DNA of 64,000 nt. Origin: Rarobacter incanus (GTDB lineage: Bacteria > Actinomycetota > Actinomycetes > Actinomycetales > Cellulomonadaceae). The notes beneath the pieces were generated by a model that made no database searches, was not told the origin of the DNA, and worked only from the letters and a program-made list of their open reading frames with translations. The translations under genes were made by a program, and so were the position numbers. Shown here piece by piece: positions 1 through 64,000 of the stretch. Within the stretch, counting starts at the first letter, position 1; each line of letters opens with the position of its first letter. Location: NCBI RefSeq assembly GCF_006715765.1, contig NZ_VFNV01000001.1:1302001-1366000 (forward strand), given 5' to 3'.

Positions 1-346
1 TCTCGTCCCAGGCGCCAAGCACAATCCGCCGGATCCGTGCCCCGAGCGCGGCGCCCGCACACATTGCACAGGGTTCCAACGTGACGACCAGCGTCGCATC
101 GGCAAGTCGCCAGCGCCCCACTGCGGTAGCGGCCTGCCGCAGCGCCATCACCTCGGCGTGGCCGGTGGGGTCGCATCGCGCTTCCCTATCGTTCCACCCG
201 CGGCCCAGAATCTCGCCATCGGACCCGACGACCAATGCCCCCACAGGGACATCTCCCGCGGTTTGCGCGCGGTCAGCGAGCGCCATCGCTTCCCGCATCC
301 AGGCGCTCTGGCGTGCAGCATCGGCGGCTAGGTCAAGGGGCGTCAC
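1..346 (-). CDS. tadA: tRNA-specific adenosine deaminase TadA (3'-truncated by window edge)
   Basis: Reading leftward from a GTG at 346, the frame stays open to the window edge and gives about 115 residues. It encodes the deaminase signature: a His-Ala-Glu-Val zinc/proton-shuttle motif and, later, Pro-Cys-Ala-Met-Cys with the two zinc-binding cysteines. TadA converts adenosine 34 to inosine in tRNA-Arg(ACG), which is essential for decoding CGN codons. The C-terminal part lies outside the window. A GTG five bases upstream runs into a stop after two codons, so the GTG at 346 is the likely start. The gene is divergent from upp with about 110 bp between them. Other cytidine/guanine deaminases share the motif, but the spacing fits TadA best. 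Confidence 0.88.
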   Translation of the reverse strand, partial: MTPLDLAADAARQSAWMREAMALADRAQTAGDVPVGALVVGSDGEILGRGWNDREARCDPTGHAEVMALRQAATAVGRWRLADATLVVTLEPCAMCAGAALGARIRRIVLGAWDE

Positions 347-457
347 GTCACAAGTGTGGCATCGGTGGCTTTCATAACCCAACGAGCGAACGATCACCCC
401 CGCAATCCGGGCTAAAGTCGCCGACGAAGGCTGGCCTTTGACGGTAGCGTAAGAACT

Positions 458-1099
458 ATGGAACTTCACGTAGCTGACCACCCCCTCATTGCTCACAAAG
501 TCACCGTCTTGCGCGACAAGAACACCGATTCCCCGACCTTCAGACGTTTGGTTGAAGAATTGGTGACACTTTTGGCGTACGAGGCAACCCGCGACGTGCG
601 CGTCGAACAGGTTGAGGTGACCACGCCGGTTGCGACGACCACCGGCACGCACATCGCAGACCCTCGTCCCATCGTCGTCCCGATCCTGCGTGCCGGCCTT
701 GGCATGTTGGACGGCATGGTCAAACTCCTGCCGACCGCCGAAGTCGGGTTCCTGGGAATGCTGCGCGACGAAACGACGCTGGAGGCCGTCACCTACGCAA
801 ACCGCCTGCCCAATGACATGCGCGGACGTCAGTGCTTCCTGATCGACCCCATGCTCGCAACCGGCGGCACACTGATCATGGCTATCGAATACCTGCTCGA
901 ACTGGGCGCCCGTGACGTCACTGCCGTGTGCCTGCTCGCAGCGCCCGAGGGCATCGAAGCCGTGCGCGAGGCGATCGAGGGCACGGGCGCCAGCGTCAAA
1001 ATCGTCGTTGCCGCAGTCGACGAGCGGCTGAACGAAAAGGGCTACATCGTCCCCGGTTTGGGGGACGCCGGCGACCGCCTCTACGGCGTCGTGGACTAG
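458..1099 (+). CDS. upp: uracil phosphoribosyltransferase
   Basis: This 213-residue cytoplasmic enzyme makes UMP from uracil and PRPP in pyrimidine salvage. The length is that of bacterial Upp. The PRPP-binding stretch DPMLATGGT sits near residue 129, [13 protein letters not shown] near 75 is the conserved loop, and the C-terminus carries the family GDAGDR motif before a terminal Asp. The ATG at 458 has only a weak upstream purine stretch. The gene stands alone, divergent from tadA and convergent with the DUF1540 gene, and two hairpins separate it from that gene. Confidence 0.95.
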
Positions 1100-1119
1100 G
1101 CCCGCCCTGCAAGCAACGA

Positions 1120-1166
1120 TGCCCCGGCGGGGGTTGATGACTTACGTCGTCTCCGCCGCCGGGGCA
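1120..1166 (+). terminator. hairpin after upp
   Basis: A perfect 11-bp inverted repeat (TGCCCCGGCGG at 1120-1130, complement at 1156-1166) with a 25-nt loop starts 20 bp after the upp stop. It has no U-tract, so it may work as an intrinsic-like or factor-assisted end of the upp transcript. Confidence 0.45.
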
Positions 1167-1216
1167 CCTGCAAGAATTATGCCACGAGATTCCCGCGCCT
1201 CGTGCCAAAAAATTAA

Positions 1217-1256
1217 GAAACGCGTTCGTGCACTATTTGCCCCACGAACGCGTTTC
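1217..1256 (-). terminator. intrinsic terminator of the DUF1540 gene
   Basis: A 14-bp perfect stem (GAAACGCGTTCGTG at 1217-1230 with its complement at 1243-1256) has a 12-nt loop. Read leftward it is followed by TTAATTTTTT, so it is a textbook rho-independent terminator for the leftward DUF1540 gene. It can also block rightward reading from upp. Confidence 0.85.
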
Positions 1257-1294
1257 CACTGAATTTCCGGGAATTCAAACGAAATGAAATCCGG

Positions 1295-1600
1295 TCAGCG
1301 CGACTCGAATGTAAGGCATCCAGGGTGACTCACGTTGTCAGGTCCCGCCCCAATGCGCACGGACGCCGCGCCACACTCTAGGTGAGAGTTGTGCGAGCAG
1401 TCGGAGCGGTGGCACGCGCCAACCTCGGCGACTACCTTGTCCAGTCCCCCCTTGACGCTAAGGGGAATGAACGTTGCGCAGCTCGCGGAGCTTGCACCGC
1501 CGATAGTGATGGCACCCGCGTGGCAGGCGTGTTCGGTGTTGTAGGAGCACCCGTCAACGGAGCACTCGGCGATCTGGGGAAGGTCAGCTACGGTCGACAT
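1295..1600 (-). CDS. DUF1540 domain protein, two tandem Cys-rich repeats
   Basis: This 101-residue protein contains two copies of the short DUF1540 module. The first is around residues 13-34 (C-x3-DGCSYN...CHAGAITIG) and the second around residues 62-84 (CHRSDCSHNSHLECGAASVRIG). Each copy carries three or four cysteines with a histidine, which suggests metal or iron-sulfur binding, but the family has no established biochemical role. The start ATG has a good ribosome site (AGGAGG) seven bases upstream. The gene is monocistronic, downstream of the heat-shock operon, and ends at a strong intrinsic terminator. The upstream 120 bp is unusually AT-rich for this genome and probably holds its promoter. 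Confidence 0.85.
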   Translation of the reverse strand: MSTVADLPQIAECSVDGCSYNTEHACHAGAITIGGASSASCATFIPLSVKGGLDKVVAEVGACHRSDCSHNSHLECGAASVRIGAGPDNVSHPGCLTFESR

Positions 1601-1726
1601 TTCGGCCTCCTAATGGTGAGATTTCTTGACTGATTTCACCACGATAAACCGAATTAATAAATCCCGCTAGCAAGTTAGGCCAAACTAATTAATGCGAATT
1701 CGCCAACGAATTAGACAACATATTTG

Positions 1727-2272
1727 TTAGTTATTTGATTCATTCGTTGGCGTTTGAGCGCCCTGCCGGTGCGCGTGCCGGACTTGCCCGCGGCTCGGAC
1801 CCAGCGCACCGCGAACAACGACGGTTCCCGATTCGCGCTGTGTGCGCGTCTTGCGCACGACAACCACGTTGCCCGACGAACCGGCAGAAAAGATCCGGCT
1901 GCCGGGTTCGCGGGTGAGGAGCAAATCAATGTGCCCGCGCAGCCGTGTAACCTCCGACTCAAGCGCCAGGATACGGCGAATGCCCGCGAGGTTGATTCCC
2001 TCTTCCTGGCTCATGCGCTGAATCTCGCGCAGCGTTGCAATATCACGCAACGAGTACCGCCGGCCCCGCCCAGCAGTTCGCCGGGGAGTAACCAAGCCGG
2101 TGCGATCGTATTGGCGCAGGGTTTGCGGGTGCATCCCCGCAAGCTCGGCTGCCCGTGAAATGACGAAGAGCGGCTCGTTGAGCTGCTCTTCGGTGATGCG
2201 GGGGGCGCGGTGGGCGAACTCGTCGGTTCGCCCACCCCGCCCGTTGTCGCTCGGAATACCGGCCATTGTCAC
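1727..2272 (-). CDS. hspR: HspR, MerR-family heat-shock repressor
   Basis: This 181-residue regulator has a MerR-type winged helix at about residues 35-105 ([25 protein letters not shown], then [11 protein letters not shown]), followed by a short coiled region. HspR represses the dnaK operon by binding HAIR inverted repeats and uses DnaK as co-repressor. Its GTG start overlaps the dnaJ stop (GTGA), so it is the last gene of dnaK-grpE-dnaJ-hspR and autoregulates with the chaperones. The basic C-terminal tail of about 50 residues is somewhat longer than usual. Matching HAIR-like sites occur in front of dnaK at 5892-5974. Confidence 0.93.
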
Positions 2273-3255
2273 AGCGCGGCTTCCCGGCGCAGTTCCTCGC
2301 GCACATCGGTGTCCGCAGTCGCCGCAGCGAACTGCTGGACTGCGGTGCGGGTGGCCTCGTCCATGTTTTGTGGAACCACGATCTGCACGGTTCCCAGCAG
2401 GTCACCGGCACCCTTCGACGTGGCAATGCCCCTGCCCTTGACGCGCAGGACGCGACCAGACGGCGTGCCCGGAGCGATCTTGACCTTCACCATCTTGCCG
2501 TCGAGCGTCGGCAACTCGATCGTGGCACCCAGTGCCGCCTCGGCAAACGTCACCGGAACGGTCAGTCGCAGGTTGCGTCCATCCATCGTGAACACGGGGT
2601 GAGGTTCGACATCGACCGAAATAATCAAGTCGCCGGCCGGGCCGCCATTCGATCCCGGCCCGCCCTTGCCGCGCAGTCGGATCTTTTGCCCGTCGTGGAC
2701 CCCCGCCGGTATGCGAACCTTGACCGGCTTGCCATCGACGCCGAGGGTGACGGTCGAGCCCTCGACCGCCTGCCTGAAAGGCAACCTGGTGCGAGCGCTG
2801 AGGTCGCGGCCGGGCCGCGCCATCGGCGCCCCGCGGAAGCCGTTTCCCCCGCCGCCGAACATCCCGCCCAGGATGTCCTCGAAGCCACCGCCACCGGAGG
2901 TTGAGAAGCGCACGTTTCCGCCGCCTCCCCCGCCGCCGAACATGCCACCCAGAAAGTCCTCGAAACCGCCCGCGCCGGCGCCAGCGCCGCCGGGTCCCGC
3001 CGCGAAACGCGGGCCTCCACCGGCCATCTGCCGCACGGCATCGTATTGCTTGCGTTCCTTGGCATCACTGAGCACGGTGTACGCCTCAGAGATGTCCTTG
3101 AACTTGGCTTCCGCCACCGCGTCACCCGGGTTCTGATCGGGGTGATACTTGCGAGCTAGCTTGCGGTACGCCTTCTTGATAGTGGATTGGTCGGCGTCCT
3201 TAGAGACACCGAGCGCAGCGTAGAAGTCCTTTTCGATCCAATCCTGTGCGGTCAT
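2269..3255 (-). CDS. dnaJ: DnaJ-family co-chaperone lacking the zinc-finger region
   Basis: This 328-residue J-protein stimulates DnaK ATPase activity and delivers substrates. The J domain occupies residues 10-75 with the HPD motif at 38-40. A Gly/Phe-rich segment follows (about 80-145, with repeated FGGGG), then two C-terminal substrate-binding beta domains (about 150-310). The four CxxCxGxG zinc-binding repeats of canonical DnaJ are absent, so this is a class B (CbpA-like) protein placed in the main dnaK operon. It starts 52 bp after grpE and overlaps hspR by a few bases. A zinc-finger DnaJ is presumably encoded elsewhere, for example near hrcA, but it is not in this window. Confidence 0.93.
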
Positions 3256-3307
3256 GGCGCCTCCCTTCGGTGTTCAAGCAGCGTTGAATTTGGGTAATTG
3301 TTGAATG

Positions 3308-3934
3308 TCACTGTGCGGGGCCGGTCACGGCCACACGGGCGGCGCGAACGACCTTTTCTCCAATCCGATAGCCCGGCTCAATGACGTGGCTGATCGTGAT
3401 CGCCTGCGCGTCGGGGTCCTCCTGATGCATAAGCGCCTCATGCAGGGTCGGGTCGAACTCCTCGCCCACAGCCCCGAAGGACTCCACATTGAACTTGCTC
3501 AGCGCCCCGGTAACCTTCTCGACGATTGCCGCGAAAGGTCCCGAAAGCTGTTCGTGTTCTTTAGCGCGCGAGATGTCATCCAGCGCTGGAAGCAGCGCCG
3601 ACAGCACGTCCTCAACGCCCTTCGTCCGCGCGGCTTCCTGGTCGCGCAGGGCCCGGTTGCGGTAGTTCGTGAAGCTCGCGCGTTCGCGTTGCAGATCGTC
3701 GAGCAACTCAGTTGCCTTCGCCTGCGCAGCCGCCAACTCGTCGTCGATTGGTCCCGCCGGATCAAAATCCAGGTGGGCGATTGGGTCATCAGACCCCGCA
3801 CCCGCGGGTGCGGACCCGGCACCAGCCTGGTCCGCACCCTCGCGCACGTCCCCGGTTTCGGGGTCGATACGGCGGTTGTCAACGAAGTGGAACGGCTCCT
3901 TGTCTTCGTTGCGTTCGCTGTTCATGTCCGTCAC
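3308..3934 (-). CDS. grpE: GrpE nucleotide-exchange factor
   Basis: This 208-residue protein promotes ADP release from DnaK. A disordered acidic, Gly/Ala-rich N-terminus (about residues 1-60) precedes the long coiled coil (about 65-125, with [22 protein letters not shown]). The compact beta domain follows, with the family signature [20 protein letters not shown] (about 150-169) and [20 protein letters not shown] near the end. The GTG start at 3934 overlaps the dnaK stop, which implies translational coupling. It is the second gene of the heat-shock operon. Confidence 0.95.
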
Positions 3935-5814
3935 TTGGCTTCGTCCTCGTCATCGACGATCTCGGCGTCGACCACGTCCTCGTCGCTGGCCGATCCGGCC
4001 CCGGCTGCACTTGCCGCATCAGCATCGGCAGCACCCTGCTCGCCCGCAGCCTGTTCCTGCTCGGCGGAGGCGTACAGCGCCTCACCGATTTTCTGCGCGA
4101 CAGTGCTCAGGTTCTCTGCCTTTGCCTTCACCTCGTCAGCGTCGTCGCCCTCCAGCGCCTTCTTGGTGTCGGCGATGGCCGCTTCGACCTCCGTCTTGAC
4201 GTCGGCGGGAACCTTCTCGCCGTTGTCCTTGAGGAGTTTTTCGGTCGAGTAGACCAGGGCCTCAGCCTGGTTGCGGGCTTCGGCATCCTCCCGACGCTTC
4301 TTGTCCTCGGCCGCGTGCGCCTCGGCTTCTTTGACCATGCGGTCAATTTCATCCTTCGGCAGGGCCGAACCGCCGGTGATCGTCATGGACTGTTCCTTGC
4401 CGGTGCCGCGATCCTTGGCGGATACGTGCACAATGCCGTTGGCGTCGATGTCGAAGGTGACCTCGATCTGTGGCACACCGCGGGGGGCCGGAGCGATTCC
4501 GGTCAGATCGAAGGTGCCCAGCGGCTTGTTGTCACGGGCAAATTCGCGTTCGCCCTGGAACACCTGGATGAGCACGCTCGACTGGTTGTCCTCTGCGGTG
4601 GAGAAGATCTCCGAACGCTTGGTCGGAATGGCCGTGTTGCGCTCGATGAGCTTGGTCATAACCCCGCCCTTGGTCTCGATGCCAAGGCTCAGCGGCGTGA
4701 CGTCGATCAACAGCACGTCCTTGCGCTCACCCTTGATGACACCGGCCTGCAACGCGGCACCGACGGCGACTACCTCATCCGGGTTGACGCCCTTGTTGGG
4801 CTCCTTACCGCCGGTCAGCTCCTTGACGACCTCGGTCACAGCGGGCATACGCGTGGAGCCACCGACCAAAACGACGTGGTCAATGTCCGCAACCTTGATC
4901 CCAGCGTCGCGGATGACCGCGTGGAAAGGCGCCTTAGTGCGCTCAAGCAGGTCCTCGGTCATCTGCTGGAACTGCGCGCGGGTCAGCGTGGTGTCCAGGT
5001 GAATTGGGCCGTTCTCGCTCATCGACAGGTACTGCATCGAGATGTTGGTGCTCGTCGCGCTCGACAGTTCCTTCTTGGCCTGTTCGGCAGCCTCACGCAG
5101 ACGCTGCAACGCAATCTTGTCCTTCGACAGGTCAACGCCGTAGCTGTTCTTAACCTCTTTGATCAGGTGCTCAACGATCCGGTTGTCCCAGTCGTCACCG
5201 CCGAGCCGGTTATCACCGCTGGTCGCGCGGACCTGAATGGTCGAAAAGTCGTCCTCGTCCTTGCCAACCTCCAGAAGCGAAACATCGAACGTTCCACCAC
5301 CGAGGTCGAAGACCAGGATGAGTTCGTCTTCCTTGCCCTTTTCCAACCCGTACGCCAGCGCGGCCGCAGTCGGCTCGTTGACGATCCGCAGGACGTTCAG
5401 CCCGGCGATCTGTCCCGCATCCTTGGTGGCTTGACGCTCGGCGTCATTGAAGTAGGCGGGGACGGTAATGACCGCATCGGTCACGGGCTCGCCCAGGTAC
5501 TCCTCGGCGTCCCTCTTCAGTTTGCCCAGAATACGGGCGGAGATTTCCTGTGCCGAATACTTCTTGCCGTCGATCTCTTGGGACCAGTCGGTGCCCATGT
5601 GGCGCTTTACGGAACTGATCGTGCGGTCAACGTTGGTCACCGCCTGCCGCTTCGCGATCTCGCCTACCAGGACCTCGCCGGTCTTGGAAAATGCGACGAC
5701 GGACGGGGTCGTCCGCGCCCCTTCTGCGTTCGCGATAACTGTGGGTTCGCCACCCTCGAGAACTGCTACAACCGAGTTGGTGGTTCCCAGGTCAATTCCT
5801 ACTGCACGTGCCAT
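3931..5814 (-). CDS. dnaK: Hsp70 chaperone DnaK
   Basis: This 627-residue cytoplasmic chaperone begins [14 protein letters not shown], the canonical actinobacterial N-terminus. The ATPase domain shows [10 protein letters not shown] and [10 protein letters not shown], and the C-terminus is the acidic DDEDEAK-type tail. I chose the ATG at 5814 over an upstream in-frame ATG (5907) because AGAAGGAG lies nine bases before it and the protein then matches family length. The upstream ATG lies inside the operator region. The gene is the promoter-proximal member of dnaK-grpE-dnaJ-hspR and is preceded by three HAIR-like operators. Confidence 0.97.
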
Positions 5815-5891
5815 GTGTGTTGCACTCCTTCTGTCAAAACTCGGGGTGGATTTGGTCGCCGCCATCGATCCGGCGGACGACACCCGAGCCT

Positions 5892-5974
5892 CTTGAGTCT
5901 CCATCACTCAACTTACGCCTTGAGTCTGCCCGACGCAAGTCTTACTTCACGAAGTTGAGTCTAATTGGCTCAAC
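5892..5974 (-). promoter_or_regulatory. triple HAIR-like HspR operator upstream of dnaK
   Basis: Three inverted repeats follow the HspR HAIR pattern CTTGAGT-N7-ACTCAAG. Site 1 at 5892-5912 is CTTGAGT-N7-ACTCAAC. Site 2 at 5919-5939 is CTTGAGT-N7-ACGCAAG. Site 3 at 5954-5974 is GTTGAGT-N7-GCTCAAC. All three lie 78 to 160 bp upstream of the dnaK start and should mediate HspR/DnaK feedback repression. Confidence 0.9.
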
Positions 5975-6028
5975 ATAGCGCCGCCCGAGATTATTCCGGG
6001 CAACCCACCGCCGTGCGACAATCGACGC

Positions 6029-6787
6029 ATGGCACGCCTTCTAGTCCGTCCCCCGTCACCAAAACTCGGCATGGGCGAGTTGACCCATTTCTCCCGCGTC
6101 GCAGTCGACGCGGACTTAGCGTTGGCGCAGTGGCGAGGGTACGTCGATGCCCTCGCCGCTGCCGGATTCTCCCCGCTTGAGGTCGCGTCCGCAGACAATC
6201 AGCCAGATGGCGTCTTTGTCGAGGACACGGTTGTCATGCTCGGCGCGACCGCCGTCATATCCCTTCCCGGCGCGGCCTCTCGCCGGGGCGAGATCGACAC
6301 AATGGCCCGCACCGTGAGCGAACTGGGGGTCGATGTCCAGCGGATCGTTTCTCCCGGGACGTTGGAGGGCGGAGACGTTCTCAAAGTCGGGTCGACCGTC
6401 TATGTCGGTCGCAGTTCACGCACCAATGACGCCGGCATCGCCCAGCTGGAGGCCATTGCCGCCCGCCTCGGCTACCGCGTCGTCGCCGTGCCCGTCACCA
6501 AGACGCTTCACCTCAAGAGCCAGGTCACCGCGCTGCCGGATGGCACCGTCATCGGGTACGAGCCATTAGTTGACTCCGCCGCGGTGTTCCCGAAGTTCCT
6601 GCCGGTGCCCGAACCCGAAGGCGTTGCCGTCGTCGTCCTGGACGAGTCGACCGTATTGATGTCCGCCGCCGCGCCGCGCACCGCCGAGCTGTTGCGCGAA
6701 CGCGGCCTGGCAGTCATCGCGGTCCCGATTACCGAGTTTGAAAAGATGGAGGGATGCGTGACCTGCCTTTCGGTGCGGGTCCGATAG
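6029..6787 (+). CDS. dimethylargininase / DDAH-like hydrolase
   Basis: This 252-residue protein has the pentein (beta/alpha propeller) fold of N(omega),N(omega)-dimethylarginine dimethylaminohydrolases, which convert methylated arginines to citrulline and methylamines. The visible motifs are FVEDTVVM (about 63-70), LEGGDVL (112-118), the catalytic-His motif TLHLKS with His161, and the C-terminal EGCVTCLSVRV, where Cys246 aligns with the nucleophile. It is a lone gene, divergent from the dnaK operon with about 210 bp between them, and its transcript runs into a palindromic-repeat field. Substrate is assigned by family only; other guanidino-modifying penteins look alike. Confidence 0.85.
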   Translation: MARLLVRPPSPKLGMGELTHFSRVAVDADLALAQWRGYVDALAAAGFSPLEVASADNQPDGVFVEDTVVMLGATAVISLPGAASRRGEIDTMARTVSELGVDVQRIVSPGTLEGGDVLKVGSTVYVGRSSRTNDAGIAQLEAIAARLGYRVVAVPVTKTLHLKSQVTALPDGTVIGYEPLVDSAAVFPKFLPVPEPEGVAVVVLDESTVLMSAAAPRTAELLRERGLAVIAVPITEFEKMEGCVTCLSVRVR

Positions 6788-7263
6788 GACGAGGCCCGCC
6801 CTCCCGCTGGTCGAGTAGCCCGGGCACCTTTCGGTCACACGCCCCCGCACAAACCGGCGCACTCGAACCAAAACCCCGCACTCGACGACCCCGCTGGTCG
6901 AGTTGCCCGCGCAGCGGGCGTATCGAGACCACCCCCCCCCGCGCGCCGACCGCGCCCCTTTCAGTCAAAACCCCTGCACTCGAACCAAAACCCCGCACTC
7001 GACGCCCCCGCTGGTCGAGTTGCCCGCGCAGCGGGCGTATCGAGACCACCCCCCCCGCGCGCCGAGCGCGCCCCTTTCAGTCAAAACCCCCGCACAAACC
7101 GGCGCACTCGAACCAAAACCCCGCACTCGACGCCCCCGCTGGTCGAGTTGCCCGCGCAGCGGGCGTATCGAGACCACCCCCGCGCACGCGCCGAGCGCGC
7201 CCCTTTCAGTCAGTGCCGGCCAAGAACGGCGACCTTCGAGGGTCGAGCCGCCCCCGGACTCGA
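6788..7263. repeat. palindromic REP-like repeat field between convergent genes
   Basis: This 476-bp gap has no credible gene. It holds three near-identical units beginning at 6896, 7013 and 7141 (periods 117 and 128 bp), and a degenerate start at 6808. Each unit contains GGTCGAGTTGCCCGCGCAG then CGGGCGTATCGAGACCACC, a nested palindrome with outer arms GGTCGAG/CGAGACC and inner stem GCCCGC/GCGGGC. Units are separated by CTTTCAGTCAAAACCCC and AACCAAAACCCCGCACTCGA spacers. It separates the DDAH-like gene from the convergent P-type ATPase gene and could act as a bidirectional terminator. Confidence 0.85.
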
Positions 7264-9114
7264 TCAGCGGGACGCGCGGGGCGCCCGCAGCGCGCGCAAC
7301 GCCCACAGGATCGACGTCAGATCGACCAGTTCTTGCAGCGCGGCCCCCACCACGGCGGGGATGGCCCCCGCGCCGGCGACCAACATGAGCACCACCGACA
7401 GTCCGATGCCTATGCCAATCGACTGCTTCGCTACCCGCACGGTCTGACGCGCTATAGTCACCAGCCGTGCCACGCCGGCGAGCGAATCGACCATGATCAC
7501 CGCATCGGCGGAGTCCGAGGCCGCGGTGGCGCCCGCCGCCCCCATCGCAACGCCAACATCGGCCGCCGCTAGGACGGGCGCGTCGTTGATCCCGTCGCCG
7601 ACCATCATCACGGGCCTGCGCGATTCTCCCCGCACCGCATCGACCTTGTCCGCGGGCAGCAGCCCCGCACGGATGTCGTCGATCCCAACCGCGTCGGCGA
7701 TCACCCGCGCCGTTGCGGCCCCGTCCCCGGTGAGCATCATCACGTGCTCGACGCCCCCACCACGCAGCTCCGCGATGACCCCAGCCGCCTCCGCGCGGAC
7801 CTCGTCGGCGAGCTCAATCCACCCCGCGTATTTGCCATCGATTCCGACATGAACCGCCAACCTGCCGGCCGGAAGATGCAGGGACGAGGCCCCCGCCTCC
7901 CCGTCCGCGGCCCCCGCAAACGCACGGCGACCCACGCGCACAGCCCGCCCTGACACCTGGGCGGCAACGCCGTGACCGGCCTGTTCGACAACACCGCTGG
8001 ATGCCCGCACGGCCAGGCCCCGTCCCTGTGCAGCCGCAACTATCGGGCCAGCCATGACGTGTCCCGAAAACTGTTCGGCCCCCGCCGCGAGCGCCAGCAA
8101 CTCGTCGGCGCAATGCGGGCCGTCATCTTGCGGATGCACGGCGACCACCTGGGGGTGTCCGTGGGTCAGCGTGCCGGTTTTGTCGAATGCGGCGGTGCGC
8201 AGCCGCGCCAGGATTTCCAGGACCCCGCCCCCTTTGACGACGACCTGGACGCGCGCCGCGCGGCTCATTCCCGCGAGGAAGGCGACCGGGGCCGCGATGA
8301 GCAGCGGGCATGGTGTCGCGACCACGAGAACCTGGGCAATGCGGGCCGGGTCGCCAGAGACCACCCAGGCGACCCCGGCGATGACCAGCGCCACCGCCGT
8401 GAACGGGACCGCTACCTTGTTCGCGAGCCGGACCATCGGGGCCTTCGAGGCCTGGGCCTCGCGGACCAGATCAACGATTCGTTGGTACTGGCTTTCGGCC
8501 GCGACGCGGGTCGCGCGCAGTCGCAGGGCGGCAGCCCCGTTGACAGCCCCGGACATGATCTGATCGCCAGCGCCAACCGATACGGGCATCGGCTCGCCGG
8601 TCAGGCTGGCCTCGTCGATGGAGCCATTGTTCGACAAGACAGTGCCATCCACGGGCACGATCTCGCCGGGCAGCACGACCAGTTCGTCGCCGACTGCGAC
8701 GTCGGAAGCGGCGACGATCTGCGCGACCCCGGAGGCAGCCACGCGGTGCGCCCGGGAGGGAGCTCGCTCGAGCAGGGAGGTCAGGGTGCGATTCGCGCGA
8801 TGTGAAGCGAAATCCTCCAGCGCCTCCCCGCCCGTGATCATGAGGACGACGATGAGGGACGCCCAATAGTCACCTACCGCAGCCGTCGATACGATCGCAA
8901 GGATCGCCAAAATATCGAGGCCGTACTCGCCGGCGGCGAACTCGCGGATCATTCCGACCAGCTGATTGACCGCCACGACCAGGACGAATGCGGTCAGCGG
9001 CCAACGGCCATATTCCCCGCGCCCCAGTGCAAGAAGCGCCAGGCCGACCATGGCCACCGCGAGTGTTGCTGCAACCCACGGATAGGCGCGCACCGCCACC
9101 AACATTTTCCTCAT
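7264..9114 (-). CDS. heavy-metal P1B-type ATPase, TPC variant
   Basis: This 616-residue membrane pump exports (or, less often, imports) a transition metal ion using ATP. The visible order is N-terminal membrane helices without any cytosolic CxxC metal-binding domain, the actuator domain (SLTGEPMPVSVGAGD at about 170), a metal-site helix containing ATPCPLL, the phosphorylation site DKTGTLTHG, and the hinge MVGDGINDAPVLAAADVGVAMG. The usual CPC motif is replaced by TPC, so the metal cannot be inferred with confidence. At about 615 residues it is short because the N-terminal metal domains are missing. The ATG at 9114 lies within tandem TATATCA repeats (9114-9120, 9124-9130) that may be an operator. 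Confidence 0.88.
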   Translation of the reverse strand: MRKMLVAVRAYPWVAATLAVAMVGLALLALGRGEYGRWPLTAFVLVVAVNQLVGMIREFAAGEYGLDILAILAIVSTAAVGDYWASLIVVLMITGGEALEDFASHRANRTLTSLLERAPSRAHRVAASGVAQIVAASDVAVGDELVVLPGEIVPVDGTVLSNNGSIDEASLTGEPMPVSVGAGDQIMSGAVNGAAALRLRATRVAAESQYQRIVDLVREAQASKAPMVRLANKVAVPFTAVALVIAGVAWVVSGDPARIAQVLVVATPCPLLIAAPVAFLAGMSRAARVQVVVKGGGVLEILARLRTAAFDKTGTLTHGHPQVVAVHPQDDGPHCADELLALAAGAEQFSGHVMAGPIVAAAQGRGLAVRASSGVVEQAGHGVAAQVSGRAVRVGRRAFAGAADGEAGASSLHLPAGRLAVHVGIDGKYAGWIELADEVRAEAAGVIAELRGGGVEHVMMLTGDGAATARVIADAVGIDDIRAGLLPADKVDAVRGESRRPVMMVGDGINDAPVLAAADVGVAMGAAGATAASDSADAVIMVDSLAGVARLVTIARQTVRVAKQSIGIGIGLSVVLMLVAGAGAIPAVVGAALQELVDLTSILWALRALRAPRASR

Positions 9115-9245
9115 ATATCACGGTATATCAGATACGAGCGCCCCCTCGCATCCAAGGTGAGCCTTGTCTGATCTGCGGCAAATCGTTGGAATTTCAGCGT
9201 AAATGCGCTTTTGCTGCGGGCGAATCCCGGCGGGTTTGCGAGTGA

Positions 9246-9806
9246 CTACTCGTCGGAGACCGCGCGCGTCTCACGCCCCTCGAATTCATCGGCCTCGCGC
9301 TGCGCGCCGCTTGTGTTGCCGAAGAGCAGTTCGGTGACGATGACGTGGACTCGCTCGACTTTCGGTACGTCCGGCAGTCGCAGCGGTTCTTCCGCCGCGG
9401 TCGTGAACACCAGGGTCCCGCAACCGAGGACTCGGTCGGTGATGGAGCGGTCGTAGGTGACGTTGTTGATCCGCGACAGCGGCACATCGTGGCCGGTCTT
9501 GTTGAGGATGCCGCGGCGGGTGATGATGCGCCGGTCGGTCAGCGTATACGTGGATGTCGACCAGCGAAGAAAGGGCAAGACAAACCATGCGACGACGCCG
9601 AGAGCGGCAGCGATGCCGATGACCCAGTACGACCACGGGCGCCAGGAGTCCGGCACCACCATGACGGCCAGCGCCGCCACGGCCAAGATGGCGAGCAGGG
9701 CGAGCACGGGGACGATGAGCGCCTTGGCATGCGTCCGCAGGGAGAGGATTACGCGCTCGTCCTTGCCCAGGATTTTTCGTGAAATTGCCATGGTCCATGG
9801 TGCCAT
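9246..9806 (-). CDS. PH-domain (DUF304-type) membrane protein
   Basis: This 186-residue protein has two adjacent membrane helices (about residues 29-50 and 60-80), then a bacterial pleckstrin-homology-like domain with the family pattern YTLTDRRIITRRGILNKTGHDVPLSRINNVTYD (about 87-120, split here only for description). A short acidic tail ends the protein. Such proteins sit in the cytoplasmic membrane and have no assigned biochemical function. An in-frame ATG at 9791 is an equally good start, and neither start has a clear ribosome site. The neighbours, a P-type ATPase downstream and a HAD enzyme upstream, give no functional link. Confidence 0.8.
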   Translation of the reverse strand: MAPWTMAISRKILGKDERVILSLRTHAKALIVPVLALLAILAVAALAVMVVPDSWRPWSYWVIGIAAALGVVAWFVLPFLRWSTSTYTLTDRRIITRRGILNKTGHDVPLSRINNVTYDRSITDRVLGCGTLVFTTAAEEPLRLPDVPKVERVHVIVTELLFGNTSGAQREADEFEGRETRAVSDE

Positions 9807-9908
9807 GCGCGAAGCGACGCTGACGAGCCCCGCTCCTGTTTGCGCCCGCCAACGAGCGCGCCCGCGATGGGGTGCCGGGGAACGTGCGACATTGGCGATG
9901 CCCAGTTT

Positions 9909-10688
9909 CTACAGCTGCGGGATGAGACCCTCCAGGAATTCTGCGGTATCCGTCCATCCGGTGACGGCGTGGCAGGGAACCCCCAGCGCCTTGACAGGGT
10001 AGTCGTTTCCGTCCGGGTCCAGGCGGTCCCCCACGAAGAGCATGTCGTCGAGCGGGATACCGGTCAGCGCGGCCAGCTTCCTCATCCCGTATGCCTTGTC
10101 GATGCCCTTACGCGTGATGTCAACGGAGGTGGAACCCCCGGACCGCACCTCCAGATCCGGCACGTCGGCGGCGACTGCGTCGCGCAGCGCGGACTTCTTC
10201 GCGCCGGTCGGATCCCACGCGGATTTGGCGGCAACGGGCGCCTGCTGGCCGAGCGCGGAGAACGTGATCTGGCTGCCCCGATCCTCCAGGATCGGCCCCC
10301 ACGTGTCGGTCTCCCACAGGCCCAGTTCCTTGGCTCGCTTTTCAACGGAGGCGAGCGCCCGGGACTTTTCATCGTCCGTGAGGTCCTCGGCGTAGATCTG
10401 ATCCCAGCCACCGCTCGAGTGCGTGTAGTACTGCGTTCCGCAGGTCGGCATCAGGTGCAGGCGAGACAGTTCCTGGTCGCTGGCCCCCGTCAGGTTGTCG
10501 ATGACCTGCATTGTGAACTGGCCCAGTTGCCCACCGGAGATGATGCAAACCGGCACGCGGTCAAGGAGCCTGCGCAGCAGGTCCGCCATGCGCGGGTCGA
10601 GTGGCGACTTGGAGGGCGCGAGCGTGTCGTCGAGGTCGAATGCAACAAGTTTGGGGGTGCGGCCGGCGGCGCTGTCAGCAATAGTCAC
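9909..10688 (-). CDS. HAD-IIB phosphatase, phosphomannomutase-like
   Basis: This protein has about 259 residues. Motif I FDLDDTLAPS is near residue 15, motif II is ISGGQ near 50, and the motif III/IV region has DKAYGMRKLA followed by VGDRLDPDGNDYPVKALG. A C2-type cap domain lies between. The pattern, including GGSTSVDITRKGIDKAYG, resembles the alpha-phosphomannomutase branch of HAD-IIB, so interconversion of mannose-1-P and mannose-6-P is plausible, but a plain sugar phosphatase is possible. The GTG at 10688 is chosen because a TACAAT -10 box ends seven bases before it, which would make the mRNA leaderless; a GTG at 10694 is in frame. A LacI-type operator at 10711-10726, identical in core to that of the 54-58 kb ABC cluster, supports a role in mannoside use. 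Confidence 0.75.
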   Translation of the reverse strand: MTIADSAAGRTPKLVAFDLDDTLAPSKSPLDPRMADLLRRLLDRVPVCIISGGQLGQFTMQVIDNLTGASDQELSRLHLMPTCGTQYYTHSSGGWDQIYAEDLTDDEKSRALASVEKRAKELGLWETDTWGPILEDRGSQITFSALGQQAPVAAKSAWDPTGAKKSALRDAVAADVPDLEVRSGGSTSVDITRKGIDKAYGMRKLAALTGIPLDDMLFVGDRLDPDGNDYPVKALGVPCHAVTGWTDTAEFLEGLIPQL

Positions 10689-10694
10689 CCGCAC

Positions 10695-10700
10695 ATTGTA
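10695..10700 (-). promoter_or_regulatory. -10 box giving a likely leaderless HAD transcript
   Basis: Read leftward, TACAAT at 10700-10695 is a near-perfect -10 hexamer. The expected start point falls on or near the GTG at 10688, implying a leaderless mRNA. The LacI-type palindrome at 10711-10726 covers the -35 position. Confidence 0.5.
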
Positions 10701-10710
10701 CACAACATGT

Positions 10711-10726
10711 ACCGAAACGTTTCGGC
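10711..10726. promoter_or_regulatory. LacI-type operator upstream of the HAD gene
   Basis: The sequence ACCGAAACGTTTCGGC contains the perfect 14-bp palindrome CCGAAACGTTTCGG with the central CG typical of LacI-family operators. The same core occurs at 57996-58011 before the ABC transporter genes whose neighbour is a LacI regulator. It overlaps the presumed -35 region of the HAD gene and lies 86 bp before the divergent RAM-domain gene. Confidence 0.8.
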
Positions 10727-10811
10727 ATTGCGTCGTTGCGCTGCATGGGACTCGACGCGCGACAATGGAATCAGGCGCCACCCGTGCCAGCACCTACTTG
10801 GAAGGCCAGCC

Positions 10812-11093
10812 ATGATCACCGCCATTGTCCACATCGACACCGAACCAGACCAGATCCCCGAGGTTGCCCAGACCCTCGCCGACCTGCCCGGGGTCTCCGA
10901 GGTTTACTCCGTAACCGGAGACATTGACCTGATCGCCTTGGTTCGAGTTCGCCGCCACGAGGAACTGGCCGACGCAATCGCCGCCGGAATCTCGAAGGTG
11001 CCCGGCGTCCTGCGCACGCAGACCTTTATTGCGTTCCGCGCCTACTCCGAGCACGATCTGGAGCGGGCCTTCGACCTGGGCCTCGACGACTAA
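10812..11093 (+). CDS. stand-alone Lrp/AsnC ligand-binding (RAM) domain protein
   Basis: This 93-residue protein consists only of the alpha/beta ligand-binding domain of Lrp/AsnC regulators, with no helix-turn-helix: it begins MITAIVHIDTEPDQIPEVAQ and has the core GDIDLIALVRVR followed by GVLRTQTFIAF. These small proteins form dimers or larger rings that bind amino acids, and some modulate full-length Lrp proteins. The ATG at 10812 is preceded by GGAAGG. A long open frame extends upstream, but only this part is conserved-looking. The DUF606 transporter follows directly and may be cotranscribed, so amino-acid sensing linked to that transporter is possible but unproven. Confidence 0.85.
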   Translation: MITAIVHIDTEPDQIPEVAQTLADLPGVSEVYSVTGDIDLIALVRVRRHEELADAIAAGISKVPGVLRTQTFIAFRAYSEHDLERAFDLGLDD

Positions 11094-12123
11094 GGACCAC
11101 GCCCTGATAGCTCTAGCCCTCGCCACGGCCGTAACCGTCGGCGCGATTTTGCCCGTCCAAACAGCGATTAACACCCGCCTGTCGCGCGCCCTCGCATCCA
11201 CCTGGCTGGCCTCCGCGTCGTCGTTCCTGGTGGGCACGACCGCGCTCGCCGCGGTATTCATTGCGACAAGGCCGGACCTGTCGGGGTTCGATGCCGGCGC
11301 GCAGCCCTGGTGGATCTGGATAGGGGGCGCGTGCGGGGTCGTGTTCCTGACGCTCAACATGGTCCTGATGGGCCATATGGGCGCCGCGACCGCCGTCGTC
11401 ATTCCGGTGGTCGGGCAGGTTGTCGGCGGTTTGATTATCGACGAGTTCTCCCTTGTGGGGGCGCCCGCACACCCTATATCTGCGGCGCGAATAGTCGGCG
11501 CCTCGCTGGTCATCGTCGGCGCGTGGTTGTCGTCGGTGAACCGTTCGGCGCGGCCCTTAGCCGCGCCGATCGAAGAGACTAGCCCGGCCGCCCAGCGCAC
11601 CGGCGGCAACGCGACCCGAACGGCCGCCGGTCCCGCCGCTCAACGGACCGCGAACGCAAGCATCCGGCGGGGGCGTTTCTTGCCCGCCCTCGTGGCTGTG
11701 GGCGTTGTCGGTGGGATGCTGTCCGCCGTACAGACCACCGCAAACGGTGCACTCGGCGCGCGCGCCGGCTCGGCGATTTTTGCGGCCCTCGTGTCGTTCG
11801 CGGTCGGTGCGGTGTGCCTGGTGGCGATCACCCTCGGCGCGCGCACCTGGCGTTCGATACCGTGGGAGACCGATCGTCCCGCTCCCAAGTTGTTCGTTGG
11901 TGGCCTGCTCGGTGCCGCGTTCGTGGCGGGTTCCGCGTACGCGGCCCCCACGCTCGGAACCTCGGTGACGGTCTCCGTCGTTCTGTTGGGGCAGCTGATA
12001 GCGTCCCTGGTGATCGACCACTTCGGCGCCCTCGGCGCGGCGAAGCGCCCCGTTACTTCCCTGCGCCTGCTGGGCGCCGCAACGGTGCTAGCGGGCGTCG
12101 CCGTCGTGCGACTCATCGGTTGA
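11029..12123 (+). CDS. DMT-superfamily transporter, duplicated DUF606 (YdcZ-like)
   Basis: This polytopic membrane protein has up to 364 residues and about ten hydrophobic helices arranged as two DUF606/YdcZ halves. Half 1 covers about residues 26-170 (TVGAILPVQTAINTRLSRAL...GQVVGGLIIDEFSL) and half 2 about residues 215-363 (GGMLSAVQTTANGALGARAG...GQLIASLVIDHFGAL). The halves are joined by an Ala/Arg-rich hydrophilic linker. In most species the halves are separate approximately 150-residue proteins. The substrate is unknown. The only standard upstream start is TTG 11029, overlapping the previous gene by 65 bp. The natural start may be the CTG at 11104 just before the first helix. Confidence 0.8.
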   Translation: MRSAPTPSTIWSGPSTWASTTKDHALIALALATAVTVGAILPVQTAINTRLSRALASTWLASASSFLVGTTALAAVFIATRPDLSGFDAGAQPWWIWIGGACGVVFLTLNMVLMGHMGAATAVVIPVVGQVVGGLIIDEFSLVGAPAHPISAARIVGASLVIVGAWLSSVNRSARPLAAPIEETSPAAQRTGGNATRTAAGPAAQRTANASIRRGRFLPALVAVGVVGGMLSAVQTTANGALGARAGSAIFAALVSFAVGAVCLVAITLGARTWRSIPWETDRPAPKLFVGGLLGAAFVAGSAYAAPTLGTSVTVSVVLLGQLIASLVIDHFGALGAAKRPVTSLRLLGAATVLAGVAVVRLIG

Positions 12124-12140
12124 CCGGTTGGCACGGCTGA

Positions 12141-12212
12141 CACGGCTAGACGCCCGCAGAGCCATGCGCCTCATCGGCTAACGGGCTGGCACGGCTAGAC
12201 GCCCGCAGAGCC
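12141..12212. repeat. short tandem duplication at the mazG 3' end
   Basis: CACGGCTAGACGCCCGCAG followed by AGCC occurs at 12141-12163 and again at 12190-12212, offset by 49 bp, with related sequence between (CTCATCGG...). The second copy contains the mazG stop codon, so a local duplication has copied the junction between the convergent transporter and mazG genes. Confidence 0.8.
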
Positions 12213-12929
12213 GGTTTCCCCTGCGGAACCGATCACTCCTGCGTCGCCCAGCTTCACCTCGGCGTCACGAATCTCGCCTGCAAGCTCGCGGACGGTCGCC
12301 CGCAACGCGTTTTCCGGGTCAAAACCCTGCGCGCGGGCCGCCGCGGTCATAGCAAGCAGCATCCTGCCCACTTCGCGTTCGTCCGCGAACGGGAACGACG
12401 CGGCCATGGAATCGCGATCCCCCATGAGCCCCAAGGACTCGCCACGGGAAATGACCTTGGCGGCGAGCGCTAACGCCGGGAGCGACTGCGGCACCCCCTC
12501 AAGAACCGATGTGCGCGCGGCCTTTTCCTCGTCCTTTATCCGCTTCCAACTGGCTTCGATTTCAGCGATGTCTTGCGTTCGCTGCGATTCGTCGCCGAAC
12601 ACGTGGGCGTGGCGGCGGCGCATCTTCTCGTTCGTGGCAGCGGCGATCGAATCGAGGTCGTACCCTTCGCCATCGCGGCGCGCAATTTCGGCGTGAAAGA
12701 GCACTTGGAACAGCACGTCCCCCAGTTCCTCCGCCACCTCTTCCGCGTCCCCCGCTTCGATCGCGTCGATCGCCTCGCACGATTCCTCAAGCAGGTACTT
12801 AGCAAGGGTCTTATGGGTTTGCTGCCGATCCCAGGCACATCCGCCGGGCGCGAGCAGCACATGCACGGTTTCGATCAACTGGTCGACGGCAGACTCCGCC
12901 CGTGGCGCGTCAGAGAATAGCGATGGCAT
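12195..12929 (-). CDS. mazG: nucleoside triphosphate pyrophosphohydrolase MazG
   Basis: This 244-residue house-cleaning enzyme hydrolyses NTPs or dNTPs to monophosphate and PPi. The N-terminal half has the MazG core CAWDRQQTHKTLAKYLLEE, then the metal-binding EELGDVLFQVLFHAEIA (about residues 67-83) and EKMRRRHAHVFGD (101-113). The C-terminal half is the more divergent second domain seen in EcMazG-type proteins. It lies 25 bp after the GH65 gene on the same strand and may be the last gene of pgmB-GH65-mazG, although the role is unrelated. The last residues (GSAGETGSAGV) are repetitive and coincide with a local DNA duplication. Confidence 0.92.
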   Translation of the reverse strand: MPSLFSDAPRAESAVDQLIETVHVLLAPGGCAWDRQQTHKTLAKYLLEESCEAIDAIEAGDAEEVAEELGDVLFQVLFHAEIARRDGEGYDLDSIAAATNEKMRRRHAHVFGDESQRTQDIAEIEASWKRIKDEEKAARTSVLEGVPQSLPALALAAKVISRGESLGLMGDRDSMAASFPFADEREVGRMLLAMTAAARAQGFDPENALRATVRELAGEIRDAEVKLGDAGVIGSAGETGSAGV

Positions 12930-12954
12930 GCCCCCACCTTACGTGCACCCACCA

Positions 12955-15468
12955 TCAGATGTCGTTGGTGGCCTGGTGCACCGCGGCGAGCGACTGCGGC
13001 ACCGTCGCGGTCATGCGAGTCCCGTCGGCGCGCCTTGTCCCTTCGATGTCGCCGACATCTGGTGACCCGATGATGCGCGGCGATTCCGGCAGCATGACGG
13101 TGACGGCCCCCGCCGAGGTAACCGTGACTAGCTTCCCGCACACGACGATGTCCGCCGCATCGCCGTCCTCCACGCTGAGGGTAACCTCACCCTGCCGCAC
13201 GTCCACGCGCACCCGCGTGCCAAGCAGGCAGAGCCTGAAGGTGAGTCCCTCCCACACCTCGGGCAGCCGCGGATCGAGCGAGAAAGTGCCCACGTAGTCA
13301 CGGAATCCGCCAAACCCGCAAACCAGCGCATTCCAGACCCCGCCGATGGACGCAACGTGCACACCGTCCGCCGCGTTGTGGTGCAGGTCGGCCAGGTCCA
13401 CGAAGGCCGCAGAACGGAAGTAGTCGAGCGCCAGTTCTTGGTACCCCACTTCCGAGGCGATGATCGACTGCACCACGGCGGACAGCGTCGAGTCGCCGGT
13501 CGTCAGGGGGTCGTAGTAGTCAAAGTCGGCCAGTTTATCGGCCGTCGTGAATTCGTCACCCTGCAAGAAGAGCGCAAGCACGACGTCGGCCTGCTTGAGA
13601 ACCTGGAACCTGTAAATGACAAGCGGATGGTAGTGCAGCAACAACGGGCGCTTGTCCGGCGGGGTATTGGGAAGGTCCCACAGTTCCTTTTCCAAGAACT
13701 GCGCATCTTGCGGGTGAATCCCCAGGCGGCCGTCGTACGGGATGGCCATGTGCTCGGCGGCCCGGTGCCACTGGGCCGTTTCATCCTCGGTGATCCCCAG
13801 TCGCCGGATCGCGTCCTGGTAGTGCTGCGGGAAGTCCCGCTTCAGCAGCGCCAACGCCCGCAACGCCCCGCGCAGGTTCGCGCGCGCCATCACGTTAGTG
13901 AACATGTTGTCGTTCACCACCGTCGTGTATTCGTCCGGGCCGGTGACGCCGTGAATATGGAAGGTATCGTCTCCATTTTCGCGCCAGAATCCCAGGTCTG
14001 CCCACAGACGTGCTGTTTCGACCAAGAGATCGATGCCCTCGCGGGCCAAGAAATCCTCGTCGCCGGTCGCGTTGACGTACTGACGCACCGCGTGGGCAAT
14101 GTCCGCATCGATGTGATACTGAGCTGTACCGGCCGCGTAGTAGGCGGAAGCCTCTTGGCCGTTGATGGTGCGCCACGGGAACAGGGCACCGTTCTGGTTC
14201 AGTTCGACCGCACGCTGCCGGGCGGCGGGCAGCATTGTGTACCGGAACCGCAACGCATTGCGGGCGTACAACGGCGACGTGTAGGTCAGGAACGGAAGCA
14301 CGTAAATTTCGGTGTCCCAGAAGTAGTGCCCGGAGTATCCCGAACCGGTCACACCCTTCGCGGGAATCCCATTTCCCTCCGCGCGCGCGGTCGCCTGCGC
14401 AAGCTCGAAAAGGTTCCACCGGATGGCCTGTTGCAGTTCGGGCTGCCCGTGGACCTCCACGTCGGATCGTGCCCAAAAGTCGTCCAACCAGGCACGCTGC
14501 CGCTTGAACTCGCCGCGCGCCCCTCGCTCCGCAACCCTGTCGAGCGTCATCTCGCAGCGTTCGATGAGCTCACGCGACGGCACACCGCGCGAGGTGTGGT
14601 AGCTAACCAGCTTGGTAACCGTGGTGGGCACGCCCGCGCGCGCGTGCACCTGGTAGACCTGCTTGCATACGTCCGCCTCCGCGGATCCCGATTGCGTGTA
14701 CGGGTTATCCGTCTCGATTGCGTGATCGGCCACCACACCGATGGTCATTCCCGACGAGGCCGCCCGATACCCCAGGGCGAGTCGCCCCTCGCGGTGCCAG
14801 TGGACCTCGGGCAGCAGGACTCGTCCCTGTAATGATTCCGCCTTGCGGGGATCCATCCCCTCTCCCATGGCGGCACTGGGAACGTAATACTCGTCTTGGC
14901 CGTCTTGCCGATTGAGCATCTGACACGAGATAGTGACCGGCACATCTGCCCCGTCCAAGACCGTTACCTCGTAGGTCATGACGGCAAGGTGACGTTCGGG
15001 GAAGGAAACCATGCGCTGCGACACGATGCGCACGCGCCTACCCGATGGCGTTTGCCACACCAAATCGCGGCGCAGCAAGCCGTCCCTGAAGTCCAGTTCG
15101 CGGGAATACTGGTGCAGATCCGCGACGGAAAGCAGCAGCGGTTCGTCATCCACGTAGATGCGGATGGTCTTCGCGTCGGGGGCATTGATGATGGTCTGCC
15201 CCACCTTCGCGAACCCGAAGGCCTCCTCAGCGTGGCGAATGGTCCAAGTCTCGTGGAATCCGTTGACGAAGGTCCCCTGGGAATGCGAATCGCGGCCCTC
15301 TTCGACGTTCCCGCGCAAGCCCAAGTAGCCGTTACCGACCGCGAAGAGAGTTTCGGTTACGCCCAGATCGGATCCGTCGTAACGGGTCTCGACCAGTCGC
15401 CAAGGATCAACGGGGAACCGGGTGCGGTCGATCGGATCGCCGTGCGGTGCCTTGCCGTGAGCCATCAC
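12955..15468 (-). CDS. GH65 family disaccharide phosphorylase (maltose/trehalose type)
   Basis: This 837-residue cytoplasmic enzyme has the GH65 layout. An N-terminal beta-sandwich is about residues 1-300, the (alpha/alpha)6 barrel starts around 345 (RWNLFELAQATARAEGNGIPAKG), and TGSGYSGHYFWDTEIY follows at about 370-385. The catalytic acid is the Glu of HGVTGPDEYTTVVNDN near 495. A short C-terminal beta domain ends the protein. Inverting phosphorolysis of an alpha-glucosyl disaccharide gives beta-glucose-1-phosphate and a sugar. The immediately upstream, overlapping beta-phosphoglucomutase gene supplies the next step. Maltose, trehalose, kojibiose and nigerose phosphorylases cannot be told apart here. 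The start is GTG at 15468 overlapping the pgmB stop, or the ATG just after. Confidence 0.9.
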   Translation of the reverse strand: MMAHGKAPHGDPIDRTRFPVDPWRLVETRYDGSDLGVTETLFAVGNGYLGLRGNVEEGRDSHSQGTFVNGFHETWTIRHAEEAFGFAKVGQTIINAPDAKTIRIYVDDEPLLLSVADLHQYSRELDFRDGLLRRDLVWQTPSGRRVRIVSQRMVSFPERHLAVMTYEVTVLDGADVPVTISCQMLNRQDGQDEYYVPSAAMGEGMDPRKAESLQGRVLLPEVHWHREGRLALGYRAASSGMTIGVVADHAIETDNPYTQSGSAEADVCKQVYQVHARAGVPTTVTKLVSYHTSRGVPSRELIERCEMTLDRVAERGARGEFKRQRAWLDDFWARSDVEVHGQPELQQAIRWNLFELAQATARAEGNGIPAKGVTGSGYSGHYFWDTEIYVLPFLTYTSPLYARNALRFRYTMLPAARQRAVELNQNGALFPWRTINGQEASAYYAAGTAQYHIDADIAHAVRQYVNATGDEDFLAREGIDLLVETARLWADLGFWRENGDDTFHIHGVTGPDEYTTVVNDNMFTNVMARANLRGALRALALLKRDFPQHYQDAIRRLGITEDETAQWHRAAEHMAIPYDGRLGIHPQDAQFLEKELWDLPNTPPDKRPLLLHYHPLVIYRFQVLKQADVVLALFLQGDEFTTADKLADFDYYDPLTTGDSTLSAVVQSIIASEVGYQELALDYFRSAAFVDLADLHHNAADGVHVASIGGVWNALVCGFGGFRDYVGTFSLDPRLPEVWEGLTFRLCLLGTRVRVDVRQGEVTLSVEDGDAADIVVCGKLVTVTSAGAVTVMLPESPRIIGSPDVGDIEGTRRADGTRMTATVPQSLAAVHQATNDI

Positions 15469-16223
15469 TGCGCTCCGTTCGCCGCGGCGAATACGGGAAC
15501 CGCCTCGGCAAGGTCGTCGACCACCACATCCGCACCGCTATCCAATAGCACCCCGGTGCCCGCACCGCGGTTCACGCCGAGCACCAGCCCAAAGGAGCCG
15601 GCGCGGCCCGCGGCCACGCCCGACGGCGCATCCTCGATGACGACCGCCTGCCCGTACGGGACGCCCAGTTGGTCGGCGGCAAACCGGTAGGTATCGGGCG
15701 CAGGTTTACCGGCGAGACCCCGCTTAGCGGCCAAGAGCCCGTCAACGACGATCGGGAAGAAGCCGTCGAGCGACGCAGCCCTGAGCACCGCCACCGCGTT
15801 GCGGCTGGATGAGACGACCGCCATGGAGACGTCGGCGGCGGCCAGCTGCCTCACGAATTCCAACGAACCTGCGTAGGGCTGCACGCCATCGCTCGCGAGA
15901 ACGGCGCTGAACTCGTCATTCTTCTTGTTCCCAAGCCCGCACACCGTACGCGCATCCGCACCATCGGCAGGGTCGCCGTAGGGCAGCTCGATCCCGCGCG
16001 AGGCCAGCAGGTCGGCGACGCCTGCATACCGCGGCTTGCCGTCCAGGTAGGCAAAGTAGTCGGCATCCGTGTAGGCGGCGACCCCATAGTCGGTAAAGAC
16101 CTGCCCGAACATGCGGGCCCACGCCCGCATGTGCACCTCAACGGTCGGCGTCAAAACGCCGTCCAGGTCGAACAGGTACGCCGCCTTGCCTATCAGGTCG
16201 TCGCTTCGCAGCAGGTGTGCCAT
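15465..16223 (-). CDS. pgmB: beta-phosphoglucomutase-family HAD hydrolase
   Basis: This 252-residue enzyme converts beta-glucose-1-phosphate to glucose-6-phosphate. Motif I YLFDLDGVLTPTVEVHMRAW at about residues 16-35 has the two Asp nucleophile/acid pair; AVVSSSRN is motif II; KPAPDTYRFAADQLG has the motif III Lys; VVIEDAPSGVAAGRAG is motif IV. The helical cap is of the beta-PGM type. ATG 16223 is preceded by AAGGGA and is preferred to a far-upstream start that adds 42 non-conserved residues. The gene is translationally coupled to the GH65 phosphorylase, a standard pairing for phosphorolytic maltose or trehalose use. Confidence 0.92.
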   Translation of the reverse strand: MAHLLRSDDLIGKAAYLFDLDGVLTPTVEVHMRAWARMFGQVFTDYGVAAYTDADYFAYLDGKPRYAGVADLLASRGIELPYGDPADGADARTVCGLGNKKNDEFSAVLASDGVQPYAGSLEFVRQLAAADVSMAVVSSSRNAVAVLRAASLDGFFPIVVDGLLAAKRGLAGKPAPDTYRFAADQLGVPYGQAVVIEDAPSGVAAGRAGSFGLVLGVNRGAGTGVLLDSGADVVVDDLAEAVPVFAAANGAQ

Positions 16224-16350
16224 TGCCAAGATCCCTTCGGTGCGCCGGATGCGAGGCGGCGCATAGAACACGCCTGCCCTGGTCGTTCGATAGTAGTAGG
16301 CCCGTATGACAGTGACGTGAACGGCGTGTATTTCTTTGCCCACTGGCAAA

Positions 16351-16392
16351 CGCGGGTGGCCCGGTACCGAAAAAGGTAACGGGCCACCCGCG
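16351..16392. terminator. strong hairpin after the surface-protein gene
   Basis: CGCGGGTGGCCCG at 16351-16363 pairs perfectly with 16380-16392, and the inner GTACC/GGTAAC bases nearly close the stem, giving about 17 bp around a short A-rich loop. It lies 24 bp after the stop of the leftward adhesin gene. Confidence 0.7.
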
Positions 16393-16415
16393 TTCGCCTC
16401 ACTCCAGGACGTGCG

Positions 16416-19400
16416 CTACGCGGCGTTGCCGCTCCAGCGCTTTCGCCCGATCACGAGCGCGCCACCGGTGAGTATCAACGCCAGCGCTCCGCCGACCCAG
16501 GGCAGAGGGTTGGAGCCGGTCTTGGGAAGCGTCTTGCCGCCGGTGCCGCCCGTGCCGCCGTTCGCCGGCGTTCCGCCCTTGGTGTCGACCTTCGCGGTGT
16601 CGGTCGACGGCTTCGGGTCGTCCACGCCCTGGGGCGGTGTTGCGGTAGCGGTCGCGACGTTGACGACTTTGCCCGCGGTGACATCCTTGGCGGTGATCAC
16701 ATAGACCTCATTGCCCTTGCATGTCGTGGCGGCCCCGGGGGCCAGCGTCGTTTGCTCGCAGGTGGCCCCGCCGATCATAGTGTCATCAATCTTCACGTCC
16801 GTGAGCGTGACCGTTCCCGTGTTCGTGACCGCGAAGGTGTAGCGGATCTTCTCGCCCAATCCGCCGACCTTGTTGCCGTCCGAATCCTGCAAGGTTGCCG
16901 TCTTCACGATCGCAAGAGCGGCCTTGGCTTGGGCTGTCGGAACCGTTTCGTCGTCGCCATCGGTTACCGTTCCGCCCGCGGGGGGAACGGCCGTCGCAGT
17001 GGCCGTATTGGTGTAGGAACCGGCCACCACATCAGCATCGGTCAGCGTGTGCTTCTTTGGAGAAGCACAGGTCGCGGAGTCGCCGACCTGCAACGAGGCT
17101 GCGCAGGCAAGACCGGTGACACCCAGCTTGGGGTCCGAGATGGTGACGTTGGTCAGATCGACGTTGCCCACGTTGGTGACGGTGAAGGCGTAGCTCACAA
17201 CGTCACCCGCGTCGCCCGTGATGCCGTTGCCGTTGGTGTCCGCTACCGTGCCCTTCTTGACCAGGTCGATGGCCGGGTTGGCCTGCGCGGTCGGGACATT
17301 GGCGTCACTGGTGGGGTCCGTCGGGTCGGGCACTCCGGGCACCACCGAGGTGCCGTGCGCGGTGGCAGTGTTGTCGACCGAACCCTTCGCGATGTCGGAC
17401 GGGGTCACGACGTGCCGCGTGCTGGCCGGGGCCTGGCACGTCACAGTCTGCGTGGGATCGAGGCTCGCCGCGCACTCAAAAAATGCCAGCCCCAGCTTCG
17501 AGTCGGTTATGGTCACTGGCGAAAGCGTGACGTTACCCGTGTTCTCGACGATGAAGGAGTAGGTGATGGTCTCGCCCAGGTCAGCGACGGCGTCCGCACC
17601 GGACACGCTTGCCACCTTGGTGAGCTTCAGACCCGGCACCCCGGTGGTAACAGGCACCGATTGGTTGTCGGTGTTGGTCACGTCGGTCAGGCCGCTTGCG
17701 GCCGGCGGGGTACCGGTCGCCATCACTGTGTTGAGGTACAGCGACCCAGCAAGGCCCAGGTCGGCTTGGCTAACGATGTGCGTCCCGGTCGTCGAACAGG
17801 TCGCGGTATCACCCGGGGCAAGACTCGCGACGCATGCCGAGCCGGCCGGGACGTTGCCCTTGGGGTCGCTAATCGTGACCGGCGCAAGGGTCGTGTTTCC
17901 GGTGTTGGTGACCGTGAACGAGTAGGTGATCGTGTCACCAACGCCAGCTGCGGCTGGCTTGGCGTTCCATGCGGCATCCTTACTCACCGTGATGCCCGCG
18001 GTCGGGTCGGCTAGCGGGGTGTCGTGGTCGCCTGTGTTGGTGGGCGGCGTCAGGTTTGACCCGCTGGGCGGGGTTCCGGTAGCCGTCACCGTGTTGGAGT
18101 AGTTTCCGCTGCCCGCATGGCCCGCCAAGATGTCGGCTTCGGTGACCGTGTGGGTGCCGACAGCGCTCGCGTCGCAGTCGGTCCACGTCGTGCTCGGCGC
18201 GAGCGATGCCACGCACTGTACCGCGGTCGAGATTCCGCCATTCGGGTCGGTGATCGTGACCGGTGCCAATGTGACGTTGCCGGTGTTACGCACCTTGAAC
18301 GAGTAATTGATGGTATCGCCAAGCTTCGCGGCAGCCGGGGTCCCCGGCCACGTGGCGGACTTCTGCACCTCGATGCCCGTGGCAGGGGAAACCAGTGGCA
18401 CGGTGGCGTCGTCCTCGTCGGTCACGTCATTGCCGCCTCCGGCGGGTGTCCCGCTTGCCGTGACCTCGTTGATGTAGCTCGACCCGGCCAGTATGTCAGC
18501 CTCAGTGACAGTGTGGGTGGCCGTTGTCGAACACACCGTCCAATCGGCACCAGCGGGCAGCGACGACACACACGCCTGAGCGGTGGTGAGACCAGCCTTC
18601 GGGTCGGTAACGGTCACGGGCGCCAAATCCACGTTCCCCGTGTTCCTCACTTCGAAGGAGTAGTTGATGACGTCACCGACTTGCGCGGGGCTGTTACCGC
18701 TCTGAACTGTTGCCGTCTTTCGCACCTCGACCTTGGGGTTGTAGATGACCGGCGCCTTGGCGTCATCGGGGTCGGACGGATACATGACGTCTGTCGGGTC
18801 GTATCCCTTGGCCGTCGCCGTATTCGGGAACTTCTTGTAGTTCGCGTCGGACGGGTCCAACGCGGCGGCTGCGTGCGCTTCGGCAGCGGTCAGCGTGTGG
18901 TAACCGCCCTTACAGATCGCCGTCTTGCCGCTCGCGAGCGCCATGGGGTAAGCCGCCGAACCGCCATCTATCGTGCACGAAAAGTCGGTTGCGGAGGAAT
19001 CAAGCGCCGCGTCCTCGATGACGACTCCGTGCAAATTCGATAGGCCGTTGTTCTTCACTTCAAAAACGTAGGGAATCTTGTCACCAGGGTTGTATCCCCC
19101 GGCCTTGTACAGCGAGCTGGTCGAATCAATGTCCTTGTTGAGGTTCAAAACATCGAGCTTGTCAACGGTCTTCACCGTCAGGTTACGCACCAGGTGCACA
19201 TCCGCCGCGTTACCGGTCGACGCGGCCAAACCGAACTTATAGCTGTCAGGCACGTTCGGCAGGTTCGCGCTCAGGACCGTAATCCACGCGCCGTTCTCAC
19301 TGAACTTGACTTGGATCGTGACATCGACGGAGTTGTCCGGCTTGGCCGGGGAAACCTCGATGTCGACCCACCTGGTCGCGGCCTCAGCGAATGCATCAGC

Positions 19401-20336
19401 CTCGCTGGCCGTGAAGGTCTTGTTCCACGGCCACGCGGAGTCCCACTCCTGCCGCAGGCTCCCCTGCGCCGCCAGGAGCTGTGTCTGCGCGGCAACGCAA
19501 TACCCGTTCATCCACTTGCCGGAACCATCCTTGGCGCCCGGCCCGCGCAGGACTATCGAGTCCCTGTGCGTGCCCGTGATTGCAGCATCCCCGGAGCAGG
19601 TGTTGTTCCCGCGACCCTCGCCATTGTTTGTGTAGTTCCCCCATGCATCGAGACCGAGCCCCAGGAATCCACCGGCCACACCCGGCGTACCGCCGTTCTC
19701 GGACTTTTGCGCGTATCCGAGCGAGCCACCATAGGCGCCGACGTTGGTCAAGTTTTCCGCGCCATCCGTCAGGAAGAAGCTGATGCCATCGGCGCCCCAG
19801 CTGCGAAACAGCGATCCGTCCGTGGATCCGCCCATGGATCCGGCATTGAGGAATCCTCCGTACTGGGCCTGCTCGAATTGCACGTGAATGCCGTTGCTGG
19901 CGGGCAGCGCCTGGTTGTACACCAGACCGCCGCGCCGCGCCTTGCTGCTGTCGCCCTGTCCCTGGTTCCCCAGGTTACCCCCGGAAGCGTCGGTCAGCTG
20001 TAGCCAGCCCTCACCGTCCCCACCCGTTCCCTGCGAAGGCACCACGCCGACCTGGTACGAATCGCAATTGGATAGGTTGGAATTACCCGTCACGGCCGCG
20101 CTTCCCGCTCCTGCGCCGGTCAGGCATGCGTTATCAAGCCCAACAAATTTCGGATCTGTCACGCCGGAACCGCGAAAGGTCTCCGATAGTAGGACCGTTC
20201 CGCCGGAAGCGGGATCGGCCACCGCATTCGGCAACGTGAGCGCCGGTACCGCGACGCCCAGCGCCGCGACCAGGCCCGCAGCCAGGCCCCCTCCTATCAA
20301 TGATCTTTTCTTGCCAAACATGCGAATCGCAGTCAC
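16416..20336 (-). CDS. LPXTG cell-wall adhesin with L-type lectin domain and DUF11-like repeats
   Basis: This secreted protein of 1306 residues is anchored to peptidoglycan by sortase. It has a signal peptide (KKRSLIGGGLAAGLVAALGV to about residue 40), then a legume-lectin-like domain (about 50-370; GADGISFFLTDG and GGFLGLGLDAWGNYTN are visible). Seven DUF11/DUF7507-type beta domains of about 120 residues each follow, recognisable by NTGNVTLAPVTITDP and HTVTEADILAG variants. LPKTG, a hydrophobic helix and a basic end (RKRWSGNAA) close it. I chose the GTG at 20336 because GGAGGGG lies six bases upstream; longer reading uses non-conserved sequence. The lectin domain suggests carbohydrate binding at the cell surface. 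No sortase gene is in the window. Confidence 0.9.
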   Translation of the reverse strand: MTAIRMFGKKRSLIGGGLAAGLVAALGVAVPALTLPNAVADPASGGTVLLSETFRGSGVTDPKFVGLDNACLTGAGAGSAAVTGNSNLSNCDSYQVGVVPSQGTGGDGEGWLQLTDASGGNLGNQGQGDSSKARRGGLVYNQALPASNGIHVQFEQAQYGGFLNAGSMGGSTDGSLFRSWGADGISFFLTDGAENLTNVGAYGGSLGYAQKSENGGTPGVAGGFLGLGLDAWGNYTNNGEGRGNNTCSGDAAITGTHRDSIVLRGPGAKDGSGKWMNGYCVAAQTQLLAAQGSLRQEWDSAWPWNKTFTASEADAFAEAATRWVDIEVSPAKPDNSVDVTIQVKFSENGAWITVLSANLPNVPDSYKFGLAASTGNAADVHLVRNLTVKTVDKLDVLNLNKDIDSTSSLYKAGGYNPGDKIPYVFEVKNNGLSNLHGVVIEDAALDSSATDFSCTIDGGSAAYPMALASGKTAICKGGYHTLTAAEAHAAAALDPSDANYKKFPNTATAKGYDPTDVMYPSDPDDAKAPVIYNPKVEVRKTATVQSGNSPAQVGDVINYSFEVRNTGNVDLAPVTVTDPKAGLTTAQACVSSLPAGADWTVCSTTATHTVTEADILAGSSYINEVTASGTPAGGGNDVTDEDDATVPLVSPATGIEVQKSATWPGTPAAAKLGDTINYSFKVRNTGNVTLAPVTITDPNGGISTAVQCVASLAPSTTWTDCDASAVGTHTVTEADILAGHAGSGNYSNTVTATGTPPSGSNLTPPTNTGDHDTPLADPTAGITVSKDAAWNAKPAAAGVGDTITYSFTVTNTGNTTLAPVTISDPKGNVPAGSACVASLAPGDTATCSTTGTHIVSQADLGLAGSLYLNTVMATGTPPAASGLTDVTNTDNQSVPVTTGVPGLKLTKVASVSGADAVADLGETITYSFIVENTGNVTLSPVTITDSKLGLAFFECAASLDPTQTVTCQAPASTRHVVTPSDIAKGSVDNTATAHGTSVVPGVPDPTDPTSDANVPTAQANPAIDLVKKGTVADTNGNGITGDAGDVVSYAFTVTNVGNVDLTNVTISDPKLGVTGLACAASLQVGDSATCASPKKHTLTDADVVAGSYTNTATATAVPPAGGTVTDGDDETVPTAQAKAALAIVKTATLQDSDGNKVGGLGEKIRYTFAVTNTGTVTLTDVKIDDTMIGGATCEQTTLAPGAATTCKGNEVYVITAKDVTAGKVVNVATATATPPQGVDDPKPSTDTAKVDTKGGTPANGGTGGTGGKTLPKTGSNPLPWVGGALALILTGGALVIGRKRWSGNAA

Positions 20337-20610
20337 CGAATTCCCCTCCATGTGATGTAAAAGACACTCCAGCACTTTCCCATTCCCAAGTATAGATTCC
20401 ACTCGCCAACCCGCAACGACTACGTCGACATCGTTGTCACCCCAAAATCGCCAGAATTGCACCAGCCGCGGCACCTTTGTGCTATTTGTCACAGTAGCGC
20501 GACCGCTCGGCACCCTTCGACCCGTGCGGGACATCCCTGCCGCATCGCAGAAGCGAGAGTGCGACGGTGTTGATTCACGGCCCGCATCGCGGGCCTGGTT
20601 CAATAGAAGG

Positions 20611-23600
20611 ATGCCCACTGCCGCCCTGATCAAAGCGCTCGTAGGCCCAGCTGCCTACGCCCGCGGTCGCGTCTACGCTGATCAGGGTCGTGTGGAGGGG
20701 GTGGCCGATAGGCCGGTTGGCACCGCCGCACTGCGGCGTCAGGGAGTCAAGCGCACCCTGGTGGCAACCGTGCGCGGTAGCCGCCGATCCCCCTACATCT
20801 GCACCATCCAACTGGGCGGATCGCGGGCAGAGACCCCGCTGTCCAGCACCTGCACCTGCCCCGTAGGGCTAGATTGCAAGCACGTGGCAGCAGCGCTTCT
20901 CGAGTATTCGCGCCGGATTGACGGCGAACCGGGTAGCGATGCGGGCGGTGCGCCAGCCACGGCTGCGGGGCGCACGCCCGCCTCGCGCACGCAGTGGGAG
21001 AAGGAACTGGGCGACCTGGCGGCGCCAGCCCCGCCCCGACCCCCGACGTTCAATACCCCACCGATCGGCCTCCAAGTGTCGTTCACCCACGGCATGAACC
21101 GCGCTTCCATGTACAGTTCACCCGACCGCGTGCGACGCGGGGCCCACCTCGATGCCGTCATGCGCGTGGGACTGCGACCTCTCACCCAGGGGCGCAGCGG
21201 ACGCTGGATTCGCACCGGAATCTCCTGGAACGACATAGCTTCGTTCTCCGAGTATCAGCGGAATGACCGCGTGGATGCGCTGCGCGCGCTCTTCGTGCTC
21301 GCGGCACCGACCAATCGTTACCAAATTCCCGACACTGTGTGGCTTGACCAGGCGCCGGGCGCCGCGGTATGGGCCGCATTGGTCAAGGTTGCGCAGCTAG
21401 ACATCCCGTTCCTGTCCGACACCGCCGACCGCGCTCCGATAGAGATTGCGACTGCCCGCGCATCCACGGCCGCCACGATCTCGGCCAGGCCCGACGGCGG
21501 CCTCGAACTCGTCGCCAATTTCCACAGCCCCGACGCGGACCTCGACGCCGCCCTCAAGCTCGGCGCGGACCCCATCGGCATCCCCGCCCATGGCCTAGCC
21601 ATCATGGGAGAAGCGGACAAACATGCCATCCTCGTACCGACCGAAAACGCCGTCGACAGCGGCGTTCTGCGGTTGATCAAGCGTCGCACCCCCCTGATGA
21701 TCCCCGCGGATGACACCGCGCGGTTCTACGAGCAGTCCCTGCCGGCACTCAGCGCCCGCATCGACCACATCGAATTCGTCGGGGGAAACGAGTATTCCCG
21801 CCCAACACCAATCCTGACGTTCGTGATCGGCATCGACGAGCACCACAACGCTCAGGCGACTGCCCGCTGGCGCTATTGCATCGGAGCCGCCCGCGTCGCC
21901 GAGTATGCGGCGGGTGATCCCGCCCTGGTCAGCCCCGATGACGCGGACGGGATGCGCGACCGGCAAGCGGAATCCGCCGTCTGGCACGCAGCGCACGCAT
22001 CCGCGGCGATCGCCGGCCTACTCGGTCGCATCGGCGGCGCCGAGGGCGGCGTCCTGCGCACCGCGGGCGAACACACCGCGAGCCTTGTCGCACGCACCCT
22101 GCCTGCCATCGACGCCGACATCGAAGGCCGCTCGGATATCCGCGTTGAGCGCGTTGGGGCCGCGCCCCGTTACCGCATCGCAAGCGACATGGACGTCACC
22201 GTGTCAGCCGATCAAACCAGCGATCGCGACTGGTTCAGCCTACGCATCCGCATCAACGTCGCCGGCAAGGAAGTGCCGATGGTCGACGTCTTTACCGCCC
22301 TGGCGCGCGGCGCCGATGAGATGCTGGTCGACGGGGTCACACTGGTGTCCCTTTCCGACCCTCGCCTGGATCGCCTCCGCGAGGCGATCGAAACGGCCCG
22401 CCAAATGCAAGACGCACGCAGGGACGAGATCCGCGTCGGCCGATTCAACGTCCAACTTTTTGAAGAACTGGACGATCTGGGGCTGTTGGACGACCGCGCG
22501 GACCTGTGGCGCTCCCGCGTCGGCTCACTGCGGGCCGCTCCCGCCGCCGATGCCCCTATTCCGGCGACCCTTCACGCCACCCTGCGCGAATACCAGGATT
22601 ACGGATACCAGTGGCTGGCTTACCGCATAGATCGGCAACTGGGTGGGATTCTCGCCGATGATATGGGGCTGGGCAAGACGCTCCAAACACTCGCCGCCAT
22701 TGCCCGCCAGCGCGAACGGCACCCCGATTCGGGGCCCTTCCTCGTAGTAGCCCCCACGTCGGTGGTTGGAAACTGGTCCACCGAGGCACGGAAGTTTGCA
22801 CCGTCCTTGGTCACCCGGACGGTCGAATCCACGCAGCGAAGGCGCGGTTCCACGATTGCCGAGGTCGCGAACGGCGCCGATATCGTCGTGACGTCTTACG
22901 CTTTGCTGCGCTTGGAGGCCCCCGCATACAACCAGATCGCATGGTCGGGAATGATCGTGGACGAGGCCCAGTTCGTCAAAAACCATAACAGCGTCGGATA
23001 CCGCACGGTCCGGGATCTACCAGCGCCGGTCAAGATCGCTTTGACCGGAACGCCACTGGAAAACAACCTGATGGAGCTGTGGTCCATCATGTCGATCGTC
23101 TGCCCCGGGCTGCTGCCGGACGCCAAGACGTTTTCCACCCGCATCGAGAAGCCGATTTCCAAGGACCACGACACCGCGCTCATTGGTAGGCTGCGCGGTG
23201 TCATCGCACCATTTGTCCTGCGGCGAACCAAGGAGGTTGTCGCCGGCGACCTTCCGGAGAAGATCGAGCAAGTCACCGACGTCGTTCTCAATGCGCGGCA
23301 CCGCAAGGTCTATGACCTTTACCTCCAGCGGGAACGAGGCCGCGTCCTCGGGCTCGTCGAAAACCTGGACCAGCACCGGATCGAGGTTCTGCGGTCACTC
23401 TCGATACTGCGCCAGGCGAGCCTGGACGTTTCGCTGGTGGATGAGGAACACGCCCAGGTGGCCTCGTCCAAACTTGAGGTGCTCTTCGAAATGCTGAGCG
23501 AGATTCTGGCCGACGGGCACAACGTGTTGATATTCAGCCAGTTCACCCGGTTCCTCGGCAAAGTGCGCAACCGCCTAAGCGAAATGAACGTCGAGCATGC

Positions 23601-23976
23601 TTACCTGGACGGACGCACCCGCAACCGCAGCAAACAAATCGAGCGATTCACCAACGGTGACGCGCAGGTGTTCCTCATCTCGCTAAAGGCCGGCGGCTTT
23701 GGGCTCAACCTGACGTCGGCGGACTACTGCATTCTGCTTGACCCGTGGTGGAATCCCGCAGCAGAGGCGCAGGCGGTCGACCGCGCGCACCGCATCGGGC
23801 AGACGCGGCAGGTCATGGTCTATCGTCTTGTTTCGGTGGGGACGATCGAACAGAAGGTCATGGCGCTGAAGGCCGACAAATCGGCTCTGTTTTCGGCGGT
23901 TGTGGACGGCGGCGATCCGGGGGAGCAGAGCAAGGTTGCGCTGAGCAAGGACGATATCCGGGCGCTGATCGAGTAG
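20611..23976 (+). CDS. SWIM-domain SNF2/DEAD-box helicase
   Basis: This 1121-residue protein combines an N-terminal SWIM zinc finger (CTCPVGLDCKH at about residues 82-92, Cys-x-Cys-xn-Cys-x-His), a long middle region, and a C-terminal SNF2 ATPase. The ATPase shows DDMGLGKTLQTLAAI (Walker A, about 688-702), IVDEAQFVKN (DEAQ box), LTGTPLENNLMELWSIM and helicase-C LISLKAGGFGLNLTSADYC, then RAHRIGQTRQVMVYRL. Such RapA/HepA-like proteins remodel protein-nucleic acid complexes; the precise target is unknown. ATG 20611 is taken as start because SWIM spacing is then normal. It is divergent from the adhesin gene. Confidence 0.9.
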   Translation: MPTAALIKALVGPAAYARGRVYADQGRVEGVADRPVGTAALRRQGVKRTLVATVRGSRRSPYICTIQLGGSRAETPLSSTCTCPVGLDCKHVAAALLEYSRRIDGEPGSDAGGAPATAAGRTPASRTQWEKELGDLAAPAPPRPPTFNTPPIGLQVSFTHGMNRASMYSSPDRVRRGAHLDAVMRVGLRPLTQGRSGRWIRTGISWNDIASFSEYQRNDRVDALRALFVLAAPTNRYQIPDTVWLDQAPGAAVWAALVKVAQLDIPFLSDTADRAPIEIATARASTAATISARPDGGLELVANFHSPDADLDAALKLGADPIGIPAHGLAIMGEADKHAILVPTENAVDSGVLRLIKRRTPLMIPADDTARFYEQSLPALSARIDHIEFVGGNEYSRPTPILTFVIGIDEHHNAQATARWRYCIGAARVAEYAAGDPALVSPDDADGMRDRQAESAVWHAAHASAAIAGLLGRIGGAEGGVLRTAGEHTASLVARTLPAIDADIEGRSDIRVERVGAAPRYRIASDMDVTVSADQTSDRDWFSLRIRINVAGKEVPMVDVFTALARGADEMLVDGVTLVSLSDPRLDRLREAIETARQMQDARRDEIRVGRFNVQLFEELDDLGLLDDRADLWRSRVGSLRAAPAADAPIPATLHATLREYQDYGYQWLAYRIDRQLGGILADDMGLGKTLQTLAAIARQRERHPDSGPFLVVAPTSVVGNWSTEARKFAPSLVTRTVESTQRRRGSTIAEVANGADIVVTSYALLRLEAPAYNQIAWSGMIVDEAQFVKNHNSVGYRTVRDLPAPVKIALTGTPLENNLMELWSIMSIVCPGLLPDAKTFSTRIEKPISKDHDTALIGRLRGVIAPFVLRRTKEVVAGDLPEKIEQVTDVVLNARHRKVYDLYLQRERGRVLGLVENLDQHRIEVLRSLSILRQASLDVSLVDEEHAQVASSKLEVLFEMLSEILADGHNVLIFSQFTRFLGKVRNRLSEMNVEHAYLDGRTRNRSKQIERFTNGDAQVFLISLKAGGFGLNLTSADYCILLDPWWNPAAEAQAVDRAHRIGQTRQVMVYRLVSVGTIEQKVMALKADKSALFSAVVDGGDPGEQSKVALSKDDIRALIE

Positions 23977-24125
23977 CGCCGCGCACCCGCCGATCGAGTA
24001 GCGCCGCAGGCGCATATCGCTGATCGAGTAGCGCCAAAGGCGCATATCGAGATCACCAACCGAATAGCGCCGCGCACCCGCCGATCGAGTAGCGCCAAAG
24101 GCGCATATCGAGATCACCGGCCCGA
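23977..24125. repeat. REP-like palindromic repeats between convergent genes
   Basis: This gap of about 150 bp between convergent genes consists almost entirely of GATCGAGTAGCGCC...GGCGCATATCGAGATCACC units. Complete or partial copies start near 23970, 23992, 24023, 24060 and 24083. The stem is GCGCC/GGCGC inside GATCGAG/CGAGATC arms. It is the same architecture as the elements at 6.8 and 36.1 kb with a different inner stem. Confidence 0.85.
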
Positions 24126-25298
24126 TCAGACCAAGGCCCGCGTCATGGTGATGATCCACTGGCCAATGATCGACCCCTCGCGCAGCAGCGGGATGGCCCA
24201 TGCAAGCACAAGTTGGATCGCTGCCGCCGTGCATATGACGACCCGGCGCCGCTTGGACGGCGATTGCGGCCCCATCATGACCAAGTACAGCAGGATCGCA
24301 ACGATGTACGAGTGACCGCTTGCCGTCCGCACACCTAGCCACACTGAGACCGCCATGCCGGTCATGGCAATAGTCGGGGCGATCAGTCGGCGAACTTGGC
24401 CCCCAATCACCCGGATGACGTACGCCGATACGAACAGCGGTGAAGCCAGCAAGGTGAGCGCCACCGAAATCAGGGCAGCCCGCCCGGACTCGACAACACC
24501 CCCCGGGAACCATGGGTTCGCAAACCCAGTCACGACCGATACGGGATCGGCCGTGAACCACCACGAGACGAATATCCAAAAAAGCAGGGCTGCCGCGGCG
24601 GGGAACGCCAAGACCACGGCGGTAGCCGTGTGGGCGCCGCGCCCCAGGTGCCCCGAGCGATCCGCGATGAAGGGACCGACCGCGGCGATGATCAGCGCGT
24701 AGATCCACATCGAGGGATCGACCATCACCGCAACGCCCAGTGAAATTCCCGCCAAAAATCCTTGCTCGGTCGCCCGCTTGACGACAAATGTCTCCAAGCT
24801 ATCGAGGGCAAGCATCAGCAGCGCCAAACCGAGAATCGACTGCAAGTCGCGGGACGCAAGGAAGAACAGCTGCGGGCTCAGCAGGTAGGTTCCCATGACC
24901 AATGCGGTCGCAAGGTTGCCGAATTTACGGCGATGCAGAACGCCTAGTGCACGCTGCCCGGTCATTCCAATAACGGCCGCCGCAATGGCTATGAAGGCGA
25001 CCTGATGTCCGCCTACCAACGCCGACAGAGCTGCCGATAGGGGTGGGTACACGCCAGCGATCCAGGACAGGTCGCTGGAGCCCCAGTCGATCAGAGCACC
25101 CCGGGCGGCCAGAGCGGTGTTGCTGGTTGCGGCGTCCGGATCGTAAATGTGAATCAGCCACAGACCCACGAATACGGGGACCGCAATGGCGAGCCTCAGC
25201 AGCCACCGTTCGGTGGAGGTGGGTGGCCAGCTATCGATCGGTTGCAGTTTGCGCGGCCTGGCGGCGTGCTTAGCTATTGTCACCGGCCGGCCCCTCAC
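24126..25298 (-). CDS. polytopic membrane protein, possibly GT-C-like
   Basis: This 390-residue protein has about ten predicted hydrophobic helices spread over its length, starting at residue 33 (LLRLAIAVPVFVGLWLIHIY). An early loop reads DPDAATSNTALAARGALIDWGSSDLSW and resembles the acidic first loop of GT-C glycosyltransferases, but I see no definitive family motif. It overlaps the upstream GT2 gene by 29 bases, so the two are translationally coupled and probably act together in an envelope polysaccharide or glycolipid pathway. I do not recognise a named family, so function beyond that context is unassigned. Confidence 0.72.
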   Translation of the reverse strand: MRGRPVTIAKHAARPRKLQPIDSWPPTSTERWLLRLAIAVPVFVGLWLIHIYDPDAATSNTALAARGALIDWGSSDLSWIAGVYPPLSAALSALVGGHQVAFIAIAAAVIGMTGQRALGVLHRRKFGNLATALVMGTYLLSPQLFFLASRDLQSILGLALLMLALDSLETFVVKRATEQGFLAGISLGVAVMVDPSMWIYALIIAAVGPFIADRSGHLGRGAHTATAVVLAFPAAAALLFWIFVSWWFTADPVSVVTGFANPWFPGGVVESGRAALISVALTLLASPLFVSAYVIRVIGGQVRRLIAPTIAMTGMAVSVWLGVRTASGHSYIVAILLYLVMMGPQSPSKRRRVVICTAAAIQLVLAWAIPLLREGSIIGQWIITMTRALV

Positions 25299-26805
25299 TC
25301 CCGTGCGCCGACGCGGCGGTTAGTCCGTGCTCGGTTTTCTCCCAATAGTGCGGTTTCGTGATGAGTTGCCACAGGGCCTTGTACGCGGCAATCGAATGCA
25401 GCAGCCAATACAGCGGATTCAGGATCGCCCACGGGACCAGGCTGTAGCGGTGGCGCCGAAATGCCCCCATCATAGACACGTAGACCATCATGGCGCTGCC
25501 GAATCCCAGGTTGAACAGGTTGAGCCACAGCAGCCACCCCGGGAAAAATGCCTCGAGCACATCGGGACCAACGCATAGTGAGATGAGGAAGGCCAGATAC
25601 AGGATCGGGACCGTAAGGAACGTTGCCGGCGTGCCCGCAACCAAGAAAAGGAAAGAAATTGCCTGACGAGGCCCCGCAACCCGAACCAGGTCGGCTGGAT
25701 GGCGGATGTGAACCAAGACGGTTTGCAGGTAGCCCTTGATCCACCGCGATCGCTGACGCACAAAGTTCGGTATGGAGGTGTTGGCCTCTTCCATTGTGGT
25801 GGAGTCAATGACACCAACCCGCATCCCTTCCGCCGACGTCCTAATGCCCAGGTCCGCATCCTCCGTGACGTTGAACGGATCCCAACCACCGAGCTTGCGC
25901 AATCCGGACATCCGGAAATGGTTGGATGTTCCGCCAAGCGGGATGGGGAGTCGTTCGAAGTCGAGCCCGGGCAGCATGTAGTCGAACCAGAATGAGTATT
26001 CCAGCGTGAACATTCGGGTCAGCACGTTTTCGGAGGAGTTGAAGTAGTTAAGCGCGGCCTGCACGCACACTAGGTCGTCTCCGTGCGCGCGGAAGGCGGA
26101 GACGGCTTTGCGTAGCTGGTCAGGATCCGGCTTGTCTTCGGCATCGTAAATGACCAAGAATTCGCCCGTCGCAAGCTGCAATCCGACGTTGCACGCCTTC
26201 GGCTTGGTCTGCGGTTGCGACGCCGGCACCACGACGAACGAGAAGTTGGTCGGCGGGTCCGCGCGCAACGCCGCCTGGAGCGTTTCGGGGTCGGCTTCTT
26301 CGACAAGGACCAGGATCTCGAGTTTGTCGGCCGGGTAATCGATGCCTCCCAGGTTGTCGACAAGTTGCCCGACGATGTTTGCTTCCTTGAATACCGGGAC
26401 CAAGACCGTGTACTTCGGTAATTCGCAATCCGGCATTCGCGCGGGTTGAACTGCCGTGCGGAAGTGAGATTCGACCCGCGCGCCGCGCATGGAGCTCCAG
26501 AATTTGAAGCCGACCGAAACAAGGAAGCTGAGCCCAACTGCCCCGAACGCGGCAATCGCCACCGGCCTGGGCCACACGATCACGACGACGACGGCGACGA
26601 CCAGCATCAGCGTACCGACGACCTTTTGCCGCTTGTCCAGCACGACCCTTGCGGAAAGCGAGGGGTTCTTGCGCCACAGCCCATAGATTGCCTCGTCAAC
26701 AAGTCCGTCGCGATAGGAGCGACCGGAGGCGGGCTCCATGTCCTCACCGAGCCTGATGACGCGGGCGCTGCCGGCGGTACGCCCGTGATCGGTGAATTCG
26801 GTCAA
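25270..26805 (-). CDS. membrane family-2 glycosyltransferase (processive type)
   Basis: This protein of about 511 residues has two N-terminal membrane helices, then a GT2 catalytic domain (about residues 130-365) with YTVLVPVFKEANIVGQLVDNL, a D-x-D-type DAEDKPDPD, the acceptor-site TEDADLG, and the processivity signature QRSRWIKG. Three or four helices follow. This arrangement is that of cellulose-synthase-like or N-glycosyl transferases that make and export a polysaccharide. The TTG at 26805 is the preferred start because AGGAG lies seven bases upstream; an alternative is further upstream at 26844. It is the first gene of a two-gene unit with the polytopic protein downstream. The product is unknown. 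Confidence 0.87.
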   Translation of the reverse strand: MTEFTDHGRTAGSARVIRLGEDMEPASGRSYRDGLVDEAIYGLWRKNPSLSARVVLDKRQKVVGTLMLVVAVVVVIVWPRPVAIAAFGAVGLSFLVSVGFKFWSSMRGARVESHFRTAVQPARMPDCELPKYTVLVPVFKEANIVGQLVDNLGGIDYPADKLEILVLVEEADPETLQAALRADPPTNFSFVVVPASQPQTKPKACNVGLQLATGEFLVIYDAEDKPDPDQLRKAVSAFRAHGDDLVCVQAALNYFNSSENVLTRMFTLEYSFWFDYMLPGLDFERLPIPLGGTSNHFRMSGLRKLGGWDPFNVTEDADLGIRTSAEGMRVGVIDSTTMEEANTSIPNFVRQRSRWIKGYLQTVLVHIRHPADLVRVAGPRQAISFLFLVAGTPATFLTVPILYLAFLISLCVGPDVLEAFFPGWLLWLNLFNLGFGSAMMVYVSMMGAFRRHRYSLVPWAILNPLYWLLHSIAAYKALWQLITKPHYWEKTEHGLTAASAHGSEGPAGDNS

Positions 26806-26848
26806 GGTCGCACTCCTAGCATGCCTGCCACAACGGAACGGCACACAG

Positions 26849-26886
26849 GAAGGGCCGCTGGGTAAACATTATCCCAGCGGCCCTTC
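26849..26886. terminator. hairpin after the DUF4914 gene
   Basis: A 14-bp perfect inverted repeat (GAAGGGCCGCTGGG at 26849-26862, complement at 26873-26886) with a 10-nt AT-rich loop lies 42 bp past the stop of the leftward DUF4914 gene and before the next leftward gene. No U-tract follows. Confidence 0.65.
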
Positions 26887-26927
26887 TCGCCACCCCGCAG
26901 GCGGGGCGCTCGTCCTTGTTGTTTGCT

Positions 26928-28829
26928 CTACTCGTGCAACGGGGTCAGCGCGAGGTAGTCCTCCAGGGTGCCGTCGTTCAGGCAGACCTCGATGATTGCG
27001 CGTCCGCGCGGATCCAGCTCCGGTGTCAGGAACTGCTTGAGCTCCGACTTGAAGAATTCGGTGAGGATCTTGGCGCCCTTGTCGTATGCCTCGACGCCGA
27101 CCTTCGACTGGAACTCGGGCGTGAGCAGTGTCGGACGCACCTGCTGCCCGTCGATCTTGAGTTCCTTGAGCGCGTAACCGAACAGCGGGCAGCGCGCGGG
27201 GGTCAACAGGTCGTCGCGGATCTTGCCCTGCCCGCGGCGGGCCAGGTATTCGCGCGTGAGCCATTCGGCGGCAAAGCCGACCTTGTAGGCGCCGATGTGC
27301 TGGTTCGGGGTCAGCACGTAGCGGGTGCGCGGCGCGTTGAGGATCTGCTCAAGCTGCAGGTTGGCTGCCCGCACCTTGGTCCCGGTCGAGAACGGCCAGA
27401 ACGAACCGACACCCTCCGCGACCATGCCGCCGCTCTTGATCGTTTCGGCCTCGGCAGCGGTTGCGCCGATCGACGGGTTCTTGTCGCCGCGGGGCGCGAT
27501 GAGCCGCCACAGCCAGGCCAGCGCCGGCGGGATCACGTGGCAGATGCCCATGATGCCGTAGCTCGGGTTGTCGGTGGTGCAGGCGGGCATCCGCACGCCG
27601 AAGGTGCGCACGTCAACCTGCTGCGGCTCGTTGATGATGTTCTGGATCTGGTTGCGCGGGATGACGACGCGCGGGTTGGAGCAAGGCTTGCCATTGGAGT
27701 CCGGGGTGTGTTCCCACGGCAGGCAGGTTGCGCCCGGAACGCCGTGGATGTTGAAGAACACCAGCGGTTCGGCCGGGTGGATGCATTCGCGCTCGAAGGT
27801 GGGGTCTTCGCCGTACTGCGTGAGCCCATCGACGCGCACGAACCAACCTTCTTCGGCGTCCGCGACCGTGAGCAGGCCGTCGGATCGCTGCAGGTCGCGG
27901 TGGCACAGCGTCATGTCGTCGGTGATCGGGGCCAGTTTCGAGGTTTCCGACAAGGTGATCGCGTACGGCTCGTCGGTGACGATGTTGTATCCGAGCAGGA
28001 CACGCCCGTCGTCTTCGCGCCGAATCTCCTGGCACATTTCCGACTTACCGCCGCCGGAAGCGCCCTCGTGCATGATGACGGTTTCGTTTTCGTACGGCGT
28101 CGTAACGCGCACCGAGGACGCGTGGGCCGTCAGCCAACCCTCTTGGTCGCCGATGTCGAGCAGGGCCGAGAAAACGCCCTTCTTCGCGCTGGGTCCGGGG
28201 TAAAGGTTGTAGGCAAAGATCTCGTGCAGCGACTCTGTGCGGTCGTGCACCACGATCTGCTTGCCGTCGAAGTGCGTGTGGCGGAAGGGCGGCGCGACGT
28301 ACAGGATCGAACGCGGCGAGAATTCCGGCAGTTCATCCAGCGTGACAAAACCCTGCAGGTCAACCAGCGCGGTCGCGAAGAATGCAGCGTTGCGGGGCAT
28401 GACGGCAAGCGAGGCGTAGCCAAACCGCAGCGAGCCGGCCTTGAAGGGGACAACCAGCAGTTCCTGCTCGGACAGCCATGCGAGCGTCTCCGCCTTGGTC
28501 TGCGCGAATTCCTCGCCGTGGCGGTCCTTGAACCGGGGCTTGTCGCTGGGCAGGTTGTCGGCGATCCGCATGCAGTCGGGATCGCGGCGGCGAATGTAGT
28601 CTTCGGGGTAGTTGACGGCGATGCCGTTGGTGCAACGCACTACGTCGGCTTCCTTGACCAGTCCCTTGCCTGGCACTTCGTATTCGACGTCGAACCGGTC
28701 GACCCCGGGTGCGCCGAGGCTGAGCTCGTAAAGGTCGCGGCGGGTGGCGGGGATGGTGATGCTGTTACAAGCCTCCAGCGCAGCGGCCAGGTCGGCCGGC
28801 AGGTGCACCTTCTTCAGCAGATCGTTCAT
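26928..28829 (-). CDS. DUF4914 protein, PEPCK-like P-loop protein of unknown function
   Basis: This 633-residue cytoplasmic protein is recognised as DUF4914 by its opening (about residues 45-60, FDVEYEVPGKGLVKEADV), RRRDPDCMRIAD, APPFRHTHFDGKQIVVHDR (180-198), YNLYPGPSAKKGVF (207-220) and the P-loop-like HEGASGGGKSEM (254-265), then PSYGIMGICHVIPPALAWLWRL. The Gly-rich loop followed by Lys-Ser resembles the nucleotide loop of phosphoenolpyruvate carboxykinases, so a nucleotide-dependent kinase or carboxykinase-like reaction is possible. The overall sequence is not a classical GTP or ATP PEPCK. AAGGAG lies six bases before the ATG. The gene is monocistronic with its own leader and a downstream hairpin. 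No function is established for the family as far as I know. Confidence 0.85.
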   Translation of the reverse strand: MNDLLKKVHLPADLAAALEACNSITIPATRRDLYELSLGAPGVDRFDVEYEVPGKGLVKEADVVRCTNGIAVNYPEDYIRRRDPDCMRIADNLPSDKPRFKDRHGEEFAQTKAETLAWLSEQELLVVPFKAGSLRFGYASLAVMPRNAAFFATALVDLQGFVTLDELPEFSPRSILYVAPPFRHTHFDGKQIVVHDRTESLHEIFAYNLYPGPSAKKGVFSALLDIGDQEGWLTAHASSVRVTTPYENETVIMHEGASGGGKSEMCQEIRREDDGRVLLGYNIVTDEPYAITLSETSKLAPITDDMTLCHRDLQRSDGLLTVADAEEGWFVRVDGLTQYGEDPTFERECIHPAEPLVFFNIHGVPGATCLPWEHTPDSNGKPCSNPRVVIPRNQIQNIINEPQQVDVRTFGVRMPACTTDNPSYGIMGICHVIPPALAWLWRLIAPRGDKNPSIGATAAEAETIKSGGMVAEGVGSFWPFSTGTKVRAANLQLEQILNAPRTRYVLTPNQHIGAYKVGFAAEWLTREYLARRGQGKIRDDLLTPARCPLFGYALKELKIDGQQVRPTLLTPEFQSKVGVEAYDKGAKILTEFFKSELKQFLTPELDPRGRAIIEVCLNDGTLEDYLALTPLHE

Positions 28830-29097
28830 GAGGGCTCCTTTGGAAACGATCGTTGTCGGTCGTTATCAACCGGAAGCGGCATCGTGCCAAAGTCGTGTTC
28901 CTTCGGCGCACGTTTTCCTGACCGCTTCTTTACCAAAAGACTAGGACGCATAGGACTCGCGAACTAGGACCTTTGGCCAAAAGTGGCCGAATTGCAACCT
29001 TCTCAAAAGCGGATAGGGGGACGAGGCCCCCGTTCCCGGCCGCCCCACTTGCCCTAAATGCGCGGTTTGCCGCTTATGTCCCTAGGACCTTCATCCC

Positions 29098-30330
29098 TTA
29101 CTTGTGAATCACAATGGTGGAACCTTTACCTAGTCCGCCTCCGGCCCACAGGTAGTCCATCGCGGTGTTCGCGATCCGGATGCACCCGTGCGAAGCGGGG
29201 TAGGCGGGGATGCTCGACGAACCGTGAATTGCCCATCCCCCGGCCCGGAAATACTGCGGGCGGTACATCGGGCCCAGCGCGCCGATGTGCAGGCCGTTTG
29301 TCTTCATGAAGACGCTGAAGGTGCCCTTCGGCGTGTATGCCAGGATCCGGCGACCGTTGTGGGTGTAGTACCTATTGGATCCTGAGGAAATGTTGAACGT
29401 CCACAACACCTTGCCGTTCTTGACGATGTTGAGGGTCTGTTTGGACAAATCAATCTCGTAAACGCGCTTCCCACGCGATTTCTTCGCCGAGACTTCGGTG
29501 GTGACGGGGCTGCCGAGGTACAACTGATACCAAACGCCCTGGGTTGCTCTCCCGGTGCGCGAAATTCCGGTGGTCTTCTGCACTGCCATGACCGCTTGCT
29601 GGGTCGACTGGCCATACTTTCCATCTATCTTGCTCACCCAGTAGCCGCGCGAGCGCAGGAGCGTTTGCAGGCGCTTGACCGCGGTGCCACTCGATCCTGC
29701 ACCGAGCGTGGGCTGCCCCGCGGCTTTCTTCTTGGCGCGCGCCTTCTTCGCCTTCAGCTTCTTTGCGGCCTTGGCTTTCGCCGCCTTAAGCTTCGCCGCC
29801 TTCGCGGCCTTCGCAGCCTTGCGCTTTTTCGCCTTGCTGAGCTTGGCGCGCTTCTTGGCCTTTTTCTTCTTTGCGGCCTGCGCCTTCGTGGAAGAGTTAC
29901 TGGCCGTCTCAGCGGAGCCGCCGCTGTTCTGCTGCGTCGGCGTCGTGCCGGTGCCCGAACCAGAGCCCGTGCCCGAACCGGAGCCCGTACCCGTGTCGGA
30001 GCCCGCGCCAGAACCAGAACCCGTGCCCGAACCGGAGCCCGTACCGGTGCCAGAACCCGACCCCGTGCCCGTATCGGAGCCCGCGCCAGAACCAGAACCC
30101 GTACCCGTGCCGGTACCCGCATCCGAACCCGGGCCAGTACCCGCATCCGACCCCGTGCCCGTACCCGCATCAGGCGCAGACCCCGAGTTCCCCGCATCCG
30201 CGGCATCCAATGCGACAACTGCTGCGGTACGCGGCGCCGCCGTTGGCGCCGCCTGCGCGGGGAGCGCAGATACCGCCCCCGCCACTAGAACCGCAGTAAT
30301 TGACAGCGCGCAGTGTCGCAACATTCGCAC
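29098..30330 (-). CDS. secreted L,D-transpeptidase with PG-binding domain and basic linker
   Basis: This 410-residue exported enzyme forms 3-3 or protein-peptidoglycan crosslinks. In order it has a signal peptide (residues 1-27, ending AQAA), a long Gly/Ser/Thr/Asp-rich low-complexity stretch (about 45-130), and a strongly basic Lys/Ala segment (about 150-205). A peptidoglycan-binding domain (about 212-270, [23 protein letters not shown]) and the YkuD catalytic domain follow, ending with [20 protein letters not shown], with the catalytic His and Cys about 30 residues from the end. The Lys/Ala block could bind teichoic acids or DNA. The repeats at DNA level are near-periodic and prone to length change. 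Confidence 0.93.
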
Positions 30331-30428
30331 AGGTACATGCCCTTCGGAAGAGTTGAGATTGAAGATTTACACCAGTATTACAGAAACGGCTAACACGGAT
30401 TGTGCCGCGGTGAGGCCGCAAACGTGCT

Positions 30429-30809
30429 TCACGCCCGTCCACGCAGCCTGTCGATCTCGCGCCGCTCGCGCTTCGTTGGCCTACCCGCGCCGCGATCCCG
30501 CAGGCCTGCCGGGGCGATGAATTCGCGCGGCGGCGGAGGCGGGCTGTGATCCTCGTAACAAGCCACGGCGATGGGCGCGCCGACCCGTTTCGCAATGACG
30601 CGCACCACGACCACGACTCTCTTGTCTCCCAACCCCGTAATTTCGACGGTTGCGCCGGGCTTGACCGGCGTTGCGGGCTTCGCGCGCACGCCCCCCACGG
30701 TGACGTGTCCGGCGTTACACGCAGCGGCCGCCGCCGCGCGAGTCTTGAGGAGCCGCACGGCCCACAACCAAGCATCGACCCGCCCGCTAGTTTTCCCGCT
30801 GGACTCCAT
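30429..30809 (-). CDS. S4-domain RNA-binding protein (Hsp15-like)
   Basis: This 126-residue protein begins with an S4 domain ([31 protein letters not shown], residues about 10-40, then [11 protein letters not shown]) followed by a basic tail ([19 protein letters not shown]). Hsp15 homologues bind stalled 50S-peptidyl-tRNA complexes. The tail pattern GRPTKRERR is shared with that family. ATG 30809 is chosen because AGGAGGAGG sits six bases upstream; a longer reading has no conserved N-terminus. It is transcribed toward the L,D-transpeptidase with 98 bp between, and away from the 60-bp repeat field. Confidence 0.88.
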
Positions 30810-30850
30810 ACGCCTCCTCCTGCCCACGTTCCTCCCCATCACGGTACTCA

Positions 30851-31030
30851 ACGCGGCCGCCACGGTGCCGATCGCCACAGCGCCCAACCCCGCACTCGCC
30901 CCCCGCGGTTACGCGGCCGCCACGGTGCCGATCGCCACAGCGCCCAACCCCGCACTCGCCCCCCGCGGTTACGCGGCCGCCACGGTGCCGATCGCCACAG
31001 CGCCCAACCCCGCACTCGCCCCCCGCGGTT
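30851..31030. repeat. three identical 60-bp tandem repeats
   Basis: Copies at 30851-30910, 30911-30970 and 30971-31030 are identical by eye, each starting ACGCGGCCGCCACGGTGCCG and ending CCCCGCGGTT; a seven-base start of a fourth copy follows. Each holds one GCGGCCGC palindrome. They fill most of the 353-bp gap between the divergent S4-domain and guanidino-enzyme genes. All three stay open in one frame but I see no gene in them. Total identity suggests recent expansion. Confidence 0.95.
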
Positions 31031-31162
31031 ACGCGGCATCCGCCGGCCCCGCCCCAAACCGACCGACATGCGCCGCGCCCCATTCGCACTGTCGCCGAGT
31101 TGTAACAAATGCGGCGTACCGTTGGACCGTACTATCACCCACCCACATCAGGGAGACGCTCC

Positions 31163-31984
31163 GTGACGCAACCCCAGTCGCAGTTCAAACCACGCCACTA
31201 CTTGATGGCTCGGCCCACCTATTACACGGTCACCTACCAAATCAATCCGTGGATGCACCCCGAGATCCAGACCGACGGCGCGCTAGCGCTGGCGCAGTGG
31301 CAAGAACTCCACGACGTCTACGTCGAATTGGGGCACAGGGTGGATGTCATCGACGGTGCACCCGGCCTGCCCGACATGGTTTATGCCGCAAACGGTGGCC
31401 TCGTCGTTGATGGAAAGGCTATCGGCGCGAACTTCACCTATCCGCAAAGGCAACCAGAAACCCCGCTCTACAACGCCTGGTTCGAGCAGGCCGGTTTCCC
31501 CGTCTTCGAGACAAAGGCCCGCAACGAGGGCGAGGGCGACATCTTGACGGTCGGCGACACGATCCTCGCGGGAACCGGATTCCGCACGGACATCGCCGCG
31601 CACAAGGAAATCGCCGAGATCACCGGGTACCCCGTGGTTTCGCTGGAACTGGTGGACCCGCACTACTACCACCTCGACACGGCACTGTCGGTGTTCACGC
31701 CCGATTTGATTGCGTATTATCCGCCGGCGTTCTCCGCGGCCGCGCAGTCCGAACTGCGCGAACGTTTCCCCGACGCCATGATCGCGTCGGACAGCGACGC
31801 CGCCGCCCTGGGCCTCAACCTGGTCAGCGACGGAACGAATGCGATCATGGCCCCGCAGGCCACCGGTTTGGTGGCGCAGGCCCGCGAGCGCGGGTTCAAC
31901 GTCATCACGGTTGACACATCGGAGCTCCTCAAGGGCGGCGGCGGCATCAAGTGCTGCACCCTCGAGTTGCGCCACGCGGCCTAA
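31163..31984 (+). CDS. amidinotransferase-fold guanidino hydrolase (DDAH/arginine-dihydrolase-like)
   Basis: This 273-residue pentein protein has the INPWM motif (27-31), GLPDMVYAANGGLVV (68-82), EGEGD (122-126), catalytic-His motif YYHLDT (168-173) and the C-terminal nucleophile motif GGGGIKCCTLELR with Cys264. It resembles the mycobacterial Rv2323c-type 'ddaH' and the catalytic domain of cyanobacterial arginine dihydrolases more than the 6-kb DDAH of this window. Substrate could therefore be arginine (giving ornithine, CO2 and ammonia) or methylarginine. The GTG at 31163 follows GGGAG at seven bases. It is convergent with thiQ, with stop codons about overlapping. Confidence 0.82.
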   Translation: MTQPQSQFKPRHYLMARPTYYTVTYQINPWMHPEIQTDGALALAQWQELHDVYVELGHRVDVIDGAPGLPDMVYAANGGLVVDGKAIGANFTYPQRQPETPLYNAWFEQAGFPVFETKARNEGEGDILTVGDTILAGTGFRTDIAAHKEIAEITGYPVVSLELVDPHYYHLDTALSVFTPDLIAYYPPAFSAAAQSELRERFPDAMIASDSDAAALGLNLVSDGTNAIMAPQATGLVAQARERGFNVITVDTSELLKGGGGIKCCTLELRHAA

Positions 31985-32760
31985 ATCAGTCGCCCGTTTT
32001 CGATCAGCACGGTCGCGTCGGCCACCAAGTCGGCTTCGGCGCGATCGTGTGTGACGAAAACGGCCGTGGTGCCAGTGGCCCGCAAAATGTCGCGCAGTTC
32101 CGCGGCCAGGCGGCCCCGCAGGTCGGCGTCGAGCGCGGACAGCGGTTCGTCCAGGAGCAACAGTCGCGGAGTCGGGGCGAGCGACCGCGCCAAGGCGACC
32201 CGCTGGCGCTGCCCCCCGGACAGCGTGGCAACGTCCCGGTCGGCATACCCGGCCAGACCCACCAGGTCAAGAAGTTCATCGACGCGGCGGGCCCGCGCGC
32301 CCCGGGGAACTCGCCGCGCGACCAGGCCGTATTCGATGTTTCCGCGGACGTTCAGGTGCGCAAAGAGTTGCCCGTCTTGGAACATCAGCCCGAAGTTGCG
32401 GCGGTGGACCGGCACCCTTGTAATGTCCTCGCCGTCGAAGGTTATGGTGCCTGCGCGCAGCGGCTCTAACCCGGCGATGGCCCGCAGCAGGGTGGACTTG
32501 CCGCTGCCGCTCGCGCCCAGCAGGGCGGTGGTGGTGCCGCGGGGAACGTGCAGCGACACCGCGTCCACGGCCCGCACGGCGGGGGCCCCGCGCGTGCCGG
32601 GATAGTTAACCGTGACACCACGCAGGACCAAACCCGCGGGGTCTTTCGCTTCACACCCCGCGTTCGGGCCTCGGCTGCTGCCGCGAGGACGCTCGTTTCC
32701 GCCCCCGGCGGCGTTTGCGCTGCCGGACCCGCCGCCCGACACGCTACGCTCCGCCATCAA
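31981..32760 (-). CDS. thiQ: thiamine ABC transporter, ATP-binding protein
   Basis: This protein of 259 residues is the ATPase that energises thiamine/TPP uptake. Walker A LLGASGSGKSTLLRAIAG is near residue 85, the signature LSGGQRQRVALARSL near 182, Walker B LLLLDEPLSALD near 201, and the switch His in VFVTHDRAEA. A Gly/Ser-rich N-terminal extension of about 40 residues precedes the domain; the start overlaps the permease stop by four bases. Assignment as ThiQ rests on its position in a TPP-riboswitch operon with a thiamine-binding-protein homologue, since sequence alone would fit several iron/sulfate/thiamine transporters. Confidence 0.88.
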   Translation of the reverse strand: MMAERSVSGGGSGSANAAGGGNERPRGSSRGPNAGCEAKDPAGLVLRGVTVNYPGTRGAPAVRAVDAVSLHVPRGTTTALLGASGSGKSTLLRAIAGLEPLRAGTITFDGEDITRVPVHRRNFGLMFQDGQLFAHLNVRGNIEYGLVARRVPRGARARRVDELLDLVGLAGYADRDVATLSGGQRQRVALARSLAPTPRLLLLDEPLSALDADLRGRLAAELRDILRATGTTAVFVTHDRAEADLVADATVLIENGRLI

Positions 32761-34448
32761 AATTCCCCCGCCCCGGGCGGACGGATCCGTTCAACCGCCA
32801 CCACGATCATCGTCGTAACCAGCCCCAGCACCACCGCCGCGGCCATCGCCATTCCGAAGTGCTCTGCGCCCTGTTTCCCCAACAGTTGGTAGATGGCCAC
32901 CGGAAGCGTCACTACCCCCGGGCGCACCAAGAACGAGCTCGCCCCGAACTCCCCCAGCGACGCCGCAAAGGCGAACCCCATCCCCAGCCCGATGGAGCGC
33001 GCCGCTATGGGAACGTCAATGGTGCGCAGGATGCGCCAAGGCCCCGCCCCCAGCACCGCAGCCGATTGCCGCAGCCTTGGATCGATTGCGCGCACCACCG
33101 GGGAAATGACGCGGACCACGAGCGGTAGTGCAACCAACCCCTGCGCTATCGCGATGAGCACCCCGCTAGAGCGCAGATCCACGTTGAGGCCAAGCGGGTT
33201 GTTCATCGTAATGAGGAGCCCGAAGCCGACAGTGACCGCCGAAACCCCGAGCGGCAACATCACGGCCCCGTCCACCACGGCGCCAATTCGGCGCCCTAGT
33301 CGGCTCTTGATGGGGCGGGCCAGCGTGCACACCAGCAGCAGCGCCACCACCATCGCGATGACGGTGGCGAACGTCGCAAGGCGCGCGGAGGTGGCCAACG
33401 CCTGCCACAGGGTCACGTTGAGTCCGCCGCGACCGCCCGTCGTTGCCAGCGCCGCGTAGTTTCCCCATCCCCAGCCGTCCTCCGTCCGGAAGGACCGCAC
33501 CACCAGGGAACCAAGGGGTAAAACGTGCACCAGGCCGATCACGATGGCCGTGACCGCCAGCGCAAAAGCATCGGCCCGCCGCGGGCGGTGAGTGCCTGCC
33601 CCCGCGGCGGTGATGTTCAGGGCCCGCTCGCTGCGGCGGCGCAACCGCGCCACGGCCAGCAACGCCGCGGCGATCACCACCAGTTGCACCACCGACAAAA
33701 CCGCCGCCACCCGCAGGTCCAAGAGTTGAGTGGTTTGCCGGTAAATCTCGGCCTCAAGATTGGCGTGGCGGCGCCCGCCTAACACCATGACCACGCCGAA
33801 TGCGGTCGAACAGAACAGGAACACGATCCCGCCGGCCGCGGCGATCGACGGCCCAAGTTGCGGAAGCGTCACAGTGAAGAAGGCACGGGCCGGTGACGCG
33901 CCGAGCGTCCTGGCGGCCTGCACGGATCGAGGGTCCAGCCTCTCCCACATCGCACCCACAATGCGCACGACGACCGCGTAATTGAAGAACACCAGTCCCA
34001 CCAACACCGCGATCGCGGTGCGGTCCCAACCCAGGAACCCGAGCGGCCCACCGGCCCCCAGCAAGGACCGAAATGCCGCACCCACCACCACTGTTGGCAG
34101 AACAAAGGGGACGGTCATCCAGGCGCGGAGCAGGCCTCGTCCCTGAAATTGCAAACGAGAGACCACGTACGCACCCGGCAAACCCACTACGATCGAGGCG
34201 ATCGTGCCGGCGCCCGCCTGCGCAAACGTGCGGCCGATGACGGTCCACGTCGCGGGCCGCGAGAGCACGTCGGAAAACCCGCTCAGATCAAGCTGGCCGG
34301 CGGGGTCGACGAACCCTCGCCCGACCAGCGCAGCAACCGGCCAGGCGAAGAACACCCCAACAAATCCCGCGCCGGCCGCGAGCGCGAGCGCCCAACCGGC
34401 GGGGCCCGCCCACCGGTCAGTGAACGCGCGCGCTCGCATCCGGATCAC
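32757..34448 (-). CDS. thiP: thiamine ABC transporter, fused permease
   Basis: This 563-residue membrane protein has two consecutive ABC permease halves of about six helices each, the ThiP/FbpB-type fusion. The EAA loops are visible as QAARTLGASPARAFFTVTLPQLG in the first half and QSAAVLGAGPWRILRTIDVP in the second. The GTG at 34448 is taken as start because GAGG precedes it and the thiB stop ends eight bases upstream; a longer frame runs back into thiB. The gene overlaps thiQ by four bases, indicating translational coupling. Thiamine specificity is inferred from the upstream TPP riboswitch. Confidence 0.88.
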   Translation of the reverse strand: MIRMRARAFTDRWAGPAGWALALAAGAGFVGVFFAWPVAALVGRGFVDPAGQLDLSGFSDVLSRPATWTVIGRTFAQAGAGTIASIVVGLPGAYVVSRLQFQGRGLLRAWMTVPFVLPTVVVGAAFRSLLGAGGPLGFLGWDRTAIAVLVGLVFFNYAVVVRIVGAMWERLDPRSVQAARTLGASPARAFFTVTLPQLGPSIAAAGGIVFLFCSTAFGVVMVLGGRRHANLEAEIYRQTTQLLDLRVAAVLSVVQLVVIAAALLAVARLRRRSERALNITAAGAGTHRPRRADAFALAVTAIVIGLVHVLPLGSLVVRSFRTEDGWGWGNYAALATTGGRGGLNVTLWQALATSARLATFATVIAMVVALLLVCTLARPIKSRLGRRIGAVVDGAVMLPLGVSAVTVGFGLLITMNNPLGLNVDLRSSGVLIAIAQGLVALPLVVRVISPVVRAIDPRLRQSAAVLGAGPWRILRTIDVPIAARSIGLGMGFAFAASLGEFGASSFLVRPGVVTLPVAIYQLLGKQGAEHFGMAMAAAVVLGLVTTMIVVAVERIRPPGAGEF

Positions 34449-34455
34449 CGCTACC

Positions 34456-35517
34456 TCACCCGGCCAGCTGCGTCCAAGCGTCGATCCACGTCGCGCGGTT
34501 CTTGGCGATATCGGCTGCCGGCAGATCCAGAGTTGTGGTCGGCACGGGCGCCCACTTCTTCCAGTCTTCGGGTACGTTGGCGGCGGCGTCGATCGGGTAC
34601 ATGTACATGTTTTCGGCGATGGTGTCCTGGAAGTCGCGGGCGGCAAGGAAGTCGATCAGCTTCTTTGCGCCTTCCGGGTTCTTTGCGCCAGCCAGAACGC
34701 CTGCATACTCCACCTGCCGCGTGCACGTGCCCAGCAACGCACGGGTCGTCGATTCGTCCTCACCCTTGGGGACGGTGTAGGCGGGCGAGGTGTTATACGA
34801 AACCGTGATCGGGAAGGTGCCGTTTTCCCCGCCGCCGGAGAAATCGGTGTAGTAGGCATCCGACCAGCCCTGGTCGATCTGGGCGTCGTTTGCGAGCAGG
34901 GAAGTCCACCACTGCTTGTAGCCGGCCTCGCCGTACTTCGCGATCGTGGCGAATAGGAAGGCCGCGCCGGGGCTCGAGGCCGCCGGGTCCATCACCACGG
35001 TGAGCCCCTTGTACTTGGCGTCGATCAGGTCGTCGAGGGTTTCGGGGGCCGAAATGCCCTTCTGTGCGAACCATGCGTCGTCGACGTTGACGCAGACGTA
35101 GCCGTAATCGATGGGCGTGGCCCCCGCCTGCGCATCCGTGGCTGCCGCGGCGGGCAGGTCGGCCGGTTGGTAATCTGCGATGGCCCCGGAATCGACAAGC
35201 GTGGAAATGAACGAATTGTCGACGCCGAAGAACGCATCGGCGACCGGCGCATCTTTGGTCAAAACTAGTTGGTTTGCTAGTTGGCCGCCGTCGCCCCCCG
35301 TGGTCACGGTGAGCTTGAGGCCTGTTTCCTTCTCGAATTCGGCCTTGAGGTCGTCGGGAAGGGTGAACGAGTCGTGGGTGATGAGCGTTAGTTCAGTGGT
35401 CTGCGCGGCGGATTGGGTCTGCGCGGTTGTGGTTTTAGGCGAAGCTGCGCAGGCGCCAAGGACGAGCGCGCCTGCGGCGCCCAGCGCAAACCATTGCAAG
35501 GCTTTCGATTTAGACAT
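34456..35517 (-). CDS. thiB: thiamine ABC transporter, substrate-binding lipoprotein
   Basis: This 353-residue lipoprotein has a lipobox VLGAC with Cys23. The mature part begins TTELTLITHDSFTLPDDLKAEFEKETG, the characteristic N-terminus of ThiB-type periplasmic binding proteins (a HDSF motif), and then GGDGGQLANQLVLTKDAPVADAFFGVDNSF. Start ATG 35517 has GGAGG four bases upstream. A TPP riboswitch lies about 80 bp further upstream, so expression falls when thiamine pyrophosphate is plentiful. Genes thiB-thiP-thiQ are adjacent and transcribed together. Confidence 0.92.
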   Translation of the reverse strand: MSKSKALQWFALGAAGALVLGACAASPKTTTAQTQSAAQTTELTLITHDSFTLPDDLKAEFEKETGLKLTVTTGGDGGQLANQLVLTKDAPVADAFFGVDNSFISTLVDSGAIADYQPADLPAAAATDAQAGATPIDYGYVCVNVDDAWFAQKGISAPETLDDLIDAKYKGLTVVMDPAASSPGAAFLFATIAKYGEAGYKQWWTSLLANDAQIDQGWSDAYYTDFSGGGENGTFPITVSYNTSPAYTVPKGEDESTTRALLGTCTRQVEYAGVLAGAKNPEGAKKLIDFLAARDFQDTIAENMYMYPIDAAANVPEDWKKWAPVPTTTLDLPAADIAKNRATWIDAWTQLAG

Positions 35518-35595
35518 GTTTCCTCCGTTGTATCCCGCGGGTGCGGGTTCATTGGGAGGGGCACGGCGAACACTCATGTGATCGTCGTGTGAGCT

Positions 35596-35682
35596 CGACT
35601 TCCTCCACCGGTGCTAACCGGATCAGGTTCGAGGGTCTGCGGCCGGGCCGCACTCTCAGCGCTTGGCGCGCTCCCCTGTCGT
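35596..35682 (-). ncRNA. TPP riboswitch (THI element)
   Basis: Read leftward the sequence has the invariant THI-box blocks: GGGGAGC near the 5' end, CTGAGAGT, then ACCCTCGAACCTGATCCGG, GTTAGCACCGG and GGAGGAAGTC. It lies in the thiB leader, 79 bp before the start codon. It should turn off thiBPQ when bound to thiamine pyrophosphate. Confidence 0.95.
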
Positions 35683-35752
35683 AGGTCCACCATATCTCAC
35701 CCGAACCTTGTACGGTGGTGTCTAACCGTTGTCGAAATCGGAAGGAACCGCC

Positions 35753-36040
35753 ATGAGCGACGAAGACGCTATGGAAGACACCATCGGCTACCGCATCGTT
35801 ACGTCGGTTGCCGCGCTGGCGGCGGGATGGTTGGCCCAGAAGATCCTGGTTTCGGCGTGGAAGGCCATCACCGGCAACGATGCCCCGCAGGATCCCGACG
35901 ACGATTCAGCCACCTTGGTCGGTGTTGTGGGGTTCGCGGCTGCGACCGGGGCGGTCGCCGCGCTGGCGCGCGCCCTGGCATCACGCAGCGTCAAGTCGGT
36001 CGCCGCGCGCTCGGCGCAACGCCGCGGCATCGGCGCCTAG
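35753..36040 (+). CDS. DUF4235 small membrane protein
   Basis: This 95-residue protein has two hydrophobic segments (about residues 12-32, IVTSVAALAAGWLAQKILVSAW, and 50-72, LVGVVGFAAATGAVAALARAL) and a basic C-terminus (KSVAARSAQRRG). The length and WKAITGNDAPQDPDD-like loop fit DUF4235, an actinobacterial family without known function. The start ATG 35753 has GGAAGGAA six bases upstream. It is divergent from thiB and runs into the long palindromic repeat field. Confidence 0.82.
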   Translation: MSDEDAMEDTIGYRIVTSVAALAAGWLAQKILVSAWKAITGNDAPQDPDDDSATLVGVVGFAAATGAVAALARALASRSVKSVAARSAQRRGIGA

Positions 36041-36761
36041 CACCCCACCCCGCCGGTCGCCGGTCGAGTAACCCGCATTCGCCGGTCGAGTAGCCCGCAC
36101 AGCGGGCATATCGAGACCACCCAGTTCTTGATCTCGATACACGCCTACGGCGCACTCGACCAACGAAGCACACCCCGCCGGTCGAGTAGCCCGCACAGCG
36201 GGCATATCGAGACCACCCAGTTCTTGATCTCGATACACGCCTACGGCGCACTCGATCAACGAAGCACACCCCGCCGGTCGAGTAGCCCGCGCAGCGGGCA
36301 TATCGAGACCACCCAGTTCTTGATCTCGATACACGCCTACGGCGCACTCGATCAACGGGGAGGCGTACTCGACCAACGGGAAACGGCACACTCGATCAAC
36401 GAAGCACACCCCGCCGGTCGAGTAGCCCGCACAGCGGGCATATCGAGACCACCCAGTTCTTGATCTCGATACACGCCTACGGCGCACTCGATCAACGGGG
36501 AGGCGCACTCGACCAACGGGAAACGGCACACTCGATCAACGAAGCACACCCCGCCGGTCGAGTAGCCCGCACAGCGGGCATATCGAGACCACCCAGTTCT
36601 TGATCTCGATACACGCCTACGGCGCACTCGACCAACGGGAGGCGGCGCACTCGACCAACGGGAAACGGCACACTCGATCAACGGGAAACGGCACACTCGC
36701 CCGGCAGGAGGCGCCCAGCGCGCCGCTTCCAGCAAAACGCCCCGCGAAGTACGGGACGGCG
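36041..36761. repeat. long REP-like palindromic repeat array
   Basis: This 721-bp gap between convergent genes holds no gene. Five full units start at 36084, 36180, 36276, 36416 and 36556 (periods 96, 96, 140, 140). Each unit has palindrome A (arms GGTCGAG/CGAGACC around GCCCGC/GCGGGC) and then palindrome B (TTGATCTCGATACACGCC, TAC, GGCGCACTCGATCAA). The 140-bp units carry an extra 44-bp block rich in ACTCGACCAACGGGAAACGG. A truncated unit is at 36062 and degenerate A/B fragments run to about 36700. The last 60 bp near ndh are unique sequence. Confidence 0.9.
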
Positions 36762-38087
36762 TCAGTCGCTGGTGTCCGTGCGCGGAGCGCCCGGCTCGAC
36801 GCCGTAGACCCGCGCCGGGCGTATCTCGCCGATGATCGGGTTGGGGTGGATCCGGTAGAACTGCCCGTACCGGGTTATCAAGTTCGCAAAGGTCGCGAGC
36901 CGGTTGCGGCCTCCGAGCAGCTGGAATACGTGGACCACCGCCCACGCGTACCAGGCAAGCGGCCCCGTCATGGCAGGCAGCCCGTGGATCTGCGCCACGG
37001 CGGATCGCCGCCCAATTGTCGCCATTGTGCCCTTGTCGGTATAGGAAAATGCGCCGCGGGTCGGCCGCCCCGCGACTTGCCGCGCAATGTTCTTGCCGAC
37101 AAAGCGTCCCGCCTGCATGGCTGGCTGCGCCAGTTGCGGCAGGTCATCATCGTTGACCGCGATATCGCCGACGGCGTAGACGTTGCTCATCCCCTTGACC
37201 CGCATATCGGGGCCGACGACGATCCGCCCGCCCTCCCCCTGCGGGACCCCCCACTGCGCAACCTCTTCATGGGCGCTGACCCCGGCGGCCCAGATGACAA
37301 CATCGGCGCGGATGGATTCTCCGTCGGTCAGCTCGACCTCGCGGGCGTGGACTTCCTTAACACCCGCCCCGAACCGCAACGTCACCCCGCGCTTGGCAAG
37401 CGCCTTCTTGGCGTACGTCCGCAGGTGTGGTTTGAAGGGTTTGAGCAGTTCGGAGCTGCGTTGGACCAGGGTGATCTGCATGTGGTCGTGCGAGATCTCC
37501 GGGTAAGCGAAATACAGGCCTTGGTTGCGTAGCTCGGCGAGCGCCCCGGCCATCTCGACCCCCGTGGCGCCACCCCCGACGATCACAACTTCCAGTCCCT
37601 CTGACCGGTCACCCCGGGAAGCTGCCTCTTCGAGCTGACGAAATACCGCGTCGCGGATCCGCAGGGCCTGGCTCCGCGTGTAGACGGCCTTGGCGTGTTC
37701 CTTCGCGCCCGGGGTCCCGAAGTAGTTCGTGGTCACACCGTTCGCCAGAACCAGGTAGTCGAAGGGGAGCGAGCTCCCGTCGCGCAGGCGGACTCGTCCC
37801 TGCTCCGCGTCGATGCCGGCAAGCAACCCCTGCCGGTAACGGACGTTGCCCTGCCGGTATCGCAGGGCCCGCAAGAAGTAGGTGACGTCACCCGGATTGA
37901 GTCCCGCGGTCGCAACCTGGTAGAGCAGCGGCTGGAACATGTTGTATATGTGTCGATCGACCAGTGTCACCTCGACCGGGGATTTCCGAAGCGCCCGAAC
38001 CGTTGCGACTCCGGCGAATCCGCCACCAATGACTACCACCCGCGGGCGCGCACCCGGCGTGTCTAGACCACCGTTATTCAAGGCCAT
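36762..38087 (-). CDS. ndh: type II NADH dehydrogenase
   Basis: This 441-residue peripheral membrane flavoprotein oxidises NADH and reduces quinone without proton pumping. The FAD-binding Rossmann motif VVVIGGGFAGVATVRAL is at about 17-33 and the NADH-binding motif VVIVGGGATGVEMAGAL at about 167-183. NVYAVGDIA (FAD contact) and QPAMQAGRFVGKNI (quinone site AQxAxQ-like) follow. The C-terminus has an amphipathic/hydrophobic stretch (GPLAWYAWAVVHVFQLLGG) for membrane attachment. It stands alone, divergent from the cold-shock gene. Confidence 0.93.
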   Translation of the reverse strand: MALNNGGLDTPGARPRVVVIGGGFAGVATVRALRKSPVEVTLVDRHIYNMFQPLLYQVATAGLNPGDVTYFLRALRYRQGNVRYRQGLLAGIDAEQGRVRLRDGSSLPFDYLVLANGVTTNYFGTPGAKEHAKAVYTRSQALRIRDAVFRQLEEAASRGDRSEGLEVVIVGGGATGVEMAGALAELRNQGLYFAYPEISHDHMQITLVQRSSELLKPFKPHLRTYAKKALAKRGVTLRFGAGVKEVHAREVELTDGESIRADVVIWAAGVSAHEEVAQWGVPQGEGGRIVVGPDMRVKGMSNVYAVGDIAVNDDDLPQLAQPAMQAGRFVGKNIARQVAGRPTRGAFSYTDKGTMATIGRRSAVAQIHGLPAMTGPLAWYAWAVVHVFQLLGGRNRLATFANLITRYGQFYRIHPNPIIGEIRPARVYGVEPGAPRTDTSD

Positions 38088-38354
38088 CCCCTATCGAAAG
38101 TGTCCATATCCAACCCTACCGGGCATTTTCCCCCGAATCGGACACCATTGCGCTCACTAGTTGAACTGGAAGTCCTAAAAATGTCTAGCGCAATGGGCCA
38201 GGCACGGCTAGGGTTATTTCCGTAGTTGCAGTGCCTCGCACGTCCACCCCGGCAATCCGGGCTTGATCCCTATCAAGAGTTGGCGAACGAACACCGTGAC
38301 GAGCAGTCCCGAAGGCCGGGGCTGTCCGACCACTCTTGAGGGAGTAGTACGAAG

Positions 38355-38558
38355 ATGGCAGAAGGAACCGTCAAGTGGTTCAGCGCCGAAAAGGGTTTCG
38401 GCTTCATCGCACCGGATGACGGTGGCGCGGACGTGTTCGCCCACTACAGCGCAATCGAGTCCAACGGTTATAAGACCCTGGAAAACGACCAGCGCGTGCA
38501 GTTCGACATCACGCAGGGCCCCAAGGGCCTACAGGCGGAAAACATCCGCGCACTGTGA
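38355..38558 (+). CDS. cold-shock protein, CspA family
   Basis: This 67-residue single OB-fold RNA chaperone has RNP1 (KGFGFIAP, 13-20) and RNP2 (DVFAHYSAI, 26-34). It begins [18 protein letters not shown] like other actinobacterial Csps. The leader of more than 200 bases contains hairpins such as CTTGATccctATCAAG at 38262-38277 and a G-rich stem around 38305-38330; long leaders are common for cold-shock mRNAs. It is followed by a strong hairpin and is convergent with ppdK. Confidence 0.95.
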
Positions 38559-38576
38559 TGCTGTGATTATTAAGAA

Positions 38577-38615
38577 CGAGGGCCCCGCCACGCGCGCCGC
38601 GCGGCGGGGCCCTCG
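38577..38615. terminator. bidirectional hairpin between csp and ppdK
   Basis: A 13-bp perfect stem (CGAGGGCCCCGCC at 38577-38589 with its complement at 38603-38615) lies between the convergent csp and ppdK genes, 19 bp after the csp stop and 28 bp after the ppdK stop. Confidence 0.75.
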
Positions 38616-38642
38616 CCTGTTCGGGGAGCCGCCTTCGGCCCG

Positions 38643-41357
38643 CTAGCGGGCATCCGATCCGGCGGTGCTGATCGCCGCCCGACCGGCTTCGAGCCGGGCA
38701 ACCGGGACGCGGAACGGCGAGCAGGAGACGTAGTCGAGCCCGACGTTGTGGAAGAACCGGATGGATTCGGGGTCGCCACCGTGCTCCCCGCATACTCCCA
38801 TGGGCATGCCGGGGCGCGCCGCGCGCCCCTCTGCGACCGCAATGCTCACCAGCCGCCCAACGCCGCGCGTATCAATTGTCTCAAATGGCGAGACGGCGAG
38901 CACGCCGTTCTCGGTGTATTCGGCAAAGAACGCCCCCTCGACGTCATCGCGGGAGAACCCCCAGGTCGTCTGCGTCAGGTCGTTCGTTCCGAACGAGAAG
39001 AACTGCGCCGCATCCGCGATCCGCCCGGCGGTCAGCGCCGCCCGGGGCAGCTCGATCATGCACCCCACCGGTATGTCCAATTCCGCACCCGACTCCGCGG
39101 CGACGTCCGCCATGATGCGCAGGGCCTCGTCCCGGACCAGGTGCAGCTCCTGCACGGATCCGACCAGCGGCACCATTATTTCGGGACGAGGGCTGCCGCC
39201 CGCCGCAAGGCGCGCGGCAGCGGCTTCGCAGATGGCCCTGATCTGTAGCGCGAACAGCCCCGGGATCACGAGCCCCAGGCGCACTCCGCGCAGACCCAGC
39301 ATCGGGTTTGCCTCGTGCATCCGTTTGACCGCCGCCAGTAGTTCTTCGTCGTGCGGATCCAGGGCGCCTCGTTCCTTTTCGAGCGCGACCTTGACCGACA
39401 GGTCGGTGTAGTCGGGCAGGAATTCGTGCAACGGCGGGTCTATCAGTCGAATCGTGGTCGGCAGCCCATCCATTTCGGCCAGCAGCGCCGCGAAGTCCGC
39501 CCGTTGCAGCGGCAGCAGCGCGTCGAGTGCGAGTTGCCGCTCGGCATCCGTTTTCGCCAGGATCACCCGCTCGATCAACACGCGCCTATCGCCCAGGAAC
39601 ATGTGCTCCGTGCGGCACAACCCCACCCCTTGCGCGCCCAGCGACCTGGCGCGGGCCGCGTCCGCGGCCGTGTCGGCGTTGGCCTCGACCCGCAGGCGCC
39701 GAGCGTGGTCGGCATGCGTGAGGATGCGGTCGACGGCGCGCACCAATTCGCGCGTGTCCTGGTCGTCGTCGGCCTGGGTAAGAGCCGCGTCAAGCCCGTG
39801 CTCCAGATAGGTTGTGGCGGGCGACGGAACCACCCTGACCGCCCCCAAGAACACCTCACCTGTGGATCCGTCGATCGAGATGACCTGCCCCTCTTCGACG
39901 GTGATGTCACCGACGGTGAACGCACGCGCCACCGGATCCACGTCCACGTTTTCGGCACCGACCACGCACGTGCGCCCCATCCCGCGGGCCACCACCGCGG
40001 CGTGGGAAGTCTTGCCACCCCGCGCGGTCAGGATGCCCACCGAGGCGATCATTCCGCCCAGGTCGTCGGGATTGGTTTCACGTCGAACCAGCACCACGTC
40101 CTCGCCGGCGGCGGCGCGCCGCTGCGCTTCGACCGAGTCGAAAACGGCGGCCCCCACGGCCGCCCCCGGGGATGCGGCCATAGCCTTTGTGAGCAGGACC
40201 CGCGACGAGTCGGTCGTGTCGAACCGCGGGAACATCAATTGGCTCAGTTGGGCGCCCGTAACGCGGACGAGGGCCTCGTCCATTGTTATAAGGTGTTCAT
40301 CGACCAACGCGCAGGCGATGCGGAATGCCGCGGGCGCGGTGCGCTTACCGACCCTCGTCTGGAGCATCCACAACTTGCCTCGCTCGACGGTGAATTCGAC
40401 ATCGCACAGGTCGCGGTAGTGCGTTTCGAGGCGGCGCATGGCCGCCATGAGGTCCGCGTAGCTTTGCGGATCGACCTGCTTCATGTCCGCGAGCGAGAGC
40501 GTGTTGCGGATCCCGGCCACGACATCCTCGCCCTGCGCGTTGACCAGGTAGTCGCCATACTGGCCAGGCTTTCCCGACGCCGGGTCACGCGTGAAGGCGA
40601 CGCCGGTTCCAGAGGTCTCACCCAGGTTCCCAAAAACCATCGTGCAGACGTTGACGGCGGTGCCGAGGTCGTTGGGTATGCGTTCCTTGCGCCGGTAGAG
40701 GCGTGCCCTTTCGGTGTTCCAGGAATCAAATACGGCGACGATGGCCATGTCGAGTTGTTCGCGCGGGTGCTGCGGGAAAGGCTGCCCGGATTCAGCCAGG
40801 ATTATTCCTTTGAACTCATCGACCAGTTCGTGCAGGTCGTCGGCGGTGAGCTCGGTGTCGAGGACGACGCCGCGGGCCCCCTTTTTCTCGTCGAGCGCGG
40901 CGGCGAAGATGTCGCCGTCTATATCCAAAACCGTCTTCCCAAACATCTGGATGAGGCGCCGGTACGAGTCCCACGCGAAGCGTTCATCCTCGCTGATCGC
41001 GGCCAGCCCCTTCACCGAGGCATCGTTCAGGCCGATGTTCAAAACCGTCTCCATCATGCCGGGCATGGAGAATTTTGCGCCGGATCTGACCGAGACAAGG
41101 AGCGGATCGTACGGGTCGCCAAGCTGGCGGCCCACCGCGTCCTCCAGCCGCCGCAGGGCCATGGTCACCTCGACACGCAATTCGGCGGGGACCAGCCCCG
41201 TCTGCATGTAAGACCGACACGCGGTCGTGGTGATCGTAAATCCGGGGGGCACCGGAAGCCCCAGTCGCGTCATTTCCGCGAGGTTGGCACCTTTGCCTCC
41301 CAGCAGATCTTTTTGGTCCTTGTCGCCCTCCGCGAAGTCTTGCACGTACTTTGCCAT
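38643..41357 (-). CDS. ppdK: pyruvate, phosphate dikinase
   Basis: This 904-residue enzyme interconverts pyruvate + ATP + Pi and PEP + AMP + PPi. It has the N-terminal ATP-grasp domain (starts KYVQDFAEGDKDQKDLLGGKGANLAEM), the central phosphohistidine domain with GGKTSHAAVVARGMG, and the C-terminal PEP/pyruvate TIM barrel ending GVCGEHGGDPESIRFFHNVGLDYVSCSPFRVP. ATG 41357 follows GGAGG at seven bases; an in-frame upstream start lies in the divergent promoter. The PPi-dependent reaction and the divergent H+-PPase gene next door make a functional pair: PPi hydrolysis would pull PPDK toward PEP. Confidence 0.95.
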   Translation of the reverse strand: MAKYVQDFAEGDKDQKDLLGGKGANLAEMTRLGLPVPPGFTITTTACRSYMQTGLVPAELRVEVTMALRRLEDAVGRQLGDPYDPLLVSVRSGAKFSMPGMMETVLNIGLNDASVKGLAAISEDERFAWDSYRRLIQMFGKTVLDIDGDIFAAALDEKKGARGVVLDTELTADDLHELVDEFKGIILAESGQPFPQHPREQLDMAIVAVFDSWNTERARLYRRKERIPNDLGTAVNVCTMVFGNLGETSGTGVAFTRDPASGKPGQYGDYLVNAQGEDVVAGIRNTLSLADMKQVDPQSYADLMAAMRRLETHYRDLCDVEFTVERGKLWMLQTRVGKRTAPAAFRIACALVDEHLITMDEALVRVTGAQLSQLMFPRFDTTDSSRVLLTKAMAASPGAAVGAAVFDSVEAQRRAAAGEDVVLVRRETNPDDLGGMIASVGILTARGGKTSHAAVVARGMGRTCVVGAENVDVDPVARAFTVGDITVEEGQVISIDGSTGEVFLGAVRVVPSPATTYLEHGLDAALTQADDDQDTRELVRAVDRILTHADHARRLRVEANADTAADAARARSLGAQGVGLCRTEHMFLGDRRVLIERVILAKTDAERQLALDALLPLQRADFAALLAEMDGLPTTIRLIDPPLHEFLPDYTDLSVKVALEKERGALDPHDEELLAAVKRMHEANPMLGLRGVRLGLVIPGLFALQIRAICEAAAARLAAGGSPRPEIMVPLVGSVQELHLVRDEALRIMADVAAESGAELDIPVGCMIELPRAALTAGRIADAAQFFSFGTNDLTQTTWGFSRDDVEGAFFAEYTENGVLAVSPFETIDTRGVGRLVSIAVAEGRAARPGMPMGVCGEHGGDPESIRFFHNVGLDYVSCSPFRVPVARLEAGRAAISTAGSDAR

Positions 41358-41413
41358 CGTGGCACCTCCGTCAGTAGGAACCACGCGCCGTTGCGTGGCC
41401 CGCCACCTTCTAT

Positions 41414-41429
41414 TGTGACCCCGATCACA
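41414..41429. promoter_or_regulatory. Crp/GlxR-type site in the ppdK-hppA promoter
   Basis: TGTGA-CCCCGA-TCACA is a perfect TGTGA-N6-TCACA palindrome, the binding pattern of Crp/Fnr-family cAMP receptors such as actinobacterial GlxR. It lies 57 bp before ppdK and just upstream of the TTGACA hexamer facing hppA. Confidence 0.75.
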
Positions 41430-41430
41430 T

Positions 41431-41436
41431 TTGACA
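41431..41436 (+). promoter_or_regulatory. -35 hexamer of hppA
   Basis: TTGACA at 41431-41436 is a perfect -35 box facing hppA. A matching -10 is weak (GAATGT at 41456-41461 with 19-bp spacing), so an activator may be needed. Confidence 0.4.
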
Positions 41437-41458
41437 GCTGGGACGAACGGCCCGGGAA

Positions 41459-41474
41459 TGTGGTCCGGATCACG
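41459..41474. promoter_or_regulatory. second, weaker Crp-type site
   Basis: TGTGG-TCCGGA-TCACG deviates from TGTGA-N6-TCACA at one base in each half and is spaced 45 bp from the perfect site. It overlaps the expected hppA start point. Confidence 0.45.
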
Positions 41475-41527
41475 TCTAGCGTCGGGAGGTAATGGCAACG
41501 ACGCCTAACGATTTTGAGGTGAGCCCC

Positions 41528-44134
<2,607 letters not shown>

Positions 44135-44138
44135 TGCC

Positions 44139-45218
44139 ATGAGGATCGCAATCAAGTACGACAACGTCTTCATCGACCCGAACGGCAACATTGGCGGCCA
44201 CGAAACCGGGGACACGCTGGTCCGCCGGCTGTTGCGGTTGTTCCCCAACTCGATCGTGATCGGCCAGGGGCCGCGGAAGGGCAACGGGTTCGACGTGCTT
44301 CCGTTGGAATTCATCCAGGGGGACGACGTGATCGTTGTCAACATGGACGTGATCGATTCGGTGGATGTGTGGCGCACGCTCCACGCGAACTGCGAAAAGC
44401 CGAAGGTCATGAACTTCCTGTGGTGGCCGGTCGCCAGGTATTCGAGTCACATCGAAAAGGCCGCCCTGACCCTGGCGTGCGCGCTCTTCCCGACGTTCGC
44501 TAACTCCGAACGGACTGCCGGTGAGGCACGCGAAATTGTCTCAAAGTGGGATGCGCAACCGCTCGCCGAGCGGGCGATTATCGCGTGGGTGAACCTCGGG
44601 TTCCGCCACGAACACGTCCAGCCTCGCCGGGATGCCACGGAGCCGGTTGTTCTGTACCCCGCGATCTACCTGACGCGCGAGAAGCGGCCGCAGCTGTTCT
44701 TCGATGTCGTCGAGGCGGTGCATGAAACAACCCCACTGCAGGTGGAGGCGCGGCTCACCGAGTCGCAGCTCGTGAGCAGCCTGGCGATGCGGTATTCACG
44801 CAAGGACTGGATTTGGATCGGACCGCTCACTGCCGGACGCGATAGCTATTGGGAGGCGCTGAGTCGCACCACGGCGTTCTTGGCCACGGCGGAGACCGAG
44901 TCGTACGGGCTGATGTATGTCGAGGCACTGGCGGCCGGGGCAATAGGAATCTTCCCGAACCTGCCGTGGGCGCATGCCCTGGTTCCCGATAGGTACCCGT
45001 TCTTCTACGACACACCCGAACAGGCCGCCGAGATGTTGCGGCGCGCGGTTGTGGACCCGGATACATGTCTGGCCGAGATGGATACCGCAGCCGGGTCGGG
45101 GTTCCAGTCGTGGCTGCGGTCGCGCCACGATGACGACATTTTCGAACGCGTGATCGTCGCTCGTATCAATCAGTGGTTCGACACCGCGTTCGAGTTGCCG
45201 CAGCAACTCGACGTCTAG
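44139..45218 (+). CDS. GT-B-like glycosyltransferase-type protein
   Basis: This 359-residue protein starts MRIAIKYDNVFIDPNGNIGGHETGDTLVRRL and has a two-lobe layout typical of GT-B transferases. The C-terminal half shows VVLYPAIYLTREKRPQLFFDVVEA, ARLTESQLVSSLAM, WIWIGPLTAGRDSYWEALSRTTAFLATAETESYGLMYVEALAAG. The last segment matches the E-x7-E nucleotide-sugar site of GT4-like enzymes. I do not recognise a precise family or substrate. It follows hppA by four bases and AGGTGA lies ten bases before its ATG, so it is probably cotranscribed with hppA. A strong hairpin follows. Confidence 0.7.
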   Translation: MRIAIKYDNVFIDPNGNIGGHETGDTLVRRLLRLFPNSIVIGQGPRKGNGFDVLPLEFIQGDDVIVVNMDVIDSVDVWRTLHANCEKPKVMNFLWWPVARYSSHIEKAALTLACALFPTFANSERTAGEAREIVSKWDAQPLAERAIIAWVNLGFRHEHVQPRRDATEPVVLYPAIYLTREKRPQLFFDVVEAVHETTPLQVEARLTESQLVSSLAMRYSRKDWIWIGPLTAGRDSYWEALSRTTAFLATAETESYGLMYVEALAAGAIGIFPNLPWAHALVPDRYPFFYDTPEQAAEMLRRAVVDPDTCLAEMDTAAGSGFQSWLRSRHDDDIFERVIVARINQWFDTAFELPQQLDV

Positions 45219-45238
45219 GAGGTTGCGGGGCGGGCGGG

Positions 45239-45277
45239 CAAAGGGCGGTGTCGCGCGGTGCGCGGCACCGCCCTTTG
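45239..45277 (+). terminator. intrinsic-like terminator after the hppA operon
   Basis: A 12-bp perfect inverted repeat (CAAAGGGCGGTG at 45239-45250 with its complement at 45266-45277) with a GC-rich loop is followed by TTTGTGCGTCC. It ends the hppA-glycosyltransferase transcript ahead of the SAM-IV leader. Confidence 0.75.
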
Positions 45278-45411
45278 TGCGTCCTAACGACCCGCCCGCC
45301 GCGCCGCGGCATCACCCGCCCTAGCGCGTGCGCAACGAAACGCCCACAGCGCGCCGTCCCACATTGTGAACCGCCCTTTTCGCTTCCTTCGCCACACTGC
45401 AAGATGGTTGC

Positions 45412-45556
45412 AGGTCATGAGTGCCAGCACCGCGCAATCCCCGGATTGCCGCGAACCGAGCCCCGGCTTGCTGGCCGACAACCCTCCATCGCGGCGGGGT
45501 GCCCCGGGTGACGACCTGGCCGTTGCCGACTCGCGCAACGGCAAGCGCGCATGGGG
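45412..45556 (+). ncRNA. SAM-IV riboswitch
   Basis: The sequence carries the blocks of the actinobacterial SAM-IV aptamer in order: AGGTCATGAGTGCCAGC, CCCCGGCTTGCTGGCC, GACAACCCTCC, GCGGCGGGGTGCCCCGGGTG and ACGACCTGG (P1 pairs AGGTC with GACCT). Then comes a P5-like hairpin (GCCGTTGC at 45519-45526 with GCAACGGC at 45535-45542) and the tail AAGCGCGC. The desulfurase-like gene starts 32 bp later. A GGGGTAATACCCC element next to the ribosome site could be part of translation control. The 5' part has an extra hairpin compared with short aptamers. Confidence 0.92.
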
Positions 45557-45587
45557 GTAATACCCCGGTAATGTGAGGAGTCGTATC

Positions 45588-47063
45588 GTGACATACGTGG
45601 GATATGTTTCGGAGTCTTGTACGCCGCTGGAAGCTTCGGCGCCGGCGTGCGGCTTTGCCGCAAAGCCGCGCGCCGCGGAGCAGGGACCCGCCCTGCTGGA
45701 GGCCGTGGGAGCGTCCACATCCGTTCCGCTGGCAAACGGCACCTGGGCCACCTATGCAAACCTGGACCTCGCTGCCAGCGCCCCCGCCCTGCGCGCGGTC
45801 GCCGATCGCGTCAACACGACCTTGCAGTGGTACGCCAGCGTTCACCGGGGTGCGGGCTACCTTTCTCAGGTCTCGACCTCGCTCTACGAAGCGGCCCGCC
45901 TATCTCTTGGCGCATTCGTCGGGGCGCGCCCGGACGATGAGGTCCTCATTACCCGCAACACCACCGACTCGATCAACCTCCTGGCGCGCTCGGTGCCCGG
46001 AAGGATCCTGGTGCTCGATATCGAGCACCACGCGAATCTGCTTCCCTGGCAGGCGGCAGCGGGTGGCGCGACCGTCCTGAACGCGTTGCCGACGCAGGCC
46101 GCGACGATCGCAGCCCTGGAAGACGAGCTCGCTGTCGGTGACTACGCACTGCTCGCCGTGACCGGCGCCTCCAACGTCACCGGCGAGATTCTGCCTTTGG
46201 CGCAGGTCGCCGAGATAGCGCACTCGCACGGCGCCCGGCTGTTTGTGGATGCAGCGCAGTTGGCGCCGCACCGCCCGATCGACATCGCCGCCACCGGCGT
46301 CGACTACGTCGCCTTGTCGGGGCACAAGCTCTACGCTCCCTACGGGGCCGGCGCCTTGATCGGACGCATCGACTGGCTCGACGACGCCGAGCCGTACCTG
46401 CGCGGAGGCGGCGCGGTCACAAACGTTACGACCCGCGGCGCCGAATGGCAGCGGGGCGTCGCGCGGCACGAGGCCGGATCCCCGAACGTCATCGGCGCGG
46501 TGGCCCTGGCTACCGCCGCCGAAACGTTGCAGGCGGTGGGGTTTGCCGCCCTGCAGGCGCACGAGGCCGCCCTGGTGGGACGGCTCCACCAGGGGCTCGC
46601 AACGATTCCCGGTGTTCGAGTCGCCCGGATCTGGGAAGACTCCGCCGACAGGGTGGCCGTCGTCACGTTCGCGCTTGCGGGATTGGAGCCCGGGTTCGTG
46701 GCCGCCTACCTTTCGGCAGAACACGGCATAGGCGTGCGCGACGGGCGATTCTGCGCCCACCCGCTGCTTCGCAAGCTGGGCCTTGACCAGGGCGCCGTTC
46801 GCGCCAGCGTCGGCGCCTCCACAACTGGCGAACACGTCGAGCGCCTCATCGCGGCGGTGCGGTGGCTCGCCACCGGCCAGCCGATTCGCGAATACGAGGT
46901 GCGCGACGGAGCGTGGACGCTGCGCCACGACACCCGCCCCATACCCAGCGGCCTTCACCTCGATCACCTGATCGACACGGCGGCGGCAGGTTGCACACCC
47001 GCCGTTGCACCCGCCGTTGCACCCGCCGCAGGGTGTACGCCGGCGACGGAGCCCGCCAGCTAA
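45588..47063 (+). CDS. class V aminotransferase, cysteine-desulfurase-like
   Basis: This 491-residue PLP enzyme has the class V layout: YANLDLAASAPALRAV (about 55-70), DEVLITRNTTDSINLLAR, LDIEHHANLLPW with the PLP-stacking His, VDAAQLAPHRPIDI with the PLP-binding Asp, and the Schiff-base lysine in ALSGHKLYAPYGAGAL. SufS/CsdA, IscS-like and isopenicillin-N-epimerase-like proteins share these. The C-terminal 60 residues contain an Ala/Pro/Cys repeat (GCTPAVAPAVAPAAGCTPA) and are unusual. The start GTG 45588 has AGGAG seven bases upstream. A SAM-IV riboswitch in its leader indicates it works in sulfur amino acid supply. Confidence 0.88.
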   Translation: MTYVGYVSESCTPLEASAPACGFAAKPRAAEQGPALLEAVGASTSVPLANGTWATYANLDLAASAPALRAVADRVNTTLQWYASVHRGAGYLSQVSTSLYEAARLSLGAFVGARPDDEVLITRNTTDSINLLARSVPGRILVLDIEHHANLLPWQAAAGGATVLNALPTQAATIAALEDELAVGDYALLAVTGASNVTGEILPLAQVAEIAHSHGARLFVDAAQLAPHRPIDIAATGVDYVALSGHKLYAPYGAGALIGRIDWLDDAEPYLRGGGAVTNVTTRGAEWQRGVARHEAGSPNVIGAVALATAAETLQAVGFAALQAHEAALVGRLHQGLATIPGVRVARIWEDSADRVAVVTFALAGLEPGFVAAYLSAEHGIGVRDGRFCAHPLLRKLGLDQGAVRASVGASTTGEHVERLIAAVRWLATGQPIREYEVRDGAWTLRHDTRPIPSGLHLDHLIDTAAAGCTPAVAPAVAPAAGCTPATEPAS

Positions 47064-47228
47064 TTCGTCCCGGTTCGCGCCGACCGCGGCGCCCAACAAT
47101 ACGACCGCTTCCAGGCCCGGCGCCCCGTCGCCCAAACGTACGCAATCGCGCCCCCGCCGTAGACAGGCGCACCGGCTATCGCGCACACGACCCGCACCCC
47201 TTCACGACGAGGAACGCTCGACCCATTT

Positions 47229-47256
47229 CCCTACTGCCCCGGTCGGCATAGTAGGG
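47229..47256. promoter_or_regulatory. inverted repeat in the tcyP leader
   Basis: CCCTACT-GCC at 47229-47238 pairs with GGC-AT-AGTAGGG at 47245-47256, with a two-base bulge. It lies 101 bp before the symporter gene in the 293-bp gap after the desulfurase-like gene and may be an operator or attenuating hairpin. No riboswitch is seen in this gap. Confidence 0.35.
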
Positions 47257-47356
47257 TTTGGGGCCGAACGGCCACCGCACAACCGCACAACCGCACCCAC
47301 GGCATAACCACCAACACCAAGATCAGCAAACCAACAGCACCGGCAAGGAGTTAGAC

Positions 47357-48835
47357 GTGAACATATGGGATGTCGCTGCCCTCGCAGTGACAATCGGGCT
47401 CGCAGCGGGGATCTTCTCCCTGCACCGACGCAAAGTGAACTTCAGCGTGCTCACGTTCATCGCGCTGTTCGTTGGGATCGCAGTCGGCATCGTCTTTCGC
47501 GGACATACCGACTACATTCAGCCCATCGGTCGCGTCTACGTCAATCTCCTGCTCACCATCGTTGCCCCGCTGATCATCGTCTCCATCCTCTCGAGCATCG
47601 TCTCGCTGGGTTCGATCAGCCAGCTCAAAACTATCGGCGGACGATCTCTCGGATGGTTGCTCTGGCTCAACCTGATCGCGATTTTCCTGTCCCTGGGCGT
47701 CGCCCTGCAGATGGGCCTCGGAAAGGGCGCCGACCTCGCCACCGCTGGGATCGACACCCGTTCCCTCGACACGATTCGTAAACCATTCAGTGAAGTGTTC
47801 ATCGGATTCTTCCCCACGAACGTCGTCAACGACATCGCCAACGACAACATCATCCCCATCATCGTTTTCACGATCCTGATCGCCGTCGCCTACGCCCTCG
47901 TCGCGGAGCGCGCCCCGCGCAAAGTCGAGCCCTTCAAGCGCCTGGTCGAAGCCCTACGCGAAATCATCTACCGCGCCGTGGGCTTCATAATCGCGCTCAC
48001 CCCCTACGCGGTGCTGGCCCTCACATCGTCATTCGCCTCATCGGTATCCGGCAATGCCAGCCAGCTGTGGGCACTGTTCGCCCTGTTGGCAGCCACTTTC
48101 ATTGTCTGCTTCACCGATGCTTTTATCGTCAACGCGGTCGTGCTGAAGGTCTCGGCGCGCCTCAGCCCGGTCGCATTCTTCCGCAAAATTGCCCCGGCGC
48201 AGCTCGCGGCGTTCACCACCCAGAGCAGCGCGGGAACGCTTCCGCTCACCACCACGCTCTTGCGCAACCGCGTCGGCGTGCCGGCGGAGATCGCCGGTTT
48301 CACGGCCCCGCTCGGCACGACCATCGGGATGCCGGGCTGCGCGGGAGTCTGGCCCATCCTCTTGGCGGTATACGCGGTCAACGGGCTCGGCATTCCATAC
48401 GGGTTCGGCGACTACGCGCTGCTGGTCGTCCTGGGCCTGGTCGTGTCCGTGGGCACCGCCGGTGTGCCCGGAACCGCCACCGTCACGGCCACCACGGTGA
48501 TGGCCGCGGCCGGACTGCCCATCGAAGTGGTGATCCTGACGCTGCCTATCAGCGCGGTTGCAGACATGGCCCGCACCATGACGAATGTGACCGCGGCGGC
48601 CGTGGCCGCGACAGTCGTGGCACGCAAGGAGCACAAGCTGGACGACACCGTGTTCGCGAGCGAATCCAGCGCGTTTGACCTCGTGGTCGAGGACGTCGCG
48701 GACACGGAGCGCTCGTCCGCACCTATCGACAGCAATACCGACGAGGCCCCCGCTTTCCCGTACGGCGGTGTTCCGATCGGCGCCTGTGGCCTCGATTCCA
48801 AACCCGCCCGCCGCGAGCGCGTACCCGTGGCATGA
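47357..48835 (+). CDS. tcyP: dicarboxylate/amino acid:cation symporter, TcyP-like (cystine)
   Basis: This 492-residue membrane symporter of the DAACS family has about eight helices plus re-entrant loops. The signature FTTQSSAGTLPLTTTLLRNRVGV is the serine-rich re-entrant loop, and GTTIGMPGCAGVWPILLAVYAVN with GTAGVPGTATVTATTVMAAAGLP matches cystine carriers TcyP rather than glutamate carriers. A 75-residue acidic C-terminal tail is extra. GTG 47357 follows AAGGAG at six bases. The SAM-IV-controlled desulfurase-like gene upstream fits cystine as substrate. Two exported proteins follow closely on the same strand. Confidence 0.85.
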   Translation: MNIWDVAALAVTIGLAAGIFSLHRRKVNFSVLTFIALFVGIAVGIVFRGHTDYIQPIGRVYVNLLLTIVAPLIIVSILSSIVSLGSISQLKTIGGRSLGWLLWLNLIAIFLSLGVALQMGLGKGADLATAGIDTRSLDTIRKPFSEVFIGFFPTNVVNDIANDNIIPIIVFTILIAVAYALVAERAPRKVEPFKRLVEALREIIYRAVGFIIALTPYAVLALTSSFASSVSGNASQLWALFALLAATFIVCFTDAFIVNAVVLKVSARLSPVAFFRKIAPAQLAAFTTQSSAGTLPLTTTLLRNRVGVPAEIAGFTAPLGTTIGMPGCAGVWPILLAVYAVNGLGIPYGFGDYALLVVLGLVVSVGTAGVPGTATVTATTVMAAAGLPIEVVILTLPISAVADMARTMTNVTAAAVAATVVARKEHKLDDTVFASESSAFDLVVEDVADTERSSAPIDSNTDEAPAFPYGGVPIGACGLDSKPARRERVPVA

Positions 48836-48860
48836 ACGCCCGGCGATTATCCCCATGCAT

Positions 48861-48879
48861 GTAGCAAGAGAAAGTGAAA
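48861..48879 (+). promoter_or_regulatory. leader element shared by the two exported-protein genes (copy 1)
   Basis: GTAGCAAGAGAAAGTGAAA lies five bases before the GTG start at 48885. GTGGCAGGAGAAAGTGAAA at 50660-50678 is the second copy, also five bases before a start (50684). They match at 17 of 19 positions and include the ribosome site. Confidence 0.65.
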
Positions 48880-48884
48880 TTCCC

Positions 48885-50552
48885 GTGAAATTGCAGCTAT
48901 CCCCCGCATCCTGCGGATTCGCCCGCCGCGCCGTCTCGTTCGTGGCCGCCGGCGTTGCGGGCCTGGCGGTGACTCTCGCCGCCGCCGCACCCGCACAAGC
49001 CAGTTCGGTCGAATGGGTCGATGGCGGCGACGACTCGCCGTGCGTCCAAGATGACGTCGGTGCCGCGCTCACCAAACTCGACTCGAGCCTGTGGTGCCAG
49101 CCCATTCCCGGTTGCTACGAATACGACGGCAACAACCCGAAGTACAAGGGCAGGATCGTGCAGCCGAGCGCCAGCACGGGCATTTGGCAGGGCGCGGCCT
49201 CCGAGGTCCTGTACGCCGACGCGCTACCCACCGACTACACCTTGACCTCCTCCGGGAGCGGGTCGGCGGGTTCTAGCGGGTCCGGAAGCGGGTCGTCCTC
49301 CACCGGGTCATCGGGTTCGGCGGGTTCTTCATCGTCATCGGGCACCAAGTCGTCCGCGAGCGGATCGAAGAAGACGTCCTCGTCCTCCGGCGCGGCGGCG
49401 AAGTCATCTACCTCATCGACCAAGAAGTCGACGAAGAAGTCCGCCGCATCGACATCTACGACAACGGGTTCCAAATCGAGCACCGCAACCGGTTCCACGC
49501 AGGCCGATGACGACCTTACCGGGGGCGCGGACGAGGTAGCGACCGTTGGCGCGCCTTCGGCGCCGGGTCAACCCACCCTCACCGTGGACGGCACCTCGAT
49601 CACCGTGACGTGGGAGGCGTCCGCCGACGTAGAGCTGGATTCCGTCACTAGCTACACCGTGCAGTTGTCCGGCGGAAACAAGGTATCGGTGGCCGCCGAC
49701 ACGCTGACCTACACGTTCACCGACCTGCCCGACGGTTCCTATCGGGCGGCCGTGCGGGCCGTCAATGACACCGGCGAATCGGTCGCGTCGACCCCCTCGG
49801 ACGCAGTCGTCGTCGGCGATCCCGTCGACGATGTGCAGGGGACGCTGTCCTGGGACGGCGACGTTACCCCCGGCGGTACGGTCACCATTACCGGCGCCGG
49901 TTACGAACCGAACACGGCGCTCGTCATCGAGCTGCACTCGGACCCGGTCACGCTCGGCACGGTCACAACCGACGCCGCGGGCGCCTTCACGCTGGATGCC
50001 GCGATTCCCGCCGACACCCCCGCGGGCGATCACACCTTCGTCGTTGCCACGGACTCCGACATCATCACGGAGACCGCGGTGACCGTCATCGCATCGGCGC
50101 CAACCGCGGTGCAGGCTGAGGCATCGGCGGCGGATGCGACCGCCGCCGCCGAGACCGAAACAGTGCCGCCGTTTACAGGGGCCATCATCTTGATCGCCCT
50201 GGCTGCCATTGGGGTGCTGTCGCTGTTTGTCGGTTCCCTGCGGCGCCGCCCCGCCGCGGGCGCACAGGCGAATGAAGTCACGGAAGCGAAGCGGGCCGCG
50301 GGGCCCGCAGCGTCCCCGTTCGCGAATGAGGAACCGGCCCCGCTCCGGTCCGCCTCATCCCGGGCGGCCGGAACCCGCTCAGATTCTCCGGTCCTGCCAG
50401 AATTTGCCCTCACACCGGCCCGCTTCATTCCGCCGATCGGCACGGATCCCGCCCGCCCGGCGCCCACACCGCGCCCGGCGACCGCCACCGTGCACAGGCC
50501 ACTGGAACCGGTGGCTGGTGCTCACTCTCGACCAGCAGCGGAGGTGAGCTAG
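48885..50552 (+). CDS. exported, membrane-anchored Ser-rich protein with fn3-like domain
   Basis: This protein of about 555 residues has a signal peptide (residues about 1-39, ending AAPAQA). A Cys-containing domain has three Cys (CVQDD, WCQPIPGCYEYD) within residues 40-110. A Ser/Thr/Gly-rich low-complexity linker follows (about 120-205). Then come a fibronectin-III-like domain (about 225-310, PGQPTLTVDGTSITVTWEASADV) and another Ig-like beta domain (about 315-400). The C-terminus has a transmembrane helix (GAIILIALAAIGVLSLFVG), a basic stop-transfer RRR and a cytoplasmic tail. The start GTG 48885 or ATG 48855 is uncertain. It follows tcyP by 49 bp. Function is not known. Confidence 0.8.
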   Translation: MKLQLSPASCGFARRAVSFVAAGVAGLAVTLAAAAPAQASSVEWVDGGDDSPCVQDDVGAALTKLDSSLWCQPIPGCYEYDGNNPKYKGRIVQPSASTGIWQGAASEVLYADALPTDYTLTSSGSGSAGSSGSGSGSSSTGSSGSAGSSSSSGTKSSASGSKKTSSSSGAAAKSSTSSTKKSTKKSAASTSTTTGSKSSTATGSTQADDDLTGGADEVATVGAPSAPGQPTLTVDGTSITVTWEASADVELDSVTSYTVQLSGGNKVSVAADTLTYTFTDLPDGSYRAAVRAVNDTGESVASTPSDAVVVGDPVDDVQGTLSWDGDVTPGGTVTITGAGYEPNTALVIELHSDPVTLGTVTTDAAGAFTLDAAIPADTPAGDHTFVVATDSDIITETAVTVIASAPTAVQAEASAADATAAAETETVPPFTGAIILIALAAIGVLSLFVGSLRRRPAAGAQANEVTEAKRAAGPAASPFANEEPAPLRSASSRAAGTRSDSPVLPEFALTPARFIPPIGTDPARPAPTPRPATATVHRPLEPVAGAHSRPAAEVS

Positions 50553-50659
50553 TGAAGGAATCCATCCGGGTTGGGCCGCCGCCCATCCGCCAAGAAGTCG
50601 GCGACCCAACCCCATCGAGACGCAGGAACGTAACCACCCGCAAACCCGATCTGCCCATA

Positions 50660-50678
50660 GTGGCAGGAGAAAGTGAAA
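50660..50678 (+). promoter_or_regulatory. leader element shared by the two exported-protein genes (copy 2)
   Basis: GTGGCAGGAGAAAGTGAAA lies five bases before the ATG at 50684 and matches 48861-48879 at 17 of 19 bases. It contains GGAG, but at an unusual 14-base distance from the start, so the GAAAGTGA part may be the true ribosome contact. Confidence 0.65.
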
Positions 50679-50683
50679 AACAC

Positions 50684-53449
50684 ATGACAACCTCATTCCG
50701 GGCACGGAAATCCCCTGCCCTGCGGCGAGTTGCAGCGGCCGTTGCCGGGGCACTCCTTGTCGGCGCGCTCGGCGCGGGCGTACCGACCGGGGCCGCCGCC
50801 GATTCCCCGACGCCCACAACTAGTTCAACAGTCGACTTTGACTATTTCGCCGACGTGTTCCCGGCGCTGGCGGATCAGCGCGGGTCGCACGTATTCGAAT
50901 CCGTGACGATTGAGCGCTTGAAGTACATCCTGCGGTTCAAAGAGGGGAATTTCGCGATACTCATCGGCGACCCGACGGACGCGAAGCTGCAAGCAAAGAT
51001 CGGCCTGATCAACCAGGCGGCGAAGGCGGCTGACGTCAAGAAGATCTACGTCTTCAATCCTCGCATCGACGGTGCGAAGCTGAACATCTTCGATTGGTCG
51101 GAGTTGGAGACGCAGCTGGGCGGCGACGGGCTCACCTATTGGGAGGACGAGGGCCCGGCGGCCACCACCGGCGGCACCCTATTGAGCCTGCTGAACGGCG
51201 ACAACCCCGAGCCGCAGTTCGTGCGCGATGAGGACGGCAAGGTCACGGCACCCTATCTGTTCGTCGCGAACAAGGATCGCAAGAACGGTCAGGACCAGGA
51301 TGATCGCATCGTCGCTTCCCTATCGGATTCGCAAGGCGCTGCGGTCCTCGCGACGGCGAACGCCCAGGACGCCTACAAGGCACAGGTGACGTCCGTCCTT
51401 GCCTCCGCCCCCCTGTCCGTGAATTCGCAGTTCGACTTCTACAAGGACGAGGTCAACCGCCGCCACCTGGACCGCTACACCGACGCGACGAAGTACGGCG
51501 CGCAGATTCTCGATGACGCCGACAACCAGGACGGCTGGCGCATCGAATCGCTCACGTACCCGGAAACCATCGACCTGCTAACCAATCCGCTGTACGCCGA
51601 CAGCGACGTGCCGCTGCTGTTCGGTGGAACGTGGTGCCACAACACCCGCGCCGTCATCAAGACCGTCAACGAGACGGCGCAGGCGGCTAACGTTTCCACG
51701 GTCTACAACCTCGACTTCTCGCTGTTCTCCACCTCAAACGGTCGCGCAAACTACGACCACATCCGCACCTCCGGGCAGCCAGTGCTGGCGGACGGCAAGC
51801 TGGTGGCACCGGGACACCTTTACGGGGACCTTTTCAACAAGTACTTGGACGGCGCGGTCGCCGAATACGCTGCCGACGGGGAAGAAGGCGCAAGCCCCAA
51901 CTTCTACTACCCGGGCGGCGACGTGAGCGGTGAAGTGAAGTCGGCACGCCGCCTCCAGGTGCCCGCACTGCTTGTCTACAACAAGAACCACAAGGACGCT
52001 CAGGGCAACGCGCAACCGGTCGTTGATCAGGCGATTCGCTACAACGATAACGGCACGTACACGGAGTACATGAGCGAATGGTGGTACGTCGCCGGACGCG
52101 ATTTGCCGAACACGGCCGACACCACCTTGCAAGGCACGCTCGCACCCGGCGGCAACCGGCTGGGCAGCCAGCGTGCATTCGCCCGCGAGGCGGTAGACGA
52201 ATACCGCCGAGTCCTTGGTTCGCTCACCACGGCGGCCGCTGCCAGCAACGTATCCGTTGCGGAAAGCGATTCTGCGATTTCTGCCCTGCCCGTCGGGGCC
52301 ACCACGACGCTGTCCGTGACGGTGACGGCGCCGACGTATTCGTCCTACATTTCGTTGAACACGGCCGGGCAGGACGACGCACTGGTTGATGGTACGGGCG
52401 CCCCGCTCGGCAAGGTCATCGTCTCAAACCAGGACGGCGACGTCATTGCCGGACCGGTCCAGCTTCCACGCGCAACAGGCTCGGTTTCGATCGATGTGCC
52501 TGCCAGGTCGGCCAGCGACATCGGCTCCGTGTGGACGGTGTCTTACCTGGGGCACGGCTACGCGATTGCGCCCGCAAGCACCCCGATCACGATCGGCAAG
52601 ACGGCGACGGTGACGCTGAACGAACTGCCACAGGTTTCCTATGAGCAGGAGGCTCAGATCACCGCCCAGGTCACCGCGGGGGCAACCGGAACGGCCACGA
52701 TCACCGGGCTGCCGGGGCAACCACTAACGGCGACGATCAGCGAAGGCGCGGTAGCGTTCCCGCTGGCCAGCGGGATTGCCGCCGGTTCATACCCGGTCAA
52801 GGTCACCTACAGCGGCGATTCCGAATACGCCAGCGCCCAGTCAGAAACCAAGACCCTGGTAATCGCGAAGGCCAAGCCCGTCGTCACGGTGACAGCGGCC
52901 GCCTACGCCTACGGCAAGGCCGGCGCGTCCGCGGTCACCGTTACGACGGCAAAGAAGACCCCCGCAACGGGCAATGTCACGCTGACCGTGGCAGGCAACA
53001 CGCTGTCCGGAAAGTTGAATTCCGCGGGCGCCGTGACCTTCGCCTTGCCGGCGAACCTCGCGGTCAAGACGCAGTCGGTCACTGTCGCCTATGCCGGGGA
53101 TGCCAATATCGCTGCGGCCAGTTCCACGGCTTCGGTGACGGTCACCAAAGGAAAGGTCACGAAGGTGGGGGCAAAGGTGACTAAGACGCCCACCTCCAAG
53201 AAGAAGGGAAAGGTGCGGGTTACGGTGTCGACCGCCAAGGGCCTTGCGGCGGCCTCGGGCAAGGTCACGGTGACTGCCAAGAAGGGCAAGAAGTCGATAA
53301 CCGTCAAGGGGACCGTGAAGTCGCAGAGGGTCAGCCTCACCCTGCCCAAACTCGCCAAGGGCAAGTGGAAGATCACGGCAAAGTATGCGGGCAACGGAAC
53401 CTACTCGTCTGCTAGCTCCGCCAAGGTCACGGTGAAGATCAAGAAGTAA
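50684..53449 (+). CDS. large secreted protein with thioredoxin-like lobes and Ig-like repeats
   Basis: This 921-residue protein has a signal peptide (residues 1-39). An N-terminal region (about 45-500) follows, with two thioredoxin-like lobes: FKEGNFAILIGDPTDAKLQAKIGLINQAAKAADVKKIYVFN (in parts) and DVPLLFGGTWCHNTRAVIKTVNETAQAANVSTVYNLD. The second holds Trp-Cys-His-Asn-Thr, a single-Cys version of the CxxC site. Then come bacterial Ig-like domains (about 620-850) and a very Lys-rich C-terminus (KKGKKSITVKGTVKS...VKIKK). No LPXTG motif or C-terminal hydrophobic helix is present. It is last in the SAM-IV-tcyP gene series. I do not recognise an assigned function. Confidence 0.78.
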   Translation: MTTSFRARKSPALRRVAAAVAGALLVGALGAGVPTGAAADSPTPTTSSTVDFDYFADVFPALADQRGSHVFESVTIERLKYILRFKEGNFAILIGDPTDAKLQAKIGLINQAAKAADVKKIYVFNPRIDGAKLNIFDWSELETQLGGDGLTYWEDEGPAATTGGTLLSLLNGDNPEPQFVRDEDGKVTAPYLFVANKDRKNGQDQDDRIVASLSDSQGAAVLATANAQDAYKAQVTSVLASAPLSVNSQFDFYKDEVNRRHLDRYTDATKYGAQILDDADNQDGWRIESLTYPETIDLLTNPLYADSDVPLLFGGTWCHNTRAVIKTVNETAQAANVSTVYNLDFSLFSTSNGRANYDHIRTSGQPVLADGKLVAPGHLYGDLFNKYLDGAVAEYAADGEEGASPNFYYPGGDVSGEVKSARRLQVPALLVYNKNHKDAQGNAQPVVDQAIRYNDNGTYTEYMSEWWYVAGRDLPNTADTTLQGTLAPGGNRLGSQRAFAREAVDEYRRVLGSLTTAAAASNVSVAESDSAISALPVGATTTLSVTVTAPTYSSYISLNTAGQDDALVDGTGAPLGKVIVSNQDGDVIAGPVQLPRATGSVSIDVPARSASDIGSVWTVSYLGHGYAIAPASTPITIGKTATVTLNELPQVSYEQEAQITAQVTAGATGTATITGLPGQPLTATISEGAVAFPLASGIAAGSYPVKVTYSGDSEYASAQSETKTLVIAKAKPVVTVTAAAYAYGKAGASAVTVTTAKKTPATGNVTLTVAGNTLSGKLNSAGAVTFALPANLAVKTQSVTVAYAGDANIAAASSTASVTVTKGKVTKVGAKVTKTPTSKKKGKVRVTVSTAKGLAAASGKVTVTAKKGKKSITVKGTVKSQRVSLTLPKLAKGKWKITAKYAGNGTYSSASSAKVTVKIKK

Positions 53450-53472
53450 CCACACTTCACCGCACCGACGAC

Positions 53473-53510
53473 GGCGGGGCGCGTACCGGCATTCCGGTAC
53501 GCGCCCCGCC
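53473..53510. terminator. 17-bp hairpin between convergent genes
   Basis: GGCGGGGCGCGTACCGG at 53473-53489 pairs perfectly with 53494-53510 across a CATT loop. It sits between the convergent secreted-protein and GH130 genes and probably terminates both. Confidence 0.85.
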
Positions 53511-53522
53511 TCCGTTCCAGTG

Positions 53523-54617
53523 CTACACGCGGTCCAACCGCGCCACGCCGATCTTGGAGTCGGCCATTCCGTAGAACACGAAATAGTTACCCTCGATCTT
53601 CTCGATGGCGGTCGGGAACACCACGTTGGAAACGGTCCCGGAGGTTTCCTCGGCGGTGGCGGGTTCCAGGAGCGGCTGGGGCGTGCGCGCAATGACCTGC
53701 GACGGATCGTTCGCATCCAGAATCAAGGCGCCCGCGACGTACCGGACGTTTTGCTGCGGGGTGAACCCGCCGGCCTCGATCGTTCCGGTCACCCCGTGGT
53801 GCAGCACCAGCCACCCTTCGGGTATCCGCAGCGGGGCGGGCCCACCGCCGACCTTGAGCGCTTCCCAGTCGTACACCGAGCCCGCCACGAACGTGTGCCC
53901 CGACAGGCGAGTGAGCGCCGAGATGTCCTTCGCGACCTCGGCCGCGTCGATGTACGAGATCCAGATCGAGGCCCGGTCGTCGGTCGTTCCCGCGGGAAGC
54001 GGCGCGGGTTCGCCCGGCCGCACAAACGAGAAGTCCCACATCGGCCGGTGCAACACGGCATACGATGGCTTGCCGCCGGGTCCCGGCACGATCTCCGGGA
54101 AGTAGACGACGTCCTTGTTCGGGAACAGGTTCAGATCCGTATCCAGGTCATCCTCGTATCCGAAGAGCAGCGGACCGAGCCGGTCCCAGACCTTCCCATC
54201 GCGCGACACGGCCAAAGCGGGACGAGGCCCAAGCGGGCCGTAGGCAACATACGTCATGACGTGCGTGCCCAACGATGGCACCCAGGTGATGCGCGGATCC
54301 TCAACGCCGCCGTGATCGGAGCCGTGTTCCCAACCGCGGTCGGGGGTCAGCACCACGTCCTCGCGGACCACTCCGACCGGCACGCCCTGGTCGATGACGA
54401 CCCTGGCCCGGCCAATGCGCGAGACATTCCCTTTCGCCACCAGGCGCGGGTACAGGTAGAGATTACCGTCGCCATCCCATCCGGTTGCCGGATTCAGGAC
54501 GCCCTCTGCTTCAAGTTCGTTACCTGGCTCCGGGCTCATAATGACGCCCAAGCGTGTCAGCTTGTACGGAACAGTTTCCGTAGCTTCGGCTACCGCGGCC
54601 TGCTGAGGCGAGTTCAT
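53523..54617 (-). CDS. GH130-family glycosidase/phosphorylase
   Basis: This 364-residue five-bladed beta-propeller enzyme has the GH130 pattern: LNPATGWDGDGNLYLYPRLV (about 40-60), GVEDPRITWVP with the catalytic Asp (about 104-114), RPMWDFSFV, and LVLHHGVTG (about 268-276). Characterised GH130 members phosphorolyse beta-1,4- or beta-1,2-mannosides to alpha-mannose-1-phosphate; some are hydrolases. It is the last gene of an ABC transporter operon under a LacI-type operator, with ManA encoded just upstream. Mannose-1-P from this enzyme would need a phosphomannomutase, and a candidate is the HAD gene at 9.9 kb. Mannose or N-acetylhexosamine linkages remain possible. Confidence 0.88.
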   Translation of the reverse strand: MNSPQQAAVAEATETVPYKLTRLGVIMSPEPGNELEAEGVLNPATGWDGDGNLYLYPRLVAKGNVSRIGRARVVIDQGVPVGVVREDVVLTPDRGWEHGSDHGGVEDPRITWVPSLGTHVMTYVAYGPLGPRPALAVSRDGKVWDRLGPLLFGYEDDLDTDLNLFPNKDVVYFPEIVPGPGGKPSYAVLHRPMWDFSFVRPGEPAPLPAGTTDDRASIWISYIDAAEVAKDISALTRLSGHTFVAGSVYDWEALKVGGGPAPLRIPEGWLVLHHGVTGTIEAGGFTPQQNVRYVAGALILDANDPSQVIARTPQPLLEPATAEETSGTVSNVVFPTAIEKIEGNYFVFYGMADSKIGVARLDRV

Positions 54618-54656
54618 GTTTACTCCTGTTTATTGTGTTGAAAATTGCCGGTGGCG

Positions 54657-55556
54657 TCAGCCCTTGACGGCACCGACTACGCCGTTCACTAAGTACTTCT
54701 GGATGAAGATGTAACCAATGATCAGTGGCCCGGCAACGATCATGGTTGCGGCCGCAAGCAGGGTCCAGTTGTTCGAGTACGTTCCCTTGAAGGCGTTGAG
54801 ACCGGTCGCGATCGGCCACTTCGAGGAATCCGAAAGCAAAACTGTGGCGAGGATGATCTCGTTCCAAATCCACACCGCTTGCAGGATGAAGATCGTCGCC
54901 AAGGCGGGCCGCGCCAGCGGGAACACAAACGTAAACAGGTACCGCCAGTAGCCGATGCCGTCGATCGCGGCGGCCTCGTCCAATTCCGTCGGAATGGACT
55001 TCACAAATCCGCTGAACAGCAGGGGGCCGATCCCCACGCCGACTCCGACCATCAATATGTACCCGATGCGAGTGTCGTACAGGTGCAGATTGAGCAGCAG
55101 GTGGAACTGCGTCATCAGCGCATTCGGCAAGAACAGAACCAGCACAAAAAGCGCGTTCCACAGCTTGCCGCCGCGAATGTACTTGCGTGCCACCGGAAAG
55201 CCCATCACCAGGGCAATGAAGGTTCCGATCGACGCGCCCGCAAACGTGTACAGCGCTGTATTGAGGATGTAGTCGCCGAAGGCTCCGAGCCTCCAGGCTT
55301 CAGCGAAGTTGCTCCACTGCGGGTGTTCAACCAAACCGACGGGGTTCGTGATGAATTCTTGGCTGCTCTTGAGAGCCGTGTTGAACAGGTAGAGGAGCGG
55401 AAACAGGAAGATGATCATGATCACGGCGACCGCAATGTACGCGCCGATCGGTCGGTGCTTCTTGTGCAGCTTGCGCGTGGCGAAGTCGTCCGGCTTCGCC
55501 GCCAGAGTCAGGATCGGATCGCTGGCGGATTTCGCGGATGAAGTCACGGCATTCAC
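54657..55556 (-). CDS. sugar ABC transporter permease (MalG-like)
   Basis: This 299-residue inner-membrane permease has six helices and the EAA loop DEAAAIDGIGYWRYLFTFVFPLARPAL (about 200-225). A cytoplasmic N-terminus of about 40 residues (ATRKLHKKHRPIGAY) precedes helix 1. The GTG at 55556 overlaps the upstream permease stop (GTGA) and has GGAGG at its ideal distance. It forms the CUT1-type pair with the gene before it. No ATPase gene is in the cluster, so a shared MsiK-like ATPase is expected elsewhere. Confidence 0.92.
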   Translation of the reverse strand: MNAVTSSAKSASDPILTLAAKPDDFATRKLHKKHRPIGAYIAVAVIMIIFLFPLLYLFNTALKSSQEFITNPVGLVEHPQWSNFAEAWRLGAFGDYILNTALYTFAGASIGTFIALVMGFPVARKYIRGGKLWNALFVLVLFLPNALMTQFHLLLNLHLYDTRIGYILMVGVGVGIGPLLFSGFVKSIPTELDEAAAIDGIGYWRYLFTFVFPLARPALATIFILQAVWIWNEIILATVLLSDSSKWPIATGLNAFKGTYSNNWTLLAAATMIVAGPLIIGYIFIQKYLVNGVVGAVKG

Positions 55557-56473
55557 AGCTTGGCCTCCCGTCGGCGCAGGTACCACAGCGTTGCGAACGT
55601 GATGGCACCGACCAATACGAACTGGATCATTGAAATCGCGGCAGCATACCCCTGGGTCGCCCCCGGCATCTGGCGGCCCTGCGCATTGCCGAAGGCCTGC
55701 TCGTATACCTGGAGCGAGAGAAGTTGCGTCGCCTTGTTGCTCTGGCCAGTCAACACGTACGTCAACTGGTACGACTGCATGGCGTTGACGATGCCGAGCA
55801 GCACGTTCGCGGTGATGGAGGGGGCCAGCATCGGAATCGTGACGTAGCGGAATCGCTGCCAACTGTTGGCGCCGTCGATCCCGGCCACCTCGTACAGATC
55901 CGAGGGGATCGCTTGCAGTCCCGACAGGAAGATGATCACGGTCACACCGAGTTGCATCCAAACCTGGCAGAACACCACGAGATACAGGGCGATATTGTCG
56001 TCTCCGAAGAACGCCGATTCGGTTCCGAATGCATTCAGGATGCTTTGGATTGGGCCACCCGATGTGTTGAACATCAGGCTCCATATCAGCGCCGTGACGG
56101 TGACACCCAGCACGGTCGGCATGAAGACGATCGAGCGGTAGAAGTTGCGGCCCTTCAGCGGCCGGTTCAGCAGGATCGCCACGGCCAAGCCGATGCCGAT
56201 CTGAAACACGGTTGCGAGCGTCGCGAAGACGAGCGTGTTCGTCAGGGCGTTGATGTTGTCCGAGCGCCGCGCGGGGCCGAAGTACCGCGCATAGTTTTCA
56301 ATGCCGATCCAGTCGACCGGCAGGTTCGGCAAGCCCTTCAGGTTTGTGAACGAAACGACGACGACTGCTATCGCAGGCACAAACGCGAAGACGATGAGGA
56401 CTATGGCACCGACGGAGAAGGAGGTCCTGACGGGGTGCCTGCTCGGGAAGGGAAAAGAGGATGACGCAGCCAT
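55553..56473 (-). CDS. sugar ABC transporter permease (MalF-like)
   Basis: This 306-residue permease has six membrane helices, an EAA loop YEVAGIDGANSWQRFRYVTIPML (about 192-214), and the family N-terminal segment FVPAIAVVVVSFTNLKGLPNLPVDWIGIENYARYF. It follows the binding-protein gene after a 137-bp gap carrying a hairpin and overlaps the MalG-like gene. It belongs to the CUT1 oligosaccharide family. Confidence 0.92.
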   Translation of the reverse strand: MAASSSFPFPSRHPVRTSFSVGAIVLIVFAFVPAIAVVVVSFTNLKGLPNLPVDWIGIENYARYFGPARRSDNINALTNTLVFATLATVFQIGIGLAVAILLNRPLKGRNFYRSIVFMPTVLGVTVTALIWSLMFNTSGGPIQSILNAFGTESAFFGDDNIALYLVVFCQVWMQLGVTVIIFLSGLQAIPSDLYEVAGIDGANSWQRFRYVTIPMLAPSITANVLLGIVNAMQSYQLTYVLTGQSNKATQLLSLQVYEQAFGNAQGRQMPGATQGYAAAISMIQFVLVGAITFATLWYLRRREAKL

Positions 56474-56493
56474 CTTTCACACTTTCATTAAGA

Positions 56494-56543
56494 GCTCAGG
56501 CTTGCACCCGCGAGTTGGGAGGGGCGCGAATGCAAGCCTGAGC
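56494..56543 (-). terminator. intercistronic hairpin between binding-protein and permease genes
   Basis: GCTCAGGCTTGCA at 56494-56506 pairs perfectly with 56531-56543 (13 bp, 24-nt loop). Such hairpins between binding-protein and permease genes usually raise the relative level of the binding protein by partial termination or 3'-end protection. Confidence 0.65.
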
Positions 56544-56610
56544 GCGTTTCTTGCACGCGACCGGGCCTAGGTATGTCTTGCGAACCCTGGGCTCGGCCGG
56601 ATGACTGCTG

Positions 56611-57972
56611 CTAGAACGCCTTGGTCCACGCAGATTCAGCGGCGGCCGCGGCGCCCGCGGCATCGCTCGATCCGAGCGGCTTGAGCGCAGGGTAGTTGAA
56701 CGGGAAGGATGCGTCGTCGCCCGCATTCGGGTTGGCGATCCACAAGGACTCCCACACCGGCTCAAACTGCGAGGTCTGGTCGGCGATGCTGTTCAGGAAG
56801 TCGCTCTGGTCGATGTCGGGCTGAGCCGAGCTGAATCCGGACGTCTCGACGAACTTGGTGTAGGTGTCCTTTTGCGAGAACAAGTCCAGGAAGGCCAGCG
56901 CCGCAGCCTGGTTCTTCGAGGAGGCCGACACGGCGAGTTGCAGTTCGATCTTTCCGTTCAGGTACTTGTTGTCGGCGGCGTTGTCCGACCCCGGGAACGG
57001 GAAGTAGCCGATCTCGAACTGGTCGTTCACAGCAGTGGCAATGGTCGGTTGGTTCCACGTGCCGTCGGGCAGCATCGCGAACTCGCCGCGCGCAAACGCC
57101 GCCGGCATGTCGTCGTAGCCCGCACCCGAGAAGTTCTTCTGCGCGTGCTCGAAGACCCACTGCGTCTTCTTCAAGACGTCGAGGGGCTTGCCGGAGGTCA
57201 GGGACACGCTCTGGTTCCACAGCCCGTCAATCGTTGCCTGCTTGTCGGCGGCCGTCGGGTACTCCGAGCCGACCGCGCCGAGCATGACCAGGCCTGCGGG
57301 CCAGGTGTCCTTGCCGCCGATGCCGAAGGCGGTGACGCCCGCCTTTTCTAGCTTTTCCGTGGCAGCTTGCAGCTCGCTCCACGTGGTCGGGGCCTCAATT
57401 CCGTTGTCCGAGAAGATCTTCTTGTTGTAGTACACGCCGGTGACGTAGGACGTTCCGGTGGGAACCGCGTACTGCTTGCCGCCGATCGCCTGCGAATCCA
57501 GGACCGACTGCGTGTAGTTCTTCATGAACGCCTGGTCGGTCAGGTCGACGAGGCCACCCGACTGAGCCAGCTGGACGTCTTCGGAAACCGAATCCTGCGC
57601 GTAGTCGGGCATTTCGCGGAACGTCTTGACGACGAATACGTCAACCTTGCCCGCGGTAAGCTGCGCCGACTTTGTGGTCGGGTACGTGTCGTTGGGTACG
57701 GAGTTGAGCGTCGCCTTTGCGTTCGGGTACTTCGCGTTGAACGCGTCAATGACCTCGCCGAATGCCTTGTCCGACGCGTCCGCGCTCGAAACGAGGATGT
57801 TCAGGTCGCCGGTGACGTCGGATGCTGATGGGCTGCCGGATCCGCCCGTCGATGTCGCCGTGTCAGATGAACCACCGCCACAAGCCGCCAGCCCTGCGAC
57901 CAGACCGAGCGTTGCTGTTGCCGCAACAATGCGGCCGATTGCCGTCGAACGGCGCAACTTCTTCGTTGCCAT
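56611..57972 (-). CDS. sugar ABC transporter substrate-binding lipoprotein
   Basis: This 453-residue lipoprotein has a lipobox LAAC with Cys31, then a Gly/Ser/Thr-rich linker and a family-1 extracellular solute-binding domain (SADASDKAFGEVIDAFNAKYPNAKA; KFVETSGFSSAQPD near the end). ATG 57972 has AGGAG five bases upstream and is preferred over a longer frame. A LacI-type operator lies 24 bp before the start. Sugar type is not evident from sequence; the GH130 gene in the same operon suggests beta-manno-oligosaccharides. Confidence 0.92.
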   Translation of the reverse strand: MATKKLRRSTAIGRIVAATATLGLVAGLAACGGGSSDTATSTGGSGSPSASDVTGDLNILVSSADASDKAFGEVIDAFNAKYPNAKATLNSVPNDTYPTTKSAQLTAGKVDVFVVKTFREMPDYAQDSVSEDVQLAQSGGLVDLTDQAFMKNYTQSVLDSQAIGGKQYAVPTGTSYVTGVYYNKKIFSDNGIEAPTTWSELQAATEKLEKAGVTAFGIGGKDTWPAGLVMLGAVGSEYPTAADKQATIDGLWNQSVSLTSGKPLDVLKKTQWVFEHAQKNFSGAGYDDMPAAFARGEFAMLPDGTWNQPTIATAVNDQFEIGYFPFPGSDNAADNKYLNGKIELQLAVSASSKNQAAALAFLDLFSQKDTYTKFVETSGFSSAQPDIDQSDFLNSIADQTSQFEPVWESLWIANPNAGDDASFPFNYPALKPLGSSDAAGAAAAAESAWTKAF

Positions 57973-57995
57973 GTTGACTCCTGTTGGATCGTGAG

Positions 57996-58011
57996 ACCGA
58001 AACGTTTCGGT
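57996..58011. promoter_or_regulatory. LacI-type operator of the ABC/GH130 operon
   Basis: ACCGAAACGTTTCGGT is a perfect 16-bp palindrome between a TAGAGT -10-like box (about 58021-58026, leftward) and the binding-protein start. It is in the roadblock position. The LacI-family gene 134 bp further upstream is the likely binder. Two direct repeats TTCGTTATC at 58063-58071 and 58074-58082, one helical turn apart, may be a further site. Confidence 0.88.
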
Positions 58012-58144
58012 TGCCTGTGACTCTAGCATTGAACGGCCCGTGACCGCCAACGGCCGCAACCGTTCGTTATCGTTTCGTTATCTGCCTCGCCGGGATTTTG
58101 TTGGCATTTCATCGATTCATTTCAAACCGATTTAGCAGATTCGC

Positions 58145-59176
58145 CTATTTGGGGCACTTTCCCGTCGAGTGTCGCACTATCAGCTGCCCCGGGGCCAGGT
58201 CAACGACGCGCCCGGCCGATCCGGCCGGGTCCTCGATCACGTCCAGCAGCAGGTTGGCCGCGGCCGCCGCCACGCGCCGCGGGGCGGCCTGCACGGTCGA
58301 CAGAGTAGGCCTGATGTACGTTCCCATCGCGATACCGTCATAGCCCCCGACGGACAGGTCACCCGGCACGTCCCAACCCAGTTCCTGCGCCCGTATTATC
58401 AGGCCCACCGCCGCAAGATCGTTGGCGCAGACCACCGCGGTCGGCCGATCAACCATCTGCGAAATCGCATCGGCCGCCGCCCGACCGCCCTGGTACGTAA
58501 AGTCGCCGGGGATGAGCGTATCGGCACGCAACCCGTGCCGCGCCATCTCCGCCCTCCACGCTTCGACGCGCTCCCTGGCATGCACAAACCGCGCGGGGCC
58601 GGAGACATGCGCGATGTTCGTGTGCCCCTGGTCGACCAGGTGGCGGACCATCGCCGCGACACCCGGCGCGCTCGGCTGCCGCACGCATGGCAGCTCGAAT
58701 CCCTCGGCACTGGGAACGATCCCAACCGCAGGCATTCCAATTTCATTCATGAGCGGGAGCCGTGGATCATCGACCCGCAATTCGTTGAGCAAGACCCCGT
58801 CCACGCGCCGATTTGCTGCTAACTCCCGGTACCTGTTCTCGGTGTCGCGTTCGTTGGTCCCCATGTGGAGCACTAGCGCGTAGCCACGCGGCGATAGCGC
58901 CTGTTCGATCCCGCCGATGAAGGAGGCGAAGAAGGGATCCGACTCCAGGACATCCAGGCTGCGCTGCAACACAAATCCGATAGCGAATGCGCGCTTGGTT
59001 GACAGGCTCCGGCCGCGCAGGGAGGGCACGTAGCCAAGCTCGCTCGCCGCCCGCTGCACGCGTGCGCGCGTTGCCTCCGAAACGCCCGGCCGCCCATTGA
59101 GCGCCGCCGAGGCTGAACTAATCGCAACCCCGGCGCGCGCCGCGACATCGACGATTGTGACGCGATCCGTCTCCAC
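58145..59176 (-). CDS. LacI-family transcriptional regulator
   Basis: This 343-residue repressor has an N-terminal HTH (VTIVDVAARAGVAISSASAALNG, residues 6-28) with hinge-helix, then a periplasmic-binding-type sugar domain (AIGFVLQRSLDVLES, HVSGPARFVHARERVEAW, VVCANDLAAVGLIIRAQELGWDVPGDLSVGGYDGIAMGTYIRPTLSTVQ). Its gene lies between manA and the binding-protein gene, all leftward. The perfect palindromes at 57996-58011 and 10711-10726 are its probable targets. No copy of that operator is seen before its own gene. Confidence 0.93.
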   Translation of the reverse strand: METDRVTIVDVAARAGVAISSASAALNGRPGVSEATRARVQRAASELGYVPSLRGRSLSTKRAFAIGFVLQRSLDVLESDPFFASFIGGIEQALSPRGYALVLHMGTNERDTENRYRELAANRRVDGVLLNELRVDDPRLPLMNEIGMPAVGIVPSAEGFELPCVRQPSAPGVAAMVRHLVDQGHTNIAHVSGPARFVHARERVEAWRAEMARHGLRADTLIPGDFTYQGGRAAADAISQMVDRPTAVVCANDLAAVGLIIRAQELGWDVPGDLSVGGYDGIAMGTYIRPTLSTVQAAPRRVAAAAANLLLDVIEDPAGSAGRVVDLAPGQLIVRHSTGKCPK

Positions 59177-59319
59177 TGAAACTCCCCGATTCTGGCCCTG
59201 CGACGCGCGTACCCACTGACGCTGGCGCCCTTATAGCCTACGGCGATTGCGCGCGCAGGGTCCTGCATCTGCGCGCACCACCATTATCCGGGATGCAATT
59301 GGCTACCGATCGCCCACGG

Positions 59320-60558
59320 TCACGGCACGCCGACGACCGCCACCCGCCCGTGCCCCGACAGCTCCAGGGACTCGCCGGCGCCTAAAAATACGGCGTCACC
59401 AGCGACTAGGGCGGCTCGTCCATCGGGGCAATTCGCCCTGGTCTGCCCGTCCAACGCTATCGCGACACGCGCCCCGTGCGCGCCTTTCGTTTCAACGCTG
59501 GCACCGGCGATCCCGTAGATGGTGACCTGGTATTCGCTAAAATGCGCCGGGTAGGACTGCACAGTCGCATTGGCGCCACCTTCCGCTCGTGGATGATCGA
59601 CGAGCGCCCCGCCCGCCGTGAAATCCACGATCGCCAGGAGTTCGTCGATGTCGACCCGCTTCGAGGTGAGGCCGGCCCGGATCACGTTGTCCGAACTGGC
59701 CATGACCTCCAGGCCCAGCCCGTCGAGGTAGCAGTGCACAACCCCCGCGCCGACGCTCAGCGCCGCTCCCGGTTCGAGCGATCTAGGTTGCAGGAAGATC
59801 GTGGCCAAAACGCCCACGTCGCCGGGGTAGAACTCCAGGACCTCCCGCGCAACCGCCAGGGAATCCTGCCCCCAGGTGCCATCGGCCGGCGCGCTGCCGC
59901 CGCTGCCGCCGCTGCCTGCCAGGGGAATGCCTTGCAGCGCGGTCAGCGCCGAATCTATGGCGCCGCGATCCAGGCGCAGAACCGTTTCGAATGCGTCCCG
60001 CAGCCCGTTCGCGGGCTGTCGCAACTGCGAAATTGCCGCCCGCAGCACGTCCGGCGCGAGCCTTTCGAGGTCCGCCGCGACGGATTCCGCGTCCCGGAAG
60101 CCGGCCAGGGCGCGCGTCGGAACCAGTGCCAGCAGGGTTTCGGGTTTGTGCTTGTCGTCGGCGTAGTTGCGGCTCGCCGGCGGCGTGCGGTCGGCGCCCT
60201 CCCGCGCAAATCCCCGCGCGGCCTGGTCGCTGTTGGGATGCACCTGGAGCGAAAGTGGCCTCGCCGCCGCGAGCAGCTTCACCAGGTACGGCAGGGCGCG
60301 TCCGTTCGGCTCGCGCAGCGCGCGGGGGTTTTCGGCAAGCCATCGGTCGAGGCGCTCGGATCTGGGGCCCAAGTCCGCGTCGACGCCCGCGGCCGGCACG
60401 CACGGCGACACGGAGCTGGCGAGTGCCGGAGCCGATGGGTGCGCGCCGTACCAGATTTCCGCCCAGGGCCTGCCGTCACCTGGAAGGCCCAGGAAGGCCG
60501 GAAGCGCCTCACGCGATCCCCAATCGTATGCCTGGAGTCGGCCCTGCAACCTCAGCAT
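59320..60558 (-). CDS. manA: mannose-6-phosphate isomerase, class I
   Basis: This 412-residue zinc enzyme converts mannose-6-P to fructose-6-P. The type I PMI signature is visible: AEIWYGAHPSAPA (about 33-45), YLVKLLAAARPLSLQVHPNSDQA (about 88-110) with the zinc Gln-His pair, DDKHKPETLLAL (about 133-144), and VGAGVVHCYLDGLGLEVMASSDNVIRAGLT with a catalytic Arg (about 260-288). ATG 60558 follows GAAGGAAG at four bases. It lies within the ROK-manA-lacI-ABC-GH130 cluster and supplies the step from mannose phosphate into glycolysis. A perfect palindrome at 60609-60624 lies in its promoter. Confidence 0.93.
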   Translation of the reverse strand: MLRLQGRLQAYDWGSREALPAFLGLPGDGRPWAEIWYGAHPSAPALASSVSPCVPAAGVDADLGPRSERLDRWLAENPRALREPNGRALPYLVKLLAAARPLSLQVHPNSDQAARGFAREGADRTPPASRNYADDKHKPETLLALVPTRALAGFRDAESVAADLERLAPDVLRAAISQLRQPANGLRDAFETVLRLDRGAIDSALTALQGIPLAGSGGSGGSAPADGTWGQDSLAVAREVLEFYPGDVGVLATIFLQPRSLEPGAALSVGAGVVHCYLDGLGLEVMASSDNVIRAGLTSKRVDIDELLAIVDFTAGGALVDHPRAEGGANATVQSYPAHFSEYQVTIYGIAGASVETKGAHGARVAIALDGQTRANCPDGRAALVAGDAVFLGAGESLELSGHGRVAVVGVP

Positions 60559-60608
60559 GTCACTTCCTTCGCTCGCGACGGCGGCTCTGCGCCCGCTCCC
60601 TCGCGCCA

Positions 60609-60624
60609 ATCAAACCGGTTTGAT
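60609..60624. promoter_or_regulatory. 16-bp palindromic operator upstream of manA
   Basis: ATCAAACCGGTTTGAT is a perfect 16-bp palindrome, 51 bp before the manA start. It is unlike the CCGAAACGTTTCGG operator, so a different LacI-like or ROK regulator may bind it. Confidence 0.7.
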
Positions 60625-60702
60625 AACCGTAGTCGGGCACCGCGGCCGGGTCAAGCCGCGCGACGCCCGGGCCGGGGACAGGAACAGCATTGGTCACCGA
60701 GT

Positions 60703-61905
60703 CTATTGAAGGACGAGTTCCGCCCGCTCCGTGGCAACACCTAGTGAGACAAGTTGGGCCGCCCGCTCGGCGGCCAGCATCACCGCCCCGACGATCTCAC
60801 TGCGATCGGTGAGTTGCGAATGAACGACGGTAAGGTCGTCAATGACTCCCGGCTGCGCGTAGCGCGCGATAGACTGCTCGACCCCTTGCAGGAAGGTTGA
60901 CGAATAGGCGCCCAGGGCGCCCCCCAGCACGACTCGCTGCGGATTGAGGCAGTTGCACAGGTCCGCCAGGAGTCTACCCAGCGTCCACCCCGCCTCCGAG
61001 AGAATCCGCACCCCGGCCGCGTCGGTCACCTCGCGGACGTCGAACGAATCGGCCGCAAATTCCCGCCCCGCCGAGAGTCCCAGCTGGCGGCGGATCGTGT
61101 CGGCCGACACCACAGATTCCAGGCACCCCCTGTTTCCACACCGGCACAGCTCCGTGGAGCCTTGCAGCGGCGCGTGCCCGATCTCGCCTGCGAGCCCGCT
61201 GGTTCCCATGTACGGGCGCCCATTCAAGATCATCGCCGCGCCCACCCCGCCGGACACCTTTATATACAAAACATTGCTCAGTCCCCGGGCGGCCCCGCGG
61301 GTCGATTCGCCGTAGGCGCCCAGCATCGCATCGTGGGACATGGTGACCGGAAGGCCAAAGACTCGTTCGAATTCCGCCTGCGGACTCAGTCCCCGCCACT
61401 CGGCCAACACTGTGGGAACCCGCATGAGTCCCGTGCGCGGATCGATCGGTCCCGGGATGCCGACGACGACGTGCTGGATTTGCGGGCCCCCGACCTGCGC
61501 CACGAGCCCGTCGAAGACCTCTTTACCCACCTCCATGGCACCGCTCGGGTCGTGGTCGACGTCGACCCGCGCCGTGCTCTCGGCGAGCACTTCACCGTTG
61601 AGGTTAGCGATAGCAACCGTCACGTGCCCGTGACCGTAATCCAAGCCGGCCACGTGACCACTTTCGCCGCGGTAGACAAGGTAGGTGGAGGGCCTGCCCC
61701 GGCGCGCCGGCTTTTCGGGGCCTTCCGTTTGGGTCTCAATGATGCCCTCGTCGAGCAGAGCGCTTACGAGGTGATTGACGCCGCTCCGCGACAACCCCAG
61801 CTCCCGCATGATTTCGCTGCGCGAACAACCACCGGTCCGACGGATGAATTCGAGCGCCAGCTGCCGGTTCCGCAGTCGCGAACCGACCGAATCTTCTACC
61901 TCCAT
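60703..61905 (-). CDS. ROK-family (NagC/XylR-like) regulator
   Basis: This 400-residue protein has an N-terminal winged helix (RNRQLALEFIRRTGGCSRSEIMRELGLSRSGVNHLVSALLDEG, in parts, residues about 12-55). A ROK domain follows with HVAGLDYGHGHVTVAIANL, VVVGIPGPID, MSHDAMLGAYGES (Asp retained), GEIGHAPL and the zinc motif CRCGNRGCLES (about 254-264). It senses a sugar and regulates transcription. The ATG has a fair upstream purine stretch. It lies first in the leftward saccharide cluster; its targets are likely its own promoter (palindrome-like CTTGAACGCTTTAAG at 61929-61943) and perhaps manA. Confidence 0.92.
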   Translation of the reverse strand: MEVEDSVGSRLRNRQLALEFIRRTGGCSRSEIMRELGLSRSGVNHLVSALLDEGIIETQTEGPEKPARRGRPSTYLVYRGESGHVAGLDYGHGHVTVAIANLNGEVLAESTARVDVDHDPSGAMEVGKEVFDGLVAQVGGPQIQHVVVGIPGPIDPRTGLMRVPTVLAEWRGLSPQAEFERVFGLPVTMSHDAMLGAYGESTRGAARGLSNVLYIKVSGGVGAAMILNGRPYMGTSGLAGEIGHAPLQGSTELCRCGNRGCLESVVSADTIRRQLGLSAGREFAADSFDVREVTDAAGVRILSEAGWTLGRLLADLCNCLNPQRVVLGGALGAYSSTFLQGVEQSIARYAQPGVIDDLTVVHSQLTDRSEIVGAVMLAAERAAQLVSLGVATERAELVLQ

Positions 61906-61928
61906 AGGTAACTTCTGCCCCTTTACAT

Positions 61929-61943
61929 CTTGAACGCTTTAAG
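61929..61943. promoter_or_regulatory. imperfect palindrome before the ROK gene
   Basis: CTTGAACGCTTTAAG reads as CTTgAA-CGC-TTtAAG with one mismatched pair and lies 24 bp upstream of the ROK start. It is a candidate autoregulatory site. Confidence 0.35.
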
Positions 61944-62474
61944 ACCCGAGAGCACCGATCCGCCGCCGAACACGGCGCACACGGACATGAAATCCGGTGG
62001 ACACCGGGTCAATTATGGTCAACACTGACACAAATGCCGGTGGGCGAAATGCTACCACAGGATGACACGGCCGGGAGCGTGCCGGAACTCCGCGGATTTC
62101 GGTTTGGAGTTGGCCTCCACCTCGATGTATTTATTACTTAAACTATCGCGATTGGTTTCTCAGGTCTACTGCCCTCTCGCCTTCGGGTAACGTGGTCAAC
62201 TCCGACCTCACGCAAAGCGACAGCACGGTTGTTCGCGGTCGCTATTGGATGTGCGACAGGTTCGGCCACACCGATGTCCGGCGGACCGGCCGTGCACGAG
62301 GATGCCCAGTGGCTTCCACGCGCGGCTACAGTGGGCCGCGCAAGCGTGGCCCTGTGGCGTATGTCCACCCGATCACTGCTTCGCTCACATAAAGTCGCTT
62401 GAAATGCCTAGATGTCGACCCTGGCGAACGAGATTGAAATGCTTCGAGTTCGCCAGCGCATCGACATCCTTAAG
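61944..62474. other. non-coding stretch between the ROK gene and the IS element
   Basis: This stretch holds short open frames on both strands with no recognisable protein features, and an AT-rich island at about 62128-62150. I see no tRNA or repeat of the kind found elsewhere in the window. Its right end carries the hairpin at 62411-62468. It may be the promoter region of the ROK cluster plus debris of an older gene. Confidence 0.5.
62411..62468. terminator. bipartite hairpin next to the IS left end
   Basis: GATGTCGA (62411-62418) pairs with TCGACATC (62461-62468) and CTGGCGAAC (62421-62429) pairs with GTTCGCCAG (62448-62456), giving 17 bp with a small internal loop and an 18-nt loop. It ends six bases before the IS terminal repeat and is a terminator or structured-RNA remnant. 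Confidence 0.5.
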
Positions 62475-62543
62475 GGGACTGCTGCATGAGTAGGTGACAT
62501 CTGATCTGGCTTGCCCGGGAGGGCGGTCTGGAAGGATGTTGCT

Positions 62544-62852
62544 GTGCCTAAGCCCTACCCGTCCGAATTCCATGATGACGTCGTGCGCGTCGCCCGCAAC
62601 CGTGAGCCCGCAGTGACGATCGAGCAGATCGGATAAGACTTCGGGGTCCACCCGATGACGCTGCACAAGTGGCTGCGTCGCGCCGACATCGACGAGAGCG
62701 CCAAGCCCGGCCAGTCTCGGACCGAGGCGGCGGAGATCCGTGAGGCGCGCAAGCGGATCCGACTCCTCGAGCAGGAGAACGAGGTCCTTTGGCGGGCGGC
62801 GGCGTATCTGTCGCAGGCGAACCTGCCGGGAAAAGGCTCTACCCGCTCGTGA
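62544..62852 (+). pseudogene. IS3-family OrfA, interrupted by a stop codon
   Basis: From GTG 62544 the reading gives PKPYPSEFHDDVVRVARNRE and then an in-frame TAA at 62634-62636 (after EQIG), beyond which the reading resumes DFGVHPMTLHKWLRRADID...RIRLLEQENEVLWRAAAYLSQANLPGKGS. This is the HTH plus leucine zipper of IS3 OrfA, about 102 residues if intact. A lysine codon AAG to TAA change is the simplest explanation. It runs into orfB through an AAAAG slip site. Confidence 0.88.
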
Positions 62853-63736
62853 CAGAGCTCGCCGCTGACGGAGTCCCCGTCGCGGTGACGCGCCGGGTTC
62901 TCAAGCTCTCCCGCCAGCCCTACTACCTGTGGCTGGCTGACCCCATCACGCCCAGCGAGGTGGTGGAGGCGTATCGCACGAACGCGCTGTTCGACGCCCA
63001 CCAGGACGACCCCGAGCTCGGGCACCGGCTCCTCGCCGACGAGGCCCGTGATGAGGGCGAAGCAATGTCGGACCGGACCGCGTGGCGGATCGCCGCGAGC
63101 AACGGCTGGTGGAGCGCGTTCGGGAAACCCAAGCGCGGCAAGCACCGCAAGCCGGGCCCGCCCGTCCACGACGACCTCTGCGCCGTCGTCGACGAGCACG
63201 GCAGGACCCGGCAGGTGTTCGCCGCCGACGCGCCGAACGAACTCTGGCTCGTGGACATCACGGAGCACAAGACCGCGGAGGGCAAGCTCTACTGTTGCGC
63301 GATCAAAGACGCGTTCTCAGGTCGGATCGTCGCGTACTCAATCGACTCCCGAATGAAGTCTCGTTTGGCTGTTCAGGCGCTCGAGAACGCCGTCGCCATG
63401 CGCGGTGACGTCGCAGGCTGCGTGGTCCATTCGCACCGAGGATCTCAATTCCGAAGCAGGAAATTCCTGCGCGCGCTGACCCGTCACCGCATGATCGGGT
63501 CCATGGGCCGAGTCGGCTCCAGCGGAGACAACGCGGCCATGGAGAGCTTCTTCGCGCTCCTGCAGAACAACGTCCTCGACCGCCAGTCCTGGACCACGCG
63601 TGAGCAGTTGCGCATCGCGATCGGGACCTGGATCGAACCGACCTACCACCGCCGACGTCGACAGGCCCGCCTGGGCCGTTTGACGCCCATCGAGTTCGAG
63701 ACCATCATGAACACGACCGTCACACTGGCGGCGTGA
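62789..63736 (+). CDS. IS3-family OrfB transposase, catalytic Asp replaced by His
   Basis: This frame of about 315 residues covers the IS3 OrfB: HTH_21-like YPLVTELAADGVPVAVTRRVLKLSRQPYY, then the rve core with first Asp in NELWLVDITEH (about 155). The second DDE Asp should be in VVHSDRGSQ but here reads VVHSHRGSQF (about 213-222). The Glu is in DNAAMESFF (about 250). The IS likely makes OrfAB by -1 frameshift, and the true OrfB N-terminus is uncertain. With Asp to His at the active site the enzyme should be inactive. Confidence 0.9.
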   Translation: MAGGGVSVAGEPAGKRLYPLVTELAADGVPVAVTRRVLKLSRQPYYLWLADPITPSEVVEAYRTNALFDAHQDDPELGHRLLADEARDEGEAMSDRTAWRIAASNGWWSAFGKPKRGKHRKPGPPVHDDLCAVVDEHGRTRQVFAADAPNELWLVDITEHKTAEGKLYCCAIKDAFSGRIVAYSIDSRMKSRLAVQALENAVAMRGDVAGCVVHSHRGSQFRSRKFLRALTRHRMIGSMGRVGSSGDNAAMESFFALLQNNVLDRQSWTTREQLRIAIGTWIEPTYHRRRRQARLGRLTPIEFETIMNTTVTLAA

Positions 63737-63919
63737 CTAGAAACTGTCACCTATCCGTGCAGCAGTCCCGCGATTGGGTGCAGTCATAATCAGGCACGAC
63801 AAACCCAACCCAGGTATCGCTTAACCGCAATCAATCACCACGCACGACGCCACCTCGACGCTAGGCAACCGCCCCCGCTGAGGGCCCACTCGGGGCACAC
63901 GCTGACAGGCCAGCCACCG

Positions 63920-64000
63920 TCACAGACGGAACTTAACCGACTTCTTAGCTGCGCTGTAGCCCGCGTTCCCCTTATACCGAACGATGACTTTGTGACGCGC
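63920..64000 (-). CDS. C-terminal end of an Ig-like surface protein (partial)
   Basis: Leftward from the window edge, 26 codons read ARHKVIVRYKGNAGYSAAKKSVKFRL before a TGA at 63922-63920 (read here as two pieces: VIVRYKGNAGYSAAKK and SVKFRL). The pattern YKGNAGYSAAKKSVKF matches the last strands of a Big_3-type Ig-like repeat, and closely resembles the end of the 50.7-kb secreted protein (YAGNGTYSSASSAKVTVKIKK). The rest lies beyond the window. Only the very end is visible, so the call is tentative. Confidence 0.6.
   Translation of the reverse strand, partial: ARHKVIVRYKGNAGYSAAKKSVKFRL

Follow-up and report, generated by a model that had tools for sequence, protein, structure and literature searches.

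We propose that Rarobacter incanus possesses a mannoside regulon, governed by a LacI-family regulator, in which a HAD-IIB protein (HAD hereafter) is the genome's phosphomannomutase in ManB's stead, and that both the swap of the two enzymes and the recruitment of HAD have taken place repeatedly, a reading that we regard as very probable. It is based on a computational analysis of a stretch of 64,000 nucleotides (the window), positions 1302001-1366000 of a genome of 2,486,262 bases in one contig (G000), and of related genomes. An earlier reading of the same DNA (the original prediction) had suggested a dispersed beta-mannoside regulon, and at the genome level this is largely supported by the operator, the gene linkage and the mutual exclusion of HAD and ManB. 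More generally, we think it likely that HAD-IIB proteins of this kind are a widespread and unrecognised family of bacterial phosphomannomutases, which displaced ManB in roughly one in four of the order's sampled genomes, several times independently, and which was repeatedly recruited to GH130 loci, either by insertion into the operon or, in Rarobacter and strain KH10, by gain of a LacI operator.

Phosphomannomutase catalyses a key step in mannoside use and in the synthesis of GDP-mannose, the donor for cell-envelope mannose, and human PMM2 is the enzyme defective in PMM2-CDG.

A palindrome shared by two promoters

The original prediction placed the same 14-bp palindrome, CCGAAACGTTTCGG, at 10712-10725 and 57997-58010 of the window; both copies are exact and they are the only exact ones in the genome (2.49 Mb). 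The features concerned are as follows.

9909-10688, minus strand: HAD-IIB phosphohexomutase, predicted phosphomannomutase, 259 aa with a GTG start (PF03332/PF08282)
10712-10725, no strand: operator 2, exact 14 bp, 23 bp upstream of the likely HAD GTG
10812-11093, plus strand: stand-alone Lrp/AsnC ligand-binding-domain protein, divergent from HAD (PF01037)
53523-54617, minus strand: GH130, predicted beta-mannoside phosphorylase (PF04041, 103.2 bits against a cut-off of 26)
54657-55556, minus strand: ABC transporter permease 2, start approximate, within the longer ORF 54657-56084 (PF00528)
55553-56473, minus strand: ABC transporter permease 1 (PF00528)
56611-57972, minus strand: sugar ABC transporter solute-binding protein (PF01547)
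57996-58011, no strand: operator 1, 14-bp core at 57997-58010, 24 bp upstream of the binding-protein ATG
58145-59176, minus strand: LacI-family regulator, candidate repressor for both operators (PF00356/PF13377)
59320-60558, minus strand: ManA, mannose-6-phosphate isomerase type I (PF20511, TIGR00218)

Operator 1, where the palindrome widens to 16 bp (57996-58011), is followed by the sugar-binding protein, the two permeases and the GH130 enzyme in that order, and upstream of it, on the same strand, lie the genes for LacI, ManA and a ROK protein. For HAD, the listed ORF (9909-10793) includes the palindrome, and the start at 10688, which is shared by congeners, is downstream of it. The Lrp/AsnC-domain gene, whose divergent arrangement with HAD recurs in two relatives (G001 and G002, described below), may share the operator region with HAD. 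Elsewhere in the window, by eye, an ORF at 62789-63736 reads as an IS3-family transposase, and in the translations of 6729-7572 a unit of some 40-45 residues recurs, which suggests direct repeats in the DNA.

The original prediction had called for a genome-wide search allowing one mismatch and had feared many unrelated copies. Besides the two exact sites, that search returned two one-mismatch sites (at 199114 and 2386798), and many unrelated copies are therefore absent; with the site also kept at both promoters in two congeners, the reading of a single operator held up. The reversed control of CCGAAACGTTTCGG gave no exact or one-mismatch site in this genome, and at up to two mismatches there were 23 sites against 3 for the control. 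Within the window, nine sites were found at up to three mismatches, compared with 5.1 expected from shuffles; one of the seven non-exact sites has two mismatches and six have three. A chance origin of the common site was considered and ruled out, because the reversed control at up to one mismatch gave zero sites in each of the nine genomes searched.

The first one-mismatch site (199114-199127; L022:9115-9128) falls at the start of a gene whose 1314-aa product is probably secreted and has no clear family; a paralogue 38% identical to it comes next, and the gene is a possible third member of the regulon. The second is one of two operator-like sites 70 bp apart, at 2386728 and 2386798 (L023:9729 and L023:9799; two mismatches and one, respectively), which lie, by eye, beside an IS21-type istAB pair and have no obvious target gene.

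The GH130 enzyme

The best solved match of the window's GH130 enzyme is a GH130 beta-1,2-mannobiose phosphorylase (PDB 7fip), although the strong match is confined to the C-terminal third. In the hydrolase BT3780, the glutamates E227 and E268 are described as replacing phosphate-binding basic residues (PMC4599007). The window enzyme has a glutamate at neither position: G257 occupies that of E268 (HMMER alignment) and R191 that of E227 (hand alignment), a residue pattern which favours a phosphorylase and not a hydrolase. All 14 aligned sequences share R191, K255 and H274, the putative phosphate binders. K168, which aligns with the NKDV motif of Lin0857 at a score of only 4.9 bits (compare K199 of BT3780), hints at a beta-1,2 linkage.

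The operator in related genomes

Both promoters carry the exact 14 bp in Rarobacter faecitabidus DSM 4813 (G001), of the same genus, and in Micrococcales bacterium KH10 (G002). In the regions upstream of HAD in these two genomes and our own, the palindrome has an identical 23-bp spacing and part of the promoter adjoining the start is also kept, while most of the other sequence has diverged. At up to one mismatch, the whole genome of G001 contains only two sites, one upstream of HAD and one upstream of the binding-protein gene, and that of G002 contains four, two of which are in these same places.

The other two G002 sites precede genes of large secreted-looking proteins with relatives at GH130 loci of other species. 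One, with an exact operator upstream, encodes a large protein with F5/8C and FIVAR domains (L119:3698-8122), whose relatives are found at the GH130 loci L177 and L251, at L121, and in G003, where the gene is preceded by a one-mismatch site. The other (L120:3159-6113), with a one-mismatch operator upstream in G002, is related to a protein of G012 (L063:14958-18083) that has a weak, below-cut-off match to six-hairpin glycosidases; further relatives of this pair are found at GH130 loci and, in our own genome, close to another LacI gene (L025). The N-terminal parts of the secreted proteins under these other sites gave no informative Pfam or PDB match.

The exact core precedes the binding-protein gene in five relatives (G001, G002, G012, G015 and G412). 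In Ruaniaceae KH17 (G412), exact sites stand before the binding-protein gene and between the divergent manA and HAD genes, and an exact operator precedes manA in both G015 and G412; none was found before manA in our own genome. G015 has a LacI/GH130 locus with operators before the binding-protein gene and manA, and its HAD gene lies elsewhere without an operator. Even with two mismatches allowed, the HAD neighbourhoods fetched for G015, G018, G027, G038, G039, G054 and G055 contain no site. In G003, which is of the same genus and 81% complete, HAD has no match and both one-mismatch sites lie at different genes; G018 possesses HAD without a GH130 match, and neither of its two one-mismatch sites is near HAD. 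One-mismatch sites also occur in G090 and G184, which have a match at the level of ManB (4.4e-168 and 3.4e-167) and none to HAD. Outside mannoside loci, operator-like one-mismatch sites were noted in G018 (C1:1214368 and C1:3892462) and G003 (C360:199), one of them, by eye, just past the end of a clpX-like gene.

Ten of the best 80 of 564 GH130 matches in genome contigs have a related transporter (permease identity of 52% or more); nine of these loci carry a site at up to one mismatch, and none of the 70 others does. The tenth related locus, without a site, is a 4-kb contig, the G003 counterpart stopping inside the binding-protein gene; six of the ten are the same records as G001, G002, G003, G090, G184 and G412. 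The palindrome thus behaves as a LacI-family operator would: it is short, perfect, located at promoters, and kept across species with the regulator's locus.

Sequence and family of the HAD protein

The original prediction noted that the HAD sequence resembles phosphomannomutases, and this agrees with its match to PF03332, the family of eukaryotic phosphomannomutases (PMMs), at 27.4 bits against a cut-off of 22.4. Among NCBIfam models, only TIGR01484 (HAD-IIB family hydrolase) is above its cut-off. D16, D18, T20, G218, D219, G225, N226 and D227, which form the DxDxT and GD...GND motifs that we take to define PF03332, are invariant in 13 of 13 aligned sequences. The best match in the PDB is 4bnd (E 2e-49, residues 47-291 of the listed ORF), which we take to be PgmH of Lactococcus lactis, and phosphomannomutases come next, with a near full-length profile match to 6i5x (E 1.5e-21).

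Five further residues, R135, Q146, K153, S186 and D188, are also invariant in all 13 sequences. The aligned PMM chains have R, R, R, S and D at these positions, and 4bnd has R, Q, K, T and N. The three cap arginines of PMMs, which presumably correspond to R123, R134 and R141 in PMM2 residue numbering, are thus not all kept, as only R135 remains and Q146 and K153 (13 of 13) take the place of the others. Because of these mixed residues, the HAD group, as judged from its alignment, is neither typical of eukaryotic PMMs nor typical of PgmH.

HAD and ManB rarely occur together

With respect to DISPLACEMENT, our own genome has two PF02878 proteins, GlmM (TIGR01455, 546 bits) and Pgm (TIGR01132, 869 bits, cut-off 778). 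ManB (NF007088) is absent from it, the sole match being the GlmM gene at 166.5 bits against a cut-off of 618. In a table of 59 relatives, our own genome included, 11 have HAD, and ManB is missing in 10 of these 11 compared with 3 of the 48 others. The three (G003, G004 and G047) are in 320-410 contigs, and G047, counted as ManB-negative, may hold a fragment of ManB, given a partial match of 141 bits located on a short contig; G028, G042, G046 and G057, which fall below the cut-off and far above the level of GlmM, were counted as ManB-positive.

Across 396 genomes of the order, ManB is missing in 98 of the 99 with a strong HAD match, as against 11 of the 297 others (Fisher p 5e-79, relatedness ignored). 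Here a genome counted as having ManB if its best NF007088 match had an E-value below 1e-70, which holds for 287 genomes, 202 of which pass the curated cut-off; G287 (5.4e-78) counts as ManB-positive, one weak HAD match (G202, 2.6e-4) was removed from an initial 100, and at most four candidates for ManB and six for HAD were scored per genome. Three families hold both states, and in each of them ManB absence tracks HAD: it is missing in 6 of 6 HAD genomes compared with 0 of 29 others in f1, 7 of 7 compared with 0 of 17 in f13, and 22 of 23 compared with 0 of 10 in f19, the family that includes Microbacterium sp. T32. The exchange of HAD for ManB is therefore a recurrent one. The 11 of 396 genomes without either enzyme include several that are incomplete or very small.

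The original prediction had HAD in place of an AlgC-type mutase, and the ManB-less state of our own genome and the near mutual exclusion over 396 genomes bear this out; on these grounds HAD is most likely a phosphomannomutase. In some HAD genomes unclassed proteins of the AlgC superfamily may give a second route, since they hold further PF02878 proteins (total matches are 3 in G001, 4 in G002, 5 in G012 and 3 in G015, with 2 in our own genome). In G324, HAD is encoded about 2 kb from a gene for GDP-mannose 4,6-dehydratase (TIGR01472, 514 bits).

HAD or ManB in one operon slot

That HAD belongs to the GH130 pathway, as originally predicted, is borne out by gene linkage. HAD directly follows GH130 in G012 and in Micrococcales 72-143 (by about 20 bp in the latter), and it lies beside the cluster in two further genomes: in KH17 (L187) the binding protein, two permeases and GH130, in that order, are found together with LacI, ManA and HAD, and in G396, a genome which also has ManB, HAD comes after LacI, next to the GH130 operon. 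AlgC-type ManB comes directly after GH130, with ManA following it, in G009 and Cellulosimicrobium funkei. Occupation of the same slot after GH130 by two unrelated mutases is the strongest argument that ManB and HAD do the same job. In the stretches fetched for the best 80 of 564 GH130 loci, HAD is present in 2, ManB in 2 and neither mutase in 76; the 17 further GH130 neighbourhoods fetched from the order sample include 2 with HAD and 0 with ManB.

A single dedicated clade of GH130-linked HAD proteins was considered and dropped. A 42-row tree of the available HAD sequences scatters the GH130-linked copies over about four positions (Rarobacter; G012 and 72-143 at the base; G412; and G396), so recruitment to GH130 loci looks repeated, although the long branches of G012 and 72-143 may have been grouped artificially and support is weak at some nodes.

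Two side observations concern these loci. The ManB-less G412 has two HAD copies, one in the mannoside locus (C61:19747-20478) and one elsewhere (C45:74167-74892), possibly a catabolic/biosynthetic split. A GH92 glycosidase is encoded in the same 20-kb stretch of G012 as the GH130-HAD operon (L063:1-4398); GH92 enzymes are alpha-mannosidases and would suggest that the food is fungal mannan or N-glycan.

Proposed mechanism and alternatives

We hypothesise that the LacI-family repressor encoded at 58145-59176 most likely binds CCGAAACGTTTCGG before the binding-protein and HAD genes, and that a mannoside or its product would release it from both promoters. The ABC transporter would import the mannoside, which GH130, with phosphate, would convert to alpha-mannose-1-phosphate; HAD (9909-10688) would then convert mannose-1-phosphate to mannose-6-phosphate, and ManA would convert this to fructose-6-phosphate. 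The choice of this protein among the four LacI proteins encoded in the genome, its binding and repression, and the nature of the transported substrate are all predicted. HAD most likely supplies phosphomannomutase activity and displaced ManB repeatedly; the activity is predicted from the genomic context, and its preference for mannose is something that we infer from the same context, because the solved structure nearest to it belongs to an alpha-phosphoglucomutase. If the organism requires GDP-mannose constantly, it would be awkward for its only phosphomannomutase to be under repression.

One alternative is that HAD is an alpha-phosphoglucomutase like L. lactis PgmH, serving glucose-1-phosphate that comes perhaps from a nearby GH65 enzyme, with its link to GH130 being indirect. 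HAD shares with 4bnd, its best PDB match, the cap residues Q146 and K153, a GH65 gene (12955-15468) lies about 2.3 kb from HAD in the window and 2.4-3.3 kb away in G001 and G002, and HAD-type PMMs can have glucomutase activity too, as described for HAD5 of Plasmodium (PMC8808168). However, S186 and D188 are as in PMMs, where 4bnd has T and N, the L. lactis branch of the tree is very long (8.3 changes per site), and HAD replaces ManB and takes its slot after GH130. GH65 phosphorylases, moreover, yield beta-glucose-1-phosphate, which needs a different mutase. As our own genome already has Pgm, well above its cut-off, and ManB is missing, we consider a PgmH-type glucomutase distinctly improbable. 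That HAD is instead a sugar phosphatase stripping phosphate from pathway intermediates, as the hydrolase name of TIGR01484, its only NCBIfam model above cut-off, would allow, is barely credible: the best solved full-length matches are mutases, and the exclusion of ManB and the common slot would be expected of a mutase and not of a phosphatase.

It is also conceivable, if unlikely, that another LacI protein uses the palindrome as a general site of the LacI family or of catabolite repression and that there is no regulon dedicated to HAD and GH130. The core, AAACGTTT, is generic to the LacI family and common among its sites, any of the four LacI proteins could be involved, and a one-mismatch site in G012 adjoins a second LacI gene, though it is also just before a secreted-protein gene. 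Nevertheless, G000, G001 and G002 have two to four sites each when one mismatch is allowed, few for a global site, and the restriction of the site to loci with a related transporter (9 of 10 compared with 0 of 70 among the best 80 of 564) argues for a dedicated operator, as in the mannoside regulon proposed here.

Significance

In 98 of the 99 HAD genomes the usual ManB gene is missing and its likely replacement is labelled only as a generic hydrolase. If our proposal is true, a gap would be closed in the metabolic maps of relatives of Microbacterium and of several other families, a large protein family would be renamed, bacterial relatives of human PMM2 would become available to study, and a catabolic regulon would be shown to have gained a distant gene by way of one conserved operator. 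What is new here is the type of mutase, the remote membership of the regulon and the repeated displacement of ManB; in the titles and abstract openings of the papers retrieved from a mostly openly accessible literature, no bacterial HAD-IIB protein was assigned a phosphomannomutase function.

Comparison with known systems

ManB (AlgC-type, NF007088) has the same predicted reaction as HAD and, in G009 and C. funkei, the same slot, but belongs to a different protein superfamily. PgmH, which is reportedly the subject of a 2006 paper on the alpha-phosphoglucomutase of L. lactis, fills in for the missing Pgm of its genome. It is a bacterial hexose-phosphate mutase of the same HAD-type fold family and gives a near full-length match; in contrast to HAD, it is described as a glucomutase, has T and N at the positions of S186 and D188 and sits on its own very long branch. 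HAD does not stand in for a missing Pgm, as Pgm is present in our own genome and it is ManB that is missing. The eukaryotic-type PMMs (PMM1, PMM2 and Plasmodium HAD5) have S and D at positions 186 and 188 in common with HAD, but in HAD two of their three cap arginines are exchanged for Q146 and K153; HAD5 itself is described as a PMM with some glucomutase activity (PMC8808168).

Protease I of R. faecitabidus is described in a review as mannose-binding and yeast-lytic (PMC1458353). For B. thetaiotaomicron, a route from mannose-1-phosphate to fructose-6-phosphate is described in a paper on Thermoanaerobacter enzymes (PMC4264767). A comparable system is the beta-mannan locus MULL of Roseburia intestinalis, for which a LacI-type regulator, a GH130 phosphorylase and a mutase are described as raised together on mannan (PMC6385246). 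That mutase, RiPgm, is reported to convert mannose-1-phosphate to mannose-6-phosphate, to be induced with the LacI/GH130 locus, to act also on glucose-1-phosphate and to have a predicted magnesium-binding loop (PMC6385246), and is probably an ordinary AlgC-type enzyme. In our own genome, unlike in MULL, the mutase is of the HAD-IIB type and is encoded 47 kb away, being tied in by the operator.
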